The notes below the pieces were generated by a model. That model saw only the letters and a program-made list of their open reading frames with translations, did not search any database and was not told where the DNA came from. 64,000 nucleotides of DNA from Candidatus Poribacteria bacterium. GTDB lineage: Bacteria > Poribacteria > WGA-4E > GCA-2687025. The position numbers and the translations under genes were made by a program. Each line of letters opens with the position of its first letter. Positions within the stretch are counted from its first letter, which is position 1. The stretch covers positions 1 through 64,000 of the forward strand of contig JAPPNK010000007.1 in NCBI GenBank assembly GCA_028818695.1. Reading direction: 5' to 3'. This document shows positions 1-64,000 of the stretch, one piece after another.

Positions 1-126
1 AACACGAAATGATTGACTTTGAACACAGATACTCCCGCGAAAGCGGGAATCCAGAATCATGACAGAAACCGTCCGCATTCGCATTCCGATTTGTCCCAAC
101 GAAAGCCTTCAGGTCAGCCGAACATC

Positions 127-156
127 TTGCCGTACGCAGCCGATCCGCCTTATAAT
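127..156 (+). promoter_or_regulatory. Putative sigma-70 promoter of miaB
   Basis: TTGCCG at 127-132 and a perfect TATAAT at 151-156 are separated by 18 nt and lie 45 nt before the miaB start. The fit to the sigma-70 consensus is good, but this rests on motif reading alone. Confidence 0.5.
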
Positions 157-200
157 TTATGAAGCGTATGCTTTACCCGCCGCACATGTGAAGGCTGAAC

Positions 201-1580
201 ATGAAACAACCGCTTCCTCTCGCCTCTGTCGCAGATCCGATCGCGCCTGAAGCGCTGACGCCGTTCCGCAACCGAAACGTCTATATCGAAAACTACGGCT
301 GCCAGATGAACGTCAGCGACTCTGAGGTGATCGCGTCGATTCTCGCCGGCGCGGGCTACGGTTCCGAAACGGACATGCGCAGCGCCGACATCATCCTTCT
401 CAACACATGCGCCATACGCGAAAAGGCAGAAGAGCGCGTCTTCGGGCGGCTCGGCGAGATCTCGAGCCTCAAACGCAAGCGTCCCGATCTTGTCCTGGGC
501 GTCTGCGGATGCATGGCGCAGCGCATCGCCGATCAGATCGCCGAGCGAGCGCCGTATGTCGACCTTGTGATGGGTCCCGACAGCTACCGCAACCTGCCCG
601 AAGCGATTGAAAACGCGCGCGGCGCGCCCTATATCGACACGCGCCTAGACCCGCTCGAAGATTACGCCGACATCGCCCCCGTCCGCGCCGAAGGCGTCAA
701 GGCATGGCTCACGATACAGCGCGGCTGCGACAAATTCTGCGCGTTCTGCGTCGTCCCCTTCGTGCGCGGGCGCGAGCGAAGCGTCCAACTGGAAAATGTC
801 GTTGAAGAGGCGCGGAGGCTGGCGGACAGCGGCGTCAAAGAGATCACGCTCCTAGGACAGACCGTCAACAGCTACAACGACGGGCGGCATGACTTTGCCG
901 ATCTGCTCGAAGCGGCGTCGGAGGTGAACGGCATCGAACGCATTCGTTTCACCTCGCCGCATCCGTCCGACGCGACAGACGCCATGATCCGCGTTATGGG
1001 TTCCAATCCGAAGGTGTGCAGCCATATTCATCTGCCGCTTCAGTCAGGCTCGGACGAGGTTTTGACGCGCATGCGCCGCGACTACCGCGTCAAGGAGTAT
1101 ATGGAGGTTGTGGAAAAACTGCGCGCGAATGTCCCAGGCGCCGCGATCACGACAGACATCATCGTCGGCTTCCCTGGCGAGACGCCGGCGCAGTTTGAGG
1201 AGACCTACAGGCTCATGGAGCGCGTCCGATACGACGGCGCATTTATGTTTAAATACTCTGAACGGGGCGGGACGGTCGCGCAGAAACGGTATGCGGACGA
1301 CATCGCAGAGGCGGAAAAGATTGAACGGCTGAAGCGCATCATCGCGCTGCAGGAGAGCGTCTCCGCCGAGATTTACGCCTCAAAGATCGGAACAGCGGCG
1401 GCAGTGTTGGCGGAGGGCGTGTCAAAGAGGAGCGGCGACGATCTTTTCGGCAAAACGGACGACTTCAAAACATGCGTCTTTCCGAAAGGCGGCGTCGAAA
1501 TAGGCTCCATTGTCCAGGTTGAGATTGTGAATTCCACGCCGCATACGCTCATAGGGCGGAGCGCTTCAAGGGGAGGATAG
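201..1580 (+). CDS. miaB: tRNA-2-methylthio-N6-dimethylallyladenosine synthase MiaB
   Basis: Radical-SAM methylthiotransferase that adds a methylthio group to i6A37 of tRNAs reading UNN codons. The 459 residues show the three expected parts. An N-terminal UPF0004 domain has cluster cysteines at GCQMN (about residue 34), NTCAIRE (about 70) and GVCGCMAQ (about 104). The radical-SAM core has the CxxxCxxC motif in GCDKFCAFCVVPFVRGRE (about 175-192) and the GFPGET motif. A C-terminal TRAM-like segment ends GRSASRGG. Length is normal for MiaB. The ATG at 201 has a weak AAGG upstream. The stop is only 3 nt before the next gene, so the ATPase pair downstream may be co-transcribed. MtaB and RimO are less likely given the motif set. 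Confidence 0.93.
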   Translation: MKQPLPLASVADPIAPEALTPFRNRNVYIENYGCQMNVSDSEVIASILAGAGYGSETDMRSADIILLNTCAIREKAEERVFGRLGEISSLKRKRPDLVLGVCGCMAQRIADQIAERAPYVDLVMGPDSYRNLPEAIENARGAPYIDTRLDPLEDYADIAPVRAEGVKAWLTIQRGCDKFCAFCVVPFVRGRERSVQLENVVEEARRLADSGVKEITLLGQTVNSYNDGRHDFADLLEAASEVNGIERIRFTSPHPSDATDAMIRVMGSNPKVCSHIHLPLQSGSDEVLTRMRRDYRVKEYMEVVEKLRANVPGAAITTDIIVGFPGETPAQFEETYRLMERVRYDGAFMFKYSERGGTVAQKRYADDIAEAEKIERLKRIIALQESVSAEIYASKIGTAAAVLAEGVSKRSGDDLFGKTDDFKTCVFPKGGVEIGSIVQVEIVNSTPHTLIGRSASRGG

Positions 1581-1583
1581 CGC

Positions 1584-3122
1584 ATGGCGGGCGATTCTGA
1601 AAAGCTGACGCTGCAGGTGAAAAACTTCGGACCGATCGCCGAGGGGGAGGTGGATCTGCGGCCGCTGACAGTGTTTATCGGTCCTAGCAATACGGGGAAG
1701 TCGTATTTGGCGACGCTCATTTACGCGCTCCACCGCTTCTTCTCCGGCGGAGATTCTCTGTTGTCGGATCGAATGTATGACCGTCGATATACGAGATTGC
1801 CCTATCTAGACCTCTACCCCAAAATTTCCCGCGATCAAGCGCTCCGTCTGTTTGAATGGTTTGAAGAATCTTATTTTGCAGAAGAGCGCGGCGCGCTTTC
1901 CAAAAAAGAGATGAACACACCGCTTCCAAACGACATTGCAGACATGGTCCGCCCACTGCTTTTTCCAGATGAGGAATTGTCTCCCGTTTTGGGGGAAGAA
2001 ATAGCGCGATTTTACGGCGTTGGCTCGCTGGATTCTTTGGTTCGCTATCCTGGCGACAGCGGAGCCCAAATCTTTTTCCAGCGGCATGCTAACAAAGAGC
2101 TGACGCTTGATTGCTGTTTCAATATTGACGGCTCAAAACCTAGCATAACGACATCCATCCCCGACACAACCAGGTTGAGCCTTGATAACCCGCCGCCATA
2201 CAGCGTTCTTCATTGGCATACTCTATACACCGGAACTTCAGACAGAACCACAAAAGATCGCGAGCGCAAGGCTAGAGATCTCCTTCGATGGCTGGCGGAG
2301 GCAGTATATCCTGACATAACAGGAAATATAAGCTGTCCCGTTCATTGTCTCCCTCCGGGGCGCACCGGAATCATGCATGCGCACTGTGTTATCATGAGCG
2401 CGATGATAGAGCGCGCAACCGTCGCCGGTATTCATCCCCCTGCCCAGCTGCCGACGCTCAACGGAGTTATTGCCGATTTTCTAATGACGTTGATAGCATT
2501 GCGATCTCAAAGACAGCGCGCGTCAAGAAAAGAGATGACAAAGTTAGCCGAGAGCCTTGAAAAGAATGTGTTGGGCGGCGCAGTCAATATAGAGAAGTCG
2601 CTGGTTCCCAACATGTACCCGTCGTTTGTTTACCGCCCCGACGGCTGGGATCGAGACTTGCCGCTCATGAACACAGCGTCCATGGTCTCGGAACTTGCGC
2701 CGTTGGTTTTGTATCTGCGCCATGTTGTTCAAGAGGGCGATACGCTCATCATCGAAGAGCCGGAGGCGCATCTGCATCCTGCAATGCAGACAGCTCTCAT
2801 GCGGGAATTGGTGAAGGCGGTCCACGCCGGCATAAGGATTATCATCACGACCCACAGCGAATGGATGCTGGAAACGCTTGGCAATCTCACGCTGAAATCG
2901 GAGCTGCCCAATCGTCAAGGCAAGAGCGACTGCATCAAACCGGAGGATGTGGGCGTGTGGCTGTTTAAGCCCAGAGAGGACGACAGCGGATCGGTCGTTC
3001 AGGAGATCGAATTTGACCAGCAAACGGGCTTCACGCCTCAACAGCACAGCGACCTTATTGAGGCTCTCTACAACGAGTGGGCAGGCATTTCCAGCGCCAT
3101 TGAGGACAACAAAGCCCAATGA
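1584..3122 (+). CDS. AAA-type ATPase (AAA_15/AAA_21-like), possible defence ATPase
   Basis: A 512-residue ABC/SMC-like ATPase of the kind found in OLD, Gabija, RloA and PtuA-type systems. The Walker A motif GPSNTGKS is near residue 32, after the typical opening KNFGPIAEGEVDLRPLTVFIG. A Walker B-like IIEEPEAHLHPAMQ lies near residue 390, followed by IIITTHSEWMLE, the histidine switch of this class. The roughly 300 residues between are poorly conserved and mostly helical. No TOPRIM nuclease domain is visible at the C-terminus, unlike OLD. The gene begins 3 nt after miaB, and its stop overlaps the next start (ATGA), so the two products are probably translationally coupled. Defence or toxin function is inferred from architecture and pairing. 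Confidence 0.8.
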   Translation: MAGDSEKLTLQVKNFGPIAEGEVDLRPLTVFIGPSNTGKSYLATLIYALHRFFSGGDSLLSDRMYDRRYTRLPYLDLYPKISRDQALRLFEWFEESYFAEERGALSKKEMNTPLPNDIADMVRPLLFPDEELSPVLGEEIARFYGVGSLDSLVRYPGDSGAQIFFQRHANKELTLDCCFNIDGSKPSITTSIPDTTRLSLDNPPPYSVLHWHTLYTGTSDRTTKDRERKARDLLRWLAEAVYPDITGNISCPVHCLPPGRTGIMHAHCVIMSAMIERATVAGIHPPAQLPTLNGVIADFLMTLIALRSQRQRASRKEMTKLAESLEKNVLGGAVNIEKSLVPNMYPSFVYRPDGWDRDLPLMNTASMVSELAPLVLYLRHVVQEGDTLIIEEPEAHLHPAMQTALMRELVKAVHAGIRIIITTHSEWMLETLGNLTLKSELPNRQGKSDCIKPEDVGVWLFKPREDDSGSVVQEIEFDQQTGFTPQQHSDLIEALYNEWAGISSAIEDNKAQ

Positions 3123-3613
3123 GCGCCGTCTTGGAGTTTGTCCGAGAAAAAGTTGACGAAGAATGTATTGCGGACCAATGCTCCAAAGAAGGCTGTCGCG
3201 TCAACATAGCGCGCCAGCTGGAACCGTATCTCTTGATCGATATGGACAGCGAAGAATCGCCCGCGCCTAAACAGGGCAAACGATGCGATTATCTTTTTCT
3301 GAGCGATCCCGAAAGAGGACCACGCTGGATTGTTCCTATGGAGCTGCAACAGGGCAGTCCGGAAGCGGAGAAAATTTTGCCGCAACTGCAGGCGGGAGCG
3401 CGTATCGCCGAAGAGATAACCCCGCAAGACCTTGACCGTTCAAATGCGAAGTTTCGGCCCGTTGTCGCCTATGGCAAAGATAAACAAATGACGAGGAGGG
3501 AATCGAACCGCTTTAAAAGGAAGAATGTGTCTTTTCGAGATCGACGGGAGCCTGTGCGGTTTATGAGATGCGGCGAACGCTTGACAAAATCGAGGCTGGA
3601 AAATCCGTCATAA
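3119..3613 (+). CDS. Small partner of the AAA ATPase, possible PD-(D/E)XK-like nuclease
   Basis: A 164-residue protein whose ATG overlaps the ATPase stop by 4 nt, so the two form a coupled pair. I do not recognise a named family. The segment KRCDYLFLSDPERGPRWIVPMELQQG (about residues 53-78) has an acidic residue, a strand, then E-x-Q, which resembles the D...(D/E)xK spacing of restriction-like folds. A conserved-looking FRPVVAYGK follows near residue 117, then a very basic C-terminus (RRESNRFKRKN, RDRREPVRF). No signal peptide or membrane segment is seen. The basic tail suggests nucleic-acid binding. The nuclease assignment is a guess from motif spacing, and a regulatory subunit or toxin is also possible. 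Confidence 0.6.
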   Translation: MSAVLEFVREKVDEECIADQCSKEGCRVNIARQLEPYLLIDMDSEESPAPKQGKRCDYLFLSDPERGPRWIVPMELQQGSPEAEKILPQLQAGARIAEEITPQDLDRSNAKFRPVVAYGKDKQMTRRESNRFKRKNVSFRDRREPVRFMRCGERLTKSRLENPS

Positions 3614-3659
3614 ACCAAACAGACAAACCGCTTTGAAACGCCCTTGACCCTGCAAACTC

Positions 3660-3688
3660 TTGCGCCCCCCGCCCCTCTCTCGTATAAT
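3660..3688 (+). promoter_or_regulatory. Putative acs promoter
   Basis: TTGCGC at 3660-3665 and a perfect TATAAT at 3683-3688 are 17 nt apart. They lie 43 nt before the chosen acs start and downstream of the preceding gene. The in-frame ATG codons at 3660 and 3687 fall within or on this promoter, which supports the later start at 3732. Confidence 0.5.
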
Positions 3689-3731
3689 GCCTTCCGATAT
3701 ACCAGCCTATCCGTTCAGAGAGGACGACCGC

Positions 3732-5654
3732 ATGGCGCAGCGATTCGACCCGCCCCAAAACTTTAGCGGCAACGCCCATATCAAAAGCCTTGACGAATAC
3801 CGAAGCGTCTATGAGCGCTCCGTCGCCGACCCTGAAGCCTACTGGGCGGAGATCGCCGAGCAGTTTCATTGGCATGAAAAATGGACAGATGTCAAAAAAT
3901 GGAACGAGCCATGGGTTGAATGGTTTGTCGGCGCGAAAACGAATATCGCCTATAACTGCCTCGACCGATTTCTCGGAACGCCGACGCAGAACAAAGCCGC
4001 CATCGTCTTCGAAGGGGAGCCGGGCGACACCCAGACGCTCACCTATCTGCAGCTCCACCGCGAAGTCTGCAAATTTGCCAACGCGCTCAAAAACCTCGGC
4101 CTCGAAAAAGGCGACCGCGTCGCCATCTACATGCCGATGATTCCCGAACTGGCAATTGCGCTCTTGGCATGCGCCCGCATCGGCGCCACCCATTCCGTTA
4201 TCTTTGGCGGATTCAGCGCCGAGGCGATACGCGACCGCGTTAACGACGCCGAATGCAAAGCGGTCCTCACCGCCGACGGAGGATGGCGCCGCGGGCGCGT
4301 CATAGAGCTCAAAAAAGCGGTCGATGAAGCGCTCGCCGACAACGCATGCCCAACCATTGAGCGCGTCGTCGTCTTCAAGCGGTGCGGCAACGAGATCGAA
4401 TGGAACGACGAAGTCGACGTCTGGTGGAGCGACGCCGTCGCAGACGCCTCCGCCGACTGCCCCGCCGAGCCGCTTGACGCGCAGCATCCGCTCTTTATTC
4501 TTTACACATCCGGCTCCACCGGCAAGCCCAAAGGCGTTCTCCACGCCCTCGGCGGATATATGGTGTACGCCGCGCACACAACGAAATATGTGTTCGACCT
4601 GAAAGATGAAGATGTGTACTGGTGCACCGCCGACATCGGATGGATCACCGGGCATTCCTACATCGTTTACGGACCGCTCGCCAACGGCGCCACCGCGCTC
4701 ATGTTTGAAGGCGCGCCCAACTATCCCGACTGGGGGCGGTTCTGGGACATCGTCGAGCGGCACCGCGTCTCCATTTTTTACACGGCGCCGACCGCTATCC
4801 GCGCCTTTCTGAAACAGGGAGACGACTACCCAAACCGACATGACCTCTCAAGCCTTCGGCTGCTCGGCACCGTCGGCGAACCGATCAACCCGGAAGCATG
4901 GCTCTGGTACCATCGCGTCATCGGAAAGGAGAGATGCCCCATCGTCGATACCTGGTGGCAAACCGAAACGGGCGGCATCATGATAACCCCCCTGCCTGGC
5001 GCCGTTACAACGAAGCCAGGCAGCGCAACGCTTCCCTTCTTCGGCATTGAACCCGCTATCGTGGACGAAAAGGGGGAGGCTGTCCCGCAGGGCGAACAGG
5101 GGCTTCTTGTCGTCCAGCATCCCTGGCCGGGCATGATGCGCACCATCTACGGCGACCCCGACAGGTTCCGCGAATCGTACTGGGAAACGGTGCCGCATGC
5201 CTACTTCGCCGGCGACGGAGCCATGCAAGACGAAGACGGATACTTCTGGATACTCGGACGAGTGGACGATGTTGTCAATATCTCCGGCCATCGGCTCGGA
5301 ACGGCAGAAATTGAACATGCGCTCGTCGGCCATCCGTCCGTCGCCGAGTCGGCCGTCATCGGGACGCCGGACGAGATCACCGGAGAGGCGCTGGTCTGCT
5401 TTGTGACGCTCATCGGCGGCATTGAAAAATCGGACGCGCTCAAAGACGAGATCGTTGATCAGGTCGCCAAAGAGATTGGACGATTCGCGCGCCCGAAAAC
5501 GGTACGCTTCACGGACGCTCTGCCAAAAACGCGCAGCGGAAAGATCATGCGCCGCCTGCTACGGAAGGTCGCGGCGAACGACCCCAGCCTTGGCAACATC
5601 GACACGCTGGAGGACATCTCCGTCCTTGCGCAGCTGCAGGCGGAGGACGAATAA
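3732..5654 (+). CDS. acs: Acetyl-CoA synthetase
   Basis: AMP-forming acetate:CoA ligase of 640 residues, the normal size for Acs. The adenylate-forming core motif [15 protein letters not shown] lies near residue 256, followed by [11 protein letters not shown] and [13 protein letters not shown]. The C-terminal domain carries the hinge [16 protein letters not shown] and the regulatory acetylation-site lysine in [11 protein letters not shown] near residue 603. I chose ATG 3732 because AGAGAGGA sits 8-15 nt upstream and the protein then opens like known Acs. An upstream in-frame ATG at 3660 overlaps the promoter. It converts acetate to acetyl-CoA in the cytosol. No protein acetyltransferase or deacetylase gene is adjacent, although a GNAT protein lies 225 nt downstream on the other strand. 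Confidence 0.96.
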
Positions 5655-5656
5655 AG

Positions 5657-5760
5657 CAGTCTTTATAGGCGACGATGCTGATTTTTGAGGGTTCCGTTTT
5701 GGAATGTGGAGGTTGTCTAGGAATACTCTGGATTCCCGCTTGCGCGGGAATGACGGGCCG
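5657..5760. repeat. Truncated copy of MITE-like element with hairpin core
   Basis: The left end (CTTTATAGGCGACGAT at 5661-5676) matches the terminal repeat of the elements at 29586, 49882 and 54735. The palindromic core ATTCCCGCTTGCGCGGGAAT is at 5732-5751. The right terminal repeat is missing, so this is a decayed copy. It lies between the convergent acs and GNAT genes, where the hairpin could also serve as a terminator. Confidence 0.7.
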
Positions 5761-5792
5761 TCCGATGATGGCAGGTAAGGCGTGAGGTTTCT

Positions 5793-5830
5793 AGACTCCC
5801 CCTTGAGAAGGGGGGCTGGGGGGGTTTTAG
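5793..5830. repeat. G/C-rich hairpin repeat, possible bidirectional terminator
   Basis: CCCCCTT at 5798-5804 pairs perfectly with AAGGGGG at 5808-5814 around a 3-nt loop. It is followed by GGGCTGGGGGGGTTTT. The same sort of intergenic hairpin occurs dispersed in many bacterial genomes. Here it sits between convergent genes, consistent with transcription termination. Confidence 0.5.
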
Positions 5831-5878
5831 CCGCACCCAGGAGGCTGCCAATAACAAAGCGGGTTCAGACGGCTCCGT

Positions 5879-6400
5879 CTAAGCGGCGGCAAACCAGTCC
5901 CGCTCCAGCTTGAAATAGACGCTTGGTTCCTGTCCGGATCGAAAGGCGCTCTTTTCTGCCTCTATTCGCTGAAAGCCGCATTTTTCCAGTATGCGGATAG
6001 AGGCGGGATTGCGCGCATGGCTTGCCGACCAGACGAGGCGAAAGTCGGTCTCCGAGAAAAAGCGTTTCAGCCCAAGCTTCGCCGCCGCCGAACCGTAACC
6101 GCGCCCCCAAAACGGCTTTCCGATCCAGTATCCCAGAACAGGAACATCTTCGTCTTCCAAACGAATGGAGCAAACCCCGACCAGATCCGAGCCGACCATC
6201 GCCGCATATGTCCAAACTTTTCCTTCCGTCTGACGGCGCATGTTACTGCGGATATAATCTGCGGCGCCATCGGGCGGGTACGGTTGCGGGATATTGTCCA
6301 TCATAGCGGGTATGGCAGGGTCGGAGACATAACGTTGAACCTCCGGAGCATGGCGCATCGCCAGAGGCTCCATGCGAACAGCGCTCTCTCTTTCAGACAT
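5879..6400 (-). CDS. GNAT family N-acetyltransferase (RimJ/RimL-like)
   Basis: A 173-residue single-domain acetyltransferase. Fold landmarks are VGVCSIRLEDEDVPVLGYWIGKPFWGRGYGSAA (about residues 73-106), where the acetyl-CoA pyrophosphate loop reads W-G-R-G-Y-G, and NPASIRILEKCGFQRI near residue 132, typical of the RimJ/RimL type. Such proteins acetylate ribosomal N-termini, antibiotics or small amines, and the substrate cannot be read here. It is convergent with acs, with repeat DNA between them. Confidence 0.85.
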   Translation of the reverse strand: MSERESAVRMEPLAMRHAPEVQRYVSDPAIPAMMDNIPQPYPPDGAADYIRSNMRRQTEGKVWTYAAMVGSDLVGVCSIRLEDEDVPVLGYWIGKPFWGRGYGSAAAKLGLKRFFSETDFRLVWSASHARNPASIRILEKCGFQRIEAEKSAFRSGQEPSVYFKLERDWFAAA

Positions 6401-6431
6401 GTCAGGACTCCCTTTAGGCAGGCGTTGGAAA

Positions 6432-7448
6432 TCACAAACGCAGCAGACGCAAGGTCATGACCGCCGTCCAATGGCTCAAACCGTCGATCTCTACCGTCTG
6501 GTATCCGCGGACGCCGCCCCATACCGGCTCCTGGTCGGCTTCAACGTCGCCGACGCGAACATATCCGATGCGCATGCCGAGATAGACGTCTGAAACGATG
6601 CGGTAATCGACCCCGCCGTAGAACGCGTACATAAAGGAGGCGCCGGACGCATCCGTTTGACGGCTGCCTTCAAACGCGCCTGGCCATGGCCATCCAGGCT
6701 CGGTTGGGATCGGACCGCCGCCGTCTCCGCGCCCTTCGTGTCCTGGGTCGCCGCCGCTGTCGGTCGGCTCTTCGGGAGGATTGAAGCCGTCGCCTGGTTC
6801 AGGAACCCCGTCGTACATCGGGCCGTACCAAGGTCCGTCATACACGGCATATTGGCGCGACGGAAGATCGACAAAAGCGGCTCCCGCCCCGATACCGACA
6901 TACGGGACAACGCGGCCCTTCTTGGACGGGAAGTCGATATAAGCGTTCAGCGACAAGGCGCGGATCGTCAGCTCCTCATACTCGGAGCTGATCGTTCCCC
7001 ATCCGCCGTACCCCCCTCCGCTGTATCCCCATCCATCGTACGGCGGAGATTCGGGCGTCTCCTTCTCATCCTCAAGCCAACCGCCGCCGTCGCTGTTGCT
7101 GTCCCCGTAATAAACCTGTCCAAATCCTAAGCGGGTTGTAGACCTGCTCCACACCTCTGCCTGCCCCGCCGAGAACATGAGCTCCAAACGGTGATTGTTA
7201 AAAGAGTAGCCGACCGCCGCTTCGCCCAGACCCGCCTCCTCCGTCTCCAGCGGCATATTCCGCGCGCCTGCATTGAAGCCGTACGGAAGCGGCAGAGGCG
7301 AATCGCTCCGCTCCAGCTCCAAACCGTCAAACCAGCTCGGACCCAAGCCGAAACGGACATAAACGCCCTCCCGCGAATCGTCCCCCGCCAAGGCGAAGGC
7401 AGGCAACAGAAAAAGGCAGATCAACATCGCCGGCGCGCGGCTTCTCAT
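6432..7448 (-). CDS. Outer-membrane beta-barrel protein with Gly/Pro/Asp-rich loops
   Basis: A 338-residue protein with a clear signal peptide (MRSRAPAMLICLFLLPAFALA, cleavage after ALA). Mature residues open YVRFGLGPSWF, then alternate amphipathic strands with long polar loops. The last strand HWTAVMTLRLLRL resembles an outer-membrane assembly signal, though it ends in leucine rather than phenylalanine. Two loops are unusually rich in Gly, Pro, Asp and Tyr (about residues 127-150 and 220-255), possibly exposed or calcium-binding. It is a more distant relative of the three paralogous barrels at 8661, 9621 and 11730, sharing YVGIGAGAAFV-type strands and the phrase GVDYRIVSDVYLGMRIGY. Function unknown: porin-like, adhesin or structural. 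Confidence 0.75.
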   Translation of the reverse strand: MRSRAPAMLICLFLLPAFALAGDDSREGVYVRFGLGPSWFDGLELERSDSPLPLPYGFNAGARNMPLETEEAGLGEAAVGYSFNNHRLELMFSAGQAEVWSRSTTRLGFGQVYYGDSNSDGGGWLEDEKETPESPPYDGWGYSGGGYGGWGTISSEYEELTIRALSLNAYIDFPSKKGRVVPYVGIGAGAAFVDLPSRQYAVYDGPWYGPMYDGVPEPGDGFNPPEEPTDSGGDPGHEGRGDGGGPIPTEPGWPWPGAFEGSRQTDASGASFMYAFYGGVDYRIVSDVYLGMRIGYVRVGDVEADQEPVWGGVRGYQTVEIDGLSHWTAVMTLRLLRL

Positions 7449-7614
7449 CTAAACGCTCCAAAAAAATCGTTCAATTCAGTAGGGCGGCCAATTCAATGCT
7501 AACATGCGGCATGCCTTGCCGCAAATCGACGCCGCATGGAGAATGGACAAGCCGCTTCCCGCGCAAGCGGAAATCCGCGCTCAATTCAAGCCTGAATGTC
7601 GGGGGAGCCGCCTG

Positions 7615-8142
7615 TCAATCCTTGATTGCCTCCAGCTCAAACAGCATATACTGCGCGGGAAAAATGAACGCGGCATGCCCCTCCCATCTTTGCGGGAACC
7701 GATTAGCCAGCGACGCGACGCCCAATATCCGATAGATCCGATAGAACGCAATCTTCCGCTTCACCCGACGAAACCGCGCCGACGAACGCAGCCCCGGCGG
7801 CGACGGCTCTCCCTCTGTGCAAAAATCAAAGCTGCGCGTCGACAAAAAACGGCGGTGGGTTGGATCGCCGTAGGCGTCCATGCTTGTATAGTGCGGAACG
7901 CGGATGCGGACGACGCCGTTTGGCTGTAAGATGCGGTGGAGCTCCGCCATCGCGGCAGGTATATTGTCTAAATGCTCGAGTATGTCTTGGCAGACGACAA
8001 GGGCGAACTGGTTGTCGCGGAACGGGTACGGAACGCGGTTCAGGTCGCAGACCACATCCGCGGCGGCGGCGTTCGGGTCAATGTCGCAGCCGATAGCGTT
8101 GGGGAGTTGATGATTTCCGCAGCCGAGGTTCAGTATGTCCAT
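7615..8142 (-). CDS. Class I SAM-dependent methyltransferase (Methyltransf_11-like)
   Basis: A 175-residue methyltransferase. The SAM-binding glycine motif LNLGCGNHQ is at residues 4-12, followed by the acidic strand end GCDIDPNA, then VPYPFRDNQFALVVCQDILEHLDN (motif II/III) and LHRILQPNGVVRIRVPHYTS. The short C-terminal part lacks a recognisable substrate domain. Proteins opening with LNLGCG often act in sugar or lipid modification, but the substrate is unknown. Its ATG (8142-8140) overlaps the divergent SIS gene by 8 nt, so each gene's expression signals lie inside the other. No clear Shine-Dalgarno is visible before this start. Confidence 0.82.
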   Translation of the reverse strand: MDILNLGCGNHQLPNAIGCDIDPNAAAADVVCDLNRVPYPFRDNQFALVVCQDILEHLDNIPAAMAELHRILQPNGVVRIRVPHYTSMDAYGDPTHRRFLSTRSFDFCTEGEPSPPGLRSSARFRRVKRKIAFYRIYRILGVASLANRFPQRWEGHAAFIFPAQYMLFELEAIKD

Positions 8143-8653
8143 CTTGAATGAGATTGTAGCCGAAGCGCGTCAAAATTTAGAGCGGGTTTCCCCTCTTCAG
8201 TTCGATCTTTTCGTCGAGCGGCTATGTTCGCGCAGACGCGTGTTCGTCGCGGGCGCGGGTCGAACGGGGTTGATCGCAGCCGCATTCGCAACCCGCCTAG
8301 CGCAGCTCGGCTGGACCGTTTTCGCCGTTGGAGAGCCGACAACGCCGGCTGTCCGGGCGGGCGATCTGCTGCTCGCATGCACCGGTTCTGGGGAGACGCC
8401 GGCGGTATGCAGGCAGATCGAAACAGCGCAATCGCTTGGAGCGGAAGCACTCTGCGTGACAGGGAACGCAGAATCGCGCGCCGCGAAACTGGCGGCGTCC
8501 GTACTGGAAATACCGGCGGCGCCGTCAAAGCAGCTCGGCAGATCGTCGTTTGAGCAGGCGCTGCTGCTCGTTTTAGACGGGCTGGCGTCAACGGCCGCGC
8601 AGAAAGCGGGGATAGACCCCAGCGCCGTGTGGAGCAACCATGCGAATCTCTGA
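8135..8653 (+). CDS. hxlB: SIS-domain protein, 6-phospho-3-hexuloisomerase-like
   Basis: A 172-residue protein consisting of one SIS sugar-phosphate isomerase domain. The pattern matches the HxlB/PHI family: VFVAGAGRTGLIAAAFATRLAQLG (about residues 36-59), VGEPTTPAVRAGDLLLACTGSGET (about 64-87), and the C-terminal FEQALLLVLDGLAS. HxlB interconverts 3-hexulose-6-phosphate and fructose-6-phosphate in the ribulose-monophosphate route for formaldehyde fixation or detoxification. The usual partner HxlA is not in this window, so the role may differ or the partner may be elsewhere. GAGG lies 7-10 nt upstream of the ATG, inside the divergent methyltransferase gene. It is convergent with the barrel gene at 8661, 7 nt away. 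Confidence 0.75.
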   Translation: MSILNEIVAEARQNLERVSPLQFDLFVERLCSRRRVFVAGAGRTGLIAAAFATRLAQLGWTVFAVGEPTTPAVRAGDLLLACTGSGETPAVCRQIETAQSLGAEALCVTGNAESRAAKLAASVLEIPAAPSKQLGRSSFEQALLLVLDGLASTAAQKAGIDPSAVWSNHANL

Positions 8654-8660
8654 CGCCGCT

Positions 8661-8728
8661 TCATTCTCCAAGCAGATACTTGACCTCAATCCCAATCGAC
8701 CAGTGGTTCATGCCGCTGAATCTTGTGA
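8661..8728. repeat. 68-nt exact direct repeat (copy 1), 3' end of barrel gene
   Basis: These 68 nt, beginning with the stop codon on the minus strand, are identical to 9621-9688. The identity stops sharply outside the gene (8660 and 9620 differ). The pattern indicates recent duplication or gene conversion between the adjacent paralogues. Confidence 0.85.
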
Positions 8729-9503
8729 TGTTTGTGAGACCGATGATTGGATGTTTTTGGTAATAGGCTTCCTTTTCGATGTCGTCTACAACGGCGTATG
8801 TCCATTTCAAACCGATGAGGGTTTCGTTTGTGAGCCTGTAGTCCACGCCGGCGGACAAGATTTGCGTTGGAGCGGTACCGTTTAGATCAGCGTCTTGCAA
8901 GCCGTTGAACGTTTCGAGCGGCGGTGCATCCGGCGGCTGCGTTCCTGTAAAATTCGATTCGTAGTAAAGATCGCGTATTTTGACGAAGGAAAGACCGATT
9001 CCGCCGCCGAGATAAGGGGTGATTTTTCCGCCGGCAACAGGAACGCCGTAATAGACATTGAGAGCGAGAGTGTCAGTTTCCAATCCGCCGACGGAGGATT
9101 GGGAGTTGGATTGAATGTCGATGTCTTTATACTGGATGGTTTCTCCATAAAGGTAAGAGATCGAGTTGAAGTTCTGCTCTAGGCTGGCGTTGCGGCGGCT
9201 GTAGCGGAGCTCGAGTCGACCGCCGCTTTTGAACATGCGCCCGACAACGGCTTGGACAAGGTAGCCGGGGTCGGTTTCAAGATCATACAACCAACGGTAA
9301 CCTTTGGGCTTCCCGTCGGGCAAATTGGAAAAGTCTCTGTGCGGATAGAGGGCGATGTCTCGATTGCGTCCGTTTTGCTCCATGACGGGCAGATTGTCCG
9401 CCCCAGCTCCAACGCTGAAGTACCATCTATCTTTCTTCATCTCATCGGCAGAAGCGGCGAGGACGGCCGCCCCCGCAACCAAGAGCGTTGTTAGAAATCG
9501 CAT
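8661..9503 (-). CDS. Outer-membrane beta-barrel protein (paralogue 1)
   Basis: A 280-residue protein with signal peptide MRFLTTLLVAGAAVLAASA, then barrel strands opening DRWYFSVGAGADNL. ATG 9503 was chosen because TAGGAG lies 8-13 nt upstream and it places the signal peptide at the N-terminus. Strand-like repeats include GRLELRYSRRNA, TPYLGGGIGLSFVK, LSAGVDYRLTNETLIGLKWTYAVVDDI and NHWSIGIEVKYLLGE at the end. It is closely related to the products at 9621 and 11730. Its last 68 nt, ending at the stop codon, are identical to those of 9621. Function unknown. The fold suggests an OmpW/Opa-like small barrel. Confidence 0.75.
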   Translation of the reverse strand: MRFLTTLLVAGAAVLAASADEMKKDRWYFSVGAGADNLPVMEQNGRNRDIALYPHRDFSNLPDGKPKGYRWLYDLETDPGYLVQAVVGRMFKSGGRLELRYSRRNASLEQNFNSISYLYGETIQYKDIDIQSNSQSSVGGLETDTLALNVYYGVPVAGGKITPYLGGGIGLSFVKIRDLYYESNFTGTQPPDAPPLETFNGLQDADLNGTAPTQILSAGVDYRLTNETLIGLKWTYAVVDDIEKEAYYQKHPIIGLTNITRFSGMNHWSIGIEVKYLLGE

Positions 9504-9620
9504 CGTCTGCGCTCCTACACTGACAGCCAACTTGCGCCCGCAACAGCCGTTTCATCAAACGGGCAAAAGAGCGGTTTTAAAAAGAAACGCCGGCGCGCGT
9601 TCACGAACGGGCGAGTCTTG

Positions 9621-9688
9621 TCATTCTCCAAGCAGATACTTGACCTCAATCCCAATCGACCAGTGGTTCATGCCGCTGAATCTTGTGA
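9621..9688. repeat. 68-nt exact direct repeat (copy 2), 3' end of barrel gene
   Basis: Identical to 8661-8728, covering the stop codon and the last strands of the barrel gene. Confidence 0.85.
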
Positions 9689-10463
9689 CGCTGGTGAACC
9701 CAGGCTTCGGATGGATCTGGTACAGGTCTTCCTGTTCAATATCGTCCACAACGGCGTAGGCGTATTTCAACCCGACGAGCGTTTCGTTTGTGAGCCGGTA
9801 GTCCACGCCTGCAGATAAAATCTGCGTTGAAACGACGCCGGCGACATCCACATCTTGCAGGTTGTTGAACGTTTCAGGCGCCGGCCCGCCAGGCTCCGCC
9901 GTTCCCGCGTATTGAGATTCAAAGTACACATCGGTAGCTGTGGCGCGGGAAAGCCCTACGCCGAAGCCCAGATAAGGCGTGATTTTCTCGTCGGCGACAG
10001 GGACGCCGTAATAAGCGTTGAGAGAGAGCGTGTCGGTCAACAGATCCCCAATGCCCCACTTCGGCGTCCCAACAATCTCCGTTTCCCTGCCCTTGATTTC
10101 ATCGCCGTAAAGGTAGGTACTCTTTTTTTCGCCATGCTCTAAGGCGGCGTTTCGGCGGTCGTAGCGTAGCTCAAGCCGCCCTCCGTTTTTAAACATGCGT
10201 CCGACAGCGGCTTGAAACGCTTGACCCGATTCGGTTTCCACAACGTAATGCCATCGGAATCCGTCCGGCTGTCCGCCGGGCAGATGAGAGTAGTCCAGGT
10301 CTGGATAGGCGACATCGTCGTAGCTGTATCCGTTTTGATCCAGCGTCGCCGTCAAGTTCAGACCCGCCCCGGCGCTGAAGTACCATCTGTCCTCCGCCTC
10401 TTCAGCCGAGGCGAAGAAGGCAGCCGTTGCCGCAACGAAACACACTGCCGCTATTCGCGTCAT
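9621..10463 (-). CDS. Outer-membrane beta-barrel protein (paralogue 2)
   Basis: A 280-residue paralogue of 8661, the same length. Signal peptide MTRIAAVCFVAATAAFFASA, then EDRWYFSAGAGLNL. Two ATGs lie 6 nt apart. I chose 10463 because GGAGG is then 7 nt away, whereas only 1 nt separates it from the ATG at 10469. Shared strands with 8661 include LELRYDRRNA, TPYLGFGVGLSRA, LSAGVDYRLTNETLVGLKYAYAVVDDI and the identical C-terminus SRFSGMNHWSIGIEVKYLLGE apart from its first residue context. Loops between strands differ more than the strands, as expected if loops face outside and diversify. Function unknown. Confidence 0.75.
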   Translation of the reverse strand: MTRIAAVCFVAATAAFFASAEEAEDRWYFSAGAGLNLTATLDQNGYSYDDVAYPDLDYSHLPGGQPDGFRWHYVVETESGQAFQAAVGRMFKNGGRLELRYDRRNAALEHGEKKSTYLYGDEIKGRETEIVGTPKWGIGDLLTDTLSLNAYYGVPVADEKITPYLGFGVGLSRATATDVYFESQYAGTAEPGGPAPETFNNLQDVDVAGVVSTQILSAGVDYRLTNETLVGLKYAYAVVDDIEQEDLYQIHPKPGFTSVTRFSGMNHWSIGIEVKYLLGE

Positions 10464-10472
10464 TTGCATGCC

Positions 10473-10620
10473 TCCGTTCCCAAAGTTCCTGCCGATTCTA
10501 TCTGATCAAAAATGTATTGTCAACGCTCCGCCGACTCCACTCCGCCGGACGACAGGATCTGCGCCGACGACGAAGGGGCCGGCATCCATCTGAAACAGAT
10601 GAGCAGACTGCGCCCGTTTG
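10473..10620. repeat. Duplicated gene junction, copy 1
   Basis: The sequence from the upstream region of the 9621 gene through the 3' end of the 10506 gene is nearly identical to 11022-11160, which has the same arrangement relative to the 11056 gene. It covers the intergenic segment and the last 35 codons or so. Confidence 0.7.
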
Positions 10621-11012
10621 TTGATTCGGTGGGCGGAAATCGGCGCGTCAATCACTGACCACACCTGAAAGCCAAGAAGTATAAAGAATCCAGTGCGCAT
10701 ACGAGTATCATCTTCGAGTATTGCGTCAGCGAACATCCAAGCTCCAAACACAGCGCCCCCGAGTTGAATTGCGCCTTTTCCCCATTCCCCGTTGTATGCC
10801 TGGCCAGCTCCTGGAAGGACTAAGGAAAATATGAGAGCGAGACGAGGGTTTTTCTGAGGGGCGTATGTCATCTGGTTGTCTGTCATTGACCCGTTGGTCT
10901 TCATGCCCTCTATCTCCTCTTGGGCAAAGGCATGATGGGTTCCGATGAACGCCGTCAAGCACAAGACCGCGGCAATTTTCGCAGTCAAGGTCGGGCTTAT
11001 AAATCGTGTCAT
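10506..11012 (-). CDS. DUF5683-like small membrane protein (paralogue of 11056)
   Basis: A 168-residue protein with an N-terminal hydrophobic signal (about residues 9-30, ending THHAFAQ). A DUF5683-type segment follows: NPRLALIFSLVLPGAGQAYNGEWGKGAIQLGG (about 56-87), a pattern of helix, PGAGQ-Y-N-G turn and helix. Two further hydrophobic stretches precede IDAPISAHRINKR. ATG 11012 is preferred over the TTG at 11018 because GGAAG lies 7 nt before it. The C-terminal residues AHLFQMDAG to ALTIHF are almost identical to the 11056 product. It lies between barrel genes on the same strand and is probably co-transcribed. The family has no assigned activity that I can name. Confidence 0.65.
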   Translation of the reverse strand: MTRFISPTLTAKIAAVLCLTAFIGTHHAFAQEEIEGMKTNGSMTDNQMTYAPQKNPRLALIFSLVLPGAGQAYNGEWGKGAIQLGGAVFGAWMFADAILEDDTRMRTGFFILLGFQVWSVIDAPISAHRINKRAQSAHLFQMDAGPFVVGADPVVRRSGVGGALTIHF

Positions 11013-11021
11013 TGGCAAGCT

Positions 11022-11160
11022 TCCGTTCCCAAAGTTCCTGCCGATTTCTACCTGATCAAAAATGTATTGTCAACGCTCCGCCGGCTCCACTCCGCCGGAC
11101 GACAGGATCCGCGCCGACGACAAACCGCCCGGCGTCCATTTGAAACAGATGAGCGAACTG
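11022..11160. repeat. Duplicated gene junction, copy 2
   Basis: Near-identical to 10473-10620. Differences are a few substitutions plus one extra T in the intergenic part. It joins the 3' end of the 11056 gene to the upstream region of the 10506 gene. Confidence 0.7.
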
Positions 11161-11712
11161 CTCCTCTCTGTTGATTCGGGAGGCAGAAATCGGCGCGTCA
11201 ATCATGGACCACAAGGAGGAGCCAAGCCATAGCATGCCCCCAACTGCCAGATGGAGTAATTTTGACCAGCGCGTAATGGTCTCGCTGTTGCTTCTCCAGA
11301 GCGACACCCTTTCGTCTATTTGGCCAAGTACCAGTATGGCTCCTACCGCAAACCCCATGAATTGAACCGCGCCTTTCTCCCGGTCCCCGTTGTAGACCTG
11401 CCCAGCTCCTGGAACAAAAAACGACAGGGCGAATGCGGTACCAGGGTTTTTCTTATGAACAGCCAATTTCTGACCGCCGATCATCGGCTCTCTGGTCATG
11501 CGTTCTACTTTGTCTATGTCGTACACAAAGATATTGCCGTCCCTCATTTGGATTTTCAGAGACTTGCCCGGTATCTGCTCAATGATGATCCCGCGGAGAA
11601 TGCTGCCGTCTTTCAGGTAAATGACATCTTCCATCGCCTGCTGCGCAGACGCTTGCGAAGCTCCCAATCCCATTAATGCAGCCAAGCAGAAAAGGACGCC
11701 AAAACGCCGCAT
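11056..11712 (-). CDS. DUF5683-like membrane protein with N-terminal SH3-like segment
   Basis: A 218-residue protein with signal peptide MRRFGVLFCLAALMGLGASQASA. A small beta domain follows (DVIYLKDGSILRGIIIEQIPGKSLKIQMRDG, about residues 28-60), resembling the short Sm/SH3-like barrels seen before DUF5683 in surface-associated proteins. Then comes the DUF5683-type unit NPGTAFALSFFVPGAGQVYNGDREKGAVQFMGF (about 89-121), two more hydrophobic segments and IDAPISASRINRE. It shares its C-terminal 30 or so residues with the 10506 product, which lacks the beta domain. It lies in the barrel gene cluster, so an envelope role is likely. Activity unknown. Confidence 0.65.
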   Translation of the reverse strand: MRRFGVLFCLAALMGLGASQASAQQAMEDVIYLKDGSILRGIIIEQIPGKSLKIQMRDGNIFVYDIDKVERMTREPMIGGQKLAVHKKNPGTAFALSFFVPGAGQVYNGDREKGAVQFMGFAVGAILVLGQIDERVSLWRSNSETITRWSKLLHLAVGGMLWLGSSLWSMIDAPISASRINREEQFAHLFQMDAGRFVVGADPVVRRSGAGGALTIHF

Positions 11713-11729
11713 GTTTTCTCCTATTCAGA

Positions 11730-12569
11730 TTAGAGCGCGTATTTGAGGGCGAAGGCAAGCGACCACTGCCGGTTGCCGCTGAAAACGGTTGTGTTCTTCA
11801 GGTCTTCGATCGGATGCTCCATATAATCGGAAATCGATTCAATCTCTCCGATGACCGCATAGCTCAATTTCAAGCCTGTCAGGAGGGTGCGGGTGAGCTG
11901 GTAGTCGACTCCTGCAAGGATGTTCGTTGCGAAGGCGGTTTCTGAAAAGTCTTCGCACTGGGAGCTGTCGTATTCGCTCAGCGCAACTCCGTCGGCGTCA
12001 ATGTAGTTGACTCGGAAGAAGAGATCGGAGATGTTCACTCGAGCGACGCCCGCCCCAACGCCTAGATACGCTTTAAAGCGGTCGGCGATCGGCTGGTCGT
12101 AATAGAGATTGAGAGCGGCGATGTCGTTTGTCAGGTCGCCGATTTCCGTCTTAAAATCGGCTACGACGCCGCTGTTGTTGGGCTGGATGGCGGATTCGTC
12201 CAGGAATGTCAGGTCTTTGAAGATCTGTTCAAGCGGCTGCGTTCGGCGGGAGAAAGCGGCTTCGATGCGGGGACCGCCTTCGCCTTCCTCGTACAGCATG
12301 TATCCGACGGCGGCTTCGTCAGGGAAGACATAGCCGGCGTCCGTCTCAAGGTCGTAGTACCATCGGTAGCCTTCAGGTTTGTCGTCGGGAAAACCTGTGT
12401 AGTCCCAGTCGGGGTAGCGGGTTGTGTCGAGGTTGTGTCCGCTCATATCCAGCGCGGGACCGAAGACGACTCCGCCGCCGATTCCGATGTACCATTGCCC
12501 CGCGTTCGCTGTCAACGCTCCAAGCGCCATGAATACGGCGGCGGCCGCCGCAGCTGTGAAGGCTTTCAT
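11730..12569 (-). CDS. Outer-membrane beta-barrel protein (paralogue 3)
   Basis: A 279-residue barrel with signal peptide MKAFTAAAAAAVFMALGALTANA, then GQWYIGIGGGVVFGPALDMSG. ATG 12569 was chosen because GGAG is 8 nt away. An upstream in-frame start at 12596 would add nine charged residues before the signal peptide. Landmarks shared with 8661 and 9621 include GYRWYYDLETDAGYVF, AYLGVGAGVARVNI, ILAGVDYQLTRTLLTGLKLSYAVIGEIES and WSLAFALKYAL at the C-terminus. It is the most divergent of the three paralogues and probably the oldest copy. Function unknown. Confidence 0.72.
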   Translation of the reverse strand: MKAFTAAAAAAVFMALGALTANAGQWYIGIGGGVVFGPALDMSGHNLDTTRYPDWDYTGFPDDKPEGYRWYYDLETDAGYVFPDEAAVGYMLYEEGEGGPRIEAAFSRRTQPLEQIFKDLTFLDESAIQPNNSGVVADFKTEIGDLTNDIAALNLYYDQPIADRFKAYLGVGAGVARVNISDLFFRVNYIDADGVALSEYDSSQCEDFSETAFATNILAGVDYQLTRTLLTGLKLSYAVIGEIESISDYMEHPIEDLKNTTVFSGNRQWSLAFALKYAL

Positions 12570-12652
12570 ATCCGTTCTCCGTTTCCTGCTCTTCATTTAC
12601 GTTCATCAGATTATGGCGCAGATGGGCGGATTGTTCAAGACAAACGCCGCTC

Positions 12653-13465
12653 TTAGGGTCGGCGGCGGCCGTATTTGACATCCAATTCCCGAAGACGCTC
12701 CAAAGCCTCTTCCGTCGGCTCCTTTGCATTAAACTCGCCCGACTCATAAAAACCGCGCGTCTTCGCGTTCAGGTTGCCGTAGAAAAGGCGCGTGGATTCG
12801 TCGGAACTGCCGCGCCAAAACTGCGCCGGAATGATCGAATCCTCGCTTAAATACGGGCGGTCGGCGAATCCGTAGTAGATCTGCGCCGTTTTGCGTTCGC
12901 TCTGCGTGGGGCGCGTCGTCGCCGTGTGGAGCGCTCCAATGTTGAAGAGTATGCCCGTTCCCGCCTCGCCGTAGAGATCGCGCTTTCCGCCGCGCTCCAG
13001 CTGCTGATCATTCTCAAGGATCGGCTCGTCGACCGATTCGGGCGATATGGAAAAGCAGTGGGTCGTTTCGTCCACATCTGTAAAGTACAGCATCAGCTGC
13101 AGAAAACCGACGCGGAGCGGATGCTCCATCCAGTGGCGCGGTCCGTCCCTGTGCCAAGCCTGGTGAAACTCGCCCTCGTAAGCCTCCATGTTGCGAAGGC
13201 AGATCTCGGAAAAGCATGGGTTCGGACCCATCAGCTGCCGCAGCGCCTCCATCACAGCGGGATGCCGCACAATGCGGTCAAACGCCGGCGAGGTGAACAG
13301 CGCGTCGCAGTTGATCGTTTGATGATGCCCAAAGCGGTACCAGTGTCCGTTTGCGCGGTCGCGTTCGAACAGCGCCGTGAACTGATCCACCTCGGCGTCT
13401 GTCAAGATCTTTCCCAGCGAAACATACCCGTTCTGTTTGAAAAAACGCATCTGCGCGTCGGTCAT
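12653..13465 (-). CDS. Phytanoyl-CoA dioxygenase (PhyH)-like Fe(II)/2-oxoglutarate oxygenase
   Basis: A 270-residue double-stranded beta-helix oxygenase. The iron ligands are visible as H-x-D in QAWHRDGPRHW (about residue 110) and the distal His in GALHTATTRPTQSERKTAQIYYG (about 181), where Arg would bind 2-oxoglutarate. The N-terminal KQNGYVSLGKILTDAEVDQF is typical of PhyH proteins. The substrate is not predictable, since the family hydroxylates lipids, ectoine, halogenated compounds and others. Its ATG overlaps the stop of the coiled-coil gene upstream (ATGA, 13462-13465), so it looks like the last gene of the Zorya-like operon. A weaker alternative start is Met6 (13450). PhyH genes are abundant in Poribacteria-type genomes, so the linkage may be incidental. 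Confidence 0.85.
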   Translation of the reverse strand: MTDAQMRFFKQNGYVSLGKILTDAEVDQFTALFERDRANGHWYRFGHHQTINCDALFTSPAFDRIVRHPAVMEALRQLMGPNPCFSEICLRNMEAYEGEFHQAWHRDGPRHWMEHPLRVGFLQLMLYFTDVDETTHCFSISPESVDEPILENDQQLERGGKRDLYGEAGTGILFNIGALHTATTRPTQSERKTAQIYYGFADRPYLSEDSIIPAQFWRGSSDESTRLFYGNLNAKTRGFYESGEFNAKEPTEEALERLRELDVKYGRRRP

Positions 13466-14118
13466 ACGTTGCCCTTTCCGCTGGGTTGGAGGCGCTGTCG
13501 GAGCCGCTCCATCTCCCGTTCCACCCGCTCCGTCCGCTCCTGCGGCGCCGATTCGTTTGCCGATGTCCTGTTCAGCTCGCGCTCCAGCTCCTTCTTCTCC
13601 GCTTTTATGTCCATCTGACGCGCTATGCCGCTGTACTTGTTCTGCGTCTGCGCCGCCTCATGCTTCAGTATCCACATCTCATGCTGCCGTTTCAGCCGTT
13701 CAATTTCATACATATCTTCTTCGTTGCTTTTTTTGAGCAGTTGAATCATCGCTTCAATCGAGCGCATATCTTTTTCGATTCTGCCGCATGCCTCCATCGC
13801 AACCACTTTTTGCCGGATGCGCTCTCTGGCTTTCTCCTCCTGGTTTTGTAAAAGCGCGCTCTCCGCCGCGCCTCCCGCCGCAACGGCGCGCCGCTTGTTT
13901 CGTTCCAATTCTCCGCCCCATTCTTGAAGCGTCTTCTCCGCCTCTCGGATATGGCGCCGCCGTTCTCCGATCTTCTTGACCTCGTTAATGACGGCGCGCA
14001 AGAAACGCTTGTCTGTTTTTGAAGATGTTGGAGCCGCCTGTTTGCGCGGAGGCTTCGTTTCCATTCGCTTGCGCAAACTGGCGAAGCGTCGGTTCTGTCC
14101 AAAATCCGGCAGCTTCAT
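13462..14118 (-). CDS. Coiled-coil protein, candidate cytosolic partner of Zorya-like motor 1
   Basis: A 218-residue, highly charged, almost entirely helical protein with strong heptad character from about residue 35 to 215 (EKARERIRQK, EIERLKRQHEMW, EKKELERELNR). No nuclease, ATPase or membrane motif is visible. It starts MKLPDF and keeps L15, M19 and K22 in register with the HNH protein at 16481, which starts MKLPNF. Outside this N-terminal motif the two proteins are unrelated. The start overlaps the zorA1 stop by 4 nt, the position where ZorC/ZorE-type effectors sit in Zorya loci. I infer that it works with the motor, perhaps as an adaptor or DNA-binding tether. I know no described Zorya subtype with such an effector. 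Confidence 0.6.
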   Translation of the reverse strand: MKLPDFGQNRRFASLRKRMETKPPRKQAAPTSSKTDKRFLRAVINEVKKIGERRRHIREAEKTLQEWGGELERNKRRAVAAGGAAESALLQNQEEKARERIRQKVVAMEACGRIEKDMRSIEAMIQLLKKSNEEDMYEIERLKRQHEMWILKHEAAQTQNKYSGIARQMDIKAEKKELERELNRTSANESAPQERTERVEREMERLRQRLQPSGKGNV

Positions 14119-15617
14119 TCTAAATCTTTCGCCATCTGAACGACCTCCCGCAGCTTTTCAGTGAGCGGCGCGTAATCGTCCACAAACTTTTCAGACAAAT
14201 CCGCCAGCTGACGACCCAGCGTGATCAACGACTGTTTCAGAGCCGCCTCAAGACTTTTCTCCAAATTGTTCATGGCTCTGCTCCGCTCCATCATCAACCG
14301 ATCAAAGCTTTCGCCGATCTTCTTGACCGACTCCGCCACCGACCTATTCATAGCCGACATATTTTCATCGATCTTAGGAAGGTTTCGATTGATGTAAGAG
14401 GCGGAGTTTCCAAACGACTCCAGTTCGCCCCCCAGATTTGAGGCGCCCTCCGACAACGCTTTCAGCGCCGGCGCCAGCTCCCGCGCCGGCTTGCTCACCG
14501 CGGCGAGCGTCTCCTCCCGCGCCGCAATCTCCTCAACAACGCGCTCAAGACGCGAGGCGGCGTCGGCAAACAGAGCGCTCTGGTTCAACAACCCGCCCAT
14601 CGCCTCCTGAAGATCCATGAACGTCTGACGACTGGCTTCCAGCGTTTCGCTGGAGAATCGGATGCGCTCGTCCAAGCCGCGGCTGATCTCGCCGGCGGCC
14701 ATCTGAAACGCCCCAGACGCCTCGCTCAGATCGTCTTTCAGCTGCGGAAGCGCCTGATTTGCCGACGCGGCAGAATCGGCAAACGATTGAAACTCGCCCC
14801 CCAGATCGGAAGCGCCCTGCCGCAGCGCTTTCAGGGTCGACGCCAACTCCTCCGCCGGCGCCGCGAGACGCGCGACGCTCTCCTCCCGCGTCTCCAGCTC
14901 CGCCAACGCCGCGTCGAGACGCTCCGCAATCGAACTGAACGCGCCGCTCCGCTCCACAAACGCGCCCATGAACTCCTCGGACGCTTTCAGCGCTGCGATG
15001 GCGGCGTCCAGCTGTTTCGACTGCTCCTCCACCTGTTTTGCATGCGCCGTCTGCCACAGATAAAGGCGGCCGGCGGCGTCGTTCAGCTGCCGAAAGCTCT
15101 CGGCGCACTGCGCGTTGATCTCCGCGTTGAAACCTTCTACAAGGCTCTCCATCGCCGTTTTCAGCGCCGCAACCGATTGATCGGACACCTCCGCCTCAAA
15201 CGCTTTGAAGTCGCCGCGCAGCTTCTCCGACTGGTCAACCAGGCGCGCGTTGCCTTCATGGAGCGCTTGAGCAATCTTGTCCAGCCGCTCCGTCAACGGC
15301 TCAAGCGGATCGGGCGCGTCCGCGTCCTTCTGCCGTATCTTGAGAACGACAGCGGTTCCCATGCCGAATACGGAGGTGATGAAGGCGAAGCGGAGGCCGT
15401 CTAAAAGGCTGCTCGCCCCTTTCTGCAGCTCGGCGATGCCGCCCGTTTCGGACAGCTGAATCCCAAGCAGGCTGAAGCAGACGCCGACGAAGGTTCCAAG
15501 CACCCCCAGCATTGTCGCTAGATGCGGCAACCGCTCTTTGTCGACCAACTTCTTATTTTGCCATATGACAACCGCGACGATGCCGGCGCACCAAACGGCA
15601 GGAAAAATATAGTTCAT
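14115..15617 (-). CDS. ZorA-like MotA/TolQ/ExbB-family motor protein (motor 1)
   Basis: A 500-residue inner-membrane protein. Three membrane helices occupy about residues 3-20, 33-53 and 70-93. The MotA/ExbB-type pore motifs are LATMLGVLGTFVGVCFSLLGI and LLDGLRFAFITSVFGMGTAVVL. The remaining 400 residues form a long helical tail, as in ZorA of Zorya systems and unlike MotA, TolQ or ExbB. The tail holds two imperfect long repeats starting ERSGAFSSIAERLDAALAEL and NQSALFADAASRLERVVEEI. The C-terminus, LSEKFVDDYAPLTEKLREVV, is conserved with zorA2. It starts 12 nt after zorB1 and overlaps the downstream effector. It is expected to form the proton channel with ZorB. Confidence 0.85.
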   Translation of the reverse strand: MNYIFPAVWCAGIVAVVIWQNKKLVDKERLPHLATMLGVLGTFVGVCFSLLGIQLSETGGIAELQKGASSLLDGLRFAFITSVFGMGTAVVLKIRQKDADAPDPLEPLTERLDKIAQALHEGNARLVDQSEKLRGDFKAFEAEVSDQSVAALKTAMESLVEGFNAEINAQCAESFRQLNDAAGRLYLWQTAHAKQVEEQSKQLDAAIAALKASEEFMGAFVERSGAFSSIAERLDAALAELETREESVARLAAPAEELASTLKALRQGASDLGGEFQSFADSAASANQALPQLKDDLSEASGAFQMAAGEISRGLDERIRFSSETLEASRQTFMDLQEAMGGLLNQSALFADAASRLERVVEEIAAREETLAAVSKPARELAPALKALSEGASNLGGELESFGNSASYINRNLPKIDENMSAMNRSVAESVKKIGESFDRLMMERSRAMNNLEKSLEAALKQSLITLGRQLADLSEKFVDDYAPLTEKLREVVQMAKDLE

Positions 15618-15629
15618 TCGCAGCTCATC

Positions 15630-16451
15630 TCATTCGGCGTCAAAGCTCTCCCGCGCCTCCTTAAAATCTTCATACAGCTCCTCAATCAGCTCAATGCGTT
15701 TTTCGGCGCTGATGCGTATGCGAAACTCCACGCGGCGCGACCTGCGCTTGTCCTCGCTCTTGCCGCTCTCTTTAATGAGCTTGCCGTCCCTGTCCAGACG
15801 CTTGCTGAACGACAGCCCGTTGGCGGTCATGCGTTCCTGTATCCATTCCAGGTTGTCTCTCACGACGCGCCTTGGGATCTGCAGAACATATTTGAGCGTT
15901 GAGCGGGTGCGGTCTTGGGACAGCTCCATGTTGTTGAAGTACGCCTCATTCGGCGATACAGACTCTTGCCACTCGCTGGAGGTATGCCCCTCAATGCGTA
16001 TCTCTTCGATCTCGGATCGATACTTGTCCTGGGCGAGAATGCGAACATAGCGCGGGAAAAAATCGTCCAGAATCGCGCGGAACCCAGCCGGAAGACGAGA
16101 GCTGCCCTGCCTAAAAAGCATGCCGGGGTCTTGAAACCGAATCGAAAGCGTGTCAGGGTCGATCTCGGCGTTCCACTTCTTCAGATCGCTCGTTTGCTCA
16201 AATTCTTGGCGCAGGTCTTGTAGCAGCTCCTTCTGAAGATTGCGGTAGGTCTCCGCCGCCTCCTGGACGCTGTCGCGCTGCCGCTCCACTTTTTCTCTCT
16301 GCTTGTCCGCCTCCGCTTTTTTCTGCGCCGCGTCGATCATAAAACTGATCGAAACGAACAGAAAAACCGCCATCAGTACGGTCATCATATCCGAAATGGA
16401 GAGCCACTGACCCTCGTTTTGGTCGCTGTTTCGGCGGAAGAGATTGCGCAT
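15630..16451 (-). CDS. ZorB-like MotB/OmpA-family motor protein (motor 1)
   Basis: A 273-residue protein with one membrane helix near residues 20-42. It is preceded by WLSISDMM, whose Asp is the candidate proton-carrying residue, as in MotB and ZorB. A coiled linker follows (QKKAEADKQREKVERQRD). The C-terminal OmpA-like peptidoglycan-binding domain shows RIEGHTSSEWQ (about residues 152-162), LSQDRTRSTLKYVL and RRSRRVEFRIRIS. This architecture matches ZorB rather than flagellar MotB. It lies 29 nt after the HNH gene of motor 2 and 12 nt before zorA1. The gene order B-A here is the reverse of A-B in motor 2. The ZorB2 copy at 17269 is clearly homologous, sharing DDFFPRYVRILAQDKY-like and EIRIEGHTSS segments. 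Confidence 0.87.
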   Translation of the reverse strand: MRNLFRRNSDQNEGQWLSISDMMTVLMAVFLFVSISFMIDAAQKKAEADKQREKVERQRDSVQEAAETYRNLQKELLQDLRQEFEQTSDLKKWNAEIDPDTLSIRFQDPGMLFRQGSSRLPAGFRAILDDFFPRYVRILAQDKYRSEIEEIRIEGHTSSEWQESVSPNEAYFNNMELSQDRTRSTLKYVLQIPRRVVRDNLEWIQERMTANGLSFSKRLDRDGKLIKESGKSEDKRRSRRVEFRIRISAEKRIELIEELYEDFKEARESFDAE

Positions 16452-16480
16452 CGTTAAGACCTGCTCCTAGCATATTGGGA

Positions 16481-17272
16481 TTATGGGTTTCTCGCCATGT
16501 GACCATGTCCAGGCTGCTTCCGGTGGCACCAGCGGCACAAAACCTTTAGGTTGGAGGGGTCGTTGTTCGCCTTGTTCCCGTCGATATGGTGAACATGCAA
16601 ATTGTCTTTCTGATTTTGGCAATTATAGCCGCATTGTTGACATCTCCAGCCGACGTCGCTTCGGAGCTTGTACGAAATTTCGCTCCAGTTTGGCGTGTAT
16701 GCATTGAGAGGAGCTGTTTCGTTATTGTGCCGAGGCCGCCATGTGGTCGGCGTTTCCTGATACATCTCAAAAAACTCATCCAGCCTGAAATTACGATAGA
16801 TTTTGTTCCAATCCTGTCCGTGTTGGTTATAGCCCTTATACCGCAGCTTAGCGAGGCAGTTTTTGCAAACCTGCAACTTCCTATGGTCAGTTTTGACCCC
16901 ACCGCCCCAACCATTCCTCACATTGACCTGGAAAATCCCGTCTGTCCGATTTGAGACGACATACCGATTCCCCCTGTCGTTTTTTATCATTTTTCTGAGA
17001 GTCGAACAATGCGCAATGTGAAATTTTGGATTGCTGCCAAAGGTGTCAATGTCTCGAATATAAATCAACACATGCTCCCCCTCGTGCCTTAAAGTGCCGT
17101 CGGGTTTGAAGACGATATCTGGGAGGGGCACCACTTTGTCCCCTCTAGGCTTTGGCATCGGCTTCCAATTGTCCCACTTAATGGAGGGACGTTTGCGCGG
17201 CTCGTACTTCGCATCCATCGCGCGGTGCAGGCGATTCAGACCAGCATGTTCACGGAAATTGGGCAACTTCAT
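16481..17272 (-). CDS. HNH endonuclease, ZorE-like effector of Zorya-like motor 2
   Basis: A 263-residue protein with a C-terminal HNH nuclease domain: WRCQQCGY (first Cys pair, about residue 211), LHVHHIDGNKANND (catalytic HH and Asn, about 227-240) and LKVLCRWCH (second Cys pair and final His). The N-terminal half has another likely zinc site, HIAHCSTLRKM (about 83-93) paired with VCKNCLAKL. It begins MKLPNF, the same motif as the coiled-coil protein at 13462. Its ATG overlaps the zorB2 stop by 4 nt. In type II Zorya, ZorE is a single HNH-type protein that cuts or nicks DNA next to ZorA and ZorB, and this gene occupies the same place. DNA cleavage is inferred from the intact motif. Confidence 0.85.
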   Translation of the reverse strand: MKLPNFREHAGLNRLHRAMDAKYEPRKRPSIKWDNWKPMPKPRGDKVVPLPDIVFKPDGTLRHEGEHVLIYIRDIDTFGSNPKFHIAHCSTLRKMIKNDRGNRYVVSNRTDGIFQVNVRNGWGGGVKTDHRKLQVCKNCLAKLRYKGYNQHGQDWNKIYRNFRLDEFFEMYQETPTTWRPRHNNETAPLNAYTPNWSEISYKLRSDVGWRCQQCGYNCQNQKDNLHVHHIDGNKANNDPSNLKVLCRWCHRKQPGHGHMARNP

Positions 17273-18012
17273 TCTGCGATTCCTCCCTCTTGAATGATGC
17301 GGACGATGCGGTTCTCGGCGTTCGTACGGACGCGAAACTCTACACGCCGAGACTGATCCTCATCTTCAATCTTATCTTCATTGCTGTCATTTTTGAAGCG
17401 GAGCTTGCTGGACGAAAGCCCGTTCGCTGTCAAATGCTTTTGCGTCCATTTCCGCTCGCTCGGAACAGTATTTAAGACATGCTCCAACACGGAGCGCGTC
17501 CGGTCTTGAGACAGCTTCATGTTCCGAATATACGCCTTATTCGGCAAAAAATCCCCCCACTTGCTGGAGGTATGCCCCTCAATCCGTATCTCTTCGATAT
17601 CGTCTCGATACTTGTCCTGCGCGAGTATGCGAATATAGCGCGGAAAAAAGTCGTTCAGGATGCCTATAAACGGATCCTGCAGTTCCGCGCTAGCGTGCTT
17701 AAAAAGAACATCCGGGGCATGGAAACGCACCGATAAGGTCGGCTTGTCAATGGAGGCGTCCCACTCTTCCAGATCGCCTTCGAACTCTTGATACAGATCG
17801 TCGTACAGGTCGTTCTGAAGACGCTGGTAGGTGACGGCGATCTCCTTGATGCGGTCTCTGTCCACCTCAATTTTGTTTTTCTTCTCCTGCGCGTCCAGCA
17901 TGAAACTGAGCGCGACAAACAGGAAAATGACCATGAGACCGGCCATCATGTCGGAGATAGAGATCCATTGCCCCTCGTCCTGCTGTTCGGGAAGCTGCGA
18001 TTGGTCGTTCAT
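17269..18012 (-). CDS. ZorB-like MotB/OmpA-family motor protein (motor 2)
   Basis: A 247-residue homologue of the 15630 product. WISISDMMAGLMVIFLFVALSFMLD (about residues 16-40) gives the membrane helix with the candidate proton-binding Asp. A short coiled linker (QEKKNKIEVDRDRIKEI) precedes the OmpA-like domain, which has IRIEGHTSSKWG (about 142-153), MKLSQDRTRSVLEHVL and SRRVEFRVRT. The N-terminus is shorter and more acidic than in ZorB1. It starts 39 nt after zorA2 and overlaps the HNH gene at its end. It should anchor the motor to peptidoglycan. Confidence 0.87.
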   Translation of the reverse strand: MNDQSQLPEQQDEGQWISISDMMAGLMVIFLFVALSFMLDAQEKKNKIEVDRDRIKEIAVTYQRLQNDLYDDLYQEFEGDLEEWDASIDKPTLSVRFHAPDVLFKHASAELQDPFIGILNDFFPRYIRILAQDKYRDDIEEIRIEGHTSSKWGDFLPNKAYIRNMKLSQDRTRSVLEHVLNTVPSERKWTQKHLTANGLSSSKLRFKNDSNEDKIEDEDQSRRVEFRVRTNAENRIVRIIQEGGIAE

Positions 18013-18051
18013 CGTTCAAGCCTTCTTTCCAATGCCTGTTTTAAAATGTTC

Positions 18052-20162
18052 TCAGAACGACGGATCGCTCGGCGGAAAACGGCGGTTCAAATCTTCCGCT
18101 ATCCGAACAACGTCACGCAGTTTATCCGTAAGCGGCAGGTAGTCTTCAACGAACTTCTTCGAGAGCGTTTCCAGCGCGTCGATGAACGTATTCAGCGCTT
18201 TCGTGAGTTCTTCGCCTAGCGCTTTGTCCAACTCCTCCGTTTGCTGTGCCATGTTCTTGCCTGTTGTTTCAACGAGTTGCGTTATATGGTTGTTCATCTT
18301 CGTTGCAGTTTCTGTGACGCTCTGGTTCATGTCCTTGTGGGCTTGCTCAATCCCCCGGCTTGTGTTGTTGACGCTGCGCAGAGCTTCGGCGGCGGCGCTT
18401 GAGATGTCTCCGCTAGCGTTTTGGACGCTTTCGCTCATCTCGGTTTGAACTCTCTGAAAGTCCGTTATCAGCTCCATCTGGCTTTCCATGTTTTCAAGGG
18501 AGCTCTTGGCGGCGTTGGCAAATTCCATTACAGCCGTTCGGATCTGTGTGTTAACAGTCGCTTGGGTTAGATCGATTTGACGGCGCTGGCTCTCCATACT
18601 TGCGAGCGCGCTGTCTGCGGCGTTTTTGAACCCGTCCGCGGCCGTTTCGATTTGTTCGTTGACGTTCGTTTGCGTCTGTTCAAGATGCGTTCGTTGGGTT
18701 TCCATGCTCGACAGCGCCGTTTGCGTCGATTCCTCAAATCCAGCCGCTGTTTGCTCAATGCGGGTTTGCTGAGTTTCCATGCTGTCAAGCGACGCTGCAA
18801 CGGCGCCCTTGAACTCGTTCGAGGTCTCCAGTATCTGCGCGTTCACCCCCTCCTGAAACAACTGCATCTGGTTTCTCTGCTGACTCATGCTCTCAAGCGA
18901 CGCATCAACCGATTTTTTGAAATCTGCCGCGGCATCTCTCACCCCCGCGTTGACGATCTCTTGATTTTTTTCAATGCGCTCGCGCTGACCCGCCATACTC
19001 TCAAGCGACGCATCAACCGAACTCTTGAAGCCTGCCGCCGTCTCCTGTATCTGCGCATTCACCGTCCGTTGGTTTGTTTCAATCAGCGTCCGTTGATTCT
19101 CCATGGTTCTCAACGCGGCGCCGGCGGATTCCGTAAATCCGTTCGCCGTTGTCGTCAGCCCGTTCGTGATCTGCTCAATGTTCTGCTGTATCGCCGGGAA
19201 GGCGCTTCCGCCCGCTCGCCGAGACCCGCCAGCGCCTCAAGATGTGCGTTCATCTCTTCGTTACGGCCGCTCAGTTCGCCCAGTGCCTCTTCTAGTCGGT
19301 CGGCGACGCCCGCAAACGTCTCGCTCCGCTCAACAACGACTCCCATCGCCTGTTTACAGCTCTCCATCGCCACCTTGCAGCTCTCCATTGCCGCCGTTGA
19401 CCGCTCCACCAGCTCCTTATGTTCTTCCTGCCATGTGAGCATCCGACCGACCGCTTCATTGAGCTGCTTAAAGTTATCGCCGAACTGTTCGGTTAGCTTC
19501 TCGTTGAAATCGCGTATCACCCCCTCCAGTGCCTCGATGAGCGCTTTGGAGTTGTTCTCCGCCATCGATTCGGCAAATTTCTTAAATTCGCTGACGAGCT
19601 TGTCTTGCTTGCTGATGAGCTTTGTATGATTGTCGGAAAGGTCCTGGCGCATCAACTTCATCTGCGTCATCAGGGTTGTGTCGTTATCACCGACCAGGGC
19701 GCGCTCCACCGAATCGATCTTGTCTAAAAGCGTCGACTCGCCCTCTCCCGTGACTGCATTAGCGACAGCCTCCGTGTTCGCGTTGATCTCCTGAAAGCCG
19801 TTTTTCAGGAGATCAGCGAGCGTGTCGAGTGTGGCGCCTTCCGTCGTTGATACATCTTTCTTGCCTCGCAGCGCAATCTTGCCCAGAAAGATTCCCCTCA
19901 GTAAGACCGCAGTAGAGATTCCAGTTACGGAGGTGATGAACGCAGTACGGAGACCGTCCAGCAGACCAGGTATGCTGCCGTTGATGTCTCTTACGTCGAA
20001 TCCCCATAACCCGTACAGGATCCCCCCAAAAGTGCCGAGAATGCCTAAGACCGTCGCGAAATTGGGAATAGACGCTCGATTAGGCTTCTTCCGCAGCAAA
20101 ATCGCAAGAACGATTGAAACGACGACGATGAGCGCGCTATACGCCAGCGCTAGATTCAGCAT
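18052..20162 (-). CDS. ZorA-like motor protein (motor 2), split by one frameshift
   Basis: Read through one frame change, this encodes about 703 residues. The first part (ATG 20162, GGAG 9 nt upstream) has three membrane helices at about residues 4-22, 36-57 and 71-95, with VLGILGTFGGILYGLWGF and LLDGLRTAFITSVTGISTAVLL. It stops early at 19155. A second open frame, readable from at least 19200 down to 18052, continues directly (FPAIQQNIEQITNGL) and carries the rest of the tail. The total length of 2111 nt is one short of a whole number of codons, consistent with a single-base deletion. The tail contains about six 36-residue helical repeats (SLESM-QR- - -) and ends in LSKKFVEDYLPLTDKLRDVV, conserved with zorA1. 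It may be a sequencing error, a real null allele, or two genes. Confidence 0.75.
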
Positions 20163-20239
20163 TGAAATCTTCTCCGAATGTAAGGTTAATTTCAAAGACT
20201 AGCCTTAAACGCTGTCGGCGTCAAGAGAGACGCGGGGAT

Positions 20240-20330
20240 TTGCCGCTTGAATCGGGATATGCTGTTAGACGGCTGAGGACGGCTTCCGCGCGGACTCTGG
20301 ATTCCCGCTTGCGCGGGAATGACGGAGAGA
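20240..20330. repeat. Intergenic palindromic repeat upstream of the Zorya-like operon
   Basis: The core ATTCCCGCTTGCGCGGGAAT is at 20301-20320. The left flank (TTGAATCGGGATATGCTG near 20246) resembles sequences near 25281 and 58139, which defines a second arm type for this repeat family. The rest of 20163-20402 shows no gene, and I could not pick a convincing promoter in it. Confidence 0.6.
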
Positions 20331-20402
20331 GGGGCGGGAATGACGATCTGACAGGCGGTATGGGAAGGGATTTGGGCGCGTCCGCTCAAACATCGGTTTC
20401 GT

Positions 20403-22355
20403 TTAACGCGGAGGCAGCGTCCGCCGCAACCCGTCCAAAACGAGGCCGATGCGATGCGTCGGTATCGGCTCAAAACCGACCGCCCAAACGGGCGACTCTG
20501 GCAGAAGCGCGTAATCGTTCTCGTCCGCGTTCACAAAAAGCGGATCGCGCGCCTCCGCATAGTTGTCCTCCATGACCGTATGCGGCGCCGCCTCCGGCGC
20601 GATCTCATCCCGAACGCAGTTGTAGGTCAGGTTGCGCCGCACAACGTTGCCCTTCGGCGTCGCCGGCTCATCCTCCGCCACATGAACGAGCGTCGGGTAG
20701 CGCGTCGAATAGGGCGGCTCCTGATAATTCATCGCCCGCAGCTTTTCATACATGTTCCAAACGCCGCCGACAGAGATATGCGACTTCGCCCAACCCAGAC
20801 CCCGCGCGTCGATATGGACGGCGACCTCGCAGTCCACAAAGACGTTGTTTTCAACGCGGTTGTCGCGCCCGCCGCCGATGAACGCCGCTTTTGTTACGCG
20901 CGCGAAGATGTTGCCGACGATGGCGATGCCGCTCGCCGCGTCGTCCAGATAGACGGCGTTCGCGCGGTGGCTGCCCATGCCTGCGATGTCGCGCAGCAGA
21001 TTGCAGCGGATGATCGTCCCGCGCCCCGTCCAGTCGCGCCCCGTGTAGAAGCCGCCCACGTCGCCTGTTTCAAGGCACAGGTCGTAGAGCTCGTTGTATT
21101 CTAGAACATGGTCGTTTCCGCCGAAGAGAACCCCCGCGTGCGGCGCGTCATGGATTCGGCAGTGCGCGAGGCGGTTGCCTACGCCTCCGACGCCGACCGC
21201 CGGGCAGTAGGTTCGGCGCCATCGGCTGAAACGGCGTATATGGCAGTTTTCGACATTGTGGCGCGCGGGCGTCAGCGTTGCCCTGTCGCCGCCCGATACC
21301 CGAAGCCCAGAGTCGCCCGTCTCATAGACGTCGCAGCTGACGATGGAATGCTCTTTGCCTCCGGTCACGATGGCGCCGTCCGTCCCCGCGTTTCGGATGA
21401 CGCAGCCGTAAAGTCCGCACCCTTCGCCGCCTTCTATGCGGACAGCCGCGCCGCGGGACGCTTCAAACGCGATCCGCTCAAAACGGACATGGCGCGCCTC
21501 CTTCATGGAGAGTACCCTGTCGGCGATGGAGACGACCGCCGTTCCCGCCTCAATGTCGCTGGGCGGGTAAAAGCAGAGAACGCCCGTTTCGCGGTCTAGA
21601 TGCCATTCGCCGGGCGCGTCCAGCTCCTCCAGAACGTTCACAAAACGGAACCGCTGACCCGCCTTGTAGCCGTACACGCCATGCGGCGGCTCCGTTTCGA
21701 TGACGCCGTCTTGGATGGAGGCGACGCGCTCATACGAGTCCGCCCAGTCATGCGTCCAGTAGCCATGAACCCAGACATCGCGCAGCCGCCAAGTTTCCAT
21801 GCGCGCGTCTCGGCAGGAGAATCGATCCTCCTGCGGGCTTTCGAGACGAAGCCATCCGTCGTTCGGATACTGCGCCAGCGTCATCGGCTGGCCGTTGAAA
21901 AACAGCTCAAGCCCCGCTGAATATCCAGGGCGCCCCATTCCGCGCGGCGTCAATTCGCCGTATGCGTCAATACCCTGCGCTTTTAGATCGACGGCGACAA
22001 CATGCTCCCGTATGTTTGGTTTAAGGCGCGCTCCCAGCTGTCGTCCGACAGGCTCAAATCCGCGCACGACTCTGCCGCCGCTCAGAACGGCCGTTTCCCC
22101 CTCCTGCGATCGGTACACGACAGGGGCGTCTGCCGTTCCGCTATCCTCCGCGGTCAGCTCAAACGGCTCGCTCAATTCATACCGCCCGCCGCGCAAAATG
22201 ACGACCGCGCCCAATCGGTCCTTCCCGTGAAAACGGGAATCTTGGCGCAGCGCCCCGCGCGCTTCTTCTAAAGAGCCGAAAGGGCGCTCCTTAGAGCCGT
22301 CCGCTCCATGACCGCCTATAGGGGCGACGTATAGATGTACCGCGTCCGATGACAT
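20403..22355 (-). CDS. Right-handed parallel beta-helix protein (DUF1565/pectate-lyase-like)
   Basis: A 650-residue protein. It opens HLYVAPIGGHGADGSKERPFGSLEEA (about residues 5-30), the DUF1565-type start seen in beta-helix carbohydrate-active or surface proteins. Many short parallel-helix coils follow, such as GAAVRIEGGEGCGLYGCVIRNAG, NAVYLDDAASGIAIVGNIF and NRVENNVFVDCEVAVHID. No signal peptide is seen, so it may be cytosolic. ATG 22355 is preferred because AGGAG lies 6 nt upstream; an upstream extension to 22484 would be Arg-rich and lacks support. Residues about 37-47 (RQDSRFHGKDR) are encoded by an in-frame copy of the dispersed palindromic repeat (22221-22240). A polysaccharide lyase or glycosidase role is plausible but unproven. 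Confidence 0.75.
   Translation of the reverse strand: MSSDAVHLYVAPIGGHGADGSKERPFGSLEEARGALRQDSRFHGKDRLGAVVILRGGRYELSEPFELTAEDSGTADAPVVYRSQEGETAVLSGGRVVRGFEPVGRQLGARLKPNIREHVVAVDLKAQGIDAYGELTPRGMGRPGYSAGLELFFNGQPMTLAQYPNDGWLRLESPQEDRFSCRDARMETWRLRDVWVHGYWTHDWADSYERVASIQDGVIETEPPHGVYGYKAGQRFRFVNVLEELDAPGEWHLDRETGVLCFYPPSDIEAGTAVVSIADRVLSMKEARHVRFERIAFEASRGAAVRIEGGEGCGLYGCVIRNAGTDGAIVTGGKEHSIVSCDVYETGDSGLRVSGGDRATLTPARHNVENCHIRRFSRWRRTYCPAVGVGGVGNRLAHCRIHDAPHAGVLFGGNDHVLEYNELYDLCLETGDVGGFYTGRDWTGRGTIIRCNLLRDIAGMGSHRANAVYLDDAASGIAIVGNIFARVTKAAFIGGGRDNRVENNVFVDCEVAVHIDARGLGWAKSHISVGGVWNMYEKLRAMNYQEPPYSTRYPTLVHVAEDEPATPKGNVVRRNLTYNCVRDEIAPEAAPHTVMEDNYAEARDPLFVNADENDYALLPESPVWAVGFEPIPTHRIGLVLDGLRRTLPPR
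22221..22240. repeat. Palindromic repeat core inside a coding region
   Basis: CTTCCCGTGAAAACGGGAAT is a slightly decayed copy of the intergenic hairpin core. It lies in frame within the beta-helix gene and encodes QDSRFHGK on the minus strand. Confidence 0.55.
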
Positions 22356-22380
22356 GGCGCTCCTCCGCGTTCGGTTTCCG

Positions 22381-24090
22381 TTATTCCGCTTCAAGACGGC
22401 GCGCCTCATCCAGCAGCGCCTGCAGGTTAAACTCCTCAATCGGGACGATCTCGCGGTCGGTCGCTCGGCGCAGCTTCGTCTCATAAGCGTCCTGCGCCAG
22501 GGTGCGCTCGCTCACCGTCACACGCGCCGGCAAACCGATCAGGTCCGAGTCCTTGAACTTCACCCCTGGCGACTCGTTTCGGTCGTCGTAAAGCGGCTCA
22601 AAGCCTTCGTCCGTCCACTTCTCATACAGCGCGTCCGCCGCCTCTTGAACCGCCTTCCCCCTCCCGACAGGCACAATATGAACCTGGAACGGCGCGACCG
22701 AAACGGGAAACAGAATGCCGTCTGCGTCATAGTTCGCCTCCACCGCCGACGCAAGCAGACGCCCAACGCCGATGCCGTAGCATCCCATGACGATCGGTTT
22801 TTGCCGTCCGTTTTCGTCCAGGAAGGTCGCCCCCATCGCTTCGCTGTACTTGACGCCGAGTTTGAAAATGTTGCCGACCTCAATGCCGTTTGCCGCTTCC
22901 AGCGCGCCGCCGCAGCTCGCGCACGGAGAGCCGTCCTGCGCCAGCGCAATGTCCGCGCAGATGTCCCACGCAAAGTCGCGCGGCATGTTCACATTTTTAA
23001 AATGAAAACCCTTTCGGTTCGCCCCGGCGACGCCGTTCGTTTGATCTAGCAGGGAATCGTCTCCGACAATGAGAGACGGCTCCGCGCCGATGGGCGACGC
23101 ATAGCCAGGGACAATGCCCGCCGCGCGTATCTCCGAATCCTCCGCCGGACGCAGCGCCTTTCCAACGGCGTTCGCCAGCTTCGTTTCGTTCACCTCAAGA
23201 TCGCCGCGTATGCCCGCAAAAACAAGCCCGTCCTCCGACATATACAGAACCGCCTTGATCGTTTGAGCCGTCGGAACGGAGAGAAAATCTGCCACCTCCG
23301 CTATCGTTTCGCAGTTCGGCGTCGAGACCTCCTCCATCGGCAGCGGATCGCCAAAGGAGCGCTTTCCCTTCTCAAAGACGGCGATCTCGGCGTTCGCGGT
23401 GTAGTCGCACCCCTTACAGAGCGCGAGCCGATCCTCCCCCGACGGCGTGACAAGCATGAACTCATGCGCCGCCGTTCCTCCAATCATCCCAGGGTCCGAC
23501 TCCACCGAAACGGCTGGAACGCCGCACCGCTCAAAAATGCGCGCGTAAGCGTCGTACATACGCTCATAGGTCTCGTCCAGCCCCGCCTCGTCCGCATGGA
23601 ACGAGTAAGCGTCCTTCATCTTGAATTCGCGGACGCGAATCAGCCCGGCGCGCGGGCGCAGCTCGTCTCGAAATTTCAACTTGATCTGGTACGCGGTGAG
23701 CGGCAGCTGGCGGTAGGAGCTGATCTCCGTGCGGGCGTGCGTCGTCACCGCCTCCTCGTGCGTCATCGCCAGCACATTTTCGCGCCCGTTATGGTCTTTG
23801 AACGCAAGCAGCTCGCGTCCCGCCAGCGCTTCATACCGCCCCGATTCCTGCCACAATTCAGCGGGCTGAACAAGCGGCATGTCCATCTCCTGCCCGCCGA
23901 CAGCGTTCATCTCCTCGCGTATGATTTGCTCAATCTTCAGTGAGGAACGGCTTCCCAGCGGCATCAGCGTGAAGAGACCCGCGCCCAGCTGACGAATAAA
24001 ACCGGCGCGCGCGAGCAGCTGATGGCTCGGTATCTGCGCATCCGCTGGATTGTCCCGCAGCGTGCGCCCAAAAAGTTGCGATTGACGCAT
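22381..24090 (-). CDS. proS: Prolyl-tRNA synthetase
   Basis: A 569-residue class II synthetase, normal length for the bacterial (E. coli-type) form with an editing insertion. Motif 1 is in GLFTLMPLGSRSSLKIEQIIREEMNAVGGQE (about residues 38-68). Motif 2 is FRDELRPRAGLIRVREFKMKDAYSF (about 140-164). The YbaK-like editing domain lies between about 230 and 380 (VPTAQTIKAVLYM, NETKLANAVG). Motif 3 is GCYGIGVGRLLASAVEA (about 430). A C-terminal anticodon-binding domain includes IVPVGRGKAVQEAADALYEKW. It charges tRNA-Pro in the cytosol. It is 3 nt upstream-adjacent to the leuB-like stop, so it is likely co-transcribed with that gene. Confidence 0.96.
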   Translation of the reverse strand: MRQSQLFGRTLRDNPADAQIPSHQLLARAGFIRQLGAGLFTLMPLGSRSSLKIEQIIREEMNAVGGQEMDMPLVQPAELWQESGRYEALAGRELLAFKDHNGRENVLAMTHEEAVTTHARTEISSYRQLPLTAYQIKLKFRDELRPRAGLIRVREFKMKDAYSFHADEAGLDETYERMYDAYARIFERCGVPAVSVESDPGMIGGTAAHEFMLVTPSGEDRLALCKGCDYTANAEIAVFEKGKRSFGDPLPMEEVSTPNCETIAEVADFLSVPTAQTIKAVLYMSEDGLVFAGIRGDLEVNETKLANAVGKALRPAEDSEIRAAGIVPGYASPIGAEPSLIVGDDSLLDQTNGVAGANRKGFHFKNVNMPRDFAWDICADIALAQDGSPCASCGGALEAANGIEVGNIFKLGVKYSEAMGATFLDENGRQKPIVMGCYGIGVGRLLASAVEANYDADGILFPVSVAPFQVHIVPVGRGKAVQEAADALYEKWTDEGFEPLYDDRNESPGVKFKDSDLIGLPARVTVSERTLAQDAYETKLRRATDREIVPIEEFNLQALLDEARRLEAE

Positions 24091-24093
24091 CGT

Positions 24094-25176
24094 TCAGCCT
24101 TTTCCTGCGCGGCGCACCTCCGCCGCAATCAGATTGCCCGCCTCGGAGGTCGACATGCCCATGCGCCCCGCTCCTAGATCGGCGATCTTGCCGCCCGCCA
24201 GGACAGACGCCACCGCGCCCTCCACCGCCGAAGCCGCCTTCGCCTCCCCCAGATGGTCAAGCATCATTCCCGCCGCGGCGATGGCGGCGATCGGGTTGAT
24301 CTTGCCCTGCCCTGTGTAGCGCGGCGCGGAACCATGGATCGGCTCAAACATGGAGACGCCCTCAGGGTTCAGGTTGCCCGACGCCGCGACGCCCATCCCT
24401 CCCTGAATGACCGCGCCCAGATCGGTGATGATGTCGCCCAGCTGGTTGTCCGTCACAACAACATCGAACCACTCAGGGTTCTTGACAAACCACATGCATG
24501 CGGCGTCCACATGGGCGTATTCGCGCTGAATGTCGGGATAGTCCGCCTCGCCGACCTCATCGAAGGCGCGCTGCCATGTGTCATGCACAAACGTGAGAAC
24601 GTTCGTTTTGGCGACGAGATGGAGCTGCTTCATCTTGTCCCGCTTGCGCGCCAGCTCAAAGGCGTAACGCACAGCGCGCTCAACGCCAAAGCGCGTCGTA
24701 ACATGAATCTGCGTCGACACCTCCTGCGGCGTCCCTTTGTATTGAATGCCGCCCGCGCCGGAGTAGATGCCCTCTGTGTTTTCGCGCACCACCACAAAAT
24801 CGATCTCTTCAGGTCCCTTGTCTGCCAACGGGCACGGAACGCCCGGGTACAGCTTGATGGGGCGCAGGTTGATGTACTGGTCAAGATCGAACCGTATTTT
24901 GAGAAGAATGCCTTTTTCTAAAATGCCGGGCGCGACATCGGGATGTCCGATGGCGCCGAGGAAGATGGCGTTGAAACTGCGAAACTCCTCGACGGCGGAG
25001 TCGGGCAGAACATCGCCCGTGGCGAGATACATGTCGCCGCCGAAGCCGTAGGACTGCGTTTCGTAATTGAAGCCGAAGGTCTCGGCGGCGGCATCCACAA
25101 TCTTCATCGCCTCGTCCGTTACTTCAGGACCGATGCCGTCGCCCGGTATCACGGCGATCTGGTGCGTCGCGCTCAT
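24094..25176 (-). CDS. leuB: 3-isopropylmalate dehydrogenase-type beta-decarboxylating dehydrogenase
   Basis: A 360-residue NAD-dependent decarboxylating dehydrogenase of the isocitrate/isopropylmalate family. It starts [17 protein letters not shown]. The substrate loop reads [22 protein letters not shown] (about residues 90-111), close to actinobacterial-type Leu[13 protein letters not shown], the catalytic Tyr/Lys region [12 protein letters not shown] and [29 protein letters not shown] are all present. LeuB oxidises 3-isopropylmalate in leucine synthesis. Tartrate dehydrogenase is an alternative because the two families intergrade. No leuA, leuC or leuD is adjacent. The proS gene follows within 3 nt. 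Confidence 0.8.
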
Positions 25177-25301
25177 AATCTCTGGGAATCCCCTCTATGC
25201 GGTTTCGACTCGCGTTTCTCAACGGCGGTTATGATACCACATCTCTTCCCTTCAGACAGGTTCTGCCGCGGAAATAAGCGCTTGAATTGGGATATGCCGC
25301 T

Positions 25302-25342
25302 GGATGTGAACGGGGACAGGTTCTGCGCTGTCGTTCACATCC
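25302..25342. other. Inverted repeat in a 200-nt intergenic region
   Basis: GGATGTGAAC at 25302-25311 is the perfect complement of GTTCACATCC at 25333-25342, with a 21-nt loop. GACAGGTTCTG also occurs as a direct repeat at 25256 and 25315. The region lies between two genes on the minus strand and could hold a terminator or a protein-binding site. No T-run is present. Confidence 0.35.
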
Positions 25343-25376
25343 TGTTCAGAAAATGCCGCCGTCTTGACGATGCTTG

Positions 25377-26378
25377 CTAGATCAGGATGACCTTGACGCC
25401 GTTTTGTTCGGCGTACCCTTCTGCCGCTTCAGAGATTTCATAGCCGGCGGCGACCGCTTCCGCGGCAGCTTGATAGACAACGCTCAGGATCTGAGCCGTT
25501 TCTTTTGCCCTGTCTATGTCGCTGGCGTCGATCGCGTTGGAGGCTTCAATCGCGATCCAAAGATCGTCTGCGGTTTGCGGAATTACGCCCTTCAGGATCA
25601 TGTCGGTATCGAAGACTCTGCCCCGCTGCCGCTCGGTGATGATCTCCTCGTCCAGGGCGTCGTCGATCTCGTCGAAAAAATTGCCGTTGGACGGTCTCGC
25701 TACGCTGCGAATGACTTTAGTTTTGCGAATTTTGAGATGCTGTCGGAGTTTCGGAACCAGGCGAAAATCGAGCCTGACCTCTAGGGACTCGCCTTTCAAC
25801 TGACCTATATCGTCCTGCATCCGCTTTTGCGTCTCTTGCATCTCCGCCTGATTCGCGACCACTGCGTCCAACGTTTTTCTCATGTCCGACTGCTCTGCCG
25901 CGAACCTTCTCTGCTCCTTTTTCACTTCCTTCAGCTCGGCGATGATCATCTGCTGCGTCTTCGTGAGACGATCCACCGCCTCAACCAGCTTTTCCTGCGT
26001 TGCTCGCATTCTCGCTTGCTCGGCGATGATCTCCTCCTGCGTTTTGAGAATCTCTGCCTGCGTTGCGCTCAAACGGTCCTGCGTTTCAAGCATCTCTGCC
26101 TGCGTTTTGAGAATCTCTGCCTGCGTTGCGCTCAAACGGTCCTGCGTTTCAAGCATCTCTGCCTGCGTTTCAGCCAAACCCTTCTGTGTTTCAGCCATGT
26201 TCTCCTGCGTTTGAATGGTCCGTTCAAGCAGACGCTTGATGTCGGCAACCTCTTCGGGAAGGCGCAGCAGCTCCATCGGCAGCAGCGCGCGCAGCAATTT
26301 ATCCCGCGCCGCAGGGTCCGTCCTTACTTCCTCAATAACGCGCTCAAGAAGCGTGTCAAAACTGGTCGAATCGTCCAT
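25377..26378 (-). CDS. Coiled-coil protein with C-terminal DUF3782/PD-(D/E)XK-like domain
   Basis: A 333-residue protein. Residues 1-50 are a small helical head (LLRALLPMELLRLPEEVADIKRLLE). About 50-190 form a long coiled coil built from Thr-Gln heptads (ETQ, ATQ, KTQ every seven residues). The C-terminal domain contains VIRSVARPSNGNFFDEIDDALDEE and VIPQTADDLWIAIEAS, then a helix-rich end. Proteins with a long TQ coil followed by this type of C-terminus are common in cyanobacteria and related genomes and are often annotated DUF3782 or PD-(D/E)XK-like. The E-x-S in WIAIEAS would be a weakened active site. An exact 63-nt tandem duplication lies inside the coil. Function unknown. Confidence 0.65.
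   Translation of the reverse strand: MDDSTSFDTLLERVIEEVRTDPAARDKLLRALLPMELLRLPEEVADIKRLLERTIQTQENMAETQKGLAETQAEMLETQDRLSATQAEILKTQAEMLETQDRLSATQAEILKTQEEIIAEQARMRATQEKLVEAVDRLTKTQQMIIAELKEVKKEQRRFAAEQSDMRKTLDAVVANQAEMQETQKRMQDDIGQLKGESLEVRLDFRLVPKLRQHLKIRKTKVIRSVARPSNGNFFDEIDDALDEEIITERQRGRVFDTDMILKGVIPQTADDLWIAIEASNAIDASDIDRAKETAQILSVVYQAAAEAVAAGYEISEAAEGYAEQNGVKVILI
26036..26161. repeat. 63-nt exact tandem repeat, two copies, in coiled-coil gene
   Basis: Positions 26036-26098 and 26099-26161 are identical 63-nt units, each encoding 21 residues (three heptads). A partial third copy starts at 26162. The unit length keeps both the reading frame and the coiled-coil phase. Confidence 0.9.
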
Positions 26379-26408
26379 CCTGCTCTATCCTATCCTGCGC
26401 CGCAAACG

Positions 26409-26762
26409 CTATCGGCGGAAAATCAGCTGGACGGGCGAGCTGTGATCCTCGCAGCCGCGGTCGGTGGGCGCGTCCGCATCCTCTGCCGAGACCTCCACCA
26501 GCCCCGATTCGATGAGCCACTCTTCCAGCTCCTCGCCGCTGATGTCCGGCAGCGCCTCCCCGTTGATCATCAGGCTCGGCTGGTAAGGCTGACCCGTCAC
26601 GCGCACCATCTCCATGTAGTTGGCGGGGATGTTCACAACGTCTTTGTCTTCGTATTCCAGCTCGTATTTTTTCAGGACAGCGCGCACGCCTTTGCTCCAT
26701 CCGCAGGACGGCTTTAGCCATGCCACAATTTCAGGTCTCCGCGCATCTGCTTTCTTCGCCAT
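26409..26762 (-). CDS. Glutaredoxin-like protein with CxxS active site
   Basis: A 117-residue thioredoxin-fold protein. The active site is KPSCGWSKGVRAVLKKYELEY (about residues 17-37), that is C-G-W-S, a monothiol CxxS type. The cis-proline loop is TGQPYQPSLMINGEAL (about 56-71), where Y-Q-P-S takes the place of the usual T-V-P. Glutaredoxins of this shape reduce glutathione mixed disulfides or handle Fe-S clusters. A bacillithiol- or mycothiol-linked role is equally possible. The C-terminal 25 residues (EDADAPTDRGCEDHSSPVQLIFRR) look like an unrelated extension. It is divergent from the FAD oxidoreductase gene. Confidence 0.72.
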   Translation of the reverse strand: MAKKADARRPEIVAWLKPSCGWSKGVRAVLKKYELEYEDKDVVNIPANYMEMVRVTGQPYQPSLMINGEALPDISGEELEEWLIESGLVEVSAEDADAPTDRGCEDHSSPVQLIFRR

Positions 26763-26847
26763 CGAGACGCCCTTTCTATAAGTTGCGCCGATTCATCCGT
26801 TGATGTATTTATGGCATGAAACGGGTAAAAAAGCAAGGGGAATCGAT

Positions 26848-28488
26848 ATGCGCGGCGACAGCTGGGCGTCTCAAAACGGACATTACGACGCAAAGGCGCG
26901 CGAACGGAGCGCGGACATACTCATCATCGGCGGCGGAACGGGAGGATGCGCAGCCGCCTTAGCCGCAGCCCGCAGCGGCAGAACCGTCCTTTTAACAGAA
27001 GAAACGGACTGGATCGGCGGACAGCTCACCCAGCAAGCTGTGCCGCCCGATGAAAACCCGTGGATCGAACAGTTCGGAGCCTCTCGCTCCTACCGCCGGT
27101 TTCGAGAACAGGTGCGCGGCTACTACCGCCGCAATTATCCGCTCAAAGGCGCCGCCCTCCGCAACGAACGGCTCAACCCTGGAAACGGAAGCGTCTCGCG
27201 CCTCTGTCATGAACCGCGCGCCGCGCTTGCGGCTTTGAACGATGCGGCGGCGCCGCATATCAGCGCGGGAAGGTTGACGATTCTCCTAGAGCGGCGCGCC
27301 GTCAGTGCCTTAACAGACGGCGACCGCGTTCTCGCCGTCCTGACAAAATGCCTGCGCACAGGCGAAGAGACGGTACTGCGCGGCGAATATGTCCTAGACG
27401 CGACCGAAACGGGCGAGCTGCTGCCGATGACGCAGACCGAGTATGTTGTCGGCGCCGAGGCGCAGGCGGAGACGGACGAGCCGCATGCCCCGTCCGAAGC
27501 GCAGCCCGACAACCATCAGGCGTTCACCGTCTGCTTTGCGATGGACTTTCGCCCCGGCGAAAACTGGACGATTGAGAAGCCCGAAGAGTACGACTTCTGG
27601 CGCGCCTATGTTCCTGAGATGCGCCCGCCGTGGCCGGGGCGTCTGCTGTCGCTCGTCGGATCGCACCCTGTCACGTTAGAGCCGCGCCAGTACGAGTTCG
27701 ACCCTGTTAAAGAGACAGGCTTGTGGCGTTACCGGCGCATTTTGGACCGCGCCAACTTTGAAGACGGCGCTTTTTCAAGCGGAATATCGCTTGTCAACTG
27801 GCCGATGAACGATTACTGGCTTGGGAATCTCATTGACGACCCCGACGCCGAAACGCATCTGCGCCGGGCGAAGCGCCTGAGCCTGTCGCTGTTGTACTGG
27901 CTCCAAACGGAAGCGCCGCGCCCGGACGGCGGAGAGGGTTGGCAGGGTCTGCGCCTGCGCGGCGACATCGTCGGGACAAAGGACGGCCTCGCCAAGTATC
28001 CGTACATCCGCGAGTCGCGCCGAATACGCGCCGAATTCACCGTCACAGAGCGGCATGTCGGGCTTGAAGCGCGCATGGCTGAAACAGGCGCCCGCCGAGA
28101 AGAGGCTGAAGCGGCTCCGTTCCATGACTCGGTCGGCGTCGGGAGCTACCGCATCGACCTGCATCCGAGCAGCGGCGGCAACAACTACATCGACATCAGC
28201 AGCCTGCCGTTTCAGATACCGCTTGGATCGCTGCTGCCGATTCGTATGGAGAATCTGTTGCCGGCATGCAAAAACATCGGCTCAACGCACATATCGAACG
28301 GCTGTTATCGGCTTCATCCAGTGGAGTGGGGCATTGGCGAAGCGGCGGGTCTGCTGGCGTCGCATTGCGTTGGGCTAAAGGAGACGCCGCGCGCCGTCCG
28401 CAACAACGCGGCGCGCCTGAGCGACTTTCAGCGCCTTCTGGATTCTTATGGGGTGGAGAGGAGCTGGCCGCGCGTGTCGGCGAGGTAG
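26848..28488 (+). CDS. FAD-dependent oxidoreductase (FAD_oxidored family)
   Basis: A 546-residue flavoprotein. The dinucleotide-binding motif DILIIGGGTGGCAAALAAARSGRTVLLTEE is near residue 23, followed by TDWIGGQLTQQAVPPDE, characteristic of the PF12831-type FAD-dependent oxidoreductases. Such proteins are widespread in planctomycetes and other polysaccharide degraders. VLDATETGELLPM (about 182-194) and NLLPACKNIGSTHISNGCYRLHPVEWGIGEAAGLLA (about 470-505) are also typical of the family. ATG 26848 has AAGGGGA upstream; an in-frame ATG at 26800 lacks a ribosome site. The substrate is unknown, and no partner gene is close enough to suggest one. Confidence 0.82.
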   Translation: MRGDSWASQNGHYDAKARERSADILIIGGGTGGCAAALAAARSGRTVLLTEETDWIGGQLTQQAVPPDENPWIEQFGASRSYRRFREQVRGYYRRNYPLKGAALRNERLNPGNGSVSRLCHEPRAALAALNDAAAPHISAGRLTILLERRAVSALTDGDRVLAVLTKCLRTGEETVLRGEYVLDATETGELLPMTQTEYVVGAEAQAETDEPHAPSEAQPDNHQAFTVCFAMDFRPGENWTIEKPEEYDFWRAYVPEMRPPWPGRLLSLVGSHPVTLEPRQYEFDPVKETGLWRYRRILDRANFEDGAFSSGISLVNWPMNDYWLGNLIDDPDAETHLRRAKRLSLSLLYWLQTEAPRPDGGEGWQGLRLRGDIVGTKDGLAKYPYIRESRRIRAEFTVTERHVGLEARMAETGARREEAEAAPFHDSVGVGSYRIDLHPSSGGNNYIDISSLPFQIPLGSLLPIRMENLLPACKNIGSTHISNGCYRLHPVEWGIGEAAGLLASHCVGLKETPRAVRNNAARLSDFQRLLDSYGVERSWPRVSAR

Positions 28489-28582
28489 GCTCGCTGGGGA
28501 GCCGATGTACCATATGGTACGAACGCTCAACCAAAACGTACGTTTTCGTCAACTGCTCCGGCGTTGCTCCGCGGCAAGGCGC

Positions 28583-29436
28583 TTATGAGCCGCTTTTCAG
28601 GTTCGCCCATGTTTCTGCCAGCTTCCCTTTGGGCTGAACCGACAGCAGCTTTCGAATGTCGCCCTGGTAGACCGCCATTGCCTCCTCCTCGGTGAGGCCT
28701 CGGTTGAAGACGATCACATCATCCAGTGCGCCGACATAACCGTTCCCTATCAAGACATGCGTCAGGTCAACGTTCGTAAAAACTGGATCTGTACGCCCAA
28801 GCCCCCGCGGAATCCTCCGTTGGTCCCGGCAGCGCATTTCAATGCTAAGTTGGGAGCGATCCATACATTTTGATCAGGTCCATAGCCGGTCGTGATGAGA
28901 TGAACCCAACTGCCTACTTCCGCATTCATATTGTGCGCGCCGCAGCCGATGCCGCCTACCATCCCTGATCGAAGGAGAACCCACGAGCTGACGCCGTGTT
29001 GCGACCCGGCAACAAAATCCACCAAATCGCCGTTTTTGTTATGTATGCGAAAGATGACCGCATCTCGTTCGCCCGGCTTCGGCATCTCCTTGATCTTGAC
29101 GAAGAGGGAAAGGGTGACGCCTCCCTGCGCGTTCATCGGCTTTGGAAGCTTTGCCGCGGCGCCTTTTCCGCCTTGAAACGAGACAGCCCTTCCATAAGGG
29201 GGTTGTCTAAATATCCGCCGCGCGCTCATGGGCATCTCCATGCTGTGTCCGCCCGGCAGCGCATAGATTTTGATGGGAGGTTCCGTTCCGCCGCTGTCCA
29301 TGCTCCACCACGCAAAGATGTCCTCCTCCACAATCTCCGCATGCGCAGAAAGCGCGGAGAAGAACAAGACGGCGAACAAAGCGGCGCATTTCGCCCCCGT
29401 TTTTTTGGCTGAAGGCTTGCTAGACGTTCGTTTCAT
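28583..29436 (-). pseudogene. LamG-domain secreted protein, frameshifted
   Basis: The gene starts at ATG 29436 (AAGGAGA 6 nt upstream) with signal peptide-like residues ending ALSAHAEIVEEDIFAWWSMDSGG. It then reads as a concanavalin-type LamG fold (AVSFQGGKGAAAKLPKPMNAQGGVTLSLFVKI, WVHLITTGYG). The frame runs into a stop at 28762. A second frame covering 28583-28864 carries the missing end of the domain (YVGALDDVIVFNRGLTEEEAMAVYQGD). The switch falls around 28790-28810, near a run of five G residues, so a one-base indel in the genome or the assembly explains it. LamG proteins bind glycans or matrix. The 94 nt between this and the FAD gene hold nothing obvious. Confidence 0.7.
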
Positions 29437-29585
29437 GCGGGTCTCCTTTGTCGTATGTTGCTCGAAATGAAGCAAAAAGAGCGCCAACAATTGCGCCGCC
29501 GCGCGCCTGTCCGGCATATTCGCACATCTTGGTTAAAATGGACAGTATGAGAGCTCTAAGGCGACCAAAGAATACAGGTCAATAG

Positions 29586-29733
29586 GCAGTCTCTATAGGC
29601 GATGATTTTGATTTTAAAGAGCCGTTTTAAAATGCGAAGCTGTCTGGAAGAACTCTGGATTCCCGCTTTCGCGGGAATGACGATCTGCCCGATTTGAACA
29701 GGATTTTTGTATATCATCGCCTGTAGAGGCTAC
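29586..29733. mobile_element. MITE-like element, complete copy
   Basis: About 148 bp with terminal inverted repeats: CTCTATAGGCGATGAT at 29591-29606 and its near-perfect complement ATCATCGCCTGTAGAG at 29713-29728. The central palindrome ATTCCCGCTTTCGCGGGAAT is at 29659-29678. The same layout occurs at 49882 and, in the opposite orientation, at 54735. No coding capacity is present, so any movement would need a transposase encoded elsewhere. Confidence 0.75.
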
Positions 29734-29736
29734 CGG

Positions 29737-30420
29737 TCAATAAAGCGTCTTGACGCCGCCCCATGTCGTCGAAAGCGTGTTGGCGGAGATGGGACCGCGC
29801 TGAAAATGAATCGTTCCAAACTGCGGATCCCCTGAGTTCAACCGATTCGCCCACCCGATCGTCCGGTCAGACTCGCCTGCGTCCACATCGATATAATACA
29901 TATTCAGGCGCAGCTGCGCGTCCGCGCTGAACATCGCGTTCGTTTCAAGGCTAAACTCCAGCACGCTCCCGTCAGAGCTCCACTCGCCGAAAAAGGTTGT
30001 CGGATTGTCGACCGCCTGTATCTGAAAAAGCGGCGCCCTGAATCGCTTCGTCTGCCCGTCGCTCTGCGGCATCTCCACGACGAAGCGGTCCGACAGCATC
30101 GGTTCGCTTTGATTCGAAATGCGCTGATCGTCCCGTATTTTGACGGCGACATACAGGCTTCCGTCGCGCCATACCGCTTTGAACTCCGCCTCAAAGTCGG
30201 CGTCGCCTTCCCGCAGAGCGCCGCTCTCAAGATCGCGCAGAAGCGGCTCGGTCTCAATCTCTTCCCAAGACGGATCGTCCAGCGACCCGTCCACGATGGG
30301 CGCCGACTTGCCCTTGAAAGCGGCGTATGTCCATTCCGTTTCAGACGCCGCGGCCGTCCACCCAAAGGCGAGAGCCAGCAGAATGCAGATGCGCTGTAGG
30401 AGCGGTCTGCCTAGAAGCAT
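29737..30420 (-). CDS. Secreted CBM9-like/DOMON-type domain protein
   Basis: A 227-residue protein with signal peptide MLLGRPLLQRICILLALAFGWTAAASE. A single family 9 carbohydrate-binding-like domain follows. Its hallmark start is KSAPIVDGSLDDPSWEEIETEPLL (about residues 37-60), then VWRDGSLYVAVKIRDD (about 86-101), WSSDGSVLEFSLET and GWANRLNSGDPQFGTIHFQ at the end. Such modules bind sugars or heme in secreted proteins. No catalytic domain is attached. A complete MITE-like element lies immediately after the stop codon. Confidence 0.8.
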   Translation of the reverse strand: MLLGRPLLQRICILLALAFGWTAAASETEWTYAAFKGKSAPIVDGSLDDPSWEEIETEPLLRDLESGALREGDADFEAEFKAVWRDGSLYVAVKIRDDQRISNQSEPMLSDRFVVEMPQSDGQTKRFRAPLFQIQAVDNPTTFFGEWSSDGSVLEFSLETNAMFSADAQLRLNMYYIDVDAGESDRTIGWANRLNSGDPQFGTIHFQRGPISANTLSTTWGGVKTLY

Positions 30421-30659
30421 CGATAGAATCCTCTTTTGAAAATGCGCCTGCCTGACCTACCCTCAAGCGTCAACGCCCGACCTACTACATCATGCGCTGC
30501 AAGGAGGGGATATGTCAACGTTTACAAGGCTTTTTTTGTTTACATGCGTTTAACCCAATCCTGTCCTTGGCAATCCCATTGCTTTCAGACGCTGCAGGGG
30601 AAGGGTTGCGCCAAAACCCGCAGCCGTCCATAATGCCCATCGACAAGAAGGGAGCGTGT

Positions 30660-31445
30660 GTGGCTGTACATAAAGACCAGGCTGTCGTCGTACGCACTTA
30701 CGATCTCGGCGAAGCGGATCGGATCGTCACATTCTGCGCGGCGCAGAATGGGCGGCTCAGCGTCGTCGCCCGAGGCGCGCGCAAACCGAGAAGCCGACTC
30801 GCCGCCTCGCTCCAGCTGTTCAATGTCGGCGAGCTGGTTTTTTTTAAAAAGGCGAACCGCGATCTCCATTACATCAACACGTTCGATGTGTCCCATCCCT
30901 TCGGCGTCCGCATGCGCGACCCGCTCCATATCGCCTACGCCTCCCATCTAGCGCAGACCGCAGACGCCGCCGGCTTAGAAAACAACCCGAACCCCGACCT
31001 GTTCAACCTGCTTCGATCCGCTTTGTCCGCGGCGTCCAACGCCGCCTCGGTGGGACGGGCGCGGCGCATCGCCCGCAGTTTTGAGGCGAAGCTGCTGAAC
31101 CTGCTTGGGTACCGGCCGAGGCTGGGAGGGTGCGTCGTGTGCCGCCGTCCGCTTGAACGGGGGGATGTCTCCATCGGCTTGCGCTTAGGCGGCGCCTTAT
31201 GCAAGCGGCATGAGCGGAACGACCAGACCGTTGTTGTCGGGGAGAAGGCGCTGAACGCGGCGCGCCGCCTCTCAGAAACGCCCTTCGCCGAGGCGGCCGC
31301 CGCCCCCCTCGGACGGCGCGAACAGCTGGAGCTGAAACGGCTCTATCTGCTGCTCCTGTCGGAACGGCTTGAGCGCAAATGGACCGCTTCCGAGTATATC
31401 GACGCGCTAGAAAGCGGCATGAACGAAAATACGCCGCTGTGTTGA
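30660..31445 (+). CDS. recO: DNA repair protein RecO
   Basis: A 261-residue RecO, which loads RecA onto SSB-coated DNA together with RecR. The N-terminal OB domain reads AVVVRTYDLGEADRIVTFCAAQNGRLSVVARGARKPRSR, the family signature. A C-terminal helical domain includes FEAKLLNLLGYRPRLGGCVVCRRPL with a probable zinc site (CVVC with later Cys and His in LCKRHE). GTG 30660 is chosen because AAGGGAG ends 5 nt before it and the protein then starts as RecO normally does. Longer in-frame starts at 30633 or 30492 lack that support. It is followed within 80 nt by a secreted hydrolase gene. Confidence 0.88.
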   Translation: MAVHKDQAVVVRTYDLGEADRIVTFCAAQNGRLSVVARGARKPRSRLAASLQLFNVGELVFFKKANRDLHYINTFDVSHPFGVRMRDPLHIAYASHLAQTADAAGLENNPNPDLFNLLRSALSAASNAASVGRARRIARSFEAKLLNLLGYRPRLGGCVVCRRPLERGDVSIGLRLGGALCKRHERNDQTVVVGEKALNAARRLSETPFAEAAAAPLGRREQLELKRLYLLLLSERLERKWTASEYIDALESGMNENTPLC

Positions 31446-31522
31446 AGCGGACGATCCAGATGACGAAAGAAAAAGCGCGGAAAGAACGAATACAGACAAT
31501 GAAAGAAGAGAAGGGAAACGAG

Positions 31523-34006
31523 ATGAGAGTGGGCGATCCGATCCTGTTTGCGGCGATTGGGTTCATGTTAATGCTGCTGCCGTTCGCTTCGGCGCAGCAG
31601 GAGGCGGGTTGGTTCTCCGAAGCGCTGACGCTGCCGTCCGTTTCGAGAGGCGGGCGGTCTCCGATACGCACCGATCCGATTGAGATGCGCATCGTAAAGG
31701 GCAAATGGACGGAGCCGGCAGAGGGAGACGCTCTTCTGCGTCCCAGCGGCGAGCCGTACCAGCGCTCCGACGGCGAGCCGGTGCAGTGGACGCGCGCCGA
31801 AGCGAATGAAGAGGGCTGGATCAACGCAGGCTACGCGCTCATCGTCCTAGAAGAAGAGAGCGAGCGGACGGCGCTGCTGGAAGCCCACGGCCATGGCGGC
31901 GTCTATGTGAACGGGCGGTTTCGACCTGGGAACGGGTATCGATACGGCTACTTCCGCCTGCCTGTCCGCCTCAAAAAAGGGAGCAACGAGCTGCTTTTCA
32001 TCGGCGGAGGAAGGCGCCGCGGAATCCGAGCGCGTTTGCGTCCGATGGACACGCCGGCGATGTTGAACAAAGGCGACATGACGCTGCCCGACTTCGTCGC
32101 AGGCGAGCGGCATGAGACTCTCGGCGGGGTCATCGTCATGAACGGCGGAGAAAAAACGCTGCGCGGAGCCGTCCTTTCGGCGTCCGTCGAAGGCGGGGAG
32201 GCGGCGGAGATGCCTATTCCGTCTGTTCCCGCGGTCAGCATCCGCAAAGTCCCATTTATCATGCGGTCCGAGTCGTTCCCTGACGACGCAACCGAAGCGG
32301 CCGTTCAGCTCACCCTGCGCGTCGGCGGCGCGGAGGTCGACTCGATCGAGTTCAAGATGCGCATACGCAAGCCGAACGAGAGCCGCAAACGCGCCTTTAT
32401 CAGCAACATTGACGGCAGCGTTCAGTATTACGCCGTTCAGCCGGCGAGTCCAGCGTCGGGAAAGGCGGACGCGCTGTTCTTGTCGCTGCATGGCGCAGCG
32501 GTTGAAGCGATTGGGCAGGCGAACGCTTATTCGGGCAAAACATGGGGGCATCTGGTCGCCCCGACGAACCGCCGCCCCTACGGCTTCGACTGGGAGGACT
32601 GGGGGCGCATGGACGCGATGGAGGTTCTTGAAACGGCGCGGCAAAGGCTCAACACAGACCCCGCCAAAACCTATCTGACAGGACATTCGATGGGCGGGCA
32701 TGGCGCATGGCATCTCGCCGTTACGTACCCTGACGCTTTCGCCGCCGTCGGTCCGAGCGCGGGCTGGATCAGCTTCCGCTCCTACACGCGCGCCCCGCAG
32801 CTGGACGAAGAGGACGCGGTCATAAACATCATGCGCAGGGCGGCGAACGGAAGCGACACCATCGCTCTAGCGAAAAATCTGACCGACATGGGAGTCTATG
32901 CGCTGCATGGCGCGAAAGACGAAAGTGTCCCCGCGCGGGAGGCGCAGCGAATGGCGGAGGTTCTAAAGGAATTTCACAACAACTGGATCTACCATGAGGA
33001 GCCGGAAGCCGGGCATTGGTGGAACCGCGACAACGAGCCGGGAGCCGACTGCGTCGACTGGGCGCCGATGTTCGATATGTTCGCCCGGCATGTACGCCCT
33101 GAAAATGCGGCGACGCGCGACCTGCAGTTCATCACCGCGAACCCGTCCGTCTCCTCGCAGTATCGATGGGCGGCAATTGAGGCGCAGGAGACGCCCATGG
33201 CGTTCAGCAAAATCAACCTGCGCCATGACCCGCACCGCCGGCGGTTCAAAGGGACGACCGAAAACGCCGCCCGCATCCGCCTAGACCTGCGCCATCTCAT
33301 GCCGTCCGAGACGGTACTCATCGAGATCGACGGACAGGAAATAGAAGCGGAACGGAACGAGGCGGATCATCTCTGGCTCATGAAAGAAAACGAGATGTGG
33401 ACGGCAACGACCTACCCGCCTTCAGACCAGCTCAAGGGACCGAAGCGTTACGGACCGTTCAAAAATGCGTTTCAGCGGCAGATGATCTTCGTGTACGGCT
33501 CATCCGGAACGGACGCCGAAAACGAGTGGGCGTATGCAAAGGCGCGGCTGGACGCGGAGCATTTCTGGTACCGCGGCAACGGCTCCGTCGAGATCATGTC
33601 GGACGCAGTATACGCCGCCCTGGCGCCGACAGGGCGCAACGTCATCCTCTACGGAAACGCGGACAGCAACGCCGCCTGGGACGCGCTCTTAGGCGGCAGC
33701 CCCGTCCAAGCGCGGAGAGGCGGCGTCTCCATCGGAGAGCGCGTCTATGAAGGAGAAGAAACGGCTGTTCTGCTCGTTCGTCCGATAGAGAACGACCCTG
33801 AAGGGCTTGTCGCGGCCGTTTCAGGAACGGGCTTGACCGGCATGCGCCTCACAAACCGCCTGCCGTATTTCGTGTCCGGCGTCGCCTATCCGGATGTGTT
33901 TATCGCGGATGTGAAGACGCTTGAGAGCGGCTTGGAGGGTGTCAAGGCGGTCGGCTTCTTTGGCATGGACTGGTCGGTCGAGTCGGGCGATTTCGCCTAC
34001 CGCTAA
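31523..34006 (+). CDS. Secreted alpha/beta hydrolase (prolyl-oligopeptidase/esterase-like)
   Basis: An 827-residue protein with signal peptide MRVGDPILFAAIGFMLMLLPFASAQ. The N-terminal 300 residues form beta-rich domains. The alpha/beta hydrolase core then has the nucleophile elbow TGHSMGGHGAWHLA (about residue 390), the acid in LHGAKDESVPAREAQRM (about 459) and the His in EPEAGHWWNRD (about 495). The last 300 residues are again beta-rich. This layout fits large S9-like peptidases or feruloyl-esterase-type enzymes used to break down polymers outside the cell. ATG 31523 is preferred because AAGGGAAA precedes it and it starts the signal peptide. The end overlaps the convergent GH36-like gene by 4 nt. 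Confidence 0.8.
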   Translation: MRVGDPILFAAIGFMLMLLPFASAQQEAGWFSEALTLPSVSRGGRSPIRTDPIEMRIVKGKWTEPAEGDALLRPSGEPYQRSDGEPVQWTRAEANEEGWINAGYALIVLEEESERTALLEAHGHGGVYVNGRFRPGNGYRYGYFRLPVRLKKGSNELLFIGGGRRRGIRARLRPMDTPAMLNKGDMTLPDFVAGERHETLGGVIVMNGGEKTLRGAVLSASVEGGEAAEMPIPSVPAVSIRKVPFIMRSESFPDDATEAAVQLTLRVGGAEVDSIEFKMRIRKPNESRKRAFISNIDGSVQYYAVQPASPASGKADALFLSLHGAAVEAIGQANAYSGKTWGHLVAPTNRRPYGFDWEDWGRMDAMEVLETARQRLNTDPAKTYLTGHSMGGHGAWHLAVTYPDAFAAVGPSAGWISFRSYTRAPQLDEEDAVINIMRRAANGSDTIALAKNLTDMGVYALHGAKDESVPAREAQRMAEVLKEFHNNWIYHEEPEAGHWWNRDNEPGADCVDWAPMFDMFARHVRPENAATRDLQFITANPSVSSQYRWAAIEAQETPMAFSKINLRHDPHRRRFKGTTENAARIRLDLRHLMPSETVLIEIDGQEIEAERNEADHLWLMKENEMWTATTYPPSDQLKGPKRYGPFKNAFQRQMIFVYGSSGTDAENEWAYAKARLDAEHFWYRGNGSVEIMSDAVYAALAPTGRNVILYGNADSNAAWDALLGGSPVQARRGGVSIGERVYEGEETAVLLVRPIENDPEGLVAAVSGTGLTGMRLTNRLPYFVSGVAYPDVFIADVKTLESGLEGVKAVGFFGMDWSVESGDFAYR

Positions 34007-36390
34007 CCTTCGGTTCGCGCGAAGCGTATGTGGAACGGCGCCGGCGCTCCTTTTAAGGAGACGGACATTTTGAACACCGGCGCCTTCCACCGGTACGAGT
34101 ATTTTGCGCCGACGCAGCTGACGCCGGTCGGGATATAGGCGGGCGGGACGTAAAAATAGAGCGCTCCCCGCCCGTTCGCCGGCCCTTGACAGACGCCCAA
34201 GAGCGATTCGCTGGATGCGTCCCAGCCGATCGTCAGCAGCTCCTCCTGCCCCTGCAGAACATGCAGGTCGCTGGCGAGAAACATGGGCGTCTCCTGTTCC
34301 TCGCGGATGACAAACAGCTTGGCGGAACGCGGCGGGACGCCCTGCGCCGAAAACGCCGCCTGATGCTCCCCAAAATACACCCCGTCCCAAAATTCGTACG
34401 CCAGGTACGGCTTTGTGCGGCTAAGGTTCAGGTCTTCCATGCGGATATGCGCGTCATGGTAGATGTCGGACAGGTTCACAACGCCGACGATCGTCCATTC
34501 GCCGAAGGCGGCTTGCAGCGGCATTGACCATGCAAGCAGGTCTTTCCCGGCGATCGGAACCGCCGTTGCCGATACGCCGGTGAGCGGGAGGCATTTGCGC
34601 AAAAAACTTGTTTCGTCGCTGTTCAGTTTCGGGAGATCGTCCGCGAGGCACAGATGCGCGCCCGACAGCAAACCGACGGCGATAAACAGCTGCGCCTCGT
34701 TCCGCGCCCGTTCCTCCACAAAGCGCAGCGGACCCAGCTCTAGGTTCGACCCGCCGGAGCGCATGTTCCATTTGGACATGAAGGCGCGCAGCAGCTCGCG
34801 CGAGCCCCATTGCCCGTCCCAAACGGGCGAGAGCGATTTGTAAAAGTAATCCAAGCCCCCGTTGGACAGCTCGGACTGGGCGAAGCGGGGTCCTTGAGGC
34901 GCGTCGCGGATGGAAAGTATCTTGTCAGGGGCGACCTTCTGCCGCGCCGACTCAAGCAGGTCGTATGCCGCGCACATCGCCTCCATTCGCGTCAATCCGC
35001 GCCGACTCCATCGATGCCGTTTCATGTCGTTGGGTATCAGATCCTGAAGCGGATGAATCGAGACGTAGAGCGCGTCGAGACCCCATTCGTTGTAAGCGGC
35101 GTCCAGCCGTTCCAAAACCCATTCGCGCGTCTCTTCGCGCGTCGGGTCGAGCGTCTTCGCCTTGGAGCCTGCGTCGTTTCCAAAAACGGCGGGGCGCCCG
35201 TTTCGCGCGCGGACGACAGCGTCCTCCAGCTCCTTGGGCGGGTTCTCCAAGCGGTAGATCGGCGTCTCCGCCCCGATGGAGAGGCCGGCGCTCCGGGCAT
35301 GGGCGACCGAGTCGGCGACTCCGTCCGGAAAATGAAAGCGGCGCGCCTCTTCGTCCAAGGCGCCCCATTCGCCGCCAATGCGTATCTGCTGGAGGCCGCC
35401 GGGGCCGGTCGGCAGCCCGCCGCCGGACAGCCGCTCCACGAGCTTGCGCATCTCCTGCCCGATCGGCTTCTCGCTGGACGCCTCAAGGCGCGCTGTCAAC
35501 GAGGGGAGCAGACGAGGCGGCGGAGCCTCCGACTCCCCTGTCCGTATCAAGCGCGTCTGAGCGTCTTTAAAAGGAGTCGATACGTCTATGTAAAACGGGT
35601 CCGACTCAATGACCCCGCCGGGGGGCGCTTCCGCCTCCTCGCATGATTGATACACGCGCCAGACGTTGATCGGATGCTCTTCGGTCGACTCGTCCATGAG
35701 CGCGGGACGGTACCCCGCTTCGGCGCGGTTCCACCATCTCCCCTGCGTCAAGAAGCCGAACGCAAGCGTTTTCTGCGTGTGCGGATCGTAGATCATCCCG
35801 TCCGAGACCGACTCGTCCGTTAGCTGATCGGGGTACACATAATCTTTTCGAATCGGGTACGCGCCTCTGGCGAGCTGTTTGGAGCCGTTTAAAAACACAT
35901 AGCAGTCGGTCGGGTCGCTTCCGAGGAAGACGCCTTCTCCGCCTTCTTCGCCTGTTTCGGCTAAGACGATGCGGTCGATGCGGCGCGGCTTGGAGCCTTC
36001 GTTGCGAATTCTCGCCCGCGCCACCGCCCAAGGGGAGCCTGAGTAGAGCTCCACCTGCGTTTCAAAGACAAGGTCGTCTTCGCCGGCGAAGAAGCAGTGA
36101 ACGACCGCGCCGTCGCCGTATTCGTCCGACGACGCGGGCTTTGCCATAAAGCGCCGTTCGCCGGAGTCGGTCGTCCAGCGCTCCGCTCCGTCCTGCTCCG
36201 CCCATCCGAGGCGAACCCCGCGCGCGACCCAGCGCCCGCTGGCGTTCCCGTAGCTCCAACGCCCCGTGTCGAGATCGTACGAGGCTTGCAGGCGGTTGTT
36301 TTGTAAGGCGACGGCATGCCCCCGTCGTGTGATGTTGACTCTTCCGTAGGCGGATTTGGCGTTTCGTTCGTTTTGCGCTCGTTTTTGCAT
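34003..36390 (-). CDS. GH36/GH27-clan glycosidase-like protein
   Basis: A 795-residue protein with the outline of a clan GH-D alpha-galactosidase: an N-terminal beta-sandwich (FETQVELYSGSPWAVARARIRNEGSKPRRIDRIVL), then a TIM-barrel segment. The barrel includes GALDEEARRFHFPDGVADSVAHARSAGLSIGAETPIYR (about 340-378), WGLDALYVSIHPL (about 436) and NGGLDYFYKSLSPVWDGQ (about 540). A C-terminal beta domain ends FHIRFARTEG. The usual catalytic aspartates (K-x-D after a barrel strand, and a second Asp) are not obvious in those positions, so activity and sugar specificity are uncertain. No signal peptide is seen. It overlaps the secreted hydrolase tail to tail. Confidence 0.65.
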   Translation of the reverse strand: MQKRAQNERNAKSAYGRVNITRRGHAVALQNNRLQASYDLDTGRWSYGNASGRWVARGVRLGWAEQDGAERWTTDSGERRFMAKPASSDEYGDGAVVHCFFAGEDDLVFETQVELYSGSPWAVARARIRNEGSKPRRIDRIVLAETGEEGGEGVFLGSDPTDCYVFLNGSKQLARGAYPIRKDYVYPDQLTDESVSDGMIYDPHTQKTLAFGFLTQGRWWNRAEAGYRPALMDESTEEHPINVWRVYQSCEEAEAPPGGVIESDPFYIDVSTPFKDAQTRLIRTGESEAPPPRLLPSLTARLEASSEKPIGQEMRKLVERLSGGGLPTGPGGLQQIRIGGEWGALDEEARRFHFPDGVADSVAHARSAGLSIGAETPIYRLENPPKELEDAVVRARNGRPAVFGNDAGSKAKTLDPTREETREWVLERLDAAYNEWGLDALYVSIHPLQDLIPNDMKRHRWSRRGLTRMEAMCAAYDLLESARQKVAPDKILSIRDAPQGPRFAQSELSNGGLDYFYKSLSPVWDGQWGSRELLRAFMSKWNMRSGGSNLELGPLRFVEERARNEAQLFIAVGLLSGAHLCLADDLPKLNSDETSFLRKCLPLTGVSATAVPIAGKDLLAWSMPLQAAFGEWTIVGVVNLSDIYHDAHIRMEDLNLSRTKPYLAYEFWDGVYFGEHQAAFSAQGVPPRSAKLFVIREEQETPMFLASDLHVLQGQEELLTIGWDASSESLLGVCQGPANGRGALYFYVPPAYIPTGVSCVGAKYSYRWKAPVFKMSVSLKGAPAPFHIRFARTEG

Positions 36391-36541
36391 CTCTACCCAT
36401 GCGTTTCATGAAACCGTTTGCCGCGTCAGGCAGTATCATCATACATGAAGGCAGGGCGAATGTCCATCTATGCGGACATGCCGTTTGAGTTGAACATGCC
36501 GGCCGACGGAGGCGGACGGCGGAAGCGCGCAGGAGTACACG

Positions 36542-37822
36542 ATGAACCGACAGCCGCGCGACCATGCGCTCTGGAGCTGGGGGCATACGGGTTACTATGC
36601 GCGCGAGGCGCGCGAGCTGGTTGAAGCGCGTCAAAACGGTCTGCGCTGGGCTTCCGCCTATTTAAAGCGGCATCTGCCCGACGGCGCCGCATCAACGCCT
36701 TTAACCGAAAAAGAAGCGAGACGCGCTGTCGCCGCCGAACTGCAGTTCAACAGCTGGGAGGAGCTGTCCGAGCGGGTTGTCCAGCTCGGCGAAGCGTCCA
36801 TGAAAGGCGGCGCCCTTCAAGCGGCGGAAAATGCGGACGCTGAAGCCTTAGAAAAAGCGTTGGAAAAAAACCCCGAAGCGGCGCTCGCTGTCGCCCGCGA
36901 CAACAACACCCTCTTAGAGATTGTTGTCGATCTGGACGCGCCTTTTAAAACAAAAGAAAAAATGGCGCGGGCGCTCATTCAGCGCGGAGCCGAAATGTCC
37001 AAAGCGCTCTGGACAAACGACCTGCAGGCGAGAGACATGCTCATCGAAGCGGGAGCCTTGAACGAAAGCTGCAAGCCCGCCTTTCTCTCGATGAAGTCGA
37101 ACATGATGCATGCCGACTGCGCCAACGCCGCCCAAGACTGGCTTAACCGAGGCGTTGAACCGGTCGGCTTCTGGATGAACGCGGCGGCAGGGCGGATTGA
37201 GCCGCTTCAGCGTTCATTTCAACCGGAAGGACAGCTCCTGCCCGAAGCCGCCGAGACGCGCCCGAACCTGGCGGACATCGGCTGGTGGGAACAGACAGGA
37301 CGCTCGGACGATCCGCGCGAAATACTGGGCGAGGCGCTATGCATGGCGCTTCTGAACGGACGGCTGGACGCTGCGCAGTTTTTACTGGATCAAGGCGCCG
37401 ACGCGGGCTTTGCGCCGCCGGGTCTCGGCGGATGGCGCCCGCTCGATTTCGCCGCCTACGCCGCCTTCCCTGACGACGGACTCCCGCGCAACGACGCGGC
37501 GCTGCTGATCGCCGACCGGGCGGGAGGCGTGAACGAACCGGACAGCCGTTGGAACGCCGCTCCTTTAACATGGGCGGCATGGAGGCGGAACGCGCCGCTG
37601 GCGTATGCGCTGCTGGAGCGCGGAGCCGTCCCCGACAATGTCGCCGTATGGGGGACGACGGCTCTCCATTACGCGGCGCAGCGGCGCGACATCCCGCTCG
37701 TCAAGGCTCTTGTGGAGGCGGGCGCCAGGCTAGACATTCGAGATAAAGAGAACAACGGCGCGCCTCTAGACTGGGCGGGCGGGGATTCGGCGCCTGAAGA
37801 GCTGCGCGCCTTGCTGACATAA
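36542..37822 (+). CDS. Ankyrin-repeat protein
   Basis: A 426-residue protein. The N-terminal 90 residues are helical and begin with WSWGHTGYYAREARELVEARQNG, followed by FNSWEELSERV. The rest holds diverged ankyrin units. The clearest are EALCMALLNGRLDAAQFLLDQGADAGF (about 262-288), APLTWAAWRRNAPLAYALLERGAVPD (about 340-365) and TALHYAAQRRDIPLVKALVEAGARLDIRDKENNGAPLDWA (about 372-411). No signal peptide or membrane segment. Ankyrin proteins are notably frequent in sponge symbionts, where some help avoid phagocytosis, but this one shows no export signal. A 157-nt gap with a strong promoter separates it from rpoB. Confidence 0.8.
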   Translation: MNRQPRDHALWSWGHTGYYAREARELVEARQNGLRWASAYLKRHLPDGAASTPLTEKEARRAVAAELQFNSWEELSERVVQLGEASMKGGALQAAENADAEALEKALEKNPEAALAVARDNNTLLEIVVDLDAPFKTKEKMARALIQRGAEMSKALWTNDLQARDMLIEAGALNESCKPAFLSMKSNMMHADCANAAQDWLNRGVEPVGFWMNAAAGRIEPLQRSFQPEGQLLPEAAETRPNLADIGWWEQTGRSDDPREILGEALCMALLNGRLDAAQFLLDQGADAGFAPPGLGGWRPLDFAAYAAFPDDGLPRNDAALLIADRAGGVNEPDSRWNAAPLTWAAWRRNAPLAYALLERGAVPDNVAVWGTTALHYAAQRRDIPLVKALVEAGARLDIRDKENNGAPLDWAGGDSAPEELRALLT

Positions 37823-37889
37823 AACCGCGCCTTAAAAGATCGCGTCCGTTCAAATGCGCCGACTAAAGAAGCGAATTCGGAGAAAATAC

Positions 37890-37924
37890 TTGACACGCCG
37901 CCGTTCTTAGGTTTAGAATATAAT
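37890..37924 (+). promoter_or_regulatory. Strong sigma-70-type promoter of rpoBC
   Basis: A perfect TTGACA at 37890-37895 is followed after 18 nt by TAGAAT at 37914-37919. The overlapping TATAAT at 37919-37924 would give a spacer of 23, so the first -10 is preferred. It lies 60 nt before the rpoB start, with no rplJL genes upstream, so rpoBC appears to have its own promoter here. Confidence 0.7.
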
Positions 37925-37979
37925 GCTATGCTGCTGCCTTTCATCTCCACCATTTTGCCGCGTTCATGCAGGAGGAACT

Positions 37980-40900
37980 ATGCCCACGTCCGCGCGTCGT
38001 TCTTATGGCAAGATACCCGAAGCGCTGGAACTTCCCAACCTGATCGAAATCCAAAAAAAATCGTACGAAGACTTCTTACAGCGGAGCGTTGAGCCGGACG
38101 AACGCGCCGACATGGGCCTTGAAGCCGTCTTCAGAGAGATGCTGAAGGCGGAGGACTACAAGGGCGAAGCGTCCATCGAATACGTCTCATACTCGCTCGG
38201 CAGACCCAAATACGACATTGACGAATGTTCCGACCGCGGGATGACCTACGCGATCCCGCTCAAAGTGAAGGTGCGGTTCATCCTGAAGGAGGAGGACCCC
38301 GCCGGCGGAGACAAGCGCATCAAGGAGGCGCGCGAATCGGAGGTCTATATGGGCGAGATACCGCTCATGACCGAGCGCGGCACCTTCATTGTGAACGGCG
38401 TTGAGCGCGTCGTCGTCAGTCAGCTGCACCGCTCGCCGGGCGTCATCTTCAAAGAGGAGACGCAAACGAGCGGGCGCAAAACCTACACAGCCCAGCTGAT
38501 TCCGATACGCGGCGGATGGCTTGAGTTTGAATCGGACACGAACAATGTGATCCACGCGCGCGCGGACAAGCATAAACGCCAGCCCGCCGCCGCCTTTCTT
38601 CGCGCGCTTTTCGCGTTTGAAGAGGGCGCGAAAGGTTCCGACGAAGAGATCGTCAGCGGCTTTTTTACACCCGAAAGCTACGACCTGTACACCCGAAAAG
38701 AGCTGGACGCCGACGAAGCGCTGGAATGGTTCGGCAAACGTCTCGCCGAGGACGCCGTTGATGCGGAGACGGGGGAACTGTTTGCCGACAAGGGAGACGT
38801 TTTAGACGAAAAAATCGTCGCCGAGGCGCTGGAATTGGAAGCGTCGCTGGTCGTGTACGACGCGCCGATTCTTGACTTCGCGCCTTCCAATTTGGACGGC
38901 ATCGTGGAGCTGAACGCGGAGAACGCGCTTGATTACCTTGGCTTCCCGCTCGCCTCGCCTGCGGTTGACACGGAAACAGGGGAGGTGTTTGCGGAAGCGG
39001 GAGCCGAATTGACCGAAGAGATTGCCGCCGCCGCGGACGGCTTTGAAACGCGCCGCATATCTGTTTTGGTTCAAGAAGAAGCGGACGCGGACGGCGGCGA
39101 AAGCGGCGCGCTCGTTCCTGTCAATGTTGAAGAGGAAAACGGCGACGACGGGATCCCTGACGACAACCCCTTGAAGCGTCTCATCGGGCGCGTTTTAGCC
39201 GTCAACATACGCGACGCGCTTCTCGACAGCAACGGCAATCCGACTCTCTGCGCCGGGCATACGCTGGACGGGGAGCTGCTGCGTCTCTTGACCGACGAAG
39301 GCGTTACGCATGTTGTCGTCGCGCCTGAAACGATGGAGGCAAACGCGGGAAACTTGCATCTGTGTCTGGAGGAACCGCTCGCCGAGGATGCAGTTGACAC
39401 GGAGACGGACGAAATGATCGCGGAAACTGGCGAGCCTTTGACGGAAGAGATTTTCGCCGCCGCAAAACGCTCCGTCGTTCAGTTTGACGCTGTCAAGTGG
39501 GCGGAACCGATTCTGAACTCGCTGGCGAAGGACCATACGCAGAACGTCGGAGAAGCGGTTTTTGAGACCTACTACTGCATTCAGCCGGGCGACGACAAGG
39601 TCGCGTATGACGCGGCGAAGCAGCGCATTGAGAGCCTCTATTTTCTTGAAGGGCGGTACGACCTGTCGCGCGTCGGACGGTACCAGATCAACAAGAAGCT
39701 GCATAGCCCGGGCGAAGAGATCGACCCGAGCAAGCGGGTTCTTGACCAGCAGGACATTCGGGCGGCGCTGCGTTATATGCTGGACGTCATGTACGGCAAG
39801 CGGGGGCTGGACGATGTGGATCATCTTGGAAATCGGCGGGTGCGCGCCGTCGGCGAGCTGATCGAAAACGCGGTTCGGCAGGGGCTGTACCGCATCGCGC
39901 GCAACATACGCGACCGGATGACGGGGCTGGCGCAGGAGATCGAAGAGAAAACGCCGAACGACTTCATCATTCCAAAACCGCTCGCAAGCGCGCTCAAAGA
40001 CTTTTTTGGAAGCAGCCAGCTGTCGCAGTTCATGTCCCAAAACAACCCGCTGGACGAGCTTGTCCACCGCCGGCGCATCACGGCGCTCGGCCCGGGCGGC
40101 TTGAGCCGCGAACGCGCCACCTACGACGCCCGCGACGTTCACCACACCCACTACGGGCGCATCTGCCCAATCCAAACCCCGGAGGGACCTGGCGTCGGGC
40201 TGATACTGTACCTGAGCGTTTACACGAAGGTGAACGAATACGGCTTTCTCCAAACGCCTTACCAGAAGGTGGAACGCGGCAAAGCCGTCCCAGGCGCGAT
40301 CGAGTATCTCACGGCGGACAGGGAGGACGAGTGCGTCATCGCCCCGGGCAACACGCTCCGGACGGAAGACGGCGCTCTTCAGGGCGGAAGCATCATCACC
40401 CGCCATCAAGGCGACTATCCGATCAACGACACGGCGAACGTCGATTATATAGACGTCTCGCCGAAGCAGCTGGTCGGCATCTCGGCGTCGCTCATTCCAT
40501 TTTTGGAGCATGACGACGCGGTGCGGGCGTTGATGGGCGCGAATTACCAGGGTCAGGCGGTGCCGCTGTTGAAGCCCGACTCGCCTGTCGTCGGCACCGG
40601 CGTTGAGCGGAAGGCGGCGCTCGATTCGGGCGCGGTCGTCGTCGCCAAAAACGGCGGCGTCATCGAAAGCGTCACCGCGGACGAAATCATCGTCCGAAGC
40701 GACGAGGCGCGCCAAGACAGCCTCAAGCTGGAAGAGGGCGAATACTCGTTCAGCGACATGGGGTACGACGTCTATCAGCTGAAAAAATACAAGCGCTCCA
40801 ACAGCGACACGCTTGTCGACCAGCGTCCGATTGTGCTGAAAGGTCAGCGGGTCGGGGCGGGCGATGTGATTGCGGACGGCAGCTCAACGGACAACGGAGA

Positions 40901-42527
40901 GATCGCGGTCGGGGCGAATGTTCTGGTGGCGTTCATGCCGTGGGACGGTTACAACTTTGAGGATGCGATTCTCATCAGCGAGCGGCTGGTGCGGGACGAC
41001 ATTTTGACCTCGATACACATTAAAGAGTTCGATCTTGAGGCGCGCGACACGAAGCTTGGAAACGAAGAGATCACGCGCGACATTCCGAACAAGAGCGAAG
41101 AGGCGCTGCGGAACCTGGACGAGGAAGGCGTTGTGCAGATCGGCTCCTATGTGGAGCCGTGGGACATTCTTGTCGGGAAGATTGCGCCGAAGGGCGAAAG
41201 CGAGCTGGGTCCGGAGGAGAAGCTGCTGCGCGCCATCTTCGGCGACAAGGTGAAGGAGTATAAGGACGCCTCGCTTGAAGCGCGCCCCGGCGCGGAGGGC
41301 GTCGTCATCGACACGCGCGTCTTCGCCCGAAAGGAGCGCGACCGCGACCGGCAAAGCGAGCTGCGCGAAGAGGCGGCCGTCAAGGAGGCGGAGCAGCAGT
41401 GCCAGAACCGCGTCTCGCTGATCCGTCAGGGTTTGAAGCAGCATATGAAGCGGCTGCTGATCGGAGAGACGCTGTCGGCGCCGGCGCCGGCGAAGGACGG
41501 AAAAGGCGACGTCGGGGAGCCGGGCGAGACGGTCACGGATGAGATGATTGAGGCGGCGCAGGACATTGACCATATCGTCGTCGCCGACCGGGAGGCGATG
41601 GATCAGGTGCGTCAGGCGCGCACATTCGCCAACGCGCGCATCCGATCGGTCAATGAAGAAAAGAACGAAAAGATCGAAAGGATACGCAAGGGCGACGAGC
41701 TGAAGCCGGGCGTCTTGAAGCTGGTGAAGGCGTATATCGCCGCAAAACGCAAAATCTCCGTCGGCGACAAGCTGTCGGGCAGGCACGGCAACAAGGGCGT
41801 CATCGCCAAGATACTGCCCATTGAGGACATGCCGTATCTGGAGGACGGGCAGCCTGTGGACATGGTGCTGAACCCGCTTGGGGTGCCTGGACGTATGAAC
41901 GTCGGCCAAATTTTGGAAACGCACCTCGGATGGGCGGCGGAGAAACAAGGCTTCAAGGCGGCGACCCCGGTTTTCGACGGCGCCAGCGAGCAGGAGATTC
42001 AGGATGAGCTGGTCCGCGCGGGCTTGCCGCCGAGCGGAAAGGTGACGCTTTACGACGGGCGCACCGGCGAGGCGTTTCACCAGAAAGTGACGGTCGGCGT
42101 CCATTACATCTTGAAGCTGAACCACCTTGTCGCGGACAAGCTGCATGCGCGCGCGATCGGCCCGTATTCGCTGGTGACGCAGCAGCCGCTCGGCGGGAAG
42201 GCGCAGCTCGGCGGACAGCGGTTCGGCGAAATGGAGGTGTGGGCTTTGGAAGCGTACGGAGCCTCGCATCTGCTTCAGGAACTGCTGACGATCAAGTCGG
42301 ACGATGTCGGAGGCCGCTCGCGCGTCTATGAGGCAATGGTGAAAGGCGAGAACACTCCCGACCCCGGCATACCGGAGTCGTTCAATGTGCTGGTGAAGGA
42401 GCTTCAGAGCTTGTGCCTGGATGTGACGCTTGAGGAGCCTGGCTCGGAGCGCATGCGCCAGGAGCCTGAACAGGAAGAAGAAACGGAGTCGCCGTTTGAA
42501 GATTCGCAGATCGCGACAGGCGATTGA
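37980..42527 (+). CDS. rpoB: RNA polymerase beta subunit RpoB, with repeated insertion modules
   Basis: A 1515-residue beta subunit (E. coli RpoB has 1342). Start ATG 37980 follows AGGAGG 5 nt upstream. Conserved blocks include GSSQLSQFMSQNNPLDELVHRRRITALGPGGL (rifampicin region), YGRICPIQTPEGPGVGLI, GRHGNKGVIAKILPIEDMPYLEDG and GQRFGEMEVWALEAYGASHLLQE near the end. Between about 38735 and 39490 is an insertion with four short related units (RLAEDAVDAETGELFADKG, PLASPAVDTETGEVFAEAG, RVLAVNIRDALLDSNGN, PLAEDAVDTETDEMIAETG). Such barrel-sandwich-like units are known from lineage-specific RpoB inserts. Residues equivalent to E. coli D516, S522 and S531 read S, D and T. rpoC follows after 33 nt. 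Confidence 0.97.
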   Translation: MPTSARRSYGKIPEALELPNLIEIQKKSYEDFLQRSVEPDERADMGLEAVFREMLKAEDYKGEASIEYVSYSLGRPKYDIDECSDRGMTYAIPLKVKVRFILKEEDPAGGDKRIKEARESEVYMGEIPLMTERGTFIVNGVERVVVSQLHRSPGVIFKEETQTSGRKTYTAQLIPIRGGWLEFESDTNNVIHARADKHKRQPAAAFLRALFAFEEGAKGSDEEIVSGFFTPESYDLYTRKELDADEALEWFGKRLAEDAVDAETGELFADKGDVLDEKIVAEALELEASLVVYDAPILDFAPSNLDGIVELNAENALDYLGFPLASPAVDTETGEVFAEAGAELTEEIAAAADGFETRRISVLVQEEADADGGESGALVPVNVEEENGDDGIPDDNPLKRLIGRVLAVNIRDALLDSNGNPTLCAGHTLDGELLRLLTDEGVTHVVVAPETMEANAGNLHLCLEEPLAEDAVDTETDEMIAETGEPLTEEIFAAAKRSVVQFDAVKWAEPILNSLAKDHTQNVGEAVFETYYCIQPGDDKVAYDAAKQRIESLYFLEGRYDLSRVGRYQINKKLHSPGEEIDPSKRVLDQQDIRAALRYMLDVMYGKRGLDDVDHLGNRRVRAVGELIENAVRQGLYRIARNIRDRMTGLAQEIEEKTPNDFIIPKPLASALKDFFGSSQLSQFMSQNNPLDELVHRRRITALGPGGLSRERATYDARDVHHTHYGRICPIQTPEGPGVGLILYLSVYTKVNEYGFLQTPYQKVERGKAVPGAIEYLTADREDECVIAPGNTLRTEDGALQGGSIITRHQGDYPINDTANVDYIDVSPKQLVGISASLIPFLEHDDAVRALMGANYQGQAVPLLKPDSPVVGTGVERKAALDSGAVVVAKNGGVIESVTADEIIVRSDEARQDSLKLEEGEYSFSDMGYDVYQLKKYKRSNSDTLVDQRPIVLKGQRVGAGDVIADGSSTDNGEIAVGANVLVAFMPWDGYNFEDAILISERLVRDDILTSIHIKEFDLEARDTKLGNEEITRDIPNKSEEALRNLDEEGVVQIGSYVEPWDILVGKIAPKGESELGPEEKLLRAIFGDKVKEYKDASLEARPGAEGVVIDTRVFARKERDRDRQSELREEAAVKEAEQQCQNRVSLIRQGLKQHMKRLLIGETLSAPAPAKDGKGDVGEPGETVTDEMIEAAQDIDHIVVADREAMDQVRQARTFANARIRSVNEEKNEKIERIRKGDELKPGVLKLVKAYIAAKRKISVGDKLSGRHGNKGVIAKILPIEDMPYLEDGQPVDMVLNPLGVPGRMNVGQILETHLGWAAEKQGFKAATPVFDGASEQEIQDELVRAGLPPSGKVTLYDGRTGEAFHQKVTVGVHYILKLNHLVADKLHARAIGPYSLVTQQPLGGKAQLGGQRFGEMEVWALEAYGASHLLQELLTIKSDDVGGRSRVYEAMVKGENTPDPGIPESFNVLVKELQSLCLDVTLEEPGSERMRQEPEQEEETESPFEDSQIATGD

Positions 42528-42560
42528 ACCTAGTCTGTACACAAAAGGAGAGATGATTTC

Positions 42561-45500
42561 ATGTTGGACCGATTTTTAACGACTCGCAGCGCGCGTCGAT
42601 TTGACGCCATCGGAATACATCTGGCGTCTCCTGAAATGATACGCGACTGGGCAAAACCGACCAACCCGCGTTCGTTCAACACCGGCGAGGTGAAAAAGCC
42701 CGAAACGATCAACTACCGGACGTTCAAGCCGGAGCGGGACGGGCTTTTTTGCGAGGCGATCTTCGGACCGGTGAAGGACTGGGAATGCTACTGCGGCAAA
42801 TATAAGGGCGTGAAACACAAGGATGTCGTCTGCGAGCGGTGCGGAGTCGAGGTGACAAAGTCGGATGTGCGGCGGCGCAAGATGGGGTATATCCAGCTCG
42901 CGGCGCCGGTGACGCATATCTGGTTCTTCAGGGGCTATCCGAGCTACCTGAGCCTGCTCATGGACATGTCCCCCAAAGAGCTGGAGCGAGTCATCTATTA
43001 CGAGGCGTATTTGACGCTGGACCCCGGCGACAGCCCGCTGGATGTCAAAGAGATCATCACGGACGAACAGCGCCAAGAACTGCTGCAGCAAGGCTACCGG
43101 TTCCGAGTCGACACGGGCGCAGCCGCCGTCAAGGAAGCCCTGGACAGCATGTCGCTCGAGGATGAAACGGCGGACCTGGAAGCGGAGCTTGCCGCAACCG
43201 CTTCCAAGATGAAGCAGCAGAAGATACGCAAGCGTCTCACCGCGCTGCGCGGTTTTCAAAAAAGCGGAAACCATCCCTCATGGATGATCATCGAAGCGCT
43301 GCCGGTCATGCCGCCGGAGCTGCGCCCGCTCGTCGCCCTGGACGGCGGCAGATTCGCCAGCTCCGATCTGAACGACCTCTACCGGCGCATCATCAACCGA
43401 AACAACCGGCTGCGCAAGCTGTCCGGCATGAGCGCGCCGGAACTGATCCTGCGCAACGAACGGCGTATGCTGCAAGAATCGGTCGACGCGATCATCGACA
43501 ACGGAAAACATGGGCGCGAGATCAAGGGGCATAACAACCGCCCGATGAAATCGTTGAGCGTCATGCTGAAAGGCAAACAGGGGCGGTTCCGACAAAACCT
43601 GCTCGGAAAACGGGTCGACTATTCGGGGCGCTCCGTCATCGTTGTCGGTCCTGAGCTGAAGCTGCATCAGTGCGGTCTGCCCAAAAAGATGGCGCTGGAC
43701 CTGTTCAAGCCGTTCGTCATACGCAAGCTCCAGGAGCGCGACCACAACGTCACGATCAAGCACGCCAAGAACATGGTGGAGGATCTGGACGACGAGGTGT
43801 GGGAAGCTCTGGAAGAGGTGATTGAGGAGCATCCGGTGCTTCTGAACAGGGCGCCGACGCTGCATCGCCTCGGAATACAGGCGTTTCAGCCGCATCTCGT
43901 GGAAGGAAAGGCGATACGGATTCATCCGCTCGTCTGCTCGGCGTTCAACGCGGATTTTGACGGCGATCAGATGGCAGTCCATGTTCCGCTCTCGCCGGAA
44001 GCGCAGATCGAGGCGAAGTTCCTGCTTTCGTCGACGCGGAACATTTTGAAGCCCGCGCATGGCAACCCCGTCGCCGTCCCAGAGCTGGACATGGTGCTTG
44101 GATGCAACTACCTCACCAAAGATGTGGAAAAGGACTCCAAGTACAGGCTTGGACGAGGCGGTCATATCGACGGAGAGACGAACGGCGGAGACGAGAAGCG
44201 AACGCTCAGCTTCGCCAACCCCGAAGATGTGATCTACGCCTACGACACAAACAAGATCGGCATCCATGAATGGGTCAATGTGCGCATCGATTCCAACGGG
44301 TACAGCGGCGTCATTCAGACGACGCCTGGTCGGGTTCTGTTTAACCAAAACATCCCGAAAGAGATGCTGTGGGAGTGTGAGGACATTCAAGGCGAAACGG
44401 TTCGACTGCCGTTCATCAACCGGGAAATGAAAACCAAGGAGCTGGACAAGCTGGTCTCGGAATGCTTTGAGCAGCTTGGAAACCGGCGCGCTGTGGAGAT
44501 GCTTGACCATCTGAAAGACATCGGATTCAAGTACGCGACCATTTCGGGGCTGTCGCTTGCGATCACCGACTTTGTGGTTCCTGTCGACAGGGCGGCTCTG
44601 CGCCGTCAAGCCGAAGAGGAGGTGCGGCAGATTCAGGAGCAGTATCAGGCGGGCGAAATCAGCGACGGCGAGCGGTACAACCGCACCGTCGGCGTCTGGG
44701 CGAAGTTGACCGAAGACGTTCAGGAGAGCCTGTTTCAGACGCTTCAGAAAAGCACGCCTGAGCAGCGCATTCCGTCCCTGCCGTTGAGCGGCTCTCCAGA
44801 GCTGCCGGGGGACGCTCCGTCCGCGCTGCCGGAAGGCGAGACAGCCGCCCCGGCGCTGCCGAATCTAGACGGACAAGGCGGAAACGGCGAGACGGCAGAG
44901 AACCTGCCGCAGCCGCTGGAGACGGAAAGCTCCGCCGAAGAATCGTACGCCCGCGGTTTCAACCCGGAGCATATCATGGCGGACTCCGGGGCGCGCGCCC
45001 GATATGACCAGATGCGGCAAATATCCGGCATGCGCGGACTCATGGCGAAGCCGGACGGAAGCATCATTGAGACCCCGATCTTCACATCGCTGCGGGAGGG
45101 GCTGTCGGTACTGGAGTTTTTCATCTCGACGCACGGGGCGCGCAAAGGGCTTGCCGACACCGCTATCAAAACCTCCAGCTCAGGATACCTGACGCGCAAG
45201 CTGGTCGACGTCGCGCAGGATGTGATCGTCACTGAAGAGGATTGCGGCGCGATGGACGGCGTCCTCAAGACGATGATTGAGGCGGACGAGGAAGGCAGTA
45301 CCCTGTCGCGCGTCGCTACGGGCAGAGTCGCCGCGAAGGACATTCTCGACCCTGCGGACGGCAGCGTTCTGATTGAGGCGGGCGAACTCATCACCGCGGA
45401 GAAGGCGAAACGAATCGACGAAGCGGAGGTGTATGAAGCGACGCTCCGCTCTCCGCTCAACTGCGAGGCATCAACGGGCGTCTGCCGCATGTGCTACGGC

Positions 45501-47879
45501 GCCGACCTGTCGACGCACCGTCTCGTCGACATCGGGGAAGCGGTCGGGATCATCGCCGCGCAGTCGATCGGCGAACCTGGAACGCAGCTGACGATGCGAA
45601 CCTTCCACACGGGCGGAGCCGCGACAGCCGGGACGGCGGAAGAGGCGGTTGTGCGCGCCCGCGCGCGCGAAGGCAAAGCGGTCTTCCGCAACCTCGACAC
45701 CGCGGAACGGCCGAACGGCGACCTGATCGCGCTCCGCAACGGACGCCTTATCATAGAAGGCGAAGGGGGGCGCGAAATAGAAAACAGGCGCGTCTCCGCA
45801 GGGTCGATTCTGCTGGTTCAGGACGGGCAGCGCGTCGAAAAAGAGACGCCGATTTTCCGCGAGCCTGACCATGTTCCTGTCCTAACAAAAGCGGCGGGAA
45901 CCGTCCGATTCGACGACATCATCCAGGGCGACACGATGGAGGAGTCGATCGATGAAGCGACGGGGCAGCGCGACCTTGTCATCACCGAATACAAGGACAA
46001 GATTCCGCGCATCAAAATTGTGGCGGAACAGGGCGCGGACGCCGGGGAGGAGATCGAATCGTATATCCTTCCGACGCATGCGCGTCTCTCGGTGAAGGAG
46101 GGCGAATCGGTCTCGCCTGGGGACACGCTGGCGCGCGTTCCGCTGGAAACGGCGAAGACGTCGGACATCGTCTCCGGTCTGCCGCGCGTTCAGGCGCTGT
46201 TTGAAGCGAGCAAGCCGAAAGACCCGGCGATCATCACCGAAATCGACGGAGAGGTCTCCTTTGAAGGCAGAAGCCGCAACCAGCAGGTCGTCCGCGTCAC
46301 GCCGAAGGACGCGCCCGAAAACTTCCGCGAATACAAAATATCGATCGGGAAGTTCATACGGGTCCAGGAAGGCGACCATGTCGTCGCCGGCGACAAGCTG
46401 ACCGAAGGGCTTGAGAACCCGCATGACCTGCTGGATGTGAAAGGGCGCGACGAAACCTACAGGCACCTTGTGCGCGAAATCAAGGGCGTTTACAGGCGCC
46501 AAGGCGAACGGATCAACGACAAGCATGTGGAGGTGATCATTCGGCAAATGATGCGGAAAGTGAAGATCACCGACCGCGGGGACACCGACTTTCTCGTCGA
46601 CGAGATGGTGACGCACGGCGCGTTTCAGCGGGAGAATCGGCGCATCCTCGGGACGGAGATCTCGCGCGAAAAGACGATCGCCATCGACGATATTCAGGAA
46701 GACTATCTGGGCGGAGTGTTGGCGGAAGATGTGGACGATCCGGAGGGAGGAATCCTGGCAGAGAAGGGCGAGAAGCTGACGAAGAAGCTGATTCAACAGC
46801 TGCGAAAGGCGTCCATCCCGGAGCGCATCGAAACGGCGACGCTGGAGGAGGCGGAGACGACCTATTACCAGTCGAAGTTGGCTGAGGATATTGTGTCGCC
46901 GAGTGGAGAAGTTCTGGCAACGAAGGGCGCCTCCGTCACGAAGAAGCTGGTTCAGATGCTGAGCAAGCAGGTTGTCGCTGACAGCCCTGAGCAGATCAGC
47001 ATTGACGCGGCGGAGAACGAATACCGCGGATGGAAAATAGCGGCGGACATTCCGGCGCCGGCGGGTTACCTTTTCGCTGAAAAGGGAGGCGCTGTTACGA
47101 AGAAGCTGACGGCGCGGCTGCGCAAAGCCGGCGTCAAGACGCTTGAGGTCGCCGCGGAATCGGAGGAGTCGGAAACGCAGACGGCGACAGTTTCTCTAAC
47201 GGAGGCGGATGAGAAGTATCACAATTCGACGTTGCCGGCGGACGCGGCGGCGCCTGAAGGCTTTCTCCTTGCGAAAGAGGGCGATGCGATCACGAAGAGT
47301 CTGGCGCAGCAGCTGCGGCGGGATTCGATTGAGACGCTCGAAGCGTACAGGGAGCTCCCCGCTGTCGAAACGATTCAGGTCGCCATCGAAAAGCCGTATG
47401 TGAGCGAGGTGAAGTTGATCCTGAACCAGGAAGCGCGGCCCGCGCAGGCGGCGCCGATACTGCAGGGCATCAAGCGCGCTTCGCTCAGCACCGATTCGTT
47501 CATCTCGGCGGCCTCCTTTGAAGAGACGACGCGCGTGCTGGCGAACGCGGCGGCATACGGCAGATGGGACGCGCTCACAGGGCTAAAAGAGAACCTGATC
47601 ATGGGCAGGCTCATACCGGCGGGAACCGGCATCGCCTCGAACCGGCAGGTGGAAGCGCAGCCTGTTGAGCGCGTCATGCGGCAGGACGCCATCCCGCAGC
47701 TTCCGCCAGAGGACGCCGAGGAGTTCGACGCCGACAGCTTCGATGACAGCATCGACGCGGAGCTGTTCAGCTCCCCAGACGCGGTCTCGCAAGAAGACGA
47801 AGCGGACTACCCGCTCGACGAGACAACGGATGAAGAGCCTATCGATCTGGCGGAGGACGGCGAGACCTCTGAAGAATAA
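42561..47879 (+). CDS. rpoC: RNA polymerase beta' subunit RpoC, with repeat modules
   Basis: A 1772-residue beta' subunit (E. coli has 1407). GGAGA lies about 9 nt before the ATG. The N-terminal zinc site is CYCGKYKG...CERCGVEVT. The catalytic loop [16 protein letters not shown] is near residue 470. The bridge helix and trigger loop region reads [25 protein letters not shown], and the second zinc site includes [14 protein letters not shown] Pro/Glu-rich insertion of about 65 residues (44755-44955) precedes [14 protein letters not shown]. Four copies of a roughly 60-residue unit, [24 protein letters not shown] and relatives, lie at 46700-47350. The C-terminus is acidic. It is co-transcribed with rpoB. 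Confidence 0.97.
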
Positions 47880-49824
47880 AAACCGCCCTGGGGCTGCCGC
47901 TCCGCGCGTCCGCGCAGGGCGGGTCGTTGCGCTGTCGCTTGTCTGGGCGGCCGTTCAGGGCGCTCTCGGCGGATACATGCATGGAGCGTCCATCGGGCAG
48001 ATGGCGTCGAATCATCTCCCGATGGGCGCGCTCTTCTTTCTGGCGTTTCTCGTCTTTGCCGTCAACCCGCTCCTGTCGCGCGTCAGCCCAAACGGGAGGC
48101 TCAACGCGGCAGAGTTGACCGTCGTCTGGGCGATGACGACGGCCGCCTCCGCCGTTCCCGGTTACGGGCTGATGGAGTTTCTCTTCCCGTATCTAGCCTC
48201 CCCGCTTTATTACGCGACCCCTGAAAATCAATGGGCGGAGGCGGTTCTTCCGCATCTCAAAGAATGGCTTTACGTCTCCGATCCGAAGGCGGCGCAGGCA
48301 TTTTTTGAGGGAATCGACGACCTAAGGCTGATCCCTTGGGGCGCATGGTTGAAGCCTGCCGCGTTTGGCGTCGGCTTCGGGCTTCTGTTCTTCTTCGCGG
48401 TCGGCTGCTGGGCGGCGATCCTGCGCAGGCAATGGTCGGAGCGGGAGCGTTATTCGTTTCCGCTTGTCCAGGTCGCCCAGCATATGACGCAGACCGATCC
48501 GTCGGGGCGCGCCTACAACGCGACCTTCCGCGCGGCGGGGTTCTGGATCGCGGCGCTATGCATGGTCGTTCTGCATGGACTGCGCGGGCTTCATCGGCTG
48601 GACCCGTCCATCCCTTCGATTCCTGTCGTCTTCTCCATACGTCATCTGTTTCCAAATCCGCCTTGGAACGCTCTCGTTCAGGGCTGGCCGCTTTGGCCGC
48701 GCATCTACTTTTCGGTCATCGGCGTGACCTATTTTTTGCGGCTGGATGTGTCGTTGAGTCTCTGGTTCTTCTTTGCGTTTTATAAGTTTCAGCAGGTCTT
48801 TTTCCGCGCCTTCGCCGTTACAGCAGTCAACACGCAGAATCAGGTGATGGGCGCCGTCGTCGTTCTGGCGCTCTTCTCGGCATGGCAGGCGCGCCGGCAC
48901 CTAACCGACGTCCTGAAAAAAGCGCTGAACCCAAACGACCGCTCCATCAGCGACGCGGACGAGCCGCTTTCCTACCGCGTTGCGCTCGCTGGGACGCTTC
49001 TGGGGCTGGGCGGCATGGCGCTCATGTGCGTCTGGGCGGGGATGTCGCTCTGGATGACGTTCGGTTTTCTCACGCTGCTCTGGATACTGGCGACAGCGGC
49101 GGCATGGTATGTTTCCAACGCAGGGCTGCTGCTGGTGAATGTCGGTTTTTCGCCGCATCAGTTCTTTTTGACAATGCTGGGCGCGCGGCGCATCGGGGCG
49201 CGGAACCTCGCGTTCCTGGCGTTTGAGCGCTCCTCCATACCGCACTGGAGCTCCGAGTCGCTCATGCCGTATGCGATTCAGAACTTTCGGTTGACGGAGG
49301 CGCATGGTTTGCCGGCGCGTCCGCTGCGCCTTGGGCGGTGGATGAGCTTAGCGGTTCTGGTCGCTGTCGCCGCCGCGTTCGTCTCGACGATGTTCTGGAC
49401 GCACGCGGAAGGCGCGCTCAACTTTGAAGGATGGATCTACCGCGGCCTCGGTCCTTTTCAGATGAACAAAATCGCGCGCTCCGTCATAAATCCGCAGCCG
49501 CCGAACGGTCCCGGGATCATGAGCGCGGCGGCGGGCGGCGGCGCGATGGCGTTTCTTCTCTGGATGCGCCACCGATTTCTATGGTGGCCCTTCCATCCCA
49601 TTGGCTATGCGCTGGGAGTCACATGGGCGCCGTTTCATCTTTGGTTTTCAACGCTGCTGGGATGGGCTTTGAAGTTGACGCTGCTAAAATTCGGCGGCTT
49701 CGGCCTCTACCGTCGGACGCGCCCCGTCTTCATCGGGCTTATTCTAGGCGAATATGTGATGGCGGCACTGTGGGCGTTCATCGGGTTGAAAACGGGCGTC
49801 TCCTACTGGGGGCTTCCCCATTAA
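47830..49824 (+). CDS. DUF6785/DUF6784-like polytopic membrane protein
   Basis: A 664-residue integral membrane protein with about 12 or more hydrophobic helices (for example VVALSLVWAAVQGALGGYMHG, MGALFFLAFLVFAVNPLLS, FGVGFGLLFFFAVGCWAAIL, VAVAAAFVSTMFWTH). It includes NGRLNAAELTVVWAMTTAASAVPGYGLMEFLFPYLASPLYY, a hallmark of the DUF6785/DUF6784 proteins found in Planctomycetes, Poribacteria and relatives, whose role is not established. The only ATG before the first helix is 47830, inside the end of rpoC in another frame (50-nt overlap). It gives a basic N-terminus ([20 protein letters not shown]) that fits the positive-inside rule. An inverted repeat CCGCCCTG/CAGGGCGG (47883-47922) lies just after the rpoC stop. 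Confidence 0.75.
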   Translation: MKSLSIWRRTARPLKNKNRPGAAAPRVRAGRVVALSLVWAAVQGALGGYMHGASIGQMASNHLPMGALFFLAFLVFAVNPLLSRVSPNGRLNAAELTVVWAMTTAASAVPGYGLMEFLFPYLASPLYYATPENQWAEAVLPHLKEWLYVSDPKAAQAFFEGIDDLRLIPWGAWLKPAAFGVGFGLLFFFAVGCWAAILRRQWSERERYSFPLVQVAQHMTQTDPSGRAYNATFRAAGFWIAALCMVVLHGLRGLHRLDPSIPSIPVVFSIRHLFPNPPWNALVQGWPLWPRIYFSVIGVTYFLRLDVSLSLWFFFAFYKFQQVFFRAFAVTAVNTQNQVMGAVVVLALFSAWQARRHLTDVLKKALNPNDRSISDADEPLSYRVALAGTLLGLGGMALMCVWAGMSLWMTFGFLTLLWILATAAAWYVSNAGLLLVNVGFSPHQFFLTMLGARRIGARNLAFLAFERSSIPHWSSESLMPYAIQNFRLTEAHGLPARPLRLGRWMSLAVLVAVAAAFVSTMFWTHAEGALNFEGWIYRGLGPFQMNKIARSVINPQPPNGPGIMSAAAGGGAMAFLLWMRHRFLWWPFHPIGYALGVTWAPFHLWFSTLLGWALKLTLLKFGGFGLYRRTRPVFIGLILGEYVMAALWAFIGLKTGVSYWGLPH

Positions 49825-49881
49825 ACCGACCGCGCCTCTCCAAACGCCTGCGTCCAGATGCGCGCTTGAGCGGTTTCGGCG

Positions 49882-50027
49882 GCAGTCTCGATAGGCGGCA
49901 GTTTTTGATTTTAAAGGGCCGTTTTAGAATGCGGAAGCTGTCTGGGAGAACTCTGGATTCCCGCTTTCGCGGGAATGACGCTCTGCCCGATTTGAACAAG
50001 ATTTTCGTATGTCATCGTTTGTAAAGA
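49882..50027. mobile_element. MITE-like element, diverged full-length copy
   Basis: The left end CAGTCTCGATAGGCGGCAG starts at 49883, the core ATTCCCGCTTTCGCGGGAAT is at 49957-49976, and the right end GTCATCGTTTGTAAAG is at 50011-50026. The internal sequence matches 29586-29733 closely (TTTTGATTTTAAAGGGCCG, CTCTGCCCGATTTGAACAAG). It fills most of the 290-nt gap before the rhodanese gene. Confidence 0.7.
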
Positions 50028-50114
50028 ATGCCATACGGCGCGCGGGTTGACGCGCGGCTCCGTCGAGGGTATGATGCCGATCAACCTATCAACAAGGCAA
50101 GGTGAGGAGAACAA

Positions 50115-50960
50115 ATGGCCGAATACGCTCAACCCGAAATGCTGGTCGACACCGACTGGGTCGCCGAACATGGCGCCGACGACGGCATACGCTTAGTGGA
50201 GGTGGATGTCGACACCAGCTCATACGGCGAAGGGCATATCGAGGGCGCGGTGGGCTGGAACTGGCAAACGCAGCTATGCGACCAGGTGCGCCGAGACATC
50301 CTGACAAAAGAGGACTTTGAAGCGCTCATGAACGCTTCAGGCATCGGCAACGACACGACGATCGTCTTTTACGGCGACAACAACAACTGGTTCGCCACCT
50401 ACGCCCTCTGGCAGTGCCGCTACTGGGGGCACAGCGAAGAGAAATTGCGCCTCATGGACGGCGGACGCATCAAGTGGGTCGCAGAAGGGCGCCCGCTCAC
50501 AACGGATGTCCCCGACCACTCCTCCACGGGCTACCGCGCCAGCTTTGCGGACGACAACGTCCGCTCCTACAGCATGCATGTGAGCGCAGGTTTGAGCGGC
50601 GAGTCGATCAATCTCGTCGATGTGCGCTCGCCGGCAGAATTCACCGGCGAAGTGCTGGCTCCCCCAGGCCTGTCCGAGACGGCGCAGCGCGGCGGACATA
50701 TCCCCGGCGCCCTGAACGTCCCATGGGCGTCCGCCGTGAACGAGGACGGCACCTTTAAATCGGCGGACGATCTGGAGCAGCTCTACGGAACGCTGGACCG
50801 CTCCAAGGAAACGATCGCATACTGCCGCATCGGCGAGCGCTCGTCCCACACCTGGTTTGCGCTGAAGTATCTGCTTGGGCATGAAAAGGTGCGGAACTAC
50901 GACGGCTCCTGGACCGAATGGGGCAACATTGTCGGGGCGCCCATCGCCAAGGGAGAATAA
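50115..50960 (+). CDS. sseA: Thiosulfate/3-mercaptopyruvate sulfurtransferase (rhodanese)
   Basis: A 281-residue tandem-rhodanese enzyme. The inactive N-terminal domain reads IRLVEVDVDTSSYGEGHIEGAVGWNWQTQL. The C-terminal domain reads INLVDVRSPAEFTGE and HIPGALNVPWASAVNEDGTF, and the catalytic cysteine is in YCRIGERSSHTWFALKYLLG (about residue 238). The loop CRIGERSSH fits the thiosulfate sulfurtransferase type (CRxGxR) rather than the mercaptopyruvate type (CGSGVT). It transfers sulfane sulfur to cyanide or thiol acceptors. AAGGTGAGGAG lies a few nt upstream. The convergent gene starts 3 nt after its stop. Confidence 0.85.
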   Translation: MAEYAQPEMLVDTDWVAEHGADDGIRLVEVDVDTSSYGEGHIEGAVGWNWQTQLCDQVRRDILTKEDFEALMNASGIGNDTTIVFYGDNNNWFATYALWQCRYWGHSEEKLRLMDGGRIKWVAEGRPLTTDVPDHSSTGYRASFADDNVRSYSMHVSAGLSGESINLVDVRSPAEFTGEVLAPPGLSETAQRGGHIPGALNVPWASAVNEDGTFKSADDLEQLYGTLDRSKETIAYCRIGERSSHTWFALKYLLGHEKVRNYDGSWTEWGNIVGAPIAKGE

Positions 50961-50962
50961 CC

Positions 50963-51430
50963 CTACTCCTCGTCGGCGGAGTCGAGAAGAGCGAGCTTTT
51001 TCAAAAACGCCTCCATGTCTTCTGCGGCTCCGTCCGGCGGGCTGGCTAAATCCCGCTCCGTGAGCATCTTATTCACCTCCAGCTCGGTGAGCGAGGTGAT
51101 GAGAAGAGGAATGCGCCCGCCTTCCTCCTCGTCGGAGATGTAGCACTGGTAGCGGGAGCCTTCTTTGAGACCCGGCAGAATGGTCGTCTCCGCCAGCTCT
51201 CGTTCCAGGTATCCGATCGGGCTGTTGTCCTCGTCAACAACCGCGATGCGGTGCGGATGCCGCGCGTCTTGGAGCCGCCTGTATAAAAACACCTGCTGCT
51301 TCGGCGCGACGATGACATCCGGGGCAAACTTCTCATCCCGTTCGATGTAGGTGTCGTAGGTTTCGCCGCTCTCTTCGTCGTCTATTGCTTCGTCTGCGCC
51401 GCCGTTTAATGCGTTGTCTCGTTCTTCCAT
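50963..51430 (-). CDS. Small acidic protein with HIRAN-like segment
   Basis: A 155-residue protein with an acidic N-terminus (EERDNALNGGADEAIDDEESGE). Its central beta domain reads QVFLYRRLQDARHPHRIAVVDEDNSPIGYLERELAETTILPGLKEGSRYQCYISD (about residues 46-100). The A-V-x-D...P-I-G-Y-L-x-R-E-L-A pattern resembles HIRAN domains, which bind DNA 3' ends or occur in DNA repair proteins. The C-terminus is helical and acidic. ATG 51430 is chosen because the in-frame extension would run into the tRNA-Leu gene. The HIRAN assignment is tentative. The convergent rhodanese stop is 2 nt away. Confidence 0.55.
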   Translation of the reverse strand: MEERDNALNGGADEAIDDEESGETYDTYIERDEKFAPDVIVAPKQQVFLYRRLQDARHPHRIAVVDEDNSPIGYLERELAETTILPGLKEGSRYQCYISDEEEGGRIPLLITSLTELEVNKMLTERDLASPPDGAAEDMEAFLKKLALLDSADEE

Positions 51431-51490
51431 GTCAACTCGCTTCGTCAATGGGTCTACGGGGCAATGGGCAGGGGCTGTTTTTAAAGCGGA

Positions 51491-51579
51491 TGGTGCCGGA
51501 GGTCGGACTTGAACCGACATGGGCTTTAAGGCCCGGAGGATTTTGAGTCCCCTGCGTCTACCAATTTCACCACTCCGGC
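51491..51579 (-). tRNA. tRNA-Leu (anticodon CAA)
   Basis: An 89-nt class II tRNA with encoded CCA (TGG at 51491-51493 on the plus strand). The acceptor GCCGGAG pairs with CTCCGGC. A long variable arm (CGGGCCTTAAAGCCCA) and the D-loop GGTGAAATTGGTAGAC are typical of Leu. The anticodon loop CTCAAAA gives CAA at 34-36. The T loop is GTTCAAGTC. Confidence 0.93.
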
Positions 51580-51581
51580 AA

Positions 51582-51669
51582 TGGTGCCGAGAGAGGGATT
51601 CGAACCCTCACAGGCTTAAAGCCCACTAGCTCCTGAGGCTAGCGCGTCTACCAATTCCGCCATCTCGGC
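51582..51669 (-). tRNA. tRNA-Leu (anticodon CAG)
   Basis: An 88-nt class II tRNA, 2 nt from the previous one and in the same orientation. The acceptor GCCGAGA pairs with TCTCGGC, followed by ACCA. The stem CTAGC/GCTAG encloses loop CTCAGGA, giving anticodon CAG. The long variable arm TGGGCTTTAAGCCTG is typical of Leu. CCA is encoded. The two genes are probably processed from one transcript. Confidence 0.93.
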
Positions 51670-51821
51670 AAAGCATAGGTTACGATAACATGCGCGGGGC
51701 GGGATGTCAATGCAAATGCGCCGACCTCATGCGTAAAGTTGGAACTTCACCGCGAAAGAACCGCGACGACCTGCGGAAAAGCCGCCGCGCCATGCGCTGT
51801 TATCCCGCTCCCCTTCTCGTC

Positions 51822-51841
51822 ATTCCTGCGAAAGCAGGAAT
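51822..51841. repeat. Diverged palindromic repeat core in 365-nt gap
   Basis: ATTCCTGCGAAAGCAGGAAT is a compensated variant of the dispersed hairpin: both arms changed, pairing kept. The rest of 51670-52034 holds a short direct repeat (GATTGACAAGATTGACAAGATGA, starting near 51872) and the bioF promoter region. I see no gene there. Confidence 0.55.
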
Positions 51842-52002
51842 CTTAGCCGTTGTCTGAACTAGGATTGTAGGATTGACAAGATTGACAAGATGATTGCCGA
51901 AAACCGACGCTCCGCCCTCGATATGCCTTCCGTCTCATCTCTCTCGCCATGCCCGCATCCCGTTCCGGAAAAACCCCCGCATGCGTCTTTGGACATATCA
52001 AG

Positions 52003-52008
52003 TATAAT
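52003..52008 (+). promoter_or_regulatory. Possible -10 element for bioF
   Basis: A perfect TATAAT, 27 nt before the bioF start. No good -35 hexamer is seen at the usual distance, so an activator may be involved or the site may be fortuitous. Confidence 0.35.
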
Positions 52009-52034
52009 GCGTTTCAGGTTGAGGAGGCGGGGCG

Positions 52035-53917
<1,883 letters not shown>

Positions 53918-53919
53918 TT

Positions 53920-54726
53920 ATGCGGGCATCGGACGAAAAAGAGCTGGTTCGTTTGACGGCGGAGGACATCGCGTTTTTCCGCGAAAACGGCTATCTGGTG
54001 AAGCGAAATGTGCTGGACGAAGGGCTGATGAAACGGGCGCGCGATCATCTGTGGGAGAACGCTCCGCCGCAGCTGTTGCGGGAAGACCCCGACACATGGA
54101 TCGGTCCGTTTCAGGAGACGAACGAGGACAACATGGACAAACGGCATGGGTTCCGCTGGAACTTCCGCCGTCCGGGCGGCGAGGAGTGGATGATACGCCT
54201 TCTGGCGACGGACCCGTCCGTGTACGGGATGGCGGAGCAGCTGCTGGGAAAAGGTTTGCTCCAAGATCCGAAGCGCGTGCGCGGCATCTACTGCACGCTG
54301 CCGTACGGCGAAGGTCCGCGCCGCGGGACGGGCTGCCATGTCGACGCCCATCCGTTCCATCTCGGCGCCGTCGGATACATTGACGACGTTCCGCCGGACG
54401 GCGGCGGCTTCAATGTGTGGCCAGGAAGCCACCGCGAGTTTTACCCGATGTTCCGCTCCCAATATAAGATGGAGCCGACGGAAGGGTACGACGTTGTGCG
54501 GCGCAAAGTGAGCGCGCGCGAGCCGGTCGACCTGCACGGATCGGCGGGCGACGTCGTCTTCTGGCACCACCGCATCGGCCATATGGCGGGGCATAACTAT
54601 TCGCGGCAGATTCGGCAGGCGGTTTTATACGATTACCGCAAGACGGACCTAGCCCAAACCCAAGAGGAGCCGCCCTGCGTCGACATGTGGCGGGACTGGA
54701 TCGGCGTAGAATCGGACGCGGATTAA
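53920..54726 (+). CDS. Phytanoyl-CoA dioxygenase (PhyH)-like oxygenase in the biotin operon
   Basis: A 268-residue Fe(II)/2-oxoglutarate oxygenase. The N-terminal helix reads EDIAFFRENGYLVKRNVLDEGLMKRAR. The iron ligands are H-x-D in CHVDAHPFHLGAVGYIDDV (about residue 139) and a distal His in WHHRIGHMAGHNYSRQIRQAVLYDYR (about 216-225), with Arg for 2-oxoglutarate. GGGFNVWPGSHREFYPMF is typical of the family. AGGAGGTG lies directly upstream and the gene begins 2 nt after bioD. It is only distantly similar to the 12653 product. A role in biotin-precursor supply is conceivable but unproven. Confidence 0.85.
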   Translation: MRASDEKELVRLTAEDIAFFRENGYLVKRNVLDEGLMKRARDHLWENAPPQLLREDPDTWIGPFQETNEDNMDKRHGFRWNFRRPGGEEWMIRLLATDPSVYGMAEQLLGKGLLQDPKRVRGIYCTLPYGEGPRRGTGCHVDAHPFHLGAVGYIDDVPPDGGGFNVWPGSHREFYPMFRSQYKMEPTEGYDVVRRKVSAREPVDLHGSAGDVVFWHHRIGHMAGHNYSRQIRQAVLYDYRKTDLAQTQEEPPCVDMWRDWIGVESDAD

Positions 54727-54734
54727 GACAGCGG

Positions 54735-54880
54735 CAGCCTCTATAGGCGATGATGTACGAAAATCCTGTTCAAATCGGGCAGATCGTCATTCCCGCGAAA
54801 GCGGGAATCCAGAGTTCTCCCAGACAGCCTTCGCATTCTAAGCGGCTCTTTAAAATCAAAATCATCGACCATAGAGAGCG
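54735..54880. mobile_element. MITE-like element, complete copy in reverse orientation
   Basis: Terminal repeats are CTCTATAGGCGATGAT at 54739-54754 and ATCATCGACCATAGAG at 54861-54876. The core ATTCCCGCGAAAGCGGGAAT is at 54789-54808. The interior is the reverse complement of the copy at 29586, including GAAAATCCTGTTCAAATCGGG. It fills the gap between the PhyH and LamG genes. Confidence 0.75.
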
Positions 54881-54975
54881 CCAAGACAGCGCCGCGCTTG
54901 ACACAGCCGGCGCATCGAGTTATGAATAGGTTGCGGCGCACATTAAAACAAAACGTCAAACAAATGGAGACGCAC

Positions 54976-55728
54976 ATGCGCGCTTTTAGAATAACGGCAG
55001 CCGCGGCCTTTGCGGCGTTCGCGCTCACGCTCAACGCCCAAGACGGGCTGGAACTGTATATCAGCTTCGACACCGATCAACCGAACGACGAATCCGGAAA
55101 CGGACGCGACGGCGAACTTGTCGGCAGACCCGACCTGATCGACGGAGTCGTCAAACAAGCATGGGAATTCGACGGAACAAGTACCGTCATCAACCTTCTC
55201 GACCAAATCTTCAAAGACCCCGATGCCGAACTGTCGATACGGTTCTACATGAAGCCGAACGACATGAACGGCCAGCGAATCATTTTCGACGAAGGCGGCG
55301 CATGGACAGGCTTCACCGTGCGCATCTTTGACGGGATGCTTCAGTTCGCCACCGTCTGCTGCGGCGCGGATCATCCGCCCCCTGAAATCATCGAAACGGA
55401 CGCCCCTGACGACGGCCAATGGCATGAGGTTGCGGCCGTCTTCGGACAAGGGAAAATGTTTCTTTATCTGGACGGCATCGAAGCCGACATGGCTGAAACG
55501 GACTGGGAGCAGCTCAGCGGACATGGGCAGCCTGGCGCCATCGGAAATCTAAGCCCCGGCGACACCGCATTCGGCGGCGGGCGCGGCTTTTATTCGGGCG
55601 GGCTGGACGAATTCCGCCTCTACTCGCGCATGCTTTCGGCGAACGAGGTGGCTCTGAGCGTCTCGCCCGCGGGGCGTCTGGCGCTCGCATGGGGCGAGGT
55701 GAAGTCCCGCGGCGGCGCCTCTCGGTGA
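54976..55728 (+). CDS. Secreted LamG-domain protein
   Basis: A 250-residue protein with signal peptide MRAFRITAAAAFAAFALTLNAQ. One concanavalin A-like LamG domain follows: LELYISFDTDQPNDESGNGRDGELVGRPDLIDG (about residues 26-58), AWEFDGTSTVINLLDQIF, WHEVAAVFGQGKMFLYLDGIEADMA (about 155-179) and FYSGGLDEFRLYSRMLSANEV near the end. ATG 54976 is chosen because GGAGA lies 5 nt upstream. The last residues (LALAWGEVKSRGG) resemble the end of the frameshifted LamG gene at 28583 (LAETWANLKSGS), a shared C-terminal pattern. Its stop overlaps the next start (GTGA), an unusual coupling of an exported protein with a cytosolic enzyme. Confidence 0.8.
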   Translation: MRAFRITAAAAFAAFALTLNAQDGLELYISFDTDQPNDESGNGRDGELVGRPDLIDGVVKQAWEFDGTSTVINLLDQIFKDPDAELSIRFYMKPNDMNGQRIIFDEGGAWTGFTVRIFDGMLQFATVCCGADHPPPEIIETDAPDDGQWHEVAAVFGQGKMFLYLDGIEADMAETDWEQLSGHGQPGAIGNLSPGDTAFGGGRGFYSGGLDEFRLYSRMLSANEVALSVSPAGRLALAWGEVKSRGGASR

Positions 55729-56864
55729 TCAAACGCCGGCTTTATTCGCCCGGCCCGACGCCGATACCTCCCGACGCGCGCCAGGCGATGTCGGCAGATA
55801 TCGACTACCACCGCAGCGCGGAGGCGTCCGAGGCGGTCAAGGAATGCGCCCGCCTGTTGAAAACCGCGTTCCAGACCGCCTCCGACGTCGCCGTCTTCGC
55901 CTCCTCCGGCACAGGCGGAATGGAGTGCGCCCTTGTCAACTGCTTCTCGGCGGGCGACCCTGTCCTCGCCGTGCGCAGCGGCAAATTCGGCGCCCGATGG
56001 GTTGAGATGGCTCAGGCGTACAGCCTAGACGTCCAGCCGCTTGAAGCGGAATGGGGAGACAGCGTGGACCCCGCGGCGGTCGAAGCGGCGTTGAACGCCC
56101 GCCCTGAAACGAAGGGCGTCTTGGCGACCTTGTGCGAAACCTCCACCGGCGCGCTGCATGACATCCGCGCCCTCGGCGAGATTGCGCGGCGGCGGAACGT
56201 TCTGCTGATTGTGGACGCGGTGAGCGCGCTCGGCGCGGATGAGATGCGCATGGACGAATGGGGCGTTGACGCGCTTGTCAGCTGCTCGCACAAGGGGTTG
56301 ATGACGCCCCCAGGCGTCGGGCTGTGCGCGTTGAGCGGGCGCGCCGCGGAGGCGTCCAAGAACGCAAACCTGCCGCGCTACTACTTCGATTACGCAAAAA
56401 ACGCCGCCCGCTTCGCAAAAGGCTCTCCGCCGTTCACTCCCGCGATTTCGCTGGTGTACGGACTGCGGGCGTCGCTTGAGACGATGATGTCCGCGGGCGG
56501 TATGGAGGCGTCCTGGGCGCGGCATGCGCGTCTCGCTTCGGCGATGCGCGCGGCGGCGGCGGCGCTGAACCTGCGGCTGTTTCCGCGCGTCCCGTCGAAC
56601 GCGCTCACGGCGTTCCGCGCGCCCGATGGAATCGATAGCCAGGCGTTCGTTGAGCGTCTGCGCCAGAACCATGGAGCCGTCTTTGTCGGGGGTCAGGATG
56701 CGTTGAAAGGGCTGCTCATCCGCGTCGCGCATCTGGGCTGGATGGACGACTTCGACATCGTATCGGCGGCGGCGGCTCTGGAGCGCGGGCTGTCGGACGA
56801 GGGCTACCGTTTTTCGCCAGGTTCGGCGGTAGAGGCGGCGCAGCGCTCGCTTCTTAACAGCTAA
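55725..56864 (+). CDS. Class V aminotransferase (alanine/serine-glyoxylate type)
   Basis: A 379-residue PLP enzyme. The start GTG 55725 overlaps the LamG stop. It opens KRRLYSPGPTPIPPDARQAM, then ASSGTGGMECALVNCF (about residues 59-74), LCETSTGALHDIRALGEIA (about 137-155), LIVDAVSALGADEMRMDEWGVDALVSCSHKGLM (about 162-194, with the PLP-binding Lys in SHKG) and VYGLRASLETMMSAGG. These match the serine-glyoxylate/alanine-glyoxylate/serine-pyruvate group, used in photorespiration-like or serine-cycle routes. Soluble hydrogenase small-subunit-type proteins are close relatives. The exact amino donor cannot be read. Confidence 0.85.
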   Translation: MIKRRLYSPGPTPIPPDARQAMSADIDYHRSAEASEAVKECARLLKTAFQTASDVAVFASSGTGGMECALVNCFSAGDPVLAVRSGKFGARWVEMAQAYSLDVQPLEAEWGDSVDPAAVEAALNARPETKGVLATLCETSTGALHDIRALGEIARRRNVLLIVDAVSALGADEMRMDEWGVDALVSCSHKGLMTPPGVGLCALSGRAAEASKNANLPRYYFDYAKNAARFAKGSPPFTPAISLVYGLRASLETMMSAGGMEASWARHARLASAMRAAAAALNLRLFPRVPSNALTAFRAPDGIDSQAFVERLRQNHGAVFVGGQDALKGLLIRVAHLGWMDDFDIVSAAAALERGLSDEGYRFSPGSAVEAAQRSLLNS

Positions 56865-56903
56865 CGCCATTCCCGCGAAAGAACGCAGGGCGGACGTCTT
56901 AAG

Positions 56904-57551
56904 TTATGTGTCGGTCGTCTTGGGCGCTTTGGCGAGCCGTTGCCGCAGCTTCTGCAGCTCGTTGTCGATCTTCACGTTCTGAATGTTGGTCTGCAGGTCT
57001 TTCCGGTTGACAAGCTCCCTCACTTCCGCCCGCGCCTCTTCGCGCCTTGCGATCTCTTTTTGCCTTTCAATGATCTCCCGCGCGTCCCTGATTTCTGGCG
57101 AACGTTTCGCGTCGCCGAGGTCGGAGCGGATCCGCGCGGTACTCTGGCGCAGCTCCCATGCTCTCTGCTCGCCCTTGATACGTTCAATTTCCAGCTTGTA
57201 GGTCTCCGACGCCTCTTTGAGCGAGTCCACCCTTTCCGCGACGCTCGCCCGCTGCGCCTCATACCCTTCCGCAAGCTCCTGCGCATGCTGCCACCGCTCA
57301 AGATGCCGCCGCGCGCTCGCCTCCAGCCCCTCCTGCATGGCTTGCTCCGCCGCGTCGTGCGCATCCTGCGCCTTTCTCCGCTGCGCATCCCGCTCCTCCG
57401 TAATGCGCCGCTCCTCATGGATCGCCTCGGCGGCTTGAAACTTCACAGCCTGATGCTTCTGCTCCATGTTCGAAAGAAGATCGGTTATGCTTTTCTCGGA
57501 AACGTCAGGGGCGCGTTCGTTCGCAAAGAGCCTGCGGATCCAATTAAACAT
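56904..57551 (-). CDS. PspA/IM30-like coiled-coil protein
   Basis: A 215-residue, almost wholly helical protein. It begins MFNWIRRLFANE, an amphipathic start like PspA, followed by EKSITDLLSNMEQKHQAVKFQAAEAIHEERRI and a long charged coil (EQAMQEGLEASARRHLERWQHAQELAEGYEAQRA, LKEASETYKLEIERIKGEQ). PspA and Vipp1 proteins coat damaged inner membranes. The match is to overall layout, and similarity to a specific subfamily was not established. ATG 57551 is chosen because AGGA lies 7 nt away. It lies 14 nt downstream of the bifunctional-nuclease gene and is likely co-transcribed. Confidence 0.65.
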   Translation of the reverse strand: MFNWIRRLFANERAPDVSEKSITDLLSNMEQKHQAVKFQAAEAIHEERRITEERDAQRRKAQDAHDAAEQAMQEGLEASARRHLERWQHAQELAEGYEAQRASVAERVDSLKEASETYKLEIERIKGEQRAWELRQSTARIRSDLGDAKRSPEIRDAREIIERQKEIARREEARAEVRELVNRKDLQTNIQNVKIDNELQKLRQRLAKAPKTTDT

Positions 57552-57565
57552 CGGTTTGTCCTGTT

Positions 57566-58021
57566 TCAAACCCGTATGAAATCCTCATTCGGCTCCTGCT
57601 CCTCCTGAACAGCCTGTATGTCCGACTGCAGGATTCCGGCTTCGTCCATCACATCTTCGTGGACATAGATCGGCGCGTCGGCTCGGAGCGCAAGCGGTAT
57701 CGCGTCGCTTGGGCGAGAATCCACCTCTATCGTTTCGCCGCCGCGCTCAATATAGATGATTCCATAGAAGGTGCCGTCCTTGATGGCTTTCACCGCGACC
57801 GATTCCACGCGCCCGCCGAGCGTCTCGACAAGGTTCATCATCAGATCATGCGTCATCGGTCTGGATGTTTCAAGACCTTCCAGTTTCATGTGAATCGCGG
57901 AGGCTTCGGCGAATCCGATCTGTATGGGAAGCAGACGTTCATCGTCCTCTGTTTTAAGAAAAATCACGACCCCCTGCCGTTTCGGGTCGCTGGATAGGAA
58001 TGCAACTTCAACAGAAAGCAT
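57566..58021 (-). CDS. Bifunctional nuclease family protein (BFN/DUF151)
   Basis: A 151-residue DUF151 protein. It opens LSVEVAFLSSDPKRQGVVIFLKTEDDERLLPIQIGFAEASAIHMKLEG, the family signature, then RPMTHDLMMNLVETLGGRVESVAVKAIKDGTFYGIIYIE and VDSRPSDAIPLALRADAPIYVHEDVMDEAGI. Plant and bacterial members have been reported as bifunctional nucleases, though the activity is little studied. ATG 58021 is preferred because GAGG lies 8 nt upstream and the protein then starts at the conserved domain. A plausible promoter lies at 58088-58116. Confidence 0.85.
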   Translation of the reverse strand: MLSVEVAFLSSDPKRQGVVIFLKTEDDERLLPIQIGFAEASAIHMKLEGLETSRPMTHDLMMNLVETLGGRVESVAVKAIKDGTFYGIIYIERGGETIEVDSRPSDAIPLALRADAPIYVHEDVMDEAGILQSDIQAVQEEQEPNEDFIRV

Positions 58022-58087
58022 GAGAGCGCCTCGTCGTCTAACGGTTTGAGCGTGTTGCGCGTCTATGAACGCTTCTATTCTCATCTT

Positions 58088-58116
58088 ATTATACTTCGCC
58101 GCGGGCGCCAAGTAAA
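58088..58116 (-). promoter_or_regulatory. Putative promoter of the DUF151-pspA-like pair
   Basis: On the minus strand, TTTACT (58116-58111) and TATAAT (58093-58088) are 17 nt apart. They lie 67 nt before the start of the DUF151 gene. Confidence 0.5.
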
Positions 58117-58134
58117 GCATTTTGCCCGACCTTA

Positions 58135-58216
58135 AGGCTTTAATTGGGACATGTCGGCGCGCGAATGCGAACGTTGTCTGTTGGACTCTGGATTCCCGCT
58201 TTCGCGGGAATGACGG
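58135..58216. repeat. Palindromic repeat with second arm type
   Basis: The core ATTCCCGCTTTCGCGGGAAT is at 58192-58211. The left arm includes TTTAATTGGGACATGTCGG, similar to arms near 20246 and 25281. The rest of the 314-nt gap (58022-58335) has the promoter above and no gene that I can support. Confidence 0.6.
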
Positions 58217-58335
58217 CCCGGTTGGCGGAGCCTTTTTCCCATAAATAGAGCGATCATTCGTTCAAATGTCCCAACTTTCAGCATGAGCTCAGTTTTGCTG
58301 AAGTTGGCGCTCTTAACAAACGATGAGATTCACAT

Positions 58336-59331
58336 TCAACGATGCCGAACCGTTTTTTCAACCCAATCGGGGCGCGCTAGATACCACTCCACCGTTTTGC
58401 GCAGCCCCGTCTCAAACGGCGTATCGGGCTGCCAGCCTAGGTCCGCCGCGATCTTTGAGGCGTCCATCGCATAGCGGGCGTCATGTCCAGGACGGTCTTT
58501 GACAAAACGAATCTGCTTTGCCGTCTCGCCCTCTTCGCGCCCGCGGAGCTCGTCGATGATTGCGCACAGCTTCCGCGCAAGGTCGATGTTGCGCCATTCG
58601 GCTCCGCCGCCGACGCAGTACGCCGACCCCGGCTCGGCGCGCCGAAAAACGGCGTCGATGGCGCGGCAGTGATCCTCCACATGAAGCCATTCGCGCCGCT
58701 GCGTTCCGTCCCCGTATATGGTCAAGGGGTCGCCGGCGTCCGCGGCGCAGATCATCTTCGGCAAAAACTTGTCCGGGTACTGCCGCGGTCCGTAGTTGTT
58801 GGAGCAGTGGGTGATCGAGACATTTAGCCCGTATGTTTTTCCGTAGGCGCGCGTCAGGTGATCGGCTCCCGCCTTGGACGCTGAATACGGATTGTTCGGA
58901 CGGTAAGGCGACTGCTCCGAAAAGGCGCTCTGATCCTCAAGCGAGCCGAACACCTCGTCCGTGCTGACAAGATGAAACCTCTTAAGCGCCCCGTAACGCC
59001 GAGACTCTTCCAACATAACCGCCGCGGCGGTGAAGTTGTCATGCGCTGTCTGAATCGGGTCCCATATCGATTCGTCCACATGGCTCTGCGCGGCGGCGTG
59101 AATCACCCCGTCGATGCTCTGTTCATGCAGCAGGACCATCGCCAATGTCGAGTTGGCGGCGTTCCCCCGCTCAAAATGCAGGCGCGGATGTTTCAACAAG
59201 CGGCGGATGTTCGCCTTCCCGTATGCCAGCTTGTCGAGAACCGCGACATTGTCGTCCGGATGCGTATTGAGCCAGTACTCCACAAGATTGGAACCAATGA
59301 AGCCCGCCCCGCCGGTGATGAGTATGTTCAT
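58336..59331 (-). CDS. rfbB: dTDP-glucose 4,6-dehydratase-like SDR enzyme
   Basis: A 331-residue extended short-chain dehydrogenase. NAD binding is MNILITGGAGFIGSNLVEYWL. The catalytic features of RfbB are present: the Asp-Glu pair in VSTDEVFGSL (about residue 121) and YSASKAGADHLTRAYGKTYGL (Y-x-x-x-K, about 147). NNYGPRQYPDKFLPKMI and the C-terminal DRPGHDARYAMDASKIAADLGW also fit. It makes dTDP-4-keto-6-deoxyglucose for surface sugars. rfbA, rfbC and rfbD are absent nearby. Its ATG overlaps the sulfatase stop by 4 nt, so it is coupled to that operon. Related UDP-sugar epimerases are less likely given the STDEV motif. Confidence 0.87.
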   Translation of the reverse strand: MNILITGGAGFIGSNLVEYWLNTHPDDNVAVLDKLAYGKANIRRLLKHPRLHFERGNAANSTLAMVLLHEQSIDGVIHAAAQSHVDESIWDPIQTAHDNFTAAAVMLEESRRYGALKRFHLVSTDEVFGSLEDQSAFSEQSPYRPNNPYSASKAGADHLTRAYGKTYGLNVSITHCSNNYGPRQYPDKFLPKMICAADAGDPLTIYGDGTQRREWLHVEDHCRAIDAVFRRAEPGSAYCVGGGAEWRNIDLARKLCAIIDELRGREEGETAKQIRFVKDRPGHDARYAMDASKIAADLGWQPDTPFETGLRKTVEWYLARPDWVEKTVRHR

Positions 59332-60791
59332 CCTGTGTAACGGACATTCCGCCACGGCGAAACAAGCGGCTGTCCGTCCTCTGGGCTGTGGAGATCTCCG
59401 TCCTTCGTCCATCCGCACTCCCGCGCCTCCAGCTCTTGAATGAGCCGCCCGCGCCACAGGTTGAACTCGCCCGCGCGTTCAGGCTGATCGGAGAGGTCGT
59501 TCAGCTCGCCGGGGTCCTCTTCCAGATCGAAAAACTGCTCCGTGTCGATGAGCGGCAGCCAGATATACTTGCGCTTGCCGTCCGTCACATAATGCATCTC
59601 CTGCTCGCGCGAGTAGCAGGCGCTATGCTCCCCGTGGATGTAGGGGCGCCAGTCGATCTGCTCGCCGCGCATCAACGGCAGCAGGCTGCGCCCGTCCAGA
59701 TAGCTCGGCGGCTCTACGCCGGCGGCGTCCAGTATGGTCGGCATGATGTCGCGCAGCTCGACCGGCTTGTCCGAGACCGGCAGGCAACGGCGCAGGCGCG
59801 GCGGCGGAGAGACGATCATCGGAACGCGCGCGCTGCCCTCGTAGGCGTAAGTTTTGCGCCATAGATGGTGGTCGCCGACCATATCGCCATGGTCGGAGGT
59901 GAAGAGTATCCAGACGTTGCGCGCCGTTTCGGGCTGATGGCGCGAGAGCCAGTTGCGCAGCCGCCCAATCTGCGAGTCGATGAAGGAGATTTCGCCGTAG
60001 TAGCCGGCGCGGGCGCGGCGGATGCGGAACGCGCTCTGTTTTCCGCGCCAGGCGTTGATGTTTGCCGCTTCGTTCGGCCGGTCATGCATATGCGCCCAGT
60101 CGCCGACATACGGCTTCGGCGTTTTTTGCCGATCGTACATTTCAAAAAAGGAGCGCGGCGGAACATACGGCGAATGCGGACGCGCAAAACTGATATTCAA
60201 AAAAAACGGGCGGGTGAAATCGCGGTTCGCCAAAAAATGAAGCGAGCGCGTCATCGTCCACGCCGTCGGATGCAGATGCTCCTCCGTATGCCACGGCCGC
60301 CCGATCCAGGAGTTCCAGTCGACGCCGTGGTCGTCTGGGGAGATGTCCCGCTTTTTTTCGCGGTCGAACCATTGGCGGTATTCGTCGCGCTGTCCGTTTT
60401 GGCGCAGCCTGCCCGATTCGTCCAGTTCGCGCGATTGAAAGCCCATGGAGGCGCGCTGCGGATTGAAATGCCCCTTGCCGACCAGATGCGTCTGGTAGCC
60501 GCTGTCGGCGAGGTCGCCCGCCAGCGTATGCGGAAAGTCGTTTGGAAATCCGCCCTGTCCGCGCCCCATGCCGAGAACGCCCGTGTGCCACTGCGACAGC
60601 CCCGTCATGAGCGTTGCGCGCGCGGGAATGCACGACGGAACAGCCGTATAAGCGCAGCGAAAGCGCGTTCCGTTCGAGGCGAGATGGTCTAAATGCGGCG
60701 TGTCGACGACAGGGTGTCCGTCCGCGCTGAGGCAATCGCCGCGCATCTGGTCGGCTGTGATGAGTATGACGTTCGGTTTGTCTTCAGGCAT
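59328..60791 (-). CDS. Sulfatase (alkaline-phosphatase superfamily)
   Basis: A 487-residue type I sulfatase. The formylglycine site is SCIPARATLMTG (C-x-P-x-R, about residue 54), preceded by the metal-binding NVILITADQMRGD (about 8-20). Second-half landmarks are FTSDHGDMVGDHHLWRK (about 286-302) and RVPMIVSPP. The final region RKYIWLPLIDTEQFFDLEEDPGELNDLSD is typical. No signal peptide is visible, so it may act on intracellular sulfated sugars. ATG 60791 is chosen because it starts the conserved domain; the extension to 60839 overlaps murQ. Maturation needs a formylglycine-generating enzyme, not seen here. It overlaps murQ by 8 nt upstream and rfbB by 4 nt downstream. Confidence 0.92.
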   Translation of the reverse strand: MPEDKPNVILITADQMRGDCLSADGHPVVDTPHLDHLASNGTRFRCAYTAVPSCIPARATLMTGLSQWHTGVLGMGRGQGGFPNDFPHTLAGDLADSGYQTHLVGKGHFNPQRASMGFQSRELDESGRLRQNGQRDEYRQWFDREKKRDISPDDHGVDWNSWIGRPWHTEEHLHPTAWTMTRSLHFLANRDFTRPFFLNISFARPHSPYVPPRSFFEMYDRQKTPKPYVGDWAHMHDRPNEAANINAWRGKQSAFRIRRARAGYYGEISFIDSQIGRLRNWLSRHQPETARNVWILFTSDHGDMVGDHHLWRKTYAYEGSARVPMIVSPPPRLRRCLPVSDKPVELRDIMPTILDAAGVEPPSYLDGRSLLPLMRGEQIDWRPYIHGEHSACYSREQEMHYVTDGKRKYIWLPLIDTEQFFDLEEDPGELNDLSDQPERAGEFNLWRGRLIQELEARECGWTKDGDLHSPEDGQPLVSPWRNVRYTG

Positions 60792-61710
60792 TGCCCCGCT
60801 TTCTTTTTTGTTTAAAAGAGTCCGCCTCTCCCCGCTCAAGCGCTGTCCGCAGGTTTCCGCCCGCCGAATGGAGCAGCCGCTCCGCCGCTTCGGCGTTGAC
60901 GCCCCGTTTTAACATGACGACCGCCGCCTTGACAGAGCCGCCCTTGTCCAGCGCCGCCTGCGCCGCCGGTTTCTCCGCCTCTCCGAGCGTCATGACGAGC
61001 CGCAAAGCGCGCCGCCGCAGCTTCCGGTTCGAGAGTTGAACATTCACCATCCAGTTGTCGTACACCTTGCCTGTCTGAATCATGGCGATGGTGGAGATCT
61101 GGTTCAAGATCAGTTTCGTCGCCGTCCCCGCCTTAAGCCGCGTCGAACCGGCGATGATCTCCGGTCCGACGACCGCGCAGATCTGCCTGTCCACAAAGCT
61201 GTCCAGGCTGCGGTTCGGCGGCGCGCAGCATAGCAGCGCCGTCTTTGCGCCGAGGCGCTTCGCCTCCTTCAACGCGCCCAACACATACGGCGCCGTCCCG
61301 CTCGCCGAGACGCCGATGAACGTGTCCAACGCGCAGATCCCGATCTCTCGAACCGCCTGCGCGCCGCCCTCCGGCGAATCCTCCGCGCCTTCAACCGCCT
61401 TGCGCAGCGCCGCGTCGCCCCCGGCGATCAAGCCGACGACCGTCTCCGGCGGAACGCCGAAGGTCGGAGGACACTCCGCGGCGTCCAATGCGCCGAGGCG
61501 TCCGCTCGTTCCCGCCCCGGCATACACAAGACGTCCGCCCGCCCGAAACGACGCCGCAGCCCATTCCGCCGCAGCCGACACATCCTCCTCCGCCGCCGCC
61601 GCCGCTTCCGCCGCCAGCCGATCCTCCGCATGAAAAACGCGCAGCGCCTGCTCAACCGAAAGACGGTCGATGCCGACCGAACGCGGATTGCGCCGCTCCG
61701 TCTGCTTCAA
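60784..61710 (-). CDS. murQ: N-acetylmuramic acid 6-phosphate etherase MurQ
   Basis: A 308-residue SIS-domain lyase that cleaves the lactyl ether of MurNAc-6-P to give GlcNAc-6-P in peptidoglycan recycling. Characteristic motifs are TERRNPRSVGIDRLS, RLVYAGAGTSGRLGALDAAECPPTF (about residues 61-85, with catalytic Glu and the SIS fold), AGGDAALRKAVEGAEDS, and SRLKAGTATKLILNQISTIAMIQTGKVYDNWMVNVQ-like text (about 190-225, here STRLKAGT). The C-terminal tail is basic. It overlaps the SGNH hydrolase gene upstream and the sulfatase downstream, so it is part of a four-gene operon. Confidence 0.93.
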   Translation of the reverse strand: MKQTERRNPRSVGIDRLSVEQALRVFHAEDRLAAEAAAAAEEDVSAAAEWAAASFRAGGRLVYAGAGTSGRLGALDAAECPPTFGVPPETVVGLIAGGDAALRKAVEGAEDSPEGGAQAVREIGICALDTFIGVSASGTAPYVLGALKEAKRLGAKTALLCCAPPNRSLDSFVDRQICAVVGPEIIAGSTRLKAGTATKLILNQISTIAMIQTGKVYDNWMVNVQLSNRKLRRRALRLVMTLGEAEKPAAQAALDKGGSVKAAVVMLKRGVNAEAAERLLHSAGGNLRTALERGEADSFKQKRKRGNA

Positions 61711-62702
61711 GCGGCAAAGACGGTCTGCGCAACCGTCTTCACAAAGTTGGCGCCCAGACGCTTATACCCCTCCGCGTTCGGATGCAGCTGGTCGGGCAAA
61801 AATTCGTTCAGCTCCGGACCGAAGATGTCGAGACCGCTGAAATAATGCACATTGTCGTCGCCGCATGACTTGAGCGCGTCGACCGCCGCCTTCACCTCGG
61901 CGCGCATGCCTTGAAGCGAAAAGCCGACGTTGTTCCGGTTCTCTTCGCGCGGCGGGGAGTAGATCGGCGAGATGAACGCGAGCGGTATGTCGGGGTGTTT
62001 TTCGCGTATCGTCTGCGCTGTGCCGATGACAGCCGGGCGGAACGCGCGCGGACTGAGGCTGTTGGCGCCCTGAATGTTGATGCCGCAGCAGATAGAGATG
62101 TAGTCCGCCTCCATATCCCTGATGAGGCGCGCGATCATCGGGTCTAAGTGGCACTGTCCGCCGAAGCCGAGGCAGGTCAGGTTGAAGTCGCATGCCCGCG
62201 CGGCGACGCCGGGCCAGGTGAAACAGGGCGAGGAGGCGGCGCCGCACTGCGTGATGGAGCTGCCGTAGGTGATCCAGCGCGGACGCCGGTCGTTGAACGC
62301 TTCAACCCGCGCGCCGTCCGAAAGCTCAATCGATTTCAGTCGAAACTGCCCGCCTTGCGGAAGCCAAAGCTCCACCCGTTTTTGATGCGCAGGCAGCCCT
62401 TCAAACAGAAAGCTCTCCTGCCCAGCCAGCGGCGCCGTCTCAACATAGCCGCCGTCGATGCAGAGGTCGATGGGGGCGGAGCCGCCCTGCCGCACGACGC
62501 TGCCGCCGACGGAGCTGGCGTCCGTGATGAAGGAGATGCGGACGCCTGCTGGAGCGGACGCCGGCCCCTCAATGCCGCCTGGGAACAGGGCGCGCTGCTC
62601 ATACGGGATGCGCCAGGGCATCGTCCATTCTTCGGCAATATGCAGCTCCACGACGCCCTGCCATGTGAGCCTCGAATCGGTCGGTTGTAACGAGTAAGCC
62701 AT
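61707..62702 (-). CDS. SGNH/GDSL hydrolase with N-terminal beta-sandwich
   Basis: A 331-residue protein. Residues 1-140 form a beta-sandwich (VRISFITDASSVGGSVVR, FLFEGLPAHQKRVELWLPQ). The SGNH domain follows, with the catalytic serine in WITYGSSITQCGAAS (about residue 144). Block II has Gly in LGFGGQCHLDP (about 176), block III reads ICCGINIQGAN (about 199), and block V is PDQLHPNAEGYKRL (Asp and His, about 306-311). This two-domain layout matches carbohydrate esterases that remove acetyl groups (CE2/SGNH_hydro-type). The first gene of a tight operon with murQ, sulfatase and rfbB, it may deacetylate amino sugars. No signal peptide is seen. Confidence 0.82.
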   Translation of the reverse strand: MAYSLQPTDSRLTWQGVVELHIAEEWTMPWRIPYEQRALFPGGIEGPASAPAGVRISFITDASSVGGSVVRQGGSAPIDLCIDGGYVETAPLAGQESFLFEGLPAHQKRVELWLPQGGQFRLKSIELSDGARVEAFNDRRPRWITYGSSITQCGAASSPCFTWPGVAARACDFNLTCLGFGGQCHLDPMIARLIRDMEADYISICCGINIQGANSLSPRAFRPAVIGTAQTIREKHPDIPLAFISPIYSPPREENRNNVGFSLQGMRAEVKAAVDALKSCGDDNVHYFSGLDIFGPELNEFLPDQLHPNAEGYKRLGANFVKTVAQTVFAA

Positions 62703-62847
62703 GCGCTTTTTCTCCGAACAGTACGATGAATGGGTTGCTTGCTAGTATCGCAGATTGCGCCGCGCTTGTCATGCAGCCCGCATTTGGGTAGTAAGCTTAT
62801 ACGGAGGTTTATTTTTTGACCCTAAAGCGTCCGCGCCGCCCGCCGCC

Positions 62848-62945
62848 ATTCCCGCGAAAGCGGGAATCCAGAAACCTACCAGACCGCTTCCATATTCCAA
62901 AACAGCTCTCTAAAATCAAAATCATCGTCTGTAGAGATTGTCCGC
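62848..62945. repeat. Truncated MITE-like element
   Basis: The core ATTCCCGCGAAAGCGGGAAT is at 62848-62867 and the right terminal repeat ATCATCGTCTGTAGAG at 62921-62936. The left half is missing. The rest of the 288-nt gap (62703-62990) has no gene that I can see. Confidence 0.65.
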
Positions 62946-62990
62946 ATTTGATCGCCCCAACATACCGCGCCTTCCGCCTAAGACCTGGCG

Positions 62991-64000
62991 CTAGTCGTCC
63001 GAAGCGGAGCGCCTTGAACGGAAGAGTGCGCATGGGACGACCATCTCGCCTAAGGAGACGCCCCCGCTTTGAAAACCGCCCTGTTCCTCCGCGCCCGTCG
63101 AAAAATAGAACCCAGGATGCGCAAAGGCGCACTGCGGCGTGCTCGGATTTGGAAAACGAATCGCCTCCGAGTTGAAGTACGCCGCGCGGGACATACGCGC
63201 CTCGCGCTCCGTCATGGACGCAACGCCGATCCACCGCGGATGAATTTCGTTCAGATTCTGATTCGCCAGAAACGCCGGCTGCGTCGTTTCGCATGTCCCG
63301 CCGTTTGAAACGACCATCACGACGGCTCTCGGCGGTATCTTTTTTAAAAAAGAGTCGAGATGCTCCTCCGCCGCCTGCAGCAGCTCGGCGCGCGAATCGC
63401 CGGCGCCCTTGCGTTTCATCGGGCCGGAGCCTTTCAGGACAATGTTCGCCAGAACGACCCCGCGCGTTATTTCTGGAAAATGCAGATTCGACGACCCGAC
63501 CGTCTCAACCGAGTGGATCGACTCGGCGGCAAGGCGGTCTTTCAGCAGCGGTCCAGGCGGGCCTGAATCGCCGATCGACGGGAAGCGGCCCAGCAGAAGC
63601 GCGCTCGTGTTGTACTTCCAGCTGGTCGGCAGCAGAGCCAGCATCGGGCGCGTCCATTCCAGCCGGTGGCGCGGCAGAGCCTTTGACACAACCGGCGCGA
63701 TCAGCTCCCATTCGTCCCAGCGCAGCCCCTGAAACAGGCAGACGACCGCCAGCGGCATGCGGGAGCGCTCGCTCAGCCGTTTCCACTCCGGCAAGAAGAA
63801 GACGTCTAAAAAATCGACGGTCAAAGCGGGCGGCGGCGCCTTGCGCGAAATCCAACGGACATAGCCGCGCTCCACCGCATACGCAAACGCAAGATCGCAG
63901 ACATCCAAAATGCGCCCCGCCTCCTCCAGAAGCGCCTCCGGCTCCCCCGACAGCATCGCCGCCCCGCGCGAAAGGCGGCCCAGCAGCTCGTCCCGAAGCA
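62991..64000 (-). CDS. PglZ/PorX-type phosphodiesterase-like domain, 3' part of a longer gene
   Basis: The frame stays open to the window edge, so the N-terminus is missing; 336 residues are visible. Landmarks of the PglZ superfamily are FQGLRWDEWELIAP, LALLPTSWKYNTSALLLGRFPS and GGVSLGEMVVPCALF at the C-terminus, all in the family order. Metal-binding residues look altered: the usual D-S-M-R-F-D is FQGLRWD, and the usual T-D-H-G is VSNGG. It may therefore be a pseudoenzyme. PorX is a PglZ-type regulator of type IX secretion, and BREX PglZ is a defence protein. With the N-terminus outside the window, either or neither may apply. Confidence 0.6.
   Translation of the reverse strand, partial: LRDELLGRLSRGAAMLSGEPEALLEEAGRILDVCDLAFAYAVERGYVRWISRKAPPPALTVDFLDVFFLPEWKRLSERSRMPLAVVCLFQGLRWDEWELIAPVVSKALPRHRLEWTRPMLALLPTSWKYNTSALLLGRFPSIGDSGPPGPLLKDRLAAESIHSVETVGSSNLHFPEITRGVVLANIVLKGSGPMKRKGAGDSRAELLQAAEEHLDSFLKKIPPRAVVMVVSNGGTCETTQPAFLANQNLNEIHPRWIGVASMTEREARMSRAAYFNSEAIRFPNPSTPQCAFAHPGFYFSTGAEEQGGFQSGGVSLGEMVVPCALFRSRRSASDD

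Follow-up and report, generated by a model that had tools for sequence, protein, structure and literature searches.

Zorya anti-phage systems join a ZorAB membrane motor to soluble partners and have been described in three layouts, ZorABCD (type I), ZorABE (type II) and ZorABFG (type III) (PMC8565338, PMC11890865). One motor per locus is the usual layout of type II, although it is not a defining function of the type. In type II, ZorAB depends on the binding of peptidoglycan, on ion flow and on the tail of ZorA (PMC11890865), and mutation has shown the importance of residues H141, S143 and R215 of E. coli ZorB (PMC11890865). On infection ZorAB brings the effector ZorE to the membrane, where ZorE nicks DNA (PMC11890865); the recruitment was shown, and the interface in ZorE was not named (PMC11890865).

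The DNA analysed here (the window) is a 64,000 nt stretch of a draft genome of a Candidatus Poribacteria bacterium (GCA_028818695.1, contig JAPPNK010000007.1). It contains a real and so far unique variant of type II Zorya, known once, from a draft genome in which one of the motor genes (ZorA1) is frameshifted.

Gene content and arrangement of the locus

Six genes run in one direction on the minus strand, from 20162 to 13462, in the order ZorA1 (frameshifted), ZorB1, ZorE, ZorB2′, ZorA2′ and a gene for a coiled-coil protein (CC). The features of the locus are as follows.

18052..20162, minus strand: ZorA1, type II ZorA, nominally about 703 aa, transmembrane core and tail (PADLOC ZorA2 models, frame switch, tip score)
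17269..18012, minus strand: ZorB1, type II ZorB (PADLOC PDLC00641, 7e-89; phmmer 3e-45 against 8VVI)
16481..17272, minus strand: ZorE, HNH nuclease with N-terminal head, central region and HNH domain (PADLOC ZorE2, 3e-75, residues 1-261)
15630..16451, minus strand: ZorB2′, second type II ZorB (PADLOC PDLC00641, 9e-84)
14115..15617, minus strand: ZorA2′, second type II ZorA, 500 aa (PADLOC PDLC00637, 2e-55)
13462..14118, minus strand: CC, ZorE-type head and helical coiled-coil body (head profile, AlphaFold2 helices)
14041..14118, minus strand: ZorE-type head of CC, residues 1-26, putative docking element (head profile)
12653..13465, minus strand: PhyH-family dioxygenase, possible seventh gene (PF05721, 5e-11)

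The distances between consecutive genes are 39 nt (ZorA1 to ZorB1), −4 nt (ZorB1 to ZorE), 29 nt (ZorE to ZorB2′), 12 nt (ZorB2′ to ZorA2′) and −4 nt (ZorA2′ to CC). A preliminary description of this DNA had reported six genes in the same direction, at most 39 nt apart or overlapping by 4 nt, and these coordinates and spacings were confirmed. It had also seen two Zorya-like motor pairs in one transcript, one ordered A-B and the other B-A, accompanied by two different effectors, and had called this unlike the known layouts. That view stands: the locus has two motor pairs of type II that apparently belong to a single transcription unit, in those two orders and with two different soluble partners, and the arrangement matches none of ZorABCD, ZorABE and ZorABFG (PMC8565338, PMC11890865). 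The PhyH-family gene, which was absent from the earlier gene list, overlaps the stop of CC by 4 nt, but may be a bystander, since 56 PhyH genes were counted in this 3.57 Mb draft genome. At 0.50-0.60, the GC content of the cluster equals that of the window (0.595) or falls slightly below it.

The motors and the nuclease are of type II

The best PADLOC models are those of type II for all four motor proteins and for the nuclease, with ZorA1 matched in two parts (5e-72 for the N-terminal and 3e-23 for the C-terminal part). NCBIfam also points to type II (ZorB2 model, 1e-63 and 4e-54; ZorE, 5e-47), all of these matches falling under NCBI's strict cut-offs. The nearest solved relatives are ZorB and ZorA of the Sulfuricurvum kujiense type II system (8VVI). 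The preliminary description had left room for the membrane proteins to group with TolQR/ExbBD rather than ZorAB. An identity as TolQR, ExbBD or MotAB was rejected: the Pfam models MotA_ExbB and MotB_plug stay under their cut-offs and the Zorya models are far stronger. Types I and III have a motor plus soluble partners in common with the locus, but the matches of the window to their motor models are much weaker, and none of ZorC, ZorD, ZorF or ZorG is found among the six operon genes.

Compared with the type II systems of E. coli ATCC 8739 and S. kujiense, the locus has the same ZorA, ZorB and ZorE families and shares the ion-path and peptidoglycan-site residues, and its first half has the A-B-E order. 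By residue mapping to E. coli ZorB, ZorB1 keeps D21, H147, S149 and R222, and ZorB2′ keeps D21, H156, S158 and R239; the aspartate is that of the ion path in the transmembrane helix, and the histidine, serine and arginine are peptidoglycan-site residues corresponding to E. coli H141, S143 and R215. A further E. coli residue, R230, is not kept in the alignment, at a position that varies among type II ZorBs. The core motifs GTF and LLDGLR.AFITSV are present in both ZorAs, and both have the long cytoplasmic tail (500 aa in ZorA2′; about 703 aa nominally in ZorA1, where it is interrupted by the frameshift). Judged by these residues and motifs, each motor looks capable of function. The HNH models exceed the Pfam cut-off in ZorE, and its HVHHIDG..N.....NL..LC..CH motif aligns with the H226-H253 region of E. 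coli ZorE, the catalytic residues included. What the window adds to a type II system is a reversed ZorB-ZorA pair, giving two ZorB and two ZorA genes in place of the usual single motor, and a ZorE-headed coiled-coil protein.

A ZorE head on CC and a common tip on both ZorAs

Two features had been missed in the preliminary description: the ZorE head of CC and the tip class common to the two ZorAs. The N-terminus of CC (MKLPDFGQNRRFASLRKRMETKPPRK) resembles that of the ZorE in the window (MKLPNFREHAGLNRLHRAMDAKYEPRK), and other ZorE N-termini are alike (e.g., MRLPDFLKHVALNQLRQQMGAE in locus L041 and MNLPDFRKHDGLNDLRSQMGAP in L058). The ZorE head follows the pattern MKLPDF...L..LR..M and makes up the first 25 or so residues of CC. 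A head profile built from 11 ZorEs, all from outside the window, gives 16.8 bits for CC and 33.0 bits for the window ZorE, against 1.1 bits for the best unrelated N-terminus among about 1,550 ORFs, and none of 200,000 shuffles of CC's own composition reaches the score of CC. Neither an HNH match nor a nuclease motif was found in CC; the ZorE central region is absent and the body is helical only. CC is thus a ZorE head without the nuclease and, because the central region and the HNH domain are missing, is not itself a ZorE. Nor is it a random neighbour in the operon.

At the other end of the putative interaction, the C-terminal tips of ZorA1 (LSKKFVEDYLPLTDKLRDVVRIAEDL) and ZorA2′ (LSEKFVDDYAPLTEKLREVVQMAKDL) share the motif LS.KFV.DY.PLT.KLR.VV..A.DL. 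With a tip profile built without these two proteins, they score 57.9 bits (ZorA1) and 64.4 bits (ZorA2′), and no other part of either protein exceeds 0.2 bits. The same C-terminal tip motif (LSNKFVQDYTPLTEKLREVVALA) is present in the solved ZorA of S. kujiense (8VVI), and the tip of ZorA2′ aligns with it.

Among 28 ZorE-bearing loci, an LPDF-type ZorE head is present in seven of the eight whose ZorA has the tip and in four of the 20 without it (Fisher p 0.002, the loci being related and not independent). Both tip and head are missing from a further 14 loci, most of them from one order. Head and tip are weakly correlated by rank (0.38, p 0.04), and some loci depart from the pattern: L072 has the tip without the head, and L042, L063, L073 and L080 have the head with a weak tip or none. 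In one family of the source phylum, L054 and L058 carry both motifs and six relatives carry neither, a co-switch of tip and head. This co-occurrence of tip and head classes across loci supports, without proving, docking of the ZorE-type head on the ZorA tip. Our preferred reading, with a probability of about 0.5, is that the locus encodes two motors that form separately and use a common docking code to recruit ZorE or CC.

The frameshift in ZorA1

ZorA1 spans 2111 nt from the ATG at 20162 to its stop, a length not divisible by three. In a codon-usage scan the reading frame changes near 19204 with no start codon at that point. No other start-less switch inside a gene stands out clearly in the window; two calls of the scan on the plus strand had coding sequence on the opposite strand at about the same place. 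By eye, no canonical −1 slippery heptamer was seen at the switch. The frameshift may be an assembly error, recent decay or a programmed shift, and because of it the first motor may be dead.

Should only the second motor work, ZorA2′ and ZorB2′ would serve both ZorE and CC while the first pair decays. A single motor could do so since both effectors share the head, and the frameshift in ZorA1, with no other clear case in the window, fits such decay. Set against this, the ZorA1 frame stays open for about 370 codons downstream of the switch and retains its canonical tip, ZorB1 is intact and has a shorter branch than ZorB2′, and a single indel is possibly an error of assembly. We consider loss of the first motor rather unlikely.

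The coiled-coil body and possible roles of CC

An AlphaFold2 model of CC made from the single sequence (pLDDT 74, pTM 0.34) has helices at residues 10-20, 34-81, 84-186 and 192-210. The body is collinear with the Pfam family PspA_IM30 at a sub-threshold score (E 0.06; 13.3 bits against a cut-off of 33.9) that 4 of 1000 shuffles equal. In a Foldseek search of the PDB, Vipp1 and PspA top the list for the CC model, at E 0.1-0.3 and TM about 0.3, while a control ZorA tail of similar length brought up SMC, SH3BP5 and BAR proteins, with Vipp1 and PspA not in the top 50. Other comparisons separate CC less well: many helical hairpins tie with Vipp1 in VIA-align (Z 9.7), a PspA profile made for the phylum gives CC 3.3 and ordinary ORFs up to 6.2, so that several unrelated ORFs score as well, and the hhalign probability of CC against PspA is 8%. 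The resemblance of the body to PspA/ESCRT-III is suggestive only. No relatives of CC were found in the phylum or in plasmids, no PHROG matched it, and a fold search against viral structures gave nothing significant. Elsewhere in the window, a PspA-like gene on the minus strand at 56904-57569 reaches 34 bits against a PspA profile made from relatives, and at least two more PspA homologues are present in the genome.

In the preferred two-motor reading, CC would be a second output or an adaptor. It might instead act as a brake: mimicking ZorE but lacking the nuclease, it would occupy the tail tips and hold the nickase off until infection, as a guard against self-damage. A head without a nuclease is what such a brake would have, and overproduced ZorE damages host DNA (PMC11890865). 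Other type II systems, however, do without a brake, and CC follows its own motor pair, as expected of a partner of that motor, which makes braking a somewhat doubtful role. Sealing is improbable and the least likely of the roles considered for CC. Here the protein would be a ZorE head joined to a PspA/ESCRT-III-like, polymer-forming domain, and a motor that senses wall damage would bring a membrane-sealing protein to the site of phage entry, alongside the DNA nickase recruited by the same docking code.

Origin of the second motor and search for other double loci

The preliminary description had proposed trees of ZorA and ZorB as a way to see whether the two pairs are sister copies. For ZorB they are: ZorB1 and ZorB2′ are 54% identical and are sisters in a tree of 71 ZorB sequences (support 94/92, just below the star limit of the tool), ZorB2′ having the longer branch. 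The ZorA tree leaves the fork between the two ZorAs open, with ZorA2′ on a long branch, and the N-terminal parts of the ZorAs are about 27-33% identical. Because of the identity and the sister position of the ZorBs, the second pair most likely arose as a lineage-specific copy. A simple tandem duplication does not explain the B-A order of the second half.

The preliminary description had proposed a search for homologous double loci in related genomes, and had named pairs found singly or far apart in relatives, with no co-occurrence, as evidence against its reading. A ZorB model was run against genomes of the same phylum (84), of Pseudomonadota (398), of Campylobacterota (298) and of two orders (345 and 48), and against plasmids, phage records and IMG/VR. 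These searches recovered about 130 loci with a type II ZorB besides that of the window: 21 in the phylum, 7 in Pseudomonadota, 54 in Campylobacterota, 15 further in one order, 14 in plasmids, one in phage records and 21 in IMG/VR. None of them has a second type II ZorB adjacent, and in searched genomes with two ZorBs the copies lie on different contigs; the genomes searched included no other member of the same genus. The double locus was thus not found elsewhere in the searched genomes, a result that touches the second of these points.

Mixed heteromers, also raised in the preliminary description, would combine the two ZorAs and two ZorBs in one motor. The identity of the ZorBs and the common apparent transcription unit would allow this, but the ZorAs differ by about 200 residues, and with nominal lengths of about 703 and 500 aa the tails of a five-helix bundle would probably not match; together with the low identity of the ZorA N-terminal parts, this makes mixing very unlikely. 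That two unrelated systems, with CC an independent gene, became neighbours by chance would suit the non-recurring B-A half, but is highly improbable given sister ZorBs, a ZorE head on CC and gene overlaps of 4 nt.

Other Zorya-like loci

The searches also brought up ZorB-ZorA pairs in the B-A order on phage-type IMG/VR contigs (L078:8010-9496, L081:7565-9037, L082:7995-9448 and L084:7974-9402), and the same match occurs in L085 and L086. The ZorA of these pairs is short (243-258 aa), with neither long tail nor tip, and no effector lies beside the pair; genes nearby encode PhoH, a UvdE-like protein, Hsp20 and thymidine kinase. Such a pair could conceivably serve as a dominant-negative decoy against Zorya or block superinfection. 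In the source phylum, loci L043-L049, L051 and L057 have motors like those with type II ZorB, without ZorE and with a different ZorA tail end. Directly after ZorB they encode an uncharacterised protein of about 474-517 aa (488 aa in L057) that starts MNSAKKLLQFNF or similar. These motors are possibly another Zorya-like subtype.

A model for the double-motor locus

Under the preferred reading, duplication of the motor in this lineage would have given two ZorA5ZorB2 motors, separate from each other, whose tails differ in length but share one tip class. Following the model for single-motor Zorya (PMC11890865), a phage that disturbs the peptidoglycan would cause ZorB to engage the wall and the ion path to open, upon which the ZorA tail would turn or rearrange. 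The tail tips would then capture soluble partners by their short N-terminal head, these being the DNA nickase ZorE and CC, in which a coiled-coil body replaces the nuclease. Since the two halves of the locus share one class of head and one class of tip, each motor could take up either partner.

That a protein without a nuclease keeps only the ZorE head, and lies beside ZorAs whose tips match, suggests that the head is the recruitment element. The shared, putative docking head is the most useful lesson of the locus, and together with the tip it gives a testable two-motif hypothesis of effector recruitment. The double motor also raises the question of whether different tail lengths go with different outputs. 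If the hypothesis is true, a head of about 25 residues could let Zorya motors carry other payloads.
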